Positions 1 through 29,460 of a stretch of 29,460 nt of DNA are shown piece after piece. Made by a program: the position numbers and the translations under genes. Position 1 is the stretch's first letter, and each line of letters starts with the position of its first letter. A model generated the notes under the pieces. It ran no database searches, was not told the DNA's origin, and saw nothing but the letters and a program-made list of their open reading frames with translations. Source of the stretch: a virus; IMG/VR virus record IMGVR_UViG_3300044546_001431, positions 1 to 29,460 of that record; one strand, given 5' to 3'.

Positions 1-225
1 CGACGTTATGAGCGTAGAGAGCTACGACTTTGGAAGTAACCTTGTCACACCGAAGAACCCTAAACACCAATTTGCGGGCTATACTATAAACCAAGAAGTA
101 CATGGCACAGACACTGATAGCATCACCGCAGAGCTTTAGCCCGGCATACAACCCGCTGAAGTTCATTGTTGACTCAACCAACAAAGCGAAGGCTGGCTTC
201 AGGTACATCTTCGATGTGTATGCTG
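1..225. repeat. Terminal direct repeat, left copy
   Basis: Bases 1-225 recur at 29236-29460. The first 127 bases are identical. After that there are five substitutions, at 128, 131, 133, 152 and 209. In the 481-residue tail gene four of these are silent and one changes Ser11 to Asn. The repeat shows that the sequence closes on itself. The sharp change from perfect identity to scattered, mostly silent differences is what two co-occurring strains would give at an assembly end, rather than a physical phage terminal repeat. Confidence 0.9.
2..139 (+). CDS. 3' part of the small protein gene that also appears complete at 29072-29374
   Basis: Reading from base 2, this is the last 45 codons of the 100-residue protein encoded in full at 29072-29374. 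It lacks its start only because the window was opened inside the gene. Its last residues here are ITAEL, against ITSKL in the other copy, because three of the five differences between the repeats fall in its last five codons. It overlaps the start of the next gene by 38 bases in another frame. Function unknown; see the full copy. Confidence 0.7.
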   Translation, partial: DVMSVESYDFGSNLVTPKNPKHQFAGYTINQEVHGTDTDSITAEL

Positions 226-1547
226 CTGGCACTGCAACCAAGATTGCGGAGTACAAACCACTCCCAACCTTTGGCACTGGCTATGGCGAGGAGGACCTTT
301 CCAAGCTGCTCCAGAATCAAGTAAGCTGGGACCTCGACAGCATCAACACAGCGACCTATGGCGCACCGAATTCGTACTACAACTATGACCTAAAGATTGG
401 TGAGGAGTATGTCTATGAGGTAGCCTATACGAGCAGCCTCACCAATGCAAGTGGCAGCGTACAGATAAACGTGACCAACTCATTCGCACCAGGTGACCAG
501 GTCATCATCACACAAGCTGATGGTGGAGTTGCCAACCCACAGCTCGAAGGACTGCACACCGTGGTCAGCGCAACTGGCTCGGCATTCGTTGTCAACGTCA
601 ACTGGTCCACGATCACGAGCGCAACAATCGATGGCTCGGTTAGCTACGCTGACAAGCGCAAGACCATCGTGAGAGACATCACTGAGCTCGATGATTACAC
701 TGTATTCAACGGAGCGTTCAGATGGGCTGAGTGGACAGCATACGACAACCTCGACTTCAAGCTCAACGCACCCACTTCAAGATGGTTGACAAACCAACCG
801 ACATCATTCCAGTGCACCCTTGGTCAAGACCTATGGCTCAACCTACGCAACCCGAAAGGCACTGACCGCATCATCTTCGAGAACAGCAACGGAGATTCAT
901 TCTACAAAGCACCGAGCTCACTCGATGACGTTCTTCAGGTGGCTGTTGGTCCAAACAACTACGGCACCTTGGTCGGCACTGGTGCACTCATCGACAACAC
1001 TGTTGAGTGGTACGATGTGTACTTTGGCAATGGCTCAACGCTACCACAGCAAGACTCGGTCAAGTACCGCATCTATCTCGACAGACGTCCATCCATCAGC
1101 GAGCATGAGTTGCTGTTCCTGGACCGACTCGGCTCGTGGTCATCATTCTCCTTCCAGCTGCGTGCATACGAGCGTGGAGATGTGACTCGTGATATGTACA
1201 ACAGAGATGTGGTCGGCTACGTCAACGCATCAGACGAGTGGACCTACTCCACTGAGGACTTCGGCTTCAACACATTCAACATAAACGTCATCAAGCGCAT
1301 GGAGCTCAACACCAACTGGATGACCCAAGAGATGGCAACCTACTTCGAGGAGCTTGTGACATCGCCTCAGGTGTTCATCAAGTCGGTGAGCTACACTTGT
1401 GGTGAGGACTTGACTCCATCAAGCAGCACATATCAGCCCGTCATCGTTGAGACCAACGCTTACGAGATGCTCAACCAACGCAATAAGAATCTGATGCGAC
1501 ACTCAATCAGCGTGCGCTTCGCAAACCAGGACAATATAAATGGTTAG
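102..1547 (+). CDS. Tail structural protein (possibly distal tail or baseplate component)
   Basis: A 481-residue protein rich in Asn, Thr, Ser and aromatic residues, with no signal peptide or membrane segment, as expected for a beta-rich virion protein. It opens a run of tail genes: the next frame starts 8 bases before its stop and encodes a large tail-tip-like protein, and the tape measure gene follows. Position suggests a distal tail or baseplate component, but I see no catalytic motif or diagnostic domain. The ATG at 102 lies inside the end of the preceding gene (38-base overlap), and the MAQTLIASPQ start is kept in both end copies. Known relatives in Bacteroidota phages are, to my recollection, simply called structural proteins. 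Confidence 0.6.
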   Translation: MAQTLIASPQSFSPAYNPLKFIVDSTNKAKAGFRYIFDVYAAGTATKIAEYKPLPTFGTGYGEEDLSKLLQNQVSWDLDSINTATYGAPNSYYNYDLKIGEEYVYEVAYTSSLTNASGSVQINVTNSFAPGDQVIITQADGGVANPQLEGLHTVVSATGSAFVVNVNWSTITSATIDGSVSYADKRKTIVRDITELDDYTVFNGAFRWAEWTAYDNLDFKLNAPTSRWLTNQPTSFQCTLGQDLWLNLRNPKGTDRIIFENSNGDSFYKAPSSLDDVLQVAVGPNNYGTLVGTGALIDNTVEWYDVYFGNGSTLPQQDSVKYRIYLDRRPSISEHELLFLDRLGSWSSFSFQLRAYERGDVTRDMYNRDVVGYVNASDEWTYSTEDFGFNTFNINVIKRMELNTNWMTQEMATYFEELVTSPQVFIKSVSYTCGEDLTPSSSTYQPVIVETNAYEMLNQRNKNLMRHSISVRFANQDNING

Positions 1548-4254
1548 AATTCAACTTGAGAACGGATTCCTTGACGTAAAGGAGGGGACAGTCTTCCCTT
1601 TGAACTTCGCAGTCGGGGACATTCGTGACCTCACCAAGCGCAGCGGAGCCTTCTCCAAGACCATCACTTTGGTTGGTAGCAAGAACAACAACGAACTGCT
1701 CAACCACTACTACGATGTCAACATCCAAGCTGGCACCTTCGACATCAATGCACTGACTAAGTGCAGTGTCATCCAGAACAATGTGCCCATCATGCAAGAT
1801 GCGCTGCTTCAGCTGCTCTCAGTCAACAAGAATCAGCAGACCGATGCATATGAGCAAGGGGTCGAGTATGAGGTTATTGTCAAGGATACGAGGGTCGAGT
1901 TCTTCACAGCCATCGCCAACAAGGAGCTGACTGCTCTGGACTTCACTGACCTCAACCATATCTTCACGGCTGCTGACATCGTGAACACATTCAACAACAC
2001 GGTCACAGATGGCTTCAAGTATGTGCTGCCATACGACACTGACAACATCTACAATGTGCGTCAGATGAAGCCAGCCATCTATGCCAAGACTTACCTTGAT
2101 CGTATCTTCTCGAATGCTGGCTTCCAGTATCAATGGAGTGACTTGGCTGCTGCTCGATTCGACAAGCTGTTGATTCCTTACAATGGTGACAGCAACACAT
2201 TCGACACAGCTGACTATTTGGTTGAGGCTACCATCAATGGTATCGAGCAACAGACACCTACCAACTCATTCGGCTCTTATGACAACGTAACCGGATGGAC
2301 TGAAATCACTGACGTGCAAGGCTCATTCAATCCAACGACTGGAGTCTACACCATACCTATCACCACGAGCTCGGCAGCTGGTGAAGGATACACCGTGGAG
2401 TATGAGGTCAACTATGACTTCTTTGTTGACAACACCAACAGCGTTGATGTGTACAATATGTACAACGCATACAGCGCAAGGCCGAGGATATCTGTGAGCG
2501 TGGAAGGATATCAAGACCAGGTATCGAATGTTGCCAACACTCAAATCATAGGCACACAATTTACACTTGCTCCAGGCATTCACAACTTCTCACCAGCAGC
2601 ATCAGGCATCAAAACGGGTGGAGTGATTGCAATGCAGAACGCATCTGGCTCTCAAGAGATTCTTGCTGCCGATGAGATGAAGATTCAAATCGGAGTGCAT
2701 CAGCAATTCACTGCGTGGTTCACAAACACGACCTTCCCATACACACCAGCGCCCGACCCAGTGTACTCAGTATTCAAGGTCAACAGCTTGAGAGTGCGCA
2801 TCCTTCCAACTGCCAACATCCAAGTGATTGGTGGTATCCTGGACATCAACCAATATGTGCCACTCAAAATCAAGCAGAGTGACTTTGTGAAGTCTATCTT
2901 CCAGATGTACAATCTCTATGCTGACACTGATGTGGACCAACCCAACAAGCTCATCCTTCGCCACCGTGACGAATACTATGACAGCGGAGCGCAGAAGGAT
3001 TGGTCGGCTAAGCTAATGAAGGACCGAGAGCAAAATCTCATCTTCCTTCCAGACCTCTCAAACAAGAAGCTCAAGCTTACATACAAACCCGACACTGATT
3101 CACCGAATGTTGTGTACACTCAGATGACCGATGAGGTATATGGTCAGCTCGAGTACACCTTCGACAATGAGTATGTGCGTGACACCGATACCAAGGAACT
3201 CATCTTCTCACCCACACCAGTGGTGGCTACTTCATTCGATGCCTATGTGCCAGCCTTGAATGGTGAAGCACCCAAGACCAACATCCGCATTTTGTATGAT
3301 GGTGGTGAGCAGTCGTGCGGCTCGTGGGATTTGATTGAATACGGCACAACTGGTGAGCTCGGCATCACTACTTATCCGATGATTGGTCACTTCGATGATG
3401 CGCTCACACCGACCTTCGACATCAACTTCGCTACTTGCGACTACTACTACTACACACCGAGCACGCTAACTGCCAACACGCTGTACAATCTGTACTGGCG
3501 CAGAACAGTCAACCAGATAAATGTCGGCAAGATGTTGGTGGCTTACTTCCATTTGACTGAGGCTGACATTCAGACACTCAAGCTCAATGACAAAATCCGC
3601 ATCGACAACTCATGGTGGAACATCAACAAGGTCATCGACTATGATGCCAATGCAGAGGTGCCGACAAAGGTGGAGCTCATCAGCATCGACACTGAGATTG
3701 AGCTCGCTCCATTCGTAACGAATCCAGGTACACCGACCTCACCGCCAATCACTGCCACATCGAGTGAGTCAAATCTCACCACACGATCAACAGAGGCGAA
3801 TGTCAACCTCTCGGGCTTTGATGTCATCGTGCGTGGCGAGGGCAACAACATCGGTGATGGTCTCAGAGGCTTGGTCATAGGTGACAATAAAACCCTTCAA
3901 GAGGATGGTATCATCACACCACGCATCAACGGAGCTATTGCTGTGGCGCAGACATATGTCGCACTACTAACGCAGAGCGGTACTGCTGCACCTACTGCTT
4001 CTGTATTGGCTGAGAACATCGGAGTAATCACCTGGACACGCACCAACACTGGTCAATATCTCGGCACTCCTGTCAGCCCATTCGATGCTCTAAACACTTT
4101 CGTGATTATTGGCAATGTAGAACATGACTACCTTGCTTCTGCCTACGTCAACAGCGATGGCAACATCGTGGTGCATACAACCAAAACACAGAATCACGCA
4201 CACACTGATTCAAGATTATTAAACTCACCAATCGAAGTCAGAATATATGGCTAA
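1540..4254 (+). CDS. Large tail protein (tail tip / baseplate, Tal-like by position)
   Basis: A 904-residue virion protein, the longest gene in the window. The N-terminal part (about 1-230) is regular and contains the segments LNFAVGDIRDLTKRSGAFSK and FTAADIVNTF. The middle is beta-rich. The last 180 residues carry Gly/Asn-rich segments (GEGNNIGDGLRGLVIGDN) of the sort found in trimeric fibre or host-contact regions. It sits between the 481-residue tail protein (8-base overlap) and the tape measure gene (8-base overlap), the usual neighbourhood of baseplate hub or tail-associated proteins. The octamer CAATATAA directly precedes its ATG and resembles part of the late-gene motif seen elsewhere. 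Its precise role is inferred from position only. Confidence 0.55.
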   Translation: MVRIQLENGFLDVKEGTVFPLNFAVGDIRDLTKRSGAFSKTITLVGSKNNNELLNHYYDVNIQAGTFDINALTKCSVIQNNVPIMQDALLQLLSVNKNQQTDAYEQGVEYEVIVKDTRVEFFTAIANKELTALDFTDLNHIFTAADIVNTFNNTVTDGFKYVLPYDTDNIYNVRQMKPAIYAKTYLDRIFSNAGFQYQWSDLAAARFDKLLIPYNGDSNTFDTADYLVEATINGIEQQTPTNSFGSYDNVTGWTEITDVQGSFNPTTGVYTIPITTSSAAGEGYTVEYEVNYDFFVDNTNSVDVYNMYNAYSARPRISVSVEGYQDQVSNVANTQIIGTQFTLAPGIHNFSPAASGIKTGGVIAMQNASGSQEILAADEMKIQIGVHQQFTAWFTNTTFPYTPAPDPVYSVFKVNSLRVRILPTANIQVIGGILDINQYVPLKIKQSDFVKSIFQMYNLYADTDVDQPNKLILRHRDEYYDSGAQKDWSAKLMKDREQNLIFLPDLSNKKLKLTYKPDTDSPNVVYTQMTDEVYGQLEYTFDNEYVRDTDTKELIFSPTPVVATSFDAYVPALNGEAPKTNIRILYDGGEQSCGSWDLIEYGTTGELGITTYPMIGHFDDALTPTFDINFATCDYYYYTPSTLTANTLYNLYWRRTVNQINVGKMLVAYFHLTEADIQTLKLNDKIRIDNSWWNINKVIDYDANAEVPTKVELISIDTEIELAPFVTNPGTPTSPPITATSSESNLTTRSTEANVNLSGFDVIVRGEGNNIGDGLRGLVIGDNKTLQEDGIITPRINGAIAVAQTYVALLTQSGTAAPTASVLAENIGVITWTRTNTGQYLGTPVSPFDALNTFVIIGNVEHDYLASAYVNSDGNIVVHTTKTQNHAHTDSRLLNSPIEVRIYG

Positions 4255-6169
4255 TGAAATAGAAATACCTCTCAAGCTCTCCGGTGTTCAGTCACTCAAG
4301 GCAGAGCTCCGTTCACTCAAGGCAGCCATTGCTGAAGCATCTGACCCAGAACAAATGGCGGCTCTCGCCCAACGAGCTGGTGAGGTAGCAGATAGAATCA
4401 AGGATGCCAATGATGCTGTGAATGTGTTCGCATCAGGTTCGAAATTCGAGCAGATTTCAAACTCATTTGGTGGCATTAAGGACTCATTGATGTCACTCGA
4501 CTTCGAGGAGGCATCTGAGAAAGCCAAGGTATTCAGCAAGTCACTCGGTGGATTGAATGCAGCTGACATCAGCAAATCAATGAAGGGACTCACGAGCACC
4601 ATCACCACTATGGGTGGCGCATTCGTGAAGCTCGGGGCGCAGATTCTTGCCAACCCGATATTCTTATTGGTTGCTGTGGTGGTTGCCATTGTCGCAGCCA
4701 TCGCCATCTTCCTCAATAAGATTGGTGTGCTCCAGAAGGCCATCGACTTCTTGATGATTCCAGTCAACTTGCTCATCGATGCATTCAAGGAGCTGACCGA
4801 TTGGCTCGGGCTCACAAGCTACGCAGCAGAGGAGAACGCACGCAAGATGGAGAAAGCCAACGAGAAGGCATTCAAGTCATCTGAGAAGCGAGTGGCTGCC
4901 ATCTCTGACTCATATGATATCGAGATTGCCAAAGCCAAGGCAGCTGGTAAGGATACCACGCAGCTCGAGCTCGACAAATCCAAAGCTGTAAGTGATGCAG
5001 CCAAGAAAAGGTTGACAGATGCTCGCAGTGAGTATGCCAATCTCAAGGGCTTGTCAGACAAGGACAGCATCGAAAGACGTAAGGCACTACGCAAGCGCAT
5101 CGAGGAGGAGAATAAGCTCATCAAGGATGGCTCCAAAGAGCGTCAGATGATTCAGATTGCTGATGATGCAGAGCAAAAAGCCAAGGATGACAAGGCAGCT
5201 GAGGAGGCAAAAGCTAAAAGAGAAGAGGCAGCCAAGAAATACAAGGAAGGGAAGGCAGCGATTCAGGCAGAAATAAACGCAGCCAACAAATTGGTCCTTG
5301 ATTCCAACAAGACTCAAGAGCAAAAAGAGATTGATGACGTCAAAGCCAAGTATGCCAAGCTGATTGCAGAGGCGAAAAAATACAAGCAAGATGTTAGTGC
5401 TCTGACCGCTGCTCAAGATTTAGAAATCAACAACATCCGCAAAGAAGGTGCAAATGAGTTCGTAAAACTTGAGACAAAAAAGGCAAGCGATGTATCACAA
5501 TTATTGGTTGATAGTCGCACCAAATCACTTCAGATTCAAGGTGAGGGCAACATGAAAGCCTTCGAGGACCAGAAAACAGCTGATGATAAAGCAATCGCAG
5601 CAGCGGCAGCAGTCGAGGAGCAGAAGCGAGCGATTCAACTGCAAGGTCTTGAGGTCGCTGCTCAAGGTGTGAAATTAATTGCGAGCCTATTCGAGAAGTC
5701 GAAAGGTGTTCAGAAGGCATCTGTCATCGCTGAGTCAGCCATTGGTATCGCCAAGATGATAATATCAAATAAAGTGGCGAATGCCGGTGCGCTTGCAAAA
5801 TACTCTACCATCCCAGGTGGTGCAGCATTGGCAGCAATAGAAATAAAACTGAACAACGTCAGTACAGGCATCGGTGTTGCAGCTAACGTCGCAGCCACAG
5901 CCAAAGCACTCCAAGCATTAGGTGGTGGTGCTGCTCCAGCTCCCCCATCAGTTGGTGGTGGTGGTGGTGGTGGTGGCGGAACAAACTCAGCCGTACCAGC
6001 ATTCGTACCTGGTAACCTATTCGGTCAAGGCAATGCAGCCAACAACGTTGGTGCTCCGAATGGCATGGATGGAAGTCAGAACTTCACCGTCACCGCTGTG
6101 GTCAGTGAGACCGAGATGACAGCCACACAAAATAAGGTCAACAAAATCATGAAAAACTCAGTACTATGA
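4247..6169 (+). CDS. Tape measure protein
   Basis: A 640-residue protein with the layout of a tail tape measure protein, which sets tail length and fills the tail tube. There is an N-terminal helical region with Leu/Ala/Glu heptads (1-130), a strongly hydrophobic segment at about 138-155, a long charged coiled coil rich in Lys, Ala and Glu (about 195-460), a second hydrophobic helical region (about 485-560), and a Gly/Ala/Pro linker with nine glycines in a row (about 570-578). It is short for a tape measure, suggesting a short siphovirus tail of very roughly 90-100 nm if the usual length relation holds. It overlaps both neighbours by a few bases (ATGA at its 3' end). Confidence 0.8.
   Translation: MANEIEIPLKLSGVQSLKAELRSLKAAIAEASDPEQMAALAQRAGEVADRIKDANDAVNVFASGSKFEQISNSFGGIKDSLMSLDFEEASEKAKVFSKSLGGLNAADISKSMKGLTSTITTMGGAFVKLGAQILANPIFLLVAVVVAIVAAIAIFLNKIGVLQKAIDFLMIPVNLLIDAFKELTDWLGLTSYAAEENARKMEKANEKAFKSSEKRVAAISDSYDIEIAKAKAAGKDTTQLELDKSKAVSDAAKKRLTDARSEYANLKGLSDKDSIERRKALRKRIEEENKLIKDGSKERQMIQIADDAEQKAKDDKAAEEAKAKREEAAKKYKEGKAAIQAEINAANKLVLDSNKTQEQKEIDDVKAKYAKLIAEAKKYKQDVSALTAAQDLEINNIRKEGANEFVKLETKKASDVSQLLVDSRTKSLQIQGEGNMKAFEDQKTADDKAIAAAAAVEEQKRAIQLQGLEVAAQGVKLIASLFEKSKGVQKASVIAESAIGIAKMIISNKVANAGALAKYSTIPGGAALAAIEIKLNNVSTGIGVAANVAATAKALQALGGGAAPAPPSVGGGGGGGGGTNSAVPAFVPGNLFGQGNAANNVGAPNGMDGSQNFTVTAVVSETEMTATQNKVNKIMKNSVL
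5954..5980 (+). repeat. (GGT)7 microsatellite in the tape measure gene
   Basis: Seven perfect GGT triplets followed by GGC and GGA encode nine consecutive glycines in the C-terminal linker of the tape measure protein. Triplet gain or loss would keep the frame and change linker length only. Confidence 0.9.
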
Positions 6170-6615
6170 TAAGCTATCAAGCACTCATCAACGAAATCAT
6201 CGCATTCTACAACGCACACCTTCAGGTGAAGAAGGTTGGCTCTGACTTCAAAGAGCAGCTTTTCAACTTCGCCACTAAGGATGAGAAATATCCCATCGTG
6301 TACATCGTGCCAATCGATGCCATCCCAACTGAGAATACAAATGATTTCAGCCTTGAGATTTATTGCTTCGACATCATCCAAAAAGACCGTGCAAACATCA
6401 ACGTCATCTTGAGTGACTGCCATCAGATTCTCATGGACTTGTATCTCAACTACACTTTCAATGACAATGATCGTGATTTTGATGTGGTCGGCTTCCCAGC
6501 TTTGGTGCCGCTCAACAATGACCTACTCGATTACGCTGCTGGGTGGTTGATGACCATAACATTCACCATGGATTCCTGGACTGATTGCCAGATTCCTAAA
6601 CAAATTGGTGACTGA
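6166..6615 (+). CDS. Small tail or neck protein (tail terminator candidate)
   Basis: A 149-residue protein without membrane segments, starting in the ATGA that ends the tape measure gene. It begins with a helix (MISYQALINEIIAFYNAH) and continues with alternating beta strands that include YPIVYIVPID and FSLEIYCFDI. This mixed fold and size fit the small proteins that cap the tail or join it to the head, and the next gene looks like a tail completion protein. I do not recognise a family with certainty, so the assignment is by size and neighbours. Confidence 0.45.
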   Translation: MISYQALINEIIAFYNAHLQVKKVGSDFKEQLFNFATKDEKYPIVYIVPIDAIPTENTNDFSLEIYCFDIIQKDRANINVILSDCHQILMDLYLNYTFNDNDRDFDVVGFPALVPLNNDLLDYAAGWLMTITFTMDSWTDCQIPKQIGD

Positions 6616-6626
6616 TTGCAATATAA
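6599..6626 (+). promoter_or_regulatory. Late-gene bipartite motif, copy 1
   Basis: AACA (6599-6602), 13 bases, then TTGCAATATAA (6616-6626), three bases before the ATG at 6630. One of four copies in the window. The AACA box lies in the end of the preceding gene. Confidence 0.55.
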
Positions 6627-6629
6627 GTA

Positions 6630-7055
6630 ATGGGACGTTACAAAAACACTGGCGAATACAACTTTAAATATCCTATCAGAAGGAGGATGGCTAACACACT
6701 CAAGAAAGTCATCAAGGATGAAGCACTCATCGACACATATACGCTGTATGATTCTGTGCGCATCAATGCAAAGGTGAGCACTGAGGGCAACATTCGTGTC
6801 GAGATTCTCGCTGCTTACTATTTTGGGTATCTTAACAACGGCACCGCAACCATAGCACCGTTCCATTTGGTCAAGAAATTCAATCAAGCAATGGAGATGA
6901 ATGGATTGATAGCTGAAATGTATGGAATGTATGTGGCTGACTTGGCGCAGAGATTCCCGATTCTTGAGCTCGGTAGCTTACTGCGTAAAAGACCCAAGGT
7001 CATCTATGACTTCAGACCGTTATTCGGAGACTTCAACTACGCACTCGACTACTAA
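6630..7055 (+). CDS. Head-tail joining / tail completion protein (gp10-like by size and context)
   Basis: A 141-residue basic protein. The N-terminal half has a helix with RRRMANTLKKVIKDEALIDT, then beta strands, and the segment YYFGYLNNGTATIAPFHLV near residues 64-82. The layout of a helix followed by a strand ending in a Tyr/Phe-Gly turn and a Thr-rich loop is reminiscent of HK97 gp10-type tail completion proteins, which attach tails to filled heads. It is preceded by the late-gene motif and ends against the convergent minus-strand gene, sharing bases of the two stop codons. The family assignment is tentative. Confidence 0.45.
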   Translation: MGRYKNTGEYNFKYPIRRRMANTLKKVIKDEALIDTYTLYDSVRINAKVSTEGNIRVEILAAYYFGYLNNGTATIAPFHLVKKFNQAMEMNGLIAEMYGMYVADLAQRFPILELGSLLRKRPKVIYDFRPLFGDFNYALDY

Positions 7056-7789
7056 ATCTCGAGCTCTTTTCTCATCGCCAAGAAATTAAACACAAGCACG
7101 AGCTTCATGTTTATCACTTGGTCGTATTTGGTGAGGTCACCATTGCACATGGACCAGATAAGCTGCTCCCATCCCCACTTCTGAGATGATTTCTCACGCT
7201 CCGCTTCCTTCTTTTCTTCAGGGTCAGTGATATCATTGAGGTCCTCACTCACTTGCTCACCCATTAGGTTCTTGTGGCTGCTGATGAAGTTATCTCTGAA
7301 CTTAATATACTCCGTAAGCACCCCATACATTTTGGTGATTGGTTGGTCCAGGAAGTAGTGCACCCGACTCGAGGTCTTGAAATCAGTTGATTCCCACTTT
7401 GCAACCACATTGTCCTCGACTATTTCGGGGATGCGATACAGCAGAGCGCAGATGTTTGGCAGATACTGAAGGTAGTCAGTGGTGAAGTAGTGCTCCAGGT
7501 CGATGAACTCACCGAGAGTGAGGTCAGTCATTGGCTTCAGATAGAACTTGCCTATCCTATCAGTATACAATTTGCTTGGCTCAGTGTATAGCCACTGAAG
7601 GTCCTTGAAGATTTCAGCTACCTCTGCGATGTCGAGGTCATCGAAGTCTTCAGGGAGCGAGTCTGTGAGTGCGCAGATGATGTCAATGTTGTGGTTGAAT
7701 ACACCATCCTCACCCTTCAGCTGTCGAAGCTCAATGAACTGCTCAAGACTGACTTGATTCCACCTCTGGGGCAGTGTTGGTCTGGGCAT
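7052..7789 (-). CDS. Possible tail assembly chaperone, second of a minus-strand pair
   Basis: A 245-residue acidic protein with no membrane segment. Its N-terminus (NQVSLEQFIELRQL) resembles that of the upstream minus-strand protein (NELTIEQFEKISQIL), and both continue with similar helical segments and a short KFYLKPM or YTYEAQL strand, so the two look paralogous. A small acidic helical pair in overlapping frames beside tail genes recalls the G/GT tail chaperones of lambda-like phages. The C-terminal part holds a charged stretch (DPEEKKEAEREKSSQKWGWE). The start at 7789 lies 47 bases inside the previous gene, in the +1 (or -2) frame. It could be expressed from its own ATG or by frameshifting. 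No family was recognised with certainty. Confidence 0.5.
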   Translation of the reverse strand: MPRPTLPQRWNQVSLEQFIELRQLKGEDGVFNHNIDIICALTDSLPEDFDDLDIAEVAEIFKDLQWLYTEPSKLYTDRIGKFYLKPMTDLTLGEFIDLEHYFTTDYLQYLPNICALLYRIPEIVEDNVVAKWESTDFKTSSRVHYFLDQPITKMYGVLTEYIKFRDNFISSHKNLMGEQVSEDLNDITDPEEKKEAEREKSSQKWGWEQLIWSMCNGDLTKYDQVINMKLVLVFNFLAMRKELEI

Positions 7790-8291
7790 ACTCAGCGATT
7801 TTGTCAGTCACAAATACAATGTATGGCACACACAACTCAGCCTTCTGAGTGCGGAATAACTTTGCTTTGTGCTTGAGGTGCGCATCGGTGAAGTGCTCAG
7901 TGTTGGATAGGTCAGTGCGCTTGAACATGATCGCCATGATATCACTCAGGTAGTGATTCGGCTTGGTGTTGACAATCTTCTCGATGAGCTTGGTCTCCTT
8001 GACTGACAGCTTGAGCTGCGCCTCATAGGTGTATCCATCCACCTCGATGCTTGTCACTGCTTCACTTGGTGTGAATGAGTTGAGGTTGAATTCTTTGATG
8101 AGCTCCACAAACTTGCTGAATGGGTAGTCATCCCATTGCTCTTCTTTGATGCCAAGATATTTGAACATCTCAACATATCTCTCGATGTTGTCAAACTCTT
8201 GGTTGTTTAAAATTTGGCTGATTTTTTCGAACTGCTCAATCGTGAGCTCATTCATTTTGTTAGGAATCTCCTGGTCAAATACTTGTATCAT
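7743..8291 (-). CDS. Possible tail assembly chaperone, first of a minus-strand pair
   Basis: A 182-residue acidic, mostly helical protein without signal or membrane segments. It begins MIQVFDQEIPNKMNELTIEQF and carries a strand pair around VDGYTYEAQLKLSV near residues 85-98. It is similar in order of elements to the downstream protein that overlaps its 3' end. The two form the only minus-strand transcription unit in the genome, diverging from the protease/scaffold gene across a 43-base gap. Context and the out-of-frame overlap suggest a tail assembly chaperone pair. This is inference; the sequence alone does not prove it. Confidence 0.5.
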   Translation of the reverse strand: MIQVFDQEIPNKMNELTIEQFEKISQILNNQEFDNIERYVEMFKYLGIKEEQWDDYPFSKFVELIKEFNLNSFTPSEAVTSIEVDGYTYEAQLKLSVKETKLIEKIVNTKPNHYLSDIMAIMFKRTDLSNTEHFTDAHLKHKAKLFRTQKAELCVPYIVFVTDKIAEYAQTNTAPEVESSQS

Positions 8292-8305
8292 AATATCAAT
8301 TTATG

Positions 8306-8332
8306 AACAAAGATACAAAATTTGCAATATAA
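8306..8332 (+). promoter_or_regulatory. Late-gene bipartite motif, copy 2
   Basis: AACA (8306-8309), 12 bases, then TTGCAATATAA (8322-8332), two bases before the ATG at 8335. It shares the 43-base divergent gap with the minus-strand promoter candidate, whose -7 box overlaps the AACA box by two bases. Confidence 0.6.
8308..8315 (-). promoter_or_regulatory. Candidate -7 element for the minus-strand pair
   Basis: On the minus strand the sequence reads TATCTTTG, a perfect match to the Bacteroidota -7 consensus TAnnTTTG and identical to the -7 box of the early promoter at 15810-15817. It lies 16 bases before the start codon at 8291, which would give a very short leader. I see no TTTG at the expected 19-21 base distance upstream, so this is a weak promoter call. 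Confidence 0.4.
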
Positions 8333-8334
8333 GC

Positions 8335-9330
8335 ATGACCAAAGATATTCCTATTTACAAAATCACAATCGAAGATGAGTTTGCCGATGGCGAAAACTTA
8401 GGCATCGAAATGATTGCGTTCACCAAGTTGCCAGCAATCAAGGTCAAAGGGATGGCATTCAGCGCAGATAAAAAAATGATTTTCGCTGACGATCTAAAGT
8501 ATCGAATCACTGCACCGGCAATGATACCGATGGACATCTATCGCAACAACAAAGAAGATGGCGAGTATTATGTGCAGTTCACCGCTGAGGTCATCGAGCA
8601 GATTCACACCAAGTTCATGGCTGACCTCAAAAATCGTGACATCTTCAACCTGGAGCATGACACTGATAAGAAGGTACCAGCCTACATCCTCGAAACATGG
8701 ATTGTGGACAACCCAACCCAAGACAAAGCATTCAGCACATTTGGCATTGAGGTACCGAAAGGCACTCTCATGTTGACTGTTCAGGTGACTGACCCAGAGT
8801 ACTACAACAAATTGGTTGAAGATGGTCAAGTTGGATTCTCCATCGAGGGCTTTCTTGGTCTTAAATTATCGGAACAAATTAAACTAAATAACATGAACAA
8901 GTTACCAGATGGAGAATATCTTGTTGAGGACAAAATCTATGTCATGAAAGATGGCGAGGTTGTTGAAATCAAAGAGATGGAAAAAGAAGAGCCAACCGCT
9001 GAAGTGGTTGAGGAAGAGATGGCAGCTGAGCCAGTAGCAATGGAAGATACATCAGTCGAGGAGACAGTGACTGAAGATTCAACCATCACTGATGAAGAAA
9101 TGGCTATCGACCCGACAGCAGATGCAGAAGCGATTCTTGCAATCGTCTTGCCAGTGATTGAAGAGCGTGAGAAGGCATTGATTGCCATGCTTGCAGACCT
9201 TCGCAATCAGATGGAAGAGATGTATGGCGAAAAAGAAGTTGAAGTTGAGGCAACCGACAACAAACAAAAAATGTCAGTGCAAGCCAAATTCAGCGCAGTG
9301 AGTAAATTTTTAAACCTAAATAACCAATAA
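8335..9330 (+). CDS. XkdF-like prohead protease with C-terminal scaffold domain
   Basis: A 331-residue protein. Residues about 1-175 resemble the XkdF-type putative phage serine protease: EHD at 108-110, AYILETWIVDN at 116-126, PKGTLMLTVQV at 141-151 and GFSIEG at 167-172, where a His and a Ser are candidate catalytic residues. Residues about 190-331 are highly acidic with a helical coiled-coil end, typical of an internal scaffold that shapes the capsid and is then cleaved away. It lies directly before the major capsid gene, as protease-scaffold genes do. The start at 8335 is chosen because it follows the late motif; an upstream in-frame ATG at 8146 would run through the divergent gene and is unlikely. 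An internal ATG at 8893 may give the scaffold alone. Confidence 0.8.
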   Translation: MTKDIPIYKITIEDEFADGENLGIEMIAFTKLPAIKVKGMAFSADKKMIFADDLKYRITAPAMIPMDIYRNNKEDGEYYVQFTAEVIEQIHTKFMADLKNRDIFNLEHDTDKKVPAYILETWIVDNPTQDKAFSTFGIEVPKGTLMLTVQVTDPEYYNKLVEDGQVGFSIEGFLGLKLSEQIKLNNMNKLPDGEYLVEDKIYVMKDGEVVEIKEMEKEEPTAEVVEEEMAAEPVAMEDTSVEETVTEDSTITDEEMAIDPTADAEAILAIVLPVIEEREKALIAMLADLRNQMEEMYGEKEVEVEATDNKQKMSVQAKFSAVSKFLNLNNQ

Positions 9331-9343
9331 AAAACAAACCAAA

Positions 9344-10276
9344 ATGAGCAGAAAATTAAGATTCGACTTGGACATTGACGCATCAGCGTTATTGCAAGCA
9401 AACAGCGAGGCATTCTATTCTCGTGCGTATTTGAATGAGGAAGTAGTTGACAACTACCGCACACTTCCTGGTGTCAAGTACAAGACAAAAATTTCAACCG
9501 TAACATTCGGTCAGGTCCTACAAGCAGAGAACTGTGGCTGGAATGCGAGCACTGATGACCTCTCATCTGTTGAAATCGATGTATGTGGATTGTCAGCAAT
9601 GGCTGAAATCTGCCAATTCAATTTGGAGCAATCATTCGTATCTCTTCAAATGACAAAAGGTTCAAACGGTGATTTCACTGTTGCCTCTTTTATGGATTTC
9701 TACTGGAATGAAATGGCAAAAACAATCGCTGAGAACATCGAGAAACTTCGTTGGTTAGGTGATACTGAATCATTAGTACCAGCCCTCGCATTGTGTGATG
9801 GTTATGTAAAAGGATTGCTTGCTGATTCAGCTGTGATTGATATCGCTTCACCAGTTGCGATCACTCCATCGAATGTCCTTGCAAAATTAGCTTTAGTTTA
9901 CGCTGCTATCCCAGCTGCTGTAATCGCCAACCAAGAAGACTTGAGAATCTATGTATCGACTCCAGTTGCTACGGCTTACCGTGCTGCTGTTGCTGCTGCC
10001 AACACTCAAGCCAACTTGACTCAAGCCCTCGACTTCTCTTACTTGGGAATCAAGATGGTATTGTGTCCAGGTATGGGTACGACATCCAAAATTGTCGCTA
10101 CGTTGAAAGGCAATCTTATCTATTCTTTTGATGCTGAAGGTGATGGCAAAGCATTGCGTGCTGTCAACTTAGCTGACACAGTTGCTGAGCCGGTTATCCG
10201 TACTCGTGCTAACATGAAAGTTGGATTCACTCATGTGAACGGTGCTGAGATTGTATTCTACAACGCAGCTGCCTAA
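9344..10276 (+). CDS. Major capsid protein
   Basis: A 310-residue protein immediately downstream of the protease/scaffold gene and followed by a strong terminator, the classic setting of the major head protein. It has a charged helical N-terminus, an Ala/Val-rich central helical domain (about 165-225) and a beta-rich C-terminus (VGFTHVNGAEIVFYNAA), compatible with an HK97-type fold. It lacks the long cleaved delta domain, because the scaffold seems to be supplied by the gene before it. The leader is very A-rich (CAATAAAAAACAAACCAAA), which fits strong translation in Bacteroidota. The synonymous codon choice appears more T-rich than in the tail genes, possibly reflecting high expression. Confidence 0.78.
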   Translation: MSRKLRFDLDIDASALLQANSEAFYSRAYLNEEVVDNYRTLPGVKYKTKISTVTFGQVLQAENCGWNASTDDLSSVEIDVCGLSAMAEICQFNLEQSFVSLQMTKGSNGDFTVASFMDFYWNEMAKTIAENIEKLRWLGDTESLVPALALCDGYVKGLLADSAVIDIASPVAITPSNVLAKLALVYAAIPAAVIANQEDLRIYVSTPVATAYRAAVAAANTQANLTQALDFSYLGIKMVLCPGMGTTSKIVATLKGNLIYSFDAEGDGKALRAVNLADTVAEPVIRTRANMKVGFTHVNGAEIVFYNAAA

Positions 10277-10283
10277 ATAATTT

Positions 10284-10311
10284 AGGGGGGTGAAATTCCC
10301 CCCTTTTTTTT
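10284..10311 (+). terminator. Rho-independent terminator after the major capsid gene
   Basis: A stem of six G-C pairs (10285-10290 with 10298-10303) around a seven-base loop is followed by eight T residues. It lies eight bases after the capsid stop codon. I see no promoter between it and the next gene, so it may be partly read through to lower expression of downstream genes relative to capsid. Confidence 0.9.
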
Positions 10312-10335
10312 AAAATCTGACTAAATTCAAAAAAA

Positions 10336-10848
10336 ATGTGTGAAGCTTTAGAAACAATCGTAAAATCGTGCGACAACAATAGTGGTGGCATCGAAAAGAT
10401 TTGGATTAATCAGCAAGACAATATCGATACAGCCGTTGTTCCAACAGGAACATGGGAGATAAATGACATCAATTTAATTACTGGTGCTCCTGACTATACT
10501 CCTTTCGAGATACGTCGCAACACTGGAAGCTATGTTGAAGATGCAGCCATTGACCTTGTGAATGGTTCATCTTATGTCACTGCGACCATCACCTTGATGT
10601 TCCATCGTCGTGACCAAGACAAATCTCAAGCAATCAAAATCTTGGGTGCTGGTCAACAATACCTCAACGCAATCGTGAAGGATATGAATGGCAAGTACTG
10701 GTACTTCCCATACCTTCAGTTGAGTGCAGTTGGCGAAGGCTCTGGCCAAAATCGTGCAGATGGTAGTAAATATTCCGTGACTTTGGTTGCAGAGAATGAC
10801 TTCCTCGCATACGAAATCGCAGAGGCTGCTGTCCTTGCTGTTATTTAA
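10336..10848 (+). CDS. Probable major tail (tube) protein
   Basis: A 170-residue protein bracketed by two terminators next to the major capsid gene, an arrangement typical of an abundant virion protein. It is beta-rich (SSYVTATITLMFHRRDQDKSQ, GKYWYFPYLQLSAVGEGSG, SKYSVTLVAEND), contains the segment AIVKDMNGKYWYF, and ends in a short hydrophobic helix. The order of strands, helix and the phrase VKDMNGK are reminiscent of tail tube proteins of Bacteroidota siphoviruses. No other gene in the window is a better tail tube candidate. The ATG at 10336 follows an A-rich leader. Confidence 0.5.
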   Translation: MCEALETIVKSCDNNSGGIEKIWINQQDNIDTAVVPTGTWEINDINLITGAPDYTPFEIRRNTGSYVEDAAIDLVNGSSYVTATITLMFHRRDQDKSQAIKILGAGQQYLNAIVKDMNGKYWYFPYLQLSAVGEGSGQNRADGSKYSVTLVAENDFLAYEIAEAAVLAVI

Positions 10849-10869
10849 TTTGAAATAACCTACTAAAAG

Positions 10870-10895
10870 AGCCATCCAAACGGGTGGCTTTTTTT
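10870..10895 (+). terminator. Rho-independent terminator after the probable tail tube gene
   Basis: An eight-base stem AGCCATCC / GGGTGGCT (one T-G pair) with the loop AAAC is followed by seven T residues. It separates the probable tail tube gene from a new unit that starts with a copy of the late motif. Confidence 0.9.
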
Positions 10896-10902
10896 GTTTG
10901 TG

Positions 10903-10930
10903 AACATTTTTTGACCTATTTGCAATATAA
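10903..10930 (+). promoter_or_regulatory. Late-gene bipartite motif, copy 3, directly behind a terminator
   Basis: AACA (10903-10906), 13 bases, then TTGCAATATAA (10920-10930), five bases before the ATG at 10936. Because a strong terminator ends only seven bases upstream, the genes that follow (small protein, portal, connector, lysis) need a new start signal here. This makes this copy the best argument that the motif is a promoter. Confidence 0.65.
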
Positions 10931-10935
10931 CTATA

Positions 10936-11277
10936 ATGATATACATCAATAAAGGAGAGGTGAATTCGATTGTGCTGACACTCACAGAGGTGTCGACACT
11001 TACTTCACCATATTATTTGTTCGTTTTTCAGAACGAAATGAATCCAACATCCGACCCGATTCTCTTCACAGCACCAGATGACTCCGACTATCCAGAGAGA
11101 TTCAATCTCTTTTATTTGGATGAGCCGGTTGATGTCGAGCTAACGAAGGGACAATATACATACAGCGTTTATGAATCAACCATACCTCCCACAGAAATCA
11201 GTGACACCACTGGAGTGGTCATCGAGGAGGGCAGAATGGTTGTCAGTGGCGCATCAACATCATCAATTTACGACTAA
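10936..11277 (+). CDS. Small beta-rich protein of unknown function upstream of the portal
   Basis: A 113-residue acidic protein without membrane segments. It looks like a single beta-sandwich domain: MIYINKGEVNSIVLTLTE, then YYLFVFQNEM, QYTYSVYES and a closing GVVIEEGRMVVSG. It ends two bases before the portal start codon and belongs to the portal-connector-lysis unit. Similar small proteins are common in Bacteroidota phages next to structural genes. It may be a minor virion protein, but I do not recognise a function. Confidence 0.7.
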   Translation: MIYINKGEVNSIVLTLTEVSTLTSPYYLFVFQNEMNPTSDPILFTAPDDSDYPERFNLFYLDEPVDVELTKGQYTYSVYESTIPPTEISDTTGVVIEEGRMVVSGASTSSIYD

Positions 11278-11279
11278 TC

Positions 11280-12611
11280 ATGGGCATATTTGACCGATTC
11301 AGAACAGCACAGCAAAAAGCACCCGAGATGGTGGAGGGATATCAATCCTTTTCAACACCATTTCTCAACATTGGTGCTGGCAATTTATCTCTACCATATG
11401 TAAATGGTAGACACCAGACCACTGGCTGGATTCCTTTTGGCGATTCGAATCTTTTTCCAAGCGTATTGAATCAGCTGGTGTACTCATCGCCGCTGCATGG
11501 TTCCATAGTAGACTACAAAACCAATGCAGTAGTTGGTGGAGGGATTGAGCTGAAAACAACTACAACCACACCTCAAGAGCTTCTTGAATTGTACACATTT
11601 GAGAAGAAATCTAAACTAAAAAAGACAGTCAGAATCACAACCGAGCAACTGATTGTGCACAATCGTGTGTACTTCAAGCTCTACTTGGATGAGAAGATGA
11701 AGCTCACTCGCATGGAGAATGTATCTCCAGACAAAGTGAGAAGAGGTAGAGACCCAGAAAGCTATTTTATTTGTGACGACTGGAGTAGCCGCATTGATGT
11801 GATGCCAATAAAAAGATATCATCCGACTTGCACTGATCGTTGTCAGTTGTTTGTATACGAGGTTGAGTGCTTGGGACAGGAGTGGTATCCGCTGCCAAAG
11901 TACACATCTGCACTAAATTTCGCATATCTCTCTGGCGAGCTTTCGTACTTTGCAAAGAGTAACATTCAGAACAGTGTATTCCCTTCATTCGCCATGATGT
12001 TCCCTAAGCGACCACAGAGCGAAGAGGAGAAAAACGTCTTGAGAAATACAATCGACAAGATGAAAGGAGCTGCCAACGCTGGTAAAGCTGTCGCATTTTT
12101 TGCCAACTCACAAGACCAGCTTCCAAAGATTGAGAGCATTCCAACCAATCAAAATGACAAGATGTTCCAAGAAGCATCTGGACTCAACACAGAGCAGATT
12201 TGTTTCGCTCATACCATCGACCCTATCTTGATGGGTGTCCGCACCACTGGCTCACTTGGTTCTGGTAGCGATATCAAGCAAGCATACATCATCTTTGAAA
12301 AGAATGTCGTGATGCCATTGCGTGAGCAAGTGGTTGACATCTTTAATGACATCCTTCGCATTGCCAAAATCAACGCAGACTTCACAATCAACAACTTCCA
12401 AATCATCAATGAGACCATCGTTGAAATCGAAGGCGATGCGAGCAAGACATCTGACGCACTTAACACACTCAGCCCATTGGTTGCTACCAAGGTACTTGAG
12501 CAGATGACACCAAACGAGGTCAGAGCACTCGCATCACTTCCACCGATACCAGGTGGTGACCTTACTCCAGCACAATCAGCAGCAGCACAAACTCAAACAC
12601 CTCAAGCGTAA
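11280..12611 (+). CDS. Portal protein
   Basis: A 443-residue protein with the order of elements of a tailed-phage portal, the dodecameric ring through which DNA enters and leaves the head. There is an N-terminal strand region ending in GWIPFGDSNLFPSVLNQLVYSSPLHGSIVDYKTNAVVGGGI, a mixed wing domain, and a C-terminal helical part with GLNTEQICFAHTIDPILMG and a Gly/Ser-rich loop (TTGSLGSGSDIKQAY). It then runs through the long helix FEKNVVMPLREQVVDIFNDIL to a Pro/Ala/Gln-rich tail with PNEVRALASLPPIPGGDL. It is followed immediately (stop/start overlap) by a connector-like gene. Its place downstream of the capsid gene is unusual, since portals normally precede the protease and capsid genes. Confidence 0.85.
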   Translation: MGIFDRFRTAQQKAPEMVEGYQSFSTPFLNIGAGNLSLPYVNGRHQTTGWIPFGDSNLFPSVLNQLVYSSPLHGSIVDYKTNAVVGGGIELKTTTTTPQELLELYTFEKKSKLKKTVRITTEQLIVHNRVYFKLYLDEKMKLTRMENVSPDKVRRGRDPESYFICDDWSSRIDVMPIKRYHPTCTDRCQLFVYEVECLGQEWYPLPKYTSALNFAYLSGELSYFAKSNIQNSVFPSFAMMFPKRPQSEEEKNVLRNTIDKMKGAANAGKAVAFFANSQDQLPKIESIPTNQNDKMFQEASGLNTEQICFAHTIDPILMGVRTTGSLGSGSDIKQAYIIFEKNVVMPLREQVVDIFNDILRIAKINADFTINNFQIINETIVEIEGDASKTSDALNTLSPLVATKVLEQMTPNEVRALASLPPIPGGDLTPAQSAAAQTQTPQA

Positions 12612-13177
12612 TGTTGTACTTTATCACCGAATCCTATCTCAAGACCAACACACCCATCACAGCCAATGTGGATGTGACTGATGTGTTCCCGTATGTGGCA
12701 ACTCAAGCACAGCTCCGAGTGATGCCGATACTTGGCACCGTATTCTACAACCATTTGCTCGAGGCATACAATGACCAGACTCTTACACCTGAAGAGGAGC
12801 AGCTCGTGGCTTTCATTCAGCCCGTGATTGCTTGGAGGTCTGCCGAAGATGCTGTCTTTGGTTTGACATATCAGCTCAAGAACAAGGGTCTTCAGACTCA
12901 ATTCGGAGATAACAGCTCAAGCGTATCTCGCAGTGAGGTTGCATTCGGAATGGAGCACTTCGCTCAGAAGGCTGCATTCTTTGAGATGCGCCTCATCAGA
13001 TACCTGGTCAAGAATCGTGCTGAATATCCTATCTTCATCAGCCATGAGAATCGTGACACCGACCTTCGCCCACAAATTGAATGCACCCAGTGCATCGGTG
13101 ATTGTTTCATGGATGGTGTTTGGAACTGCGGATATCCACGCAACAACGGATACAACAACCAAATGCTTGTCATCTGA
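12611..13177 (+). CDS. Head-tail connector (adaptor) protein, DUF6712-like
   Basis: A 188-residue mostly helical protein whose ATG shares its first base with the portal stop codon. The first 100 residues (LKTNTPITANVDVTDVFPYV, QLRVMPILGTVFYNHLLEAY, LVAFIQPVIAWRSAEDAVFG) look like the helical adaptor proteins that sit below the portal ring and that I associate with the Pfam family DUF6712. The C-terminal 50 residues are polar, with three cysteines in ECTQCIGDC. The location next to the portal supports this. The family name is from memory. Confidence 0.6.
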   Translation: MLYFITESYLKTNTPITANVDVTDVFPYVATQAQLRVMPILGTVFYNHLLEAYNDQTLTPEEEQLVAFIQPVIAWRSAEDAVFGLTYQLKNKGLQTQFGDNSSSVSRSEVAFGMEHFAQKAAFFEMRLIRYLVKNRAEYPIFISHENRDTDLRPQIECTQCIGDCFMDGVWNCGYPRNNGYNNQMLVI

Positions 13178-13404
13178 TGACTGAATTCGTTACCATCATA
13201 AAAAAATACGGAGTAACTGGTGTGCTTGCTCTTTGGTTGTGGCACACTGACAGCCGATTGAATAAGGTGGAAACAGCACTCTATGACTGCTATAAAGAAA
13301 AGAGCTATCGCCAAGCTACACACACTCGAATCGAACTACCAGAACGACTATATGCAGTGCTGCCAAATGATAAAAAAACTAATAAACGACACACTCAAGC
13401 CTAA
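13177..13404 (+). CDS. Small holin-like membrane protein
   Basis: A 75-residue protein starting in TGATG with the connector gene stop. It has one short hydrophobic segment (about residues 10-23, YGVTGVLALWLWHT) followed by a charged amphipathic part with RLNKVETALYDCYKEKSYR. This layout is typical of small holin-associated proteins of the BhlA/UviB or XhlA kind found in front of endolysins. It overlaps the next gene by 38 bases in another frame. A role in lysis is inferred from position and layout. Confidence 0.5.
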   Translation: MTEFVTIIKKYGVTGVLALWLWHTDSRLNKVETALYDCYKEKSYRQATHTRIELPERLYAVLPNDKKTNKRHTQA

Positions 13405-13594
13405 CGGCAAGTGGTCCATAAAGCGATTGAGCGCATTCACATCCTTTTGGATGGCGATTTTGTATGCTCTTCTGCCGCTTCTCAAGCCATTCAAGGTGCA
13501 TGAGTTTGTATTTGTTGGGCTGCTCACCTACTCAGCAACTGCCATCGGGCTCACCGTATGGAATAAAACAATAAAAGATGGTCCAAACGTATAA
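13367..13594 (+). CDS. Holin candidate with two membrane segments
   Basis: A 75-residue protein from the ATG at 13367 (MIKKLINDTLKPNGKWS). Two hydrophobic segments, about residues 22-40 and 46-65, are separated by a short polar turn (KPFKVHE), with a basic N-terminus and a short charged C-terminal tail. Small two-segment proteins directly before the endolysin are usually class II holins, which open the inner membrane at lysis. The frame is open further upstream (ATG at 13283), but the chosen start fits the usual form of such proteins and keeps the overlap with the preceding gene short. It overlaps the endolysin gene by 17 bases. Confidence 0.65.
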   Translation: MIKKLINDTLKPNGKWSIKRLSAFTSFWMAILYALLPLLKPFKVHEFVFVGLLTYSATAIGLTVWNKTIKDGPNV

Positions 13595-14153
13595 CGACAA
13601 GCAACTACTCGAGCGAGTCAAGTCACTTCACAACTATATTGGTATTCCATCAGGGCACTGGATTCTTGGAGTGCGCTCGAATGAAGATACAGCCAACAGC
13701 TTTGACGATAAGTTCTACCTATTTAAAGGTGAAGAGTTCATCTGGGTGACATCTGGCACCACCAATCCAGGAACACCAACTCTCAAGCAGTTCGAAAAGG
13801 TCAATAAAAAGGGCGCAGCTGTGCTCAAATCCGACCAATGGTACTATGATGTTTGGAAGTTCGGCAAGCACAATGGCAAGGTCGATGCATTGCTTCAGCT
13901 TGGAGCCGCTGTCCAGGTGTATCGTGACACCGACAAGGATGACAACAGCGAAGAGCAAGGCACACTCGACACCGGATACTTCGGCATCAACTTTCATTCT
14001 AACACATACGACTTGAGCAAGCCATCAGGCACTTCCATTGGTTGGTGGTCAGCTGGTTGCCAAGTGGTCAACAACGTGACCAAATACAAAGAGTTCATCA
14101 AGCTCTGCAAACCACAGAAATTCACCTCTTATTGTCTGATAAATGAATTCTAA
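13578..14153 (+). CDS. Endolysin candidate with L,D-transpeptidase-like catalytic motif
   Basis: A 191-residue soluble protein between the holin candidate and the spanin candidate, the place of the endolysin. The C-terminal half contains INFHSNTYDLS, about 20 residues, then SIGWWSAGCQVV: His140, Ser158 and Cys161 in the spacing of the YkuD-type L,D-transpeptidase active site (H-X14-20-S-x-GC). That family acts on meso-diaminopimelate-containing cross-links, and here the enzyme probably cuts peptidoglycan peptides rather than forming links. There is no signal peptide, so release depends on the holin. The activity is inferred; similar genes may carry names such as peptidoglycan-binding or YkuD. 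Confidence 0.6.
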   Translation: MVQTYNDKQLLERVKSLHNYIGIPSGHWILGVRSNEDTANSFDDKFYLFKGEEFIWVTSGTTNPGTPTLKQFEKVNKKGAAVLKSDQWYYDVWKFGKHNGKVDALLQLGAAVQVYRDTDKDDNSEEQGTLDTGYFGINFHSNTYDLSKPSGTSIGWWSAGCQVVNNVTKYKEFIKLCKPQKFTSYCLINEF

Positions 14154-14571
14154 AGTCACCATTCTGTCACTAATTGTGACAATATTTGCGACATCTTGCG
14201 GTGTTAATTACCATATAAATAAGGCGATAAAAAAAGGATACCGCTGCGACAGCGTGGCTGATACCATTCGTATCACATATGTGGACTCATTTCCCGTGAT
14301 TGTAGACAATAAAATTGTTTACGAATACTATCACACCACCAAGGATACAATCGTGCGTTACAACACATCTTTTGTGCCCGTTACCAAAACAAGGTGGCAA
14401 ACTCGTATTGAATACAAGCTCAAGCGTGACACCATTCGCCAGGTGCAGAAGATTGAGGTGGCAAAGTACAAATCACAGAAAGATAAGCCCACTTTTTGGG
14501 TGCTGATTCTCGGCTTTGTGATTGGTATGGGTACCATGTACCTATTCAGATATTCTAAAAAACAAATATGA
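14143..14571 (+). CDS. Probable unimolecular spanin (lipoprotein with C-terminal membrane anchor)
   Basis: A 142-residue protein with an N-terminal lipoprotein signal (hydrophobic residues 5-16, lipobox ATSC with Cys19) and a C-terminal membrane segment at 118-135 (FWVLILGFVIGMGTMYLF) followed by a short basic tail. Between them lies a roughly 95-residue periplasmic part rich in beta-branched residues and charges. An outer-membrane lipid anchor plus an inner-membrane helix in one chain is the layout of u-spanins such as T1 gp11, which fuse the two membranes in the last step of lysis. The gene follows the endolysin with an 11-base overlap. I call it from topology and position, not from sequence similarity. 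Confidence 0.6.
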   Translation: MNSKVTILSLIVTIFATSCGVNYHINKAIKKGYRCDSVADTIRITYVDSFPVIVDNKIVYEYYHTTKDTIVRYNTSFVPVTKTRWQTRIEYKLKRDTIRQVQKIEVAKYKSQKDKPTFWVLILGFVIGMGTMYLFRYSKKQI

Positions 14572-15446
14572 TTGTAAAAAAACACGCAAAGAACATCCAC
14601 GAGATTCAGCTCGATGGCAACCTGGTACAGATAGCCATGCTGTCAGACCTCCACTGGGACAATCCAAAAAGCGACTGGAAGATTCTCAAGCGTGACCTCG
14701 ACCATTGTCTTGAGCACAACATACCTGTCATGATAAATGGCGATATGTTCTGCCTGATGCAAGGTAAAGGTGATCGCAGAGGGAACAAGTCTGACATCCG
14801 ACCAGAGCACAACAATGCAAAGTACTTGGATAGTGTGGTTGAGACCGCTGTCGAATGGTTTCTGCCGTATGCTCACATCCTGACGGTAATCGGTTACGGC
14901 AACCACGAGACCGCAATCATCAAGCACCAGGAGACCGACCTCCTTCAGCGATTCGTGGACCTTCTCAACTACAAAGCTGGCAGCAATGTCTTCACAGGTG
15001 GATATGGTGGTTGGCTTATTGTTCGTCAGACATTCAATGGCAACGTGCAGATGACTACCAAAATCAAATATTTCCATGGCTCGGGAGGCGGGGGGGTGGT
15101 TACACGTGGTGCCATCAACTTGACTCGTGCTTTGGAGATGTATGAGGACTTCGATATCTTCACAATGGGACACATCCACGAGAATGCAGCCCGAAATGAT
15201 GTGCGTGATACCATCACATCGCACTCAAAGACAGGATACCGCCATCAGCACAAGGACATCCATCTCATGCTCACTGGTACTTACAAAGAAGAGTACGGTG
15301 ATGGCTCAAAAGGGTGGCACGTTGAGCGAGGTGCTCCAGTGAAGCCAACAGGAGGGCGCATCCTTACCATTGAGTGCAGAAGATATGAGCAAGACAATGC
15401 AAGAAAAACCGTCAAGAGTATCGACTCAATGAAATTTCCTTTGTAA
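14568..15446 (+). CDS. Calcineurin-like metallophosphoesterase
   Basis: A 292-residue enzyme with the metal-binding motifs of the calcineurin-like phosphoesterase superfamily: SDLHWD (26-31), NGD (57-59), GNHE (111-114), KYFHGSGG (about 167-174) and MGHIHE (about 200-205). It would hydrolyse phosphodiester or phosphomonoester bonds using two metal ions; the natural substrate cannot be read from the sequence. It starts in the ATGA ending the spanin gene and closes the late unit, being followed by two terminators. Such genes are common in phages, often near replication or structural genes, and some have been proposed to act on DNA or nucleotides. Confidence 0.85.
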   Translation: MIVKKHAKNIHEIQLDGNLVQIAMLSDLHWDNPKSDWKILKRDLDHCLEHNIPVMINGDMFCLMQGKGDRRGNKSDIRPEHNNAKYLDSVVETAVEWFLPYAHILTVIGYGNHETAIIKHQETDLLQRFVDLLNYKAGSNVFTGGYGGWLIVRQTFNGNVQMTTKIKYFHGSGGGGVVTRGAINLTRALEMYEDFDIFTMGHIHENAARNDVRDTITSHSKTGYRHQHKDIHLMLTGTYKEEYGDGSKGWHVERGAPVKPTGGRILTIECRRYEQDNARKTVKSIDSMKFPL

Positions 15447-15478
15447 TTTAGTGCCGTATTCATAATACGTTGTTTTGG

Positions 15479-15506
15479 GGGAGCTTTCGGGCTCCCTTTT
15501 TTTTTT
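15479..15506 (+). terminator. Rho-independent terminator ending the late unit
   Basis: The stem GGGAGC / GCTCCC (15479-15484 with 15491-15496) with a six-base loop is followed by ten T residues, 32 bases after the phosphoesterase stop codon. Confidence 0.9.
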
Positions 15507-15513
15507 ATATTTG
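15506..15513 (+). promoter_or_regulatory. Weak -7-like element between two terminators
   Basis: TATATTTG matches the Bacteroidota -7 consensus TAnnTTTG and sits between the two terminators. There is no clear TTTG 19-21 bases upstream, since that space is the terminator hairpin. If active it would give an RNA of only about 65 bases ending at the second terminator. Confidence 0.25.
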
Positions 15514-15557
15514 TACTACTTTAGTAATTCCAAAACAAAGTAAATCTGATTTGATTG

Positions 15558-15585
15558 CCCCATTCTATACGGATGGGGTTTTTTT
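15558..15585 (+). terminator. Second rho-independent terminator
   Basis: The stem CCCCATTC / GGATGGGG (15558-15565 with 15571-15578, one T-G pair) with the loop TATAC is followed by seven T residues. It is 52 bases after the first terminator, so the two together insulate the early region. Confidence 0.88.
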
Positions 15586-15599
15586 GTTTAATATATTAT

Positions 15600-15681
15600 A
15601 CCTAATCGGGTATATTCCGACTAAATGCATAATATATTGCACCTTTTCGGGTATGTTTTGTACCTTTTTGGGTACGTTTTG
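15600..15681. repeat. Three degenerate repeats of ACC-TTTT-CGGGTA type
   Basis: ACCTAATCGGGTATATTCCG (15600-15619), ACCTTTTCGGGTATGTTTTG (15641-15660) and ACCTTTTTGGGTACGTTTTG (15662-15681) share the core ACCtttTcGGGTA. Together with the two longer repeats that follow they place five GGGTA cores in about 125 bases. They lie between the terminators and the early promoter, so they are candidate operator sites or iterons. Confidence 0.7.
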
Positions 15682-15741
15682 TCACAAAGTAAGGGTAAAA
15701 CCTTACGAAATTTGTCACAAAATCAGGGTAAAGCCTTACGA
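15678..15741. repeat. Tandem 31-base direct repeat with internal inverted repeat
   Basis: Two copies, 15678-15708 and 15711-15741, agree at 28 of 31 positions with a 33-base period. Each begins TTTGTCACAAA, contains AGGGTAAA and ends CCTTACGA. In the first copy GTAAGG and CCTTAC form an inverted repeat, so the site could bind a dimer. An open frame runs across this region, but its product is low-complexity and I do not think it is a gene. Confidence 0.8.
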
Positions 15742-15786
15742 TCTAAAAATAAATGTGAAAAAAAATAAAAAATTTGTTTAGAAAAG

Positions 15787-15817
15787 TTTGCAGATATGCA
15801 AAAGACATATATCTTTG
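15787..15817 (+). promoter_or_regulatory. Canonical Bacteroidota promoter driving the early genes
   Basis: TTTG (15787-15790), exactly 19 bases, then TATCTTTG (15810-15817). This is a full match to the -33 TTTG / -7 TAnnTTTG consensus of the primary sigma factor of Bacteroidota. Transcription should start near 15824 and give a leader of about 28 bases to the ATG at 15852. Host RNA polymerase would therefore read the early block at once after infection. Confidence 0.85.
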
Positions 15818-15851
15818 TAGGGTCAATGAGGCACAAAACAAAACAAAAGAT

Positions 15852-16034
15852 ATGAAAACTTTAATAACTGAAATACAAAACTTACACACAGGCAAAGTAG
15901 AAACAAGCAAATCTTATGTCTTAGGTGTAAACACTAAAGAGCAAGAACAAGCGCACTTGCAAACATTAAAAAACCAAATGTCTAAGATGCACTTAACAAC
16001 CGACTACAAACTTTCACGAGTATATTTTATCTAA
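15852..16034 (+). CDS. Small early protein of unknown function
   Basis: A 60-residue basic, hydrophilic protein (MKTLITEIQNLHTGKVETSK...) and the first gene behind the early promoter. It has a strand-like start and a Gln/Lys-rich helix (about 30-47). The start at 15852 is chosen because an in-frame start at 15774 would lie upstream of the promoter. Codon use is A/T-richer than in the structural genes. First early genes of phages often act on the host, but nothing here shows a target. Confidence 0.65.
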   Translation: MKTLITEIQNLHTGKVETSKSYVLGVNTKEQEQAHLQTLKNQMSKMHLTTDYKLSRVYFI

Positions 16035-16052
16035 TCATCAAAACAATTTATT

Positions 16053-16238
16053 ATGGACAAAGAACAAATTATCAAGCTCATTCGCAACAAAGAAAAAGAA
16101 TTGTATGCGGATTACAGAAATTGCCAAAGCCAATACGGCGTAGAACACAAGCACAGTCGGTTTGCGTTGGGCGCATGGGGTGCAGTTTTAAACTTATTAG
16201 AAACAATCGAAACAATCGAAGAATATGAAAACAATTAA
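16053..16238 (+). CDS. Small early protein of unknown function
   Basis: A 61-residue protein, mostly helical and charged (MDKEQIIKLIRNKEKELYADYRNCQ), with a hydrophobic stretch around FALGAWGAVLNLLETIE. It may be a helical hairpin. The leader CAAAACAATTTATT resembles the leaders of the primase and ERF genes. The frame overlaps the next gene by 14 bases. No family recognised. Confidence 0.65.
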   Translation: MDKEQIIKLIRNKEKELYADYRNCQSQYGVEHKHSRFALGAWGAVLNLLETIETIEEYENN

Positions 16239-16452
16239 GAACTTAACACAAGACCAGCGTGACACCCTTGGTGGTGCCGCTGTTATGGTAGCTGGACTCG
16301 CATTCCTATTCTGGCTTTCCACAACAGTATCAAGACCAGTGATGGACCATCCAAGCATCGACCAACAAATCTATCATGAGAAAAGCTACGAGCTGCCAGC
16401 TTCTTTTGATAAGTATGTCAACCATGTGTACAACGACAAATACAATAAGTAA
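16225..16452 (+). CDS. Small membrane protein, one predicted segment
   Basis: A 75-residue protein with a short basic and polar N-terminus, a single hydrophobic segment at about residues 15-33 (LGGAAVMVAGLAFLFWLST) and a hydrophilic C-terminal part ending in Tyr/Asn/Lys-rich sequence. Probably anchored in the inner membrane. It overlaps the neighbours by 14 bases and by one base (TAATG). Function unknown. Confidence 0.65.
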   Translation: MKTIKNLTQDQRDTLGGAAVMVAGLAFLFWLSTTVSRPVMDHPSIDQQIYHEKSYELPASFDKYVNHVYNDKYNK

Positions 16453-16760
16453 TGATTACAATCGATATCCGTGACCACCAGTGCATCAAGATATATGGCG
16501 AAGCTGCCGTTGATTTATTCGTTGAATTCGAAGATGTGGGTGATACCGAGACCAATGGCACAACCATGGCAAACTATGTCATCAAAGTGGGTGACAGTTA
16601 TGGCGATTATAAAATAACAGAAAAACACTATTATGAAGGACTTACAATTAAACAAACAAAAGAATGCGATGAATACCTCGCAAAGCTCTACGAGCAATGC
16701 TACTTCGAGCAAGCCTATGTCGAAGCCATCAACGAGGATGAGCTTGATTGGTTCGTTTAA
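16452..16760 (+). CDS. Acidic protein of unknown function
   Basis: A 102-residue, strongly acidic protein without membrane segments (MITIDIRDHQCIKIYGEAAV...). The first 65 residues look beta-rich and the last 35 helical, ending in EDELDWFV. The start codon shares a base with the preceding stop. The size and charge would suit a DNA mimic or an inhibitor, but that is only a thought; no family recognised. Confidence 0.6.
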   Translation: MITIDIRDHQCIKIYGEAAVDLFVEFEDVGDTETNGTTMANYVIKVGDSYGDYKITEKHYYEGLTIKQTKECDEYLAKLYEQCYFEQAYVEAINEDELDWFV

Positions 16761-16845
16761 CCACTACCAAGTGAATAGATTCTGGACATCATTCAACCAC
16801 GATCTATACAACCGAATTTGTGAAATCAAAATGCAAGAGATATGA
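16738..16845 (+). CDS. Possible 35-residue protein
   Basis: A short frame starting inside the end of the previous gene (MSLIGSFNHYQVNRFWTSF...) and ending in the ATGA that starts the next gene. The stop/start coupling on its 3' side and the lack of any other gene in 16761-16841 argue for it. Its small size and lack of recognised relatives leave it uncertain. Confidence 0.4.
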   Translation: MSLIGSFNHYQVNRFWTSFNHDLYNRICEIKMQEI

Positions 16846-17045
16846 CACCAAAAGAAAAAGCAAGAGATTTAATATTAAAACATTTGCGTGTTAATCATGG
16901 CTTTAATGTACATATTGCAAGGCAATGTGCATTGATTGCAGTTTATGAGTGTATAGAATTGCTATTAAATATAAACCCACACATGGTATTCCCTCAACAA
17001 GTAGAGTACTGGCAAAAAGTTAAACAAGAATTAGAAAAGATATGA
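16842..17045 (+). CDS. Small helical protein of unknown function
   Basis: A 67-residue protein: MTPKEKARDLILKHL, a Cys-containing hydrophobic helix (ARQCALIAVYECIELLL), then a short segment ending in WQKVKQELEKI. Proteins beginning MTPKEKA with this layout are very frequent in Bacteroidota phages, but I know of no established function. ATGA overlaps link it to both neighbours. Confidence 0.75.
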   Translation: MTPKEKARDLILKHLRVNHGFNVHIARQCALIAVYECIELLLNINPHMVFPQQVEYWQKVKQELEKI

Positions 17046-17188
17046 GATTCAAACTAACCTACCACATCGGGCTCGCAGTAGTTCAGGAGTGGATATTCAC
17101 CAGCAAGTCATTGGCATACTGGAAGAAGATGGACCTGATTGAGACGGGTCGATTCAATGATGGAAAATTTAAAGTAACACCGCTATGA
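17042..17188 (+). CDS. Small protein of 48 residues
   Basis: The frame from ATG 17042 to TGA 17188 encodes MRFKLTYHIGLAVVQEWIFT and a Lys/Trp-rich second half ending KFKVTPL. It overlaps the stop of the preceding gene and the start of the next by four bases on each side (ATGA), and would otherwise leave a 140-base hole in a tightly packed operon. No family recognised. Confidence 0.6.
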   Translation: MRFKLTYHIGLAVVQEWIFTSKSLAYWKKMDLIETGRFNDGKFKVTPL

Positions 17189-17442
17189 GAATACCACAGC
17201 TGCAACGAATTAAAACAATTTTTGATATCATGAATGACTGCCAATATCATGACACAAAAGATATAGTCAAAAAAGTCAATGATAAATTGTGTGCCAATTA
17301 TTGCAAAAGCACTATTGAGAAAGATATGGATTTCATGAGAATGAATCTTGATGCTGATGATGAATGGATGTCATCAATAAGAGGTGTGAAATTTGAGAAT
17401 CCTATTGACTTTTTTGAACGTTTAAAAATTTGGCTTATATGA
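17185..17442 (+). CDS. Winged-helix-like DNA-binding protein
   Basis: An 85-residue protein whose first 60 residues resemble the N-terminal helix-turn-helix of WYL/DeoR-type regulators: PQLQRIKTIFDIM as the first helix, YHDTKDIVKKV as the second, and YCKSTIEKDMDFMRMNL as a recognition helix. It lacks the WYL or sensor domain, so it would be a stand-alone DNA-binding domain. It may regulate early genes or act at the origin region downstream. ATGA overlaps on both sides. Confidence 0.5.
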   Translation: MRIPQLQRIKTIFDIMNDCQYHDTKDIVKKVNDKLCANYCKSTIEKDMDFMRMNLDADDEWMSSIRGVKFENPIDFFERLKIWLI

Positions 17443-17678
17443 CAAGAGAACAAAAACTTCTCGCACTCTGTGGGGTGCTTCCAGTGCTCGGTGACTTCAT
17501 CGAAGACCTAAACGATCAAGGTGTATTCAAGCGAGTCATCAAGCAGAAAGCCAATATGCTACTGCAAGAGATTCAGCGAGTGGATGCAACCATCCTGGAA
17601 GGTGGCAACATGGATATCTTCCAGCAACAAATTGAAATACAACAATCATTTCGCCAATGGGTGGAGCAAAACTTTTAA
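17439..17678 (+). CDS. Helical protein of unknown function
   Basis: A 79-residue protein from the ATG at 17439, which overlaps the previous stop (ATGA). An in-frame TTG three codons upstream is less likely. It is almost entirely helical (MTREQKLLALCGVLPVLGDFIEDL..., then VIKQKANMLLQEIQRVDATI and a Gln-rich end). It precedes the DnaA-IV-like gene by two bases. No family recognised. Confidence 0.65.
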   Translation: MTREQKLLALCGVLPVLGDFIEDLNDQGVFKRVIKQKANMLLQEIQRVDATILEGGNMDIFQQQIEIQQSFRQWVEQNF

Positions 17679-17680
17679 CA

Positions 17681-18085
17681 ATGACAATACAAGAACTAAT
17701 TGACCAAGTAAAAGAAGAAATCGAGGCAAGAGAGCTGGCATTCAAACCTGGTGCCGACAACCGTGCACGTCACAAGGTGTACCAGCGATACTATTTATTT
17801 GAATTCCTTCGCACTCACAAGCTCACAATGACTGAAATCGGCAAGCTCTTTAATATGGACCATTCAACAGTTGTGCATGGTTCGAAAAAAGCAAAAGAAT
17901 GGAAGAAAGACCGCCTATTCCTTCGCATCACTGATGACCTTCGTCAGAAATTTGAGCAATACACAGCACTGGACTATTTGGTTGACCGAAATATCATGCT
18001 CGATGTGCTCCAGTGCGAGTCATTTTGGGAGATGAGAAAGATACAGGATGACATCAAAAAAGGTGTGTATGGCGTGACGATATGA
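17681..18085 (+). CDS. DNA-binding protein with a DnaA domain IV-like helix-turn-helix
   Basis: A 134-residue protein. Residues about 45-70 read LTMTEIGKLFNMDHSTVVHGSKKAKEW, close to the signature of the C-terminal DNA-binding domain of DnaA (IG..F..RDHSTV.HA..K). The AAA+ ATPase part of DnaA is absent. The N-terminal 40 residues are charged and helical, and the C-terminal 50 are helical with an acidic patch. The gene lies right before a region with four CGTCACG repeats and the primase-helicase gene, so it may be the origin recognition protein or a regulator of replication. The start at 17681 is preferred over 17657 because it avoids the overlap. Confidence 0.6.
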   Translation: MTIQELIDQVKEEIEARELAFKPGADNRARHKVYQRYYLFEFLRTHKLTMTEIGKLFNMDHSTVVHGSKKAKEWKKDRLFLRITDDLRQKFEQYTALDYLVDRNIMLDVLQCESFWEMRKIQDDIKKGVYGVTI

Positions 18086-18296
18086 CACATTCTCTTATAT
18101 ACCGATTACTGGAGATATAGCAAACACACCAAGAGCAAAATATTTTTGAGACCGTCAGCGTCACGTAAAAAAGTTAAGTTGCACAATATCAGAAATTTAA
18201 CCCTTTTTATTTGCAAAATTACCGTCACGGAGCGTCACGAAATAGCTAATTACCGTCACGAAATGCGTATATTTACACCCCACAAAACAACATTTT
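18086..18296. other. Candidate replication origin with CGTCACG repeats
   Basis: A 211-base gene-free stretch. CGTCACG occurs at 18159-18165, 18223-18229, 18233-18239 and 18254-18260, with a near copy (CGTCAG) at 18153. The last three start 10 and 21 bases apart, close to whole helical turns, so a protein bound to them would sit on one face of the DNA. Between the first and second full copy lies an A/T-rich segment (18166-18220) suited to strand opening. It is flanked by the DnaA-IV-like gene and the primase-helicase gene. Function as an origin is inferred. Confidence 0.5.
18268..18275 (+). promoter_or_regulatory. Middle promoter candidate before the primase-helicase
   Basis: TATATTTA inside GCGTATATTTAC, 29 bases before the ATG at 18297. 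The same twelve bases precede the ERF gene at the same distance, and both are followed by the leader CAAAACAACA-TTTATG with one base different. It resembles a -7 box TAnnTTTG with a last-base change. No TTTG is seen upstream; a CGTCACG repeat lies in that place and could hold an activator or repressor. Confidence 0.45.
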
Positions 18297-20696
18297 ATGA
18301 AAGTTTCCATATTTAAATCACTCTTTAACATCAAAGAAACTCCTTTTGAGCTATCAATTCAAGAGGTATACAATCGCATCAGACTCGGCAACCCAGAGCT
18401 CATCAAAAAAGTGACAACAATACGATCACTGGAGAAGGCAGACCCCGAGCATGACCGCCTCAAGTCATCACTCAATGCTATCATGTTCAATGGTACCTTC
18501 ACCGAGCGAAATGACAGCAGCTTGGTCGAGCATTCTGGTCTGTGCATTCTGGACTTCGACCAATATCCAACCAAGAAGCTGATGATGGAGGAAAGGAAGC
18601 GCCTGATTGCCGACCCCCATGTGATGATGGTGTTCACTTCGCCATCTGGGAATGGTCTCAAAGCAGTCATCAGAATACCAAAATCTGACAAGGTAGAGCA
18701 CAAGCGCAGATTCACAGCATTCGGAAAGTACTTTGACAGCGAATACTTCGACATAAAGAATAGTAACGTGAGCCGGGTATGCTTTGAATCCTATGACCCA
18801 GACATCTACTTCAATGAGTTCTGTCAAGTGTTCGAAGGCATAGAACAAGACCAGGGCTTCAGCTACACTGAGCGCACTCCCATCTGTATCCTATCCGATG
18901 AGGACAAAATCATCAGCCTTATTGAGCGATTCGACCATGGCTGTCAATTCGTGGAGGGCAGCCGAAATGAATTTGTGTTCAAATTGGCAGCAGTGCTCTG
19001 CGAGTATGGCATTGGAAAGGATACAGCAGAACAGTACATATACACCAGGTATGCTCAAGGCACCAGCTTCAGTGAGCAAGAGATGGTCACAACAGTGCGC
19101 TCGGCATACAAGAAAGCCTCCTACGGCATCAAGTACTTCGAAGACAAGGATACCTTTCAGAAGGTCAGACAGAAGCTAAAGAGCGGCATCCCTGATGATG
19201 ATATCAAGAAGCAGCTGAATGTGCGAGAGGATGTCATTGAGGATATCAAAAAAGAGATTCAAACTGGCGATGATATCTTCTGGTCAGTCAATGAGAATGG
19301 AAAGATAACAATTCAGCCATCCAATTACGCTGAGTTCCTGGTCAAAAACGGCTTCAATAAATACTATCCTGAGAACGCTGAGAAGCCAACCTTTGTCAGA
19401 GTCAAAGAGAACAAGGTCAAGATATCATCGGCAGAACAAATCAAGGACTTTGTGCTGAACTATCTCCAAGGCAAAGGTGAGATGGATGTCTGGAACTACT
19501 GCTCCAGGAATGCATTCCTCTTCAATGAGAACTTCATCAATATGATTGACAGCATCAACATACTGATGCTCCAGGATAGCAAGGATGCTTCATACATCCC
19601 ATTCAAGAATGGTGTTGCCAAGATATCCAAGAGCAAAGTGGAGCTCAAGAGCTACATCGATGTCGATGGCTACATCTGGGAGAATCAAATCATCGAGCGA
19701 GATTTCACCAAGCTGGATGACTGCACCAATGACTTTCAAGATTTCGTTAGCAAGGTGTCAGCAGATGACAGCGGCAGAGTCGATGCGCTGGAGACAACAC
19801 TCGGCTACCTAATGCACACATTCAAGGATAAGACAGACCAGAAGGCAATCATCTTCAATGACCAAGAAATCGATGACAACCCGAATGGAGGGTCAGGCAA
19901 GTCACTGATGCTGGCAGCACTCGGCAATCTGCGCAGAGTGGTTAAGATTGATGGCAAGAGCTTCAACCCATCGAAGTCTGATTTCGTTTATCAGCGAGTC
20001 AATTTGGACACACAGATTCTGGCATTCGATGACGTGAGAAAAGCATTCGACTTTGAGCAGCTCTTCAGCCTAATCACTGAGGGAATCACCGTCAACCGAA
20101 AGAACAAGGATGAGATATTCATTCCATTCAACCGCTCGCCAAAGATTGTCATCACCACCAACTATGTCATCAGTGGTGCTGGGTCATCTCATGACCGCAG
20201 AAGGCATGAGCTGGAGTTCTATCAGTACTTCCATAGCAAGCGCAGCCCATTAGATGAGTATGGTCGACTATTATTCGACTCTTGGACCGATGAGGATTGG
20301 TTGAAGTTCGATAACTATATGGTCAAAAACCTCCAGAAGTACCTGACAAATGGATTGATGAAAGCCATCAGCATCAACGCAGATGCAAAGCGACTCATTC
20401 AGGCAACGTGCAAGGACTTCTTTGACTGGGCTGAAGAGGGCAACCTTGCTCTTGATGTGTACTATTATAACGGCAGCAAGATTCAAGAATTCACCTCCGA
20501 ATTCACATCATTCAAGGAGCTCGAGCCACGCAGATTCCTCAAATGGGTGCAGTCGTATGCTGACTATAAAGGATACAACATCACCAAAGGTCGAAATCAC
20601 AACGGCAGATACTTCATTCTCGATTCGGGAACTCCCAAACCGACTCCAGAATCTGATGATATTTGGGATGAACTTAACGAAAAAGCGAAGCAATGA
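18297..20696 (+). CDS. Primase-helicase (VirE-N/PriCT-type primase with SF3-like helicase)
   Basis: A 799-residue replication protein. The N-terminal part (about 1-180) has LCILDFDQYPTK near 82-93 with Asp residues as in archaeo-eukaryotic-type primases, and TSPSGNGLKAVIRI near 115-128, the pattern of the VirE N-terminal/BT4734-like domain. Residues about 205-285 (FVEGSRNEFVFKLAAVLCEYG) look like a PriCT domain. The C-terminal half has the helicase motifs: Walker A NGGSGKS (about 530-536), Walker B ILAFDDV (about 573-579) and the motif C-like KIVITTNY (about 615-622) of superfamily 3 or D5-type helicases. It probably unwinds and primes at the origin just upstream. No DNA polymerase is encoded in the window, so the host enzyme must extend the primers. 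Confidence 0.85.
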   Translation: MKVSIFKSLFNIKETPFELSIQEVYNRIRLGNPELIKKVTTIRSLEKADPEHDRLKSSLNAIMFNGTFTERNDSSLVEHSGLCILDFDQYPTKKLMMEERKRLIADPHVMMVFTSPSGNGLKAVIRIPKSDKVEHKRRFTAFGKYFDSEYFDIKNSNVSRVCFESYDPDIYFNEFCQVFEGIEQDQGFSYTERTPICILSDEDKIISLIERFDHGCQFVEGSRNEFVFKLAAVLCEYGIGKDTAEQYIYTRYAQGTSFSEQEMVTTVRSAYKKASYGIKYFEDKDTFQKVRQKLKSGIPDDDIKKQLNVREDVIEDIKKEIQTGDDIFWSVNENGKITIQPSNYAEFLVKNGFNKYYPENAEKPTFVRVKENKVKISSAEQIKDFVLNYLQGKGEMDVWNYCSRNAFLFNENFINMIDSINILMLQDSKDASYIPFKNGVAKISKSKVELKSYIDVDGYIWENQIIERDFTKLDDCTNDFQDFVSKVSADDSGRVDALETTLGYLMHTFKDKTDQKAIIFNDQEIDDNPNGGSGKSLMLAALGNLRRVVKIDGKSFNPSKSDFVYQRVNLDTQILAFDDVRKAFDFEQLFSLITEGITVNRKNKDEIFIPFNRSPKIVITTNYVISGAGSSHDRRRHELEFYQYFHSKRSPLDEYGRLLFDSWTDEDWLKFDNYMVKNLQKYLTNGLMKAISINADAKRLIQATCKDFFDWAEEGNLALDVYYYNGSKIQEFTSEFTSFKELEPRRFLKWVQSYADYKGYNITKGRNHNGRYFILDSGTPKPTPESDDIWDELNEKAKQ

Positions 20697-21151
20697 CCAG
20701 ACAACACCGACAACTACTCAAAGACCTCCAACTCAAGTACAAAATGGAAAAGTATCCAACCATCCCACCGCACCTGATTGCCCTGGACCAATGGAATGAC
20801 AACGGAGCCAATGCACTGACCAAATCAATCATCGCATTCCTTCAGTTCAGCGGATGCCAAGCCGAGCGAATCAATACGATGGGAGTCTATCGCAAAAAAT
20901 ACCGCACAGATGGAGTAGCCATCGGTGGTCAGTGGACCAAGGGCACCGGCACACCAGGCTCGGCAGATATCTCGGCAACGATCAAGGGGAGGTCTGTCAA
21001 GATAGAGGTCAAGTATGGAAAAGATAGGCAGTCACAAGCTCAGAAAGCATACCAGAAAGCCATCGAAGAAGCTGGTGGTGTGTATGTTATTGCAAAAGAT
21101 TTTGAAGGATTCTTGAATTTTTATGAGCAGTTTTGCGAATCAATCAAATAA
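20693..21151 (+). CDS. VRR-NUC family nuclease
   Basis: A 152-residue protein starting in the ATGA that ends the primase gene. The C-terminal half carries the PD-(D/E)XK core in VRR-NUC form: TPGSADI (Asp92), then KIEVK (Glu105, Lys107), followed by SQAQKAYQKAIEEAGGVYVIAKD with the Gln and the helix typical of this family. Stand-alone VRR-NUC domains in phages are thought to cut branched DNA such as Holliday junctions or flaps during replication and recombination. The first 60 residues are unassigned. Confidence 0.8.
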   Translation: MTRQHRQLLKDLQLKYKMEKYPTIPPHLIALDQWNDNGANALTKSIIAFLQFSGCQAERINTMGVYRKKYRTDGVAIGGQWTKGTGTPGSADISATIKGRSVKIEVKYGKDRQSQAQKAYQKAIEEAGGVYVIAKDFEGFLNFYEQFCESIK

Positions 21152-21164
21152 AAGCGTATATTTA
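21132..21164 (+). promoter_or_regulatory. Middle promoter candidate before the ERF gene
   Basis: TTTG (21132-21135), 21 bases, then TATATTTA (21157-21164), 27 bases before the ATG at 21184. The sequence GCGTATATTTAC and the leader CAAAACAACAATTTATG match those before the primase-helicase gene, so the two units are likely expressed together. Confidence 0.5.
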
Positions 21165-21183
21165 CGAATCAAAACAACAATTT

Positions 21184-21702
21184 ATGACTACAAAAAAAGC
21201 AGAGCCAATGAACATTTGGCAAAAATTGCACGCTGCCAAGCAGCAGATTGGAAAGGTTGCTAAGAATGCAACGAATCCTCATTTCAAAAAGAGCTACGCT
21301 GACATCAATGCGCTGCTCACAACGGTGGAGCCTATCCTCCACGAGCATGGACTGCTACTCTTGCAGCCAGTGGTTGGCAATGATGTGGTGACTCGTATCA
21401 TCGACATCGACTCTGGTGAAATCATCGAGTCATTCATGAGCCTTCCAGTCATCACAGACCCCCAAAAGGTGCTCGCTGCCGTCACTTACTTCCGTAGAGG
21501 TACATTGCAGTCACTTCTCTCACTTCAAGCTGTGGATGATGATGGAAACACAGCAGCTCAAGGTGCAGCATCCAAGCCAACAATCGATGACAACCGCTTC
21601 AAGAAAGCACTCGAATCAATCGAAGCTGGCAAGTACACAGCACAACAGTTGTCTGCCAACTACGCACTCACTGAAGCACAACTCAAAATGCTATCACTAT
21701 GA
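21184..21702 (+). CDS. ERF-type single-strand annealing protein
   Basis: A 172-residue protein matching the ERF family of phage recombinases: NIWQKLHAAKQQIGKVAKNATNPHFKKSYADINALL, then PILHEHGLLLLQPV, and AAVTYFRRGTLQSLLSL with the Tyr-x-Arg-Arg segment typical of ERF. It anneals complementary single strands and works with the nuclease encoded next (four-base ATGA overlap). The C-terminal 50 residues are a linker and a small helical part. The start at 21184 follows the promoter and conserved leader; an in-frame start at 21133 would lie inside the preceding gene. Confidence 0.82.
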   Translation: MTTKKAEPMNIWQKLHAAKQQIGKVAKNATNPHFKKSYADINALLTTVEPILHEHGLLLLQPVVGNDVVTRIIDIDSGEIIESFMSLPVITDPQKVLAAVTYFRRGTLQSLLSLQAVDDDGNTAAQGAASKPTIDDNRFKKALESIEAGKYTAQQLSANYALTEAQLKMLSL

Positions 21703-22316
21703 AATGGCATCCATCGCAAATCGGTAAGCTGATGACCAATGGCAGAGCCAAGGACAGCATGGGAGAAACAGCCAAGAGCTACATCAAGGAATGTGCGAAG
21801 CAAGACTTCTATAACTACACCACAGAACTCAACAACAAATACATCTGGAAGGGTAGAGAGCAAGAGCTGGAGTCAATCAACCTCATCAACTCGGTGAGGT
21901 TCACTGACTATATCAAGAATGAAGTGACCATCGAGAATGACTATCTCATAGGCACCGCTGATATCATCATCGAACAGCGAGTCATTGACGTCAAGACATC
22001 GTGGTCACTGGACACTTTCCCGGCACTGATTGAGGATGCAGTCAATCCACTCTATGAATGGCAGCTGCGTGCTTACATGATGTTGTATAACAAGCCATGT
22101 GCCGAGCTCATATACTGCATGGTCACCACCTGGGATGAATTCCTCAACGAATACGAGAATCTCCAGCTGCACAGAGTGGACCACATCAATCCTGAGAAGC
22201 GAATCACAGCTCTCTGGTACGATAGAGATGAAGACATCGAGGCAAAGATGGTTGCTCGACTTAAAGAAGCATCCGATCTATATCATGAATATTACGAACA
22301 ATTAAATAACAAGTAA
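21699..22316 (+). CDS. RecB/YqaJ-type PD-(D/E)XK exonuclease
   Basis: A 205-residue protein with the core of this nuclease family: LIGTADIII (Asp88), VIDVKTS (Asp97, Lys99) and the QxxxY-type segment YEWQLRAYMM (about 119-128). The early Glu (GREQELESI) probably completes the active site. Placed directly after the ERF annealing protein, it is likely the exonuclease that makes single strands for annealing, like the exo-bet pair of lambda. It is an alternative reading that it repairs or trims packaged DNA ends. Confidence 0.75.
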   Translation: MKWHPSQIGKLMTNGRAKDSMGETAKSYIKECAKQDFYNYTTELNNKYIWKGREQELESINLINSVRFTDYIKNEVTIENDYLIGTADIIIEQRVIDVKTSWSLDTFPALIEDAVNPLYEWQLRAYMMLYNKPCAELIYCMVTTWDEFLNEYENLQLHRVDHINPEKRITALWYDRDEDIEAKMVARLKEASDLYHEYYEQLNNK

Positions 22317-22317
22317 A

Positions 22318-22641
22318 ATGGAAGAACTAAAAGCAAAAGGCACCATTCACCACCTTGGTGAAGCCAGACAAGTGAGTGAGAAGATGAACATCAGAGAGTT
22401 CGTGCTCAGCATCGGTGACAAGTATCCGCAGTTGGTACAATTTCAAGCAGTGAATGAGCGAGTGAAGTTCCTGGATGGAGCCAAAGTCGGTCAAGAATGC
22501 GAGGTCAAGTTCGACCTTCGAGGTCGTGAGTATAGTGGCAAGTATTATGTCAGCCTCAATGCTTGGGATATCCGCATCGCAACACCAGCAGCACCATCAA
22601 AACCAATCACAGATGAAATCGATGACGATTTACCTTTCTGA
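22318..22641 (+). CDS. Single-strand DNA-binding-like OB-fold protein (DUF3127-like)
   Basis: A 107-residue protein with five beta strands expected of an OB fold (KGTIHHLGEARQVS, REFVLSIGD, LVQFQAV, CEVKFDLRGREY, YYVSLNAWDIRI) and an acidic C-terminal tail DEIDDDLPF. That tail is the form used by SSB proteins to recruit partners. The REFVL segment and WDI strand match what I know of DUF3127, common in Bacteroidota. It starts one base after the exonuclease stop and completes the recombination/replication set. Confidence 0.72.
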   Translation: MEELKAKGTIHHLGEARQVSEKMNIREFVLSIGDKYPQLVQFQAVNERVKFLDGAKVGQECEVKFDLRGREYSGKYYVSLNAWDIRIATPAAPSKPITDEIDDDLPF

Positions 22642-22822
22642 TGGCGAGAATATTCGGGACTTCATCCACAAAGAGTTGAGGTCCCGACTCTCAAGCCGAT
22701 ACAAGATGACTCACTTGGCTGAGGATATGAATCTCAACTACTACACTGTCAACCGATTCATGAGAGGCAATGGGGTGGGTGATGAGTTCTATATTCAAGC
22801 CTTCAACTTTCTGATGAAATGA
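22622..22822 (+). CDS. Small helix-turn-helix-like protein
   Basis: A 66-residue protein overlapping the end of the SSB-like gene by 20 bases (alternative ATG at 22613). Residues about 25-50, RYKMTHLAEDMNLNYYTVNRFMRGN, look like a helix-turn-helix of the Cro/CI type, but the protein is only one domain long. It could be a transcriptional regulator. It is linked by ATGA to the next gene. Confidence 0.5.
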   Translation: MTIYLSDGENIRDFIHKELRSRLSSRYKMTHLAEDMNLNYYTVNRFMRGNGVGDEFYIQAFNFLMK

Positions 22823-23007
22823 AGTACTTCATCGCATACATAGGCACCAGGAATGACAACCTCGACAACTTGGTTGCAAGGGTGCACGATTTATTCAACA
22901 TGATGCCAGGTGTCAACACTTGCATCGTGCTCACCATCTCTGATGAGGTACACATCTCTGAAGTGACTCCTGAGGAATTCTACGAACAATGGTCAAGCCT
23001 TAACTGA
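22819..23007 (+). CDS. Small protein of unknown function
   Basis: A 62-residue acidic protein. It has an alpha/beta look: strand KYFIAYIG, helix DNLVARVHDLFNMM, strand TCIVLTIS and a short helical end. ATGA overlap with the previous gene, one-base overlap with the next. No family recognised. Confidence 0.6.
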   Translation: MKYFIAYIGTRNDNLDNLVARVHDLFNMMPGVNTCIVLTISDEVHISEVTPEEFYEQWSSLN

Positions 23008-23258
23008 TGGAACAGCAAATACAAGACCCAATCGTGCTCAAGGTGCTGGCGAAGTATTATGAGCGCAGCCAGCTCGGCATCGAGAAATATGGGCGCACTT
23101 TAGATCGTGATGACTTAAGTCTCACCGATTGGCTAAATCATCTCCAGGAGGAGCTGATGGATGCCACGCTCTACATTGAGAAGCTGAAGGCAGATTTGAA
23201 GCAAGCGCAAAAGGCAGCTTTAATTGAGTTAAGCAATATGGACAAGGATAAGGGGTAA
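23007..23258 (+). CDS. Conserved phage protein, possibly MazG-related helical protein
   Basis: An 83-residue helical protein with the pattern DPIVLKVLAKYYERSQLGIEKYGRTLDR...SLTDWLNHLQEELMDATLYIEKL. This form is widespread in phages of many hosts. The EE..D helix after a YG...W segment reminds one of the metal-binding helices of MazG-type nucleotide pyrophosphohydrolases, but the full set of acidic residues is not evident, so enzyme activity is doubtful. Confidence 0.65.
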   Translation: MEQQIQDPIVLKVLAKYYERSQLGIEKYGRTLDRDDLSLTDWLNHLQEELMDATLYIEKLKADLKQAQKAALIELSNMDKDKG

Positions 23259-23301
23259 AAATTGCCACATATCTTAAAACGAAATGTAAACAACAAGAAC
23301 A

Positions 23302-23529
23302 ATGAAAGCAACGCTACACTTTGACCACGATGAGAGGGACGAGCTACAAGACGCGATAAATGCGTGGAAATGGAAGCAAATTTGTCACGTACTTGACCAA
23401 GAAATGCGCTCGGTAATCAAGCACGGATACTGGCACAATCGAGAGGCTACCGATGTAGAGATGCAAGTCACAGAATACTGGAGGGCAAAGCTCCGTGAAT
23501 TAATAAACGAAGACAATCTAAACTTATGA
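23302..23529 (+). CDS. Conserved small phage protein of unknown function
   Basis: A 75-residue protein beginning MKATLHFDHDERDELQDAIN and continuing with a helix rich in Trp, Gln and charged residues. Proteins beginning this way (a strand, then DAINAWKW...LDQEMRS) occur in many phages near recombination genes. The role is not known to me. A 43-base gap separates it from the previous gene, without a clear promoter. Confidence 0.68.
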   Translation: MKATLHFDHDERDELQDAINAWKWKQICHVLDQEMRSVIKHGYWHNREATDVEMQVTEYWRAKLRELINEDNLNL

Positions 23530-23630
23530 GACCAGACCAAGAATACCTCGCAGCACTCACCACGATGATACTCGTGACGGCAGTGGCTATCATATTGATT
23601 TTTAAACTTATCTTTGAGCTATGGAACTGA
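23526..23630 (+). CDS. Tiny membrane protein, 34 residues
   Basis: The frame from ATG 23526 to TGA 23630 encodes a short polar start (MRPDQEYLAAL) and one hydrophobic segment (TTMILVTAVAIILIFKLIF). It overlaps the stop before it (ATGA) and the gene after it by ten bases, and fills an otherwise empty 90-base gap, which supports translation. Confidence 0.55.
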   Translation: MRPDQEYLAALTTMILVTAVAIILIFKLIFELWN

Positions 23631-23872
23631 TACTCTCATATCTGGCACTCGGGTGGCTGATTGCCAACTTCGAACCGCTGCACTGGGTCATCGACCTACT
23701 ATTCATCAAGGTGATTCCAAGCACAAAGCTCGGTGATTACATTCATGCTGGCTTTGGTTGCTGGAAGTGCACGTCATTTTGGACTGCTTTGGCACTTTCT
23801 GGCAATATATATACGGCAGCAATCACAGCGATGGGCGCCTACATCATCAGCGAATGGATAGAGAGCAAATAG
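23621..23872 (+). CDS. Small membrane protein with a CWKC motif
   Basis: An 83-residue protein with an N-terminal hydrophobic helix (ILSYLALGWLIANF), a second one (HWVIDLLFI) and a C-terminal segment (SFWTALALSGNIYTAAITAMGAYII). Between them lies HAGFGCWKCTSFW with a Cys-x-x-Cys pair that could bind a metal or form a disulfide. Its layout recalls short CxxC membrane proteins seen in phages and prophages (DUF1360-like by memory). Function unknown. Confidence 0.6.
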   Translation: MELILSYLALGWLIANFEPLHWVIDLLFIKVIPSTKLGDYIHAGFGCWKCTSFWTALALSGNIYTAAITAMGAYIISEWIESK

Positions 23873-24054
23873 AATACATCACAGCAGTCAAGGCAATGCC
23901 TGAACAAGAGCGATACAGCAAGAGAACGCTGAACGTTCTCAAGCGCATCAAGGTCGCAGAGACCGGAATGCCTGACCGTGAATGCTTCTGCTCTCAGCTG
24001 AGGCGCAAAATATGGTACAAGGAATTCATAAACTGGTATGAAGGCAACTCTTGA
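23854..24054 (+). CDS. Small basic protein of unknown function
   Basis: A 66-residue protein from the ATG at 23854 (MDREQIEYITAVKAMPEQE...). It is helical and basic, with KRTLNVLKRIKVAETGM and Cys residues in RECFCSQLRRK. It overlaps the membrane protein gene by 19 bases and the sigma-like gene by 17. The pairing with a sigma-like gene could hint at a transcription accessory role, but nothing in the sequence shows it. Confidence 0.55.
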   Translation: MDREQIEYITAVKAMPEQERYSKRTLNVLKRIKVAETGMPDRECFCSQLRRKIWYKEFINWYEGNS

Positions 24055-24571
24055 CCGATACATATCGTCTCACTACGAGGAGCTGCACAGATACACCAGG
24101 TATTTCTGCTCCAAGTACAATCCACATCTCACAATCGATACGGTCATATCCAACGCATATCTGCACTGCATCGAAATTAATGACAATACAGAGGATGTCG
24201 GCAAGGTCAAGAGCTATATCCTCAACTCAATCAAGCGTCAAGTCATCTGGAAGAACGTCGACAGCTATAAGCACGAGAAAATCTTCGCCAATGAGATGGC
24301 TGTCCCAGACCGATACGATGATGGGGAGGACCTCAGCTACAAAATCGCAATCGAACAGCAATACCAGGGATGGAAGTCATCAGTGGACATCTACCGAGAT
24401 GGGCTAACAGACAACGTCAAGATTGCAGTGGCTAAGGCATATTTTGACAAAGGGCTCACAACAGCACGATCAATGGCTGAGTACTTCAACATCCCAGTGA
24501 CATCAGCTCACTACCTAATCGCAGACATAAAAAATACACTAAAAACCATACACCATGAAAATAAAAGATGA
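24038..24571 (+). CDS. Sigma-factor-like protein (ECF type), candidate late-gene regulator
   Basis: A 177-residue protein with the two domains of a small sigma factor. Region 2 is suggested by YISSHYEELHRYTRYFCSKY, then LTIDTVISNAYLHCIEI and VKSYILNSIKRQVIW (about 8-75). Region 4 is suggested by a C-terminal helix-turn-helix, KIAVAKAYFDKGLTTARSMAEYFNIPVTSAHYLIADIKNTLK (about 128-170). A short acidic linker joins them. It is encoded at the end of the early/middle block, immediately before the terminase genes, the usual place of a late regulator. It is a natural candidate to recognise the AACA-N12/13-TTGCAATATAA motif, which differs from the host consensus. It could also be an unrelated helix-turn-helix protein. 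Confidence 0.6.
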   Translation: MKATLDRYISSHYEELHRYTRYFCSKYNPHLTIDTVISNAYLHCIEINDNTEDVGKVKSYILNSIKRQVIWKNVDSYKHEKIFANEMAVPDRYDDGEDLSYKIAIEQQYQGWKSSVDIYRDGLTDNVKIAVAKAYFDKGLTTARSMAEYFNIPVTSAHYLIADIKNTLKTIHHENKR

Positions 24572-24824
24572 ATACAAGGGACAGACTATTGTCAAGAATA
24601 CCACTCTCGGAAACATGAGGCTCGTTGTTGACAATATAGATGTCAGCAGATACCGTCACTATGTGTCCATAGGATTCGGCTATTTGTTCGAAGAGGAGAA
24701 CGTCAGCACAACTGCGCCAGAACAGTGCATTCGCTATGAAGGCATCGAAGCAGATGAGCAGATGGAAGCTCCAGCAGTAACACCAAAACCAAAACGTAAG
24801 AGAGCAAATGTCAAACCTAAGTAA
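24555..24824 (+). CDS. Small protein with basic C-terminal tail, unknown function
   Basis: An 89-residue protein with a beta-rich first half (MKIKDEYKGQTIVKNTTLGN, then RHYVSIGFGYLFEEE), a Glu-rich middle and a C-terminal tail PKPKRKRANVKPK that could touch DNA. It overlaps the sigma-like gene and the next gene by 17 bases each. Similar short proteins are frequent in Bacteroidota phages near the packaging genes; some sit in the virion. Function not established. Confidence 0.62.
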   Translation: MKIKDEYKGQTIVKNTTLGNMRLVVDNIDVSRYRHYVSIGFGYLFEEENVSTTAPEQCIRYEGIEADEQMEAPAVTPKPKRKRANVKPK

Positions 24825-25149
24825 ATACATGGAAGCCTTCGCAGAGAAGACCTACTCCGACTATCCCGACTCGGTGCGCAACAACGCACGCAGAGGCATC
24901 GAACTCAACAAAGAGCTCGGTAACAAGTGCGCCACACAAGTCGGCAAGGTCAGAGGACAACAGCTCGCAAATCAAGAGCCCATTTCAGTGGACACGATCA
25001 AAAGGATGTACTCATACCTATCCAGGGCAGAGCCTACATTCGAGGATTCAGCACCTGAGGACTGCGGATACGTTTCATTCCTTCTGTGGGGTGGAAAAAC
25101 TGGTAAGGATTGGGCAGAAAGTAAACTTAAAGGATTAGGATTGATATGA
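24808..25149 (+). CDS. Conserved protein linked to phage packaging/head genes
   Basis: A 113-residue protein with a pattern I know from many phages and prophages: a helical start with SVRNNARRGIELNKELGNKC, then VGKVRGQQLANQEPISVDTIKRMYSYLSRAE, and a C-terminal LLWGGKTGKDWAESKLKGL. This module is found alone or fused to head or packaging proteins, and its exact job is not known to me. Here it sits directly before the small terminase gene (ATGA overlap), consistent with a packaging or head role. Confidence 0.65.
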   Translation: MSNLSKYMEAFAEKTYSDYPDSVRNNARRGIELNKELGNKCATQVGKVRGQQLANQEPISVDTIKRMYSYLSRAEPTFEDSAPEDCGYVSFLLWGGKTGKDWAESKLKGLGLI

Positions 25150-25574
25150 AAACTGGAAGACCACGCAACTTCGAAGAGCCAGAAGACCTATATCAGCTAT
25201 TTGTTGAGTACAAAAAGCACGTTAAACAGAATCCACGCTATTCCTATGCCCTTTCAAATAAGACAGGGAAGGCTGAACCGATTCCACTTGAGGTACCGCT
25301 CACAATGAGTGGCTTCAGAGTATTCTGTCATGATAAGGGACTTGTGGTGAATGATTACTTCGCCAATACGGATGGGAGATATTCAACGTTTACTACAATC
25401 TGTACGCATATAAGCGATGAAATCAGAGACGACCAAATCAAGGGCGGCATGGTTGGGCAGTTCAATGCATCCATCACTCAGCGTTTGAATGGTCTCACTG
25501 AAAAGACTGACATCACTTCTGGAGGGCAAAGCATCTCCGAGGTGAAGGTGAACATAATTAGACCGACAGAGTAA
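25146..25574 (+). CDS. terS: Terminase small subunit
   Basis: A 142-residue protein with an N-terminal TGRPRNFEEPEDLYQLFVEYKKHV, a helix-turn-helix-like section PLTMSGFRVFCHDKGLVVNDYF (about 52-73), a helical stretch FTTICTHISDEIRDDQI and the segment FNASITQRLNGLTEKTDI near the end. This arrangement is typical of small terminase subunits of Bacteroidota phages, which bind the genome and bring it to the large subunit. The large terminase gene follows after 78 bases. Confidence 0.78.
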   Translation: MKTGRPRNFEEPEDLYQLFVEYKKHVKQNPRYSYALSNKTGKAEPIPLEVPLTMSGFRVFCHDKGLVVNDYFANTDGRYSTFTTICTHISDEIRDDQIKGGMVGQFNASITQRLNGLTEKTDITSGGQSISEVKVNIIRPTE

Positions 25575-25583
25575 TATATTTAG

Positions 25584-25591
25584 TATATTTG
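25584..25591 (+). promoter_or_regulatory. -7-like element before the large terminase gene
   Basis: TATATTTG matches TAnnTTTG, 69 bases before the ATG at 25653. No TTTG lies 19-21 bases upstream. The bases are followed by the tandem repeat and hairpin described next, so a start near 25598 would place these in the leader or at the transcription start. Confidence 0.4.
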
Positions 25592-25626
25592 CTGTCAGCT
25601 GTCATAGGAGAGAATACTGTCCTATG
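25591..25626. promoter_or_regulatory. Operator-like tandem and inverted repeat before the large terminase
   Basis: GCTGTCA is repeated directly at 25591-25597 and 25598-25604. It is followed by a perfect seven-base inverted repeat CATAGGA / TCCTATG (25603-25609 and 25620-25626) around a ten-base loop. The site follows a -7-like box and lies in the leader of the large terminase gene, so a control of packaging gene expression is possible. It lacks a T run and is not a terminator. Confidence 0.5.
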
Positions 25627-25652
25627 GCTACCGCATTGAATAAACCCAAGCT

Positions 25653-26813
25653 ATGGCTGAAATCACAATCGACAGCACTGTCATCTTCGAGAAGAACTAC
25701 ACCGCACTGGCAGACCCGAGCATCCGCTTCATCATCAATGAGGGTGGAAGCCGCTCGAGCAAGACCTACTCGCTCTGCCAAATGATCGTGGTGTACTGCC
25801 TACAACATCCTGGCAAGGTGGTCAGCATCGTGCGCAAGACCTTCCCAGCTTTGAGGGCAACAGTCATGCGTGACTTCTTTGAAATCATGAAGGAGATGGG
25901 CATCTATGAGGTGATGAGCCATAACAAGTCAGAGCACATCTACACCTTCGACAATGGGTCCATCGTGGAGTTCTTTTCAGTCGATAATGAGCAAAAAATC
26001 AGGGGTCGCAAGAGGGACCTTGGCTGGTGCAATGAAGCCAATGAGCTATGGTTCGAAGATTTTCAGCAGCTGAACATGAGGACCGAGCACAAGCTCATCT
26101 TCGACTACAACCCGAGTGAGTCATCATCCTGGCTGTATGAGCTGCCGATGGAGGAGAGCATCATCATCAAGTCGACCTACAAAGACAACCCATTCCTTCC
26201 TGACAGCATCAAGCGACAGATTGAGGACCTCAAGCGCACTGATGAAGCCTTGTACCAAATCTATGCGCTCGGTGAGAAAGCCATCTCGAAGAGCAACATC
26301 TACTCCAACTGGACATTCGTGAAGCATCGCCCTGCTCGGTTCGTCAACTTTGTGTATGGGCTTGACTTCGGATACAATCACCCGACAGCACTCATGCGAG
26401 TCTACTGGTGCGACAATGACATCTACATCGAGCCAGTGATATACGAGAGCTACCTGACAACGACCAACCTCATAGAGAGGATGCAGCAGATGGATGTCGA
26501 AAAGAATGTGACCATCGTGGCTGACTATGCCAGACCCGAAATCATTGCCGAGATGAACAACGCTGGCTTCGATGTTCAGAACGCTGATAAGTCAGTCAAG
26601 AAGGGCATCGACAACATCAAGACCTTCGGTGTGTTCTGTGAGGACAATCCTCAACTCAAGAAAGAGTATGAGAACTACAAGTGGAAAAAGATTGGTGACT
26701 TCATTGATGACACACCCGTGAAGCTCTTCGATGATGCCATGGATGCCATCCGCTACGCTGCCACGCACATCCGCCAGGAGTACTACACCGATGACTCGTA
26801 TTTCGCCTTCTAA
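25653..26813 (+). CDS. terL: Terminase large subunit
   Basis: A 386-residue packaging motor of the Terminase_3 type. The ATPase domain has a Walker A-like GGSRSSKTYS (about 31-40), the segment IRGRKRDLGWCNEANEL that holds a Walker B-like acidic pair (about 112-128), and DYNPSES as a coupling motif (about 151-157). The nuclease domain has YGLDFGYNHPTAL (about 232-244), VADYARPE (about 289-296) and the final FDDAMDAIRYA (about 361-371) with the metal-binding Asp residues. Its length is slightly below the usual 400-450, but all motifs are present. It is followed after 35 bases by a late-motif unit. Confidence 0.9.
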   Translation: MAEITIDSTVIFEKNYTALADPSIRFIINEGGSRSSKTYSLCQMIVVYCLQHPGKVVSIVRKTFPALRATVMRDFFEIMKEMGIYEVMSHNKSEHIYTFDNGSIVEFFSVDNEQKIRGRKRDLGWCNEANELWFEDFQQLNMRTEHKLIFDYNPSESSSWLYELPMEESIIIKSTYKDNPFLPDSIKRQIEDLKRTDEALYQIYALGEKAISKSNIYSNWTFVKHRPARFVNFVYGLDFGYNHPTALMRVYWCDNDIYIEPVIYESYLTTTNLIERMQQMDVEKNVTIVADYARPEIIAEMNNAGFDVQNADKSVKKGIDNIKTFGVFCEDNPQLKKEYENYKWKKIGDFIDDTPVKLFDDAMDAIRYAATHIRQEYYTDDSYFAF

Positions 26814-26840
26814 ACATTTGGCTGACAATTTGCAATATAA
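26813..26840 (+). promoter_or_regulatory. Late-gene bipartite motif, copy 4
   Basis: AACA (26813-26816), 13 bases, then TTGCAATATAA (26830-26840), eight bases before the ATG at 26849. The first A of AACA is the last base of the terminase TAA stop codon. It opens the unit that includes the fibre and continues into the tail genes at the start of the window. Confidence 0.6.
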
Positions 26841-26848
26841 AGAAAAAC

Positions 26849-27121
26849 ATGGGAACAAATCTAATGGGCGAACTTGTCGCCGATATGGGCACATACATTG
26901 CCAACAACACAACAGAAGTCACCAGAACAATTGAAGCCATCGTTGTGCTTCAGGACACTGTCTTCACATCCATCAAGGTAGCTGGTACAGACGTCAAGTC
27001 GACATACATCGCAGCACCTGGTACTGCCGTCAAAGCTGGTGCAATCATCACCCCGATCAACAATCTTCAATTCAGTGGTGTGCAGTTGGCAAGTGGTTCA
27101 GTTGCGTTAGTACTTGGATAA
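26849..27121 (+). CDS. Small probable virion protein
   Basis: A 90-residue protein rich in Ala, Thr, Val and Gly, with no charge clusters (VVLQDTVFTSIKVAGTDVKS, PGTAVKAGAIITPINNLQFSGVQLASGSVALVLG). The C-terminal part is a run of beta strands and turns like those in small capsid- or fibre-associated proteins. Similar proteins lie before fibre genes in Bacteroidota phages. It may be a minor structural protein; I do not recognise a named family. Confidence 0.6.
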   Translation: MGTNLMGELVADMGTYIANNTTEVTRTIEAIVVLQDTVFTSIKVAGTDVKSTYIAAPGTAVKAGAIITPINNLQFSGVQLASGSVALVLG

Positions 27122-27291
27122 TGTACGGCTACGGATATTCACTCTACAACACCCAGTTCTTCACCGTACTTGGTGACATTGTCGCATCCATGATTGGCGC
27201 ATTCAAGACCAGGGTGGCTGCCGATGGTGGCACGTTTGAAGCCGAGGCTTGTTTGCAAGCTACTTTAGACAAATTTAATTCGATACCATGA
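27121..27291 (+). CDS. Small protein of 56 residues between structural genes
   Basis: The frame from ATG 27121 to TGA 27291 encodes MYGYGYSLYNTQFFTVLGDI, then a short helix (VASMIGAFKTRVAADGGTFE) and EACLQATLDKFNSIP. The start shares a base with the previous TAA stop, and the stop overlaps the fibre start (ATGA), which supports translation. The final segment with a Cys and a short helix is often seen in small proteins encoded before phage fibres. Function unknown. Confidence 0.62.
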   Translation: MYGYGYSLYNTQFFTVLGDIVASMIGAFKTRVAADGGTFEAEACLQATLDKFNSIP

Positions 27292-29069
27292 GCCTACTTG
27301 ATGACGCATCTTTATTAGTAACACCCAACGCCTACAAAGAAGGGAAGTTGTATTCAATTATCCCATCAAACGGAAACGGCGATTTCTCCGTAACTCGTGC
27401 GACTACTGCAACTCGTGTCAACGCTGCGGGCTTGGTTGAGTTAGTGCCTTATAATTTGTTTACCTTTTCCGAAATGTTCACTTCGGGGAATTGGATAAAA
27501 AATACGAGTACAATTACTGCCAACACTACGACTGCACCAAATGGCACGTTAACTGCTGATACTTTTACGGGAGATGGAGCAAGCGGTCAACATCAAACAT
27601 ATCAAAATGTAACGTTGACAAATGGGCTTGCACATACGACTACTATTTATGCCAAGAAAAACACGAATAACTTTATTCAAATTTATGGCAGCGGTGGGCC
27701 TTTTGGTGGGGCTAACTTTTGGGCAAACTTTGATTTGAATAATGGGGTAGTTGGTTCGGTAGGAACTTCAGCAACTGCGTCAATTCAATCAGTAGGCAAT
27801 GGGTGGTATCGTTGTACAATGACTGCCACGACTATTGCTGATGGCGCAACAAATATCATATTTCACTTAATTACTTCAGCCACATCGGGTAGAGGTGAAA
27901 CAAATACTTTGTCTACTTCCGTATTTTTATGGGGCGCTCAAATAAATCAAGGCGCATTGCTTGACTACCAAATGACGGAAACACGGCTTAACATACCTCG
28001 CCTTGACTACTCACTTGGAAGCTGCCCTAACATCTTGCTTGAGCCGCAGAGGACTAACCTTGCGTTGAGAAGCGAGGAGTTTGATAATGCTTCGTGGATA
28101 GTAAATGCCACAACTATTTCAGCTAACTCAACTACTTCACCAAGTGGATTGAATAACGCAGATACACTAACGGCAGATGGTACTTCGTCAAATCATAGAA
28201 TCTCTCAAAACATAAGTATTTCAGCAACTACTTATAGTTATAGTATTTACGCTAAAAAAAATACGAATAATTTTATCCAAATCAATACAGGTAATTCATT
28301 TGGGGGTATGTGGGCAAACTTTGATATAAACAATGGTGTGGTTGGAACGTTAGGAACTACAACAGGAACTACTCCAACTTCAAGTATTACAAGCGTTGGA
28401 AATGGTTGGTATCGCTGCAATATAACTTTTACATCAACTGCATCTGGCAATTCAGGAACTATTGTTTGTTCAATTGTTACATCTGCAAGTGCTGCAAGAG
28501 CCGAAGTAAACACCCTTTCAACCTCCGTCTTTCTATGGGGCGCACAACTCGAAGCGGGAGCTTATCAAACCAGTTACATCCCGACAAGCTCGGCATCAGT
28601 GACAAGGAATGCTGACGTAATCAGTAGAGGCAACATCTTTACCAATGGGCTGATAACTTCAAGCGGGGGTACTTGGTTTGTGGATTTGAGGAATAACATT
28701 CAAAGAACTCGAGAGTCAAGCGCTTCAGGTGTACCTTATTTAGGGGATTCAAATTCTGCAGGTGTCGGGAATAACTTTAGAATTTTAGGATTTACTGCTT
28801 CAAGGTATTTGATTCAAAAATTTGTTGCGGGTGTAGCTACTACTATTTATACAACGACTTCAAATACATCTAAAATTGCCATCAAATGGAACGGCACAAC
28901 GGCTGACGTTTTTGAGAATGGTGTTAAGGTAGTGACCGCTACTTCATTCACGGCAACGGCTTTAGATTTTTTAGCGTTTCGAACTGACCAAGTGCTATTC
29001 AATATCAACTCAACAGCGCTATTCCCAACACCGCTTACTGACACTCAATGCATCGCCTTAACAACGTAA
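27288..29069 (+). CDS. Receptor-binding fibre or head/tail spike with duplicated domain
   Basis: A 593-residue beta-rich protein. The first 50 residues (MSLLDDASLLVTPNAYKEGK...VTRATTATRVNAAGLVELV) are a common virion attachment region of Bacteroidota phage fibres. Residues about 55-230 and 256-432 are two copies of one carbohydrate-binding-like beta sandwich. Both have YAKKNTNNFIQI, WANFD.NNGVVG, SVGNGWYRC and NTLSTSVFLWGAQ at matching spacing. The last 145 residues (about 448-593) resemble a LamG-like sandwich. Together this suggests an adhesin that binds surface polysaccharide. Base composition and codon use look A/T-richer than in the neighbouring tail genes, as often seen in horizontally exchanged fibres. 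Confidence 0.72.
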   Translation: MSLLDDASLLVTPNAYKEGKLYSIIPSNGNGDFSVTRATTATRVNAAGLVELVPYNLFTFSEMFTSGNWIKNTSTITANTTTAPNGTLTADTFTGDGASGQHQTYQNVTLTNGLAHTTTIYAKKNTNNFIQIYGSGGPFGGANFWANFDLNNGVVGSVGTSATASIQSVGNGWYRCTMTATTIADGATNIIFHLITSATSGRGETNTLSTSVFLWGAQINQGALLDYQMTETRLNIPRLDYSLGSCPNILLEPQRTNLALRSEEFDNASWIVNATTISANSTTSPSGLNNADTLTADGTSSNHRISQNISISATTYSYSIYAKKNTNNFIQINTGNSFGGMWANFDINNGVVGTLGTTTGTTPTSSITSVGNGWYRCNITFTSTASGNSGTIVCSIVTSASAARAEVNTLSTSVFLWGAQLEAGAYQTSYIPTSSASVTRNADVISRGNIFTNGLITSSGGTWFVDLRNNIQRTRESSASGVPYLGDSNSAGVGNNFRILGFTASRYLIQKFVAGVATTIYTTTSNTSKIAIKWNGTTADVFENGVKVVTATSFTATALDFLAFRTDQVLFNINSTALFPTPLTDTQCIALTT

Positions 29070-29071
29070 CA

Positions 29072-29374
29072 ATGAACATATTCAAACTCACTTACCCAAA
29101 CAAGGAAGCCGCAATAGCTGACCTCGAAAGCAAAGGAATACTAACCGCTGAAGGCTACGGAAACGGAGTGCAAGCCGTTGTTGAAATCGGTATCATTGCA
29201 ATTGACGAAAACACGAACGCTGACGGCTACCACTACGACGTTATGAGCGTAGAGAGCTACGACTTTGGAAGTAACCTTGTCACACCGAAGAACCCTAAAC
29301 ACCAATTTGCGGGCTATACTATAAACCAAGAAGTACATGGCACAGACACTGATAGCATCACCTCAAAACTTTAG
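29072..29374 (+). CDS. Small protein of unknown function downstream of the fibre
   Basis: A 100-residue protein starting at the ATG 29072 (MNIFKLTYPNKEAAIADLES), two bases after the fibre stop; an in-frame ATG at 29048 lies inside the fibre gene. The first half is alpha/beta (IADLESKGILTAEGYGNGVQAVVEIG), the second contains HYDVMSVESYDFGS and NPKHQFAGY. Proteins of this form regularly follow fibre genes in Bacteroidota phages and may be chaperones or small virion proteins; I know of no tested function. Its 3' part is repeated at 2-139. Confidence 0.7.
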   Translation: MNIFKLTYPNKEAAIADLESKGILTAEGYGNGVQAVVEIGIIAIDENTNADGYHYDVMSVESYDFGSNLVTPKNPKHQFAGYTINQEVHGTDTDSITSKL

Positions 29375-29460
29375 CCCGGCATACAATCCGCTGAAGTTCA
29401 TTGTTGACTCAACCAACAAAGCGAAGGCTGGCTTCAGGTACATTTTCGATGTGTATGCTG
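29236..29460. repeat. Terminal direct repeat, right copy
   Basis: Second copy of bases 1-225, with five substitutions that begin after 127 identical bases. It joins the end of the window to its start, so the genes at 2-139 and 102-1547 are the same loci as those at 29072-29374 and 29337 onward. Confidence 0.9.
29337..29460 (+). CDS. 5' part of the 481-residue tail protein gene, second copy
   Basis: The first 41 codons of the gene at 102-1547, cut by the window end. Compared with the complete copy it has Asn instead of Ser at residue 11 and four silent changes. It overlaps the end of the preceding gene by 38 bases, just as at the other end of the window. Confidence 0.7.
   Translation, partial: MAQTLIASPQNFSPAYNPLKFIVDSTNKAKAGFRYIFDVYA

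Follow-up and report, generated by a model that had tools for sequence, protein, structure and literature searches.

A recurrent two-box motif stands before the virion genes of a small phage, and the question raised by its genome is whether the phage encodes the sigma factor that reads it. The window analysed here is the whole of the available stretch, 29,460 nucleotides of IMG/VR record IMGVR_UViG_3300044546_001431. A preliminary description of the window, made from its letters alone, proposed that an open reading frame at the junction of early and late genes encodes a sigma-like protein that may read the motif. We followed this proposal through predicted structure, motif distribution and comparison of related phages; the resulting features are collected in Table 1.

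Genomic setting of the sigma-like gene

The reading frame, on the plus strand with an ATG start, was confirmed in the window. Upstream of it lie replication-type genes (a BT4734-like/PriCT primase, ERF and SSB), and downstream two small open reading frames (24555-24824, 24808-25149) separate it from the terminase small subunit gene, which starts at 25146, and the large subunit (TerL) gene, which starts at 25653 (Pfam GP3_package and Terminase_3); the placement originally given, just before the terminase genes, is thus right within about 0.6-1.1 kb. With replication-type genes on one side and terminase on the other, the sigma gene is the end of the early block, and the packaging and virion block then runs across the record ends. 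Positions 1-225 repeat positions 29236-29460 (220/225 identical, so that the two copies differ at five positions), which implies a genome of about 29.2 kb that is either circular or terminally redundant.

In several relatives, host-type TAHHTTTG elements stand where the early block starts and again ahead of the primase gene, and those in the window come after terminator-like hairpins. The host-type TATATTTG elements and the BT4734-like primase suggest a host among the Bacteroidota. A search of genome collections returned a single relative, a phage contig within a metagenome-assembled genome (MAG) from a pond. Just 5' of the primase gene (18157-18263), in the window and in relatives, are repeated GTCACG-type units (AGCGTCACG, AATTACCGTCACG) that are possibly origin or regulator sites. 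Elsewhere in the window, two minus-strand open reading frames (245 and 182 aa; 7052-8291) without a Pfam match lie amid the plus-strand virion genes.

Table 1. Features of the window discussed in the text, with the evidence on which each is placed
Feature	Position	Strand	Basis or remark
Phage-encoded ECF-like sigma factor gene, 177 aa	24038..24571	+	Fold, profile and viral library matches
Sigma region 2 domain, residues 1-73	24038..24256	+	VIA and TIGR02937 (residues 5-70, E 0.026, below cut-off)
Putative ECF specificity loop and region 2.3, residues 45-62	24170..24223	+	Clade-exclusive columns, helix limits, PMC6411747
Sigma region 4 domain, helix-turn-helix, residues 103-177	24344..24568	+	VIA
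Terminator-like hairpin, then host-type TATATTTG element, at start of early block	15477..15513	+	
Late promoter candidate, N17, before gene 6630	6599..6625	+	
Late promoter candidate, N16, before head maturation protease gene (ATG 8335)	8306..8331	+	
Late promoter candidate, N17, before gene 10936 and portal operon	10903..10929	+	Directly 3' of terminator-like hairpin
Late promoter candidate, N17, inside open reading frame 24555-24824	24612..24638	+	Conserved; AAT to AAC silent in AACATA clade
Exact motif copy, N18, near end of terminase small subunit gene	25551..25578	+	Not at this place in relatives examined
Late promoter candidate, N17, before first gene after TerL	26813..26839	+	Conserved in most clades, spacer diverged

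Predicted fold and family assignment

In two AlphaFold models, built with 23 and with 42 sequences (mean pLDDT 74.7 and 79.4, respectively; pTM 0.40), the protein has two domains, one N-terminal and helical, the other C-terminal with a helix-turn-helix at its end. Helices span residues 2-70 and 95-176, and the linker between the domains (74-91) is predicted with low confidence. This layout, in which regions 2 and 4 are joined by a linker and regions 1.1, 1.2 and 3 are absent, is that of the ECF (group 4) sigma factors. Foldseek comparison of the two models separately with the PDB returned nearly exclusively sigma factors (SigL, SigH, SigE, AlgU, SigW, sigma32 and sigma28 among them), led by two-domain ECF types; the top match was the sigma-like chain of 9n9q at E 2.8e-3, and no PDB match fell below 0.001. 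In VIA, the N-terminal domain matched region 2 structures up to Z 8.1 (for example 5uxx_C, 3.3 A over 79 residues) and the C-terminal domain matched region 4 structures, including 3mzy (Z 8.4, 2.2 A over 72 residues) and E. coli SigE region 4 on -35 DNA (2h27; Z 7.5, 2.9 A over 69), values to be read with the guidance that Z below 8, or below about 13 for helical bundles, can reflect a common arrangement. With Z values this moderate, the assignment carries weight because both domains, independently, match sigma factors almost exclusively. The models, Foldseek and VIA agree on the region 2-like N-terminus and region 4-like C-terminal helix-turn-helix expected at the outset, and the comparison with ECF sigma factors proposed as a check found the predicted fold sigma-like in both regions.

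The viral library contains a 91% identical 'uncharacterized protein' together with many matches annotated as named phage sigma factors. At the level of primary sequence the signal is fainter. NCBIfam searches over 42 homologues placed sigma families at the top of the list, with TIGR02937 (sigma70-ECF) matching 14 of the 42 at E values up to 1 (best 7.3e-6); the window protein itself scored 14.2 bits against a cut-off of 42.9. Single-sequence and profile searches of Pfam and PHROGs gave no significant sigma match, nor did profile searches of PDB sequences, and an hhalign comparison of the family with E. coli SigE, for which an approximate query sequence was used, gave nothing usable. From structure comparison and this weak sequence evidence, we take the protein to be a probable ECF-like sigma factor.

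The late motif and its candidate genes

The core of the late motif is AACA-N17-AATATA. Exact copies of AACA-N16..18-AATATA number six on the plus strand of the window and none on the minus strand, against an expectation of 0.16 (order-1 Markov shuffles, n=1000; maximum 2), which bears out the earlier claim of a non-host motif before late genes. In its earlier wording the motif also included TTTGC beside AATATA; the AACA and AATATA boxes stand, kept at fixed spacing across the clades examined while the spacer diverges freely, but TTTGC is conserved only in close kin of the window and was rejected as a general part of the motif. Sites were found in all 24 related viral records that were searched whole, 23 with AATATA sites and one (G007) with AACATA instead, and relatives carry 3-7 functional-looking copies each, mostly just before virion genes. 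Sense-strand spacing in 21 genomes peaks at N17 (83 sites, against 2 antisense) with a shoulder at N16 (21 against 0) that is largely the protease-gene site; as the sites were chosen by their boxes, box invariance in this histogram is by construction, and the independent evidence for the boxes is that the same genomic places keep them across genomes. A two-box arrangement with an AAC-type upstream box and a rigid spacer of about 16-17 is also what would be expected of the promoters of an ECF sigma factor. A few apparent sites were set aside as probable chance coding matches with no start codon after them, namely one AATATA site in G026 and the AACATA sites in G021, G023 and G024.

Among the genes that follow the sites are that for the head maturation protease, itself followed by one for a virion structural protein; those of the portal operon; one for a possible neck protein; and the post-TerL gene that leads to the tail genes. 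The site within the reading frame after the sigma gene would drive 24808 and the genes for both terminase subunits; the copy near the end of the small subunit gene is possibly due to chance. Clades in which TerL runs straight into the next gene have a different site layout, and in L407 and L415-L424 the site after TerL is decayed (e.g. AAAGACGG...AATATTGTTATG) though the sigma gene is present. In other clades (L400, L414, L363 and similar loci) a late site, the counterpart of that at 24612, lies across the last part of the sigma coding sequence, which specifies the C-terminus (..LKQN...LQYRYE), so that promoter and protein constrain each other there. Start codons lie 2-9 nt after AATATA at most sites in the window (6599-6635, 8306-8337, 10903-10938, 26813-26851), as in relatives, which predicts late mRNAs with little or no leader; in Flavobacterium johnsoniae, by contrast, 87% of leaders exceed 10 nt (PMC6847099).

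Co-occurrence of gene and motif among related phages

Scans of viral contigs with the sigma protein gave 66 relatives at first and about 400 matching stretches in each later scan (the best 80 of about 400 were examined), and TerL scans gave 460-500 matches. The sigma gene is found upstream of terminase in hundreds of related phage contigs of a small, freshwater type that is widespread and very common; it is present, 0.65-2.6 kb upstream of TerL, at every TerL locus of the family whose sequence extends upstream by more than about 1.8 kb, and protein identity drops to 36% across the set. When contigs were selected by the motif instead, 13 of 15 of about 20 kb or more encoded the sigma factor; the other two (G052, G070) were rejected as motif-positive phages without the gene, both being fragments that end where it would lie. 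No phage with the motif but demonstrably without the sigma gene was found among the motif-first contigs and TerL loci examined, and the co-occurrence anticipated in the preliminary description accordingly held, all of it within one phage family, where shared descent may explain it. The nearest cultured phages by TerL are about 32% identical; in the two that were examined, an unrelated protein precedes the terminase in place of the sigma factor, and the motif is essentially absent (1 and 0 copies, 13 kb each).

Linked changes in the putative -10 box and in region 2 of the sigma factor

A natural variant of the motif is more informative about which protein reads it. In one clade (L097-L108, L182, L184 and L185) the sites are AACATA rather than AATATA, at 5/5 sites in G007 and 4/4 real sites in G026. 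One of these sites lies inside the gene after the sigma gene, where AAT to AAC is silent (Asn), which places the change at the DNA level; Asn codon use and G+C content of these genomes are not unusual. The TerL tree recovers the clade as monophyletic (99/97) within a background of AATATA genomes, and its sister (100/99) is L065/G006, a genome with mixed sites (three T, two C) and an ancestral-type loop in its sigma factor.

The sigma factors of the AACATA clade differ from all others at 14 alignment columns (residues 20, 22, 32, 45, 46, 50, 51, 54 (deleted), 55, 56 and 59-62), in a test that was framed after the switch had been seen and with sequences within the clade that are not independent. 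These columns are confined to region 2 (residues 20-62), region 4 having no such column, and the AACA box is unchanged in the clade; change in region 2 with none in region 4 is expected if recognition of the -10 element, not the -35 element, has changed. Most of the columns fall in the segment comprising the end of helix 33-46, a loop and the start of helix 54-70 (residues 45-62), and a KSYLLN-type motif found family-wide in the sigma factor is broken only in this clade. In M. tuberculosis SigH, the specificity loop that connects helices two and three of region 2 receives the flipped base T-9 (PMC6411747); since the hhalign comparison with SigE was of no use here, the corresponding loop is placed by helix limits. 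By analogy with the spacing of SigH promoters, the base changed in AACATA would be -9, the base read by the specificity loop.

The correspondence is sharpest between neighbouring genomes. Around the start codon of the sigma gene, over a stretch from 500 bp 5' of it to 1.1 kb 3' of it, the DNA of L065 and L185 is about 92% identical, except in a tract at approximately codons 27-67 in which L185 matches the AACATA clade, and the downstream site that the two share is the same 27-mer except for T in L065 and C in L185. Among deduplicated N17 sites in the sigma factor's own locus, 160 have T together with ancestral loops and nine have C together with the changed loop, with no exceptions; the two C sites of G006 lie elsewhere in its genome. 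In evolutionary terms the -10 change happened essentially once, or perhaps twice if the L185 tract is counted, and the correlation thus has few independent replicates. At the sequence level, the joint change shows a specific, directional correspondence between a -10 base and the segment predicted to read -10 bases. It supports the original suggestion that the sigma-like protein reads the late motif.

Alternative explanations

A protein other than a sigma factor could underlie these observations if it were a region-4-like DNA-binding regulator, such as a YlxM/UPF0122-like protein, or an activator, with initiation left to the host holoenzyme. The C-terminal domain does match UPF0122 proteins (1xsv, Z 7.8), the sequence searches find sigma factors weakly, and the Pfam profile search lists several helix-turn-helix families, also weakly. 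YlxM/UPF0122 proteins lack region 2, however, whereas the N-terminal domain here independently matches it and the Foldseek matches cover both domains; the late motif is unlike the Bacteroidota -33/-7 consensus TTTG/TANNTTTG (PMC6847099) that a host holoenzyme would read; and the element that changed together with the N-terminal domain is the -10, not the -35, which a helix-turn-helix activator does not predict. We regard such a regulator as very unlikely. It is harder still to credit that AATATA before start codons is a context for translation initiation and not a promoter element: start codons do follow at 2-14 nt, and initiation in F. johnsoniae is aided by A-rich sequence upstream (PMC6847099), but a translational context does not predict AACA at a fixed 16-17 nt upstream, and the conserved in-gene site, which has no adjacent start codon, changes with the others.

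The protein may instead be a sigma factor whose correlated -10 change arose by recombination or drift and not through recognition. Only one clade is involved, the DNA around L185 has a recombination-like local tract, and the sister genome L065/G006 combines T and C sites with the ancestral loop. Against this, C is found at five separate sites across the G007 genome and at all four real sites of G026, N17 sites at the sigma locus never pair the switched loop with T or the ancestral loop with C, and neither G+C content nor Asn codon use is out of the ordinary. This explanation we consider unlikely. A natural stepwise change of specificity, in which exchange of the loop segment was accompanied by T-to-C substitution at the loop-read base in every promoter of the regulon, with a mixed intermediate and with the -35 side held fixed, is the account we favour, by a modest degree of confidence.

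Proposed mechanism and comparison with known systems

The reading that we prefer, with a probability of about 0.86, is that a two-domain ECF-like phage sigma factor directs the host core polymerase to AACA-N17-AATATA late promoters; core binding, transcription, timing and residue contacts are the parts that we infer. The early block, sigma gene included, would be transcribed by the host polymerase from host-type promoters. The sigma factor would then bind host core RNA polymerase and redirect it to the late promoters before packaging, head, neck and tail genes, turning early into late expression, with the site just 3' of its own gene feeding the terminase genes. Region 4 would read AACA as the -35 element, and region 2 with its specificity loop would read AA[T/C]ATA as the -10 element, the third base (-9 by SigH spacing) being the one recognized by the loop.

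Cellular ECF factors provide a precedent for the boxes. Promoters of M. tuberculosis SigH consist of GGAACA (-34 to -29), a 17-bp spacer and GTT (-11 to -9) (PMC6411747), and thus carry AACA within the -35 element at the spacing found here, in line with the preliminary description, which had likened AACA to the AAC core common in ECF -35 elements. SigH likewise has two domains; the phage protein differs from it in its -10 element (AATATA, not GTT), in the lack of any evident anti-sigma or stress role, and in its very low sequence identity to SigH.

The likeness to T4 gp55 drawn in the preliminary description extends to strategy, in that a phage sigma factor is proposed to take the host core polymerase to late promoters, but gp55 is not the best model. 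In T4, gp55 and gp33 form a split sigma factor in which gp33 replaces domain 4, and activation depends on the gp45 clamp (PMC2988020), whereas here regions 2 and 4 are in one protein and a -35 box is part of the promoter. For these reasons, judged by analogy of design, SaPh711_gp47 of Salmonella phage 7-11, with late promoters GTAAtg-(16)-aCTA (PMC8948821), is closer than gp55 and the nearest known system: both have a sigma factor with region 4, and in both a handful of bipartite late promoters per genome, their boxes about 16-17 apart, stand upstream of late genes, from which a like function may be supposed. Phage 7-11 differs in its box sequences, its much larger size and its enterobacterial host, and its promoters were demonstrated in vitro and by primer extension, while those here are known from sequence and the proteins are likened by design. 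The phiEco32 factor phi32_gp36 also reads a private promoter class, there for middle and late genes, but has no region 4 homology and recognizes promoters that lack a -35 box and have one element, tAATGTAtA (PMC8948821, PMC4331800). No paper on the present sigma family was found in the open literature, a scope outside which most subscription journals lie.

The strategy as such is therefore already known from T4 gp55, phiEco32 gp36 and 7-11 gp47, and the main interest of this locus is the unusual natural change of specificity. To the known sigma factors the analysis adds a family that has no significant match in Pfam or PHROGs, together with a defined class of late promoters, in very common small freshwater phages, and gives the genomes of those phages a working early/late map. 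Designed mutants are the usual means of studying changes in sigma and promoter specificity; should the joint change prove causal, these phages hold a natural record of a sigma factor and all its promoters altering specificity together. They would also give an orthogonal sigma-promoter pair with two natural specificities, probably for use in Bacteroidota.
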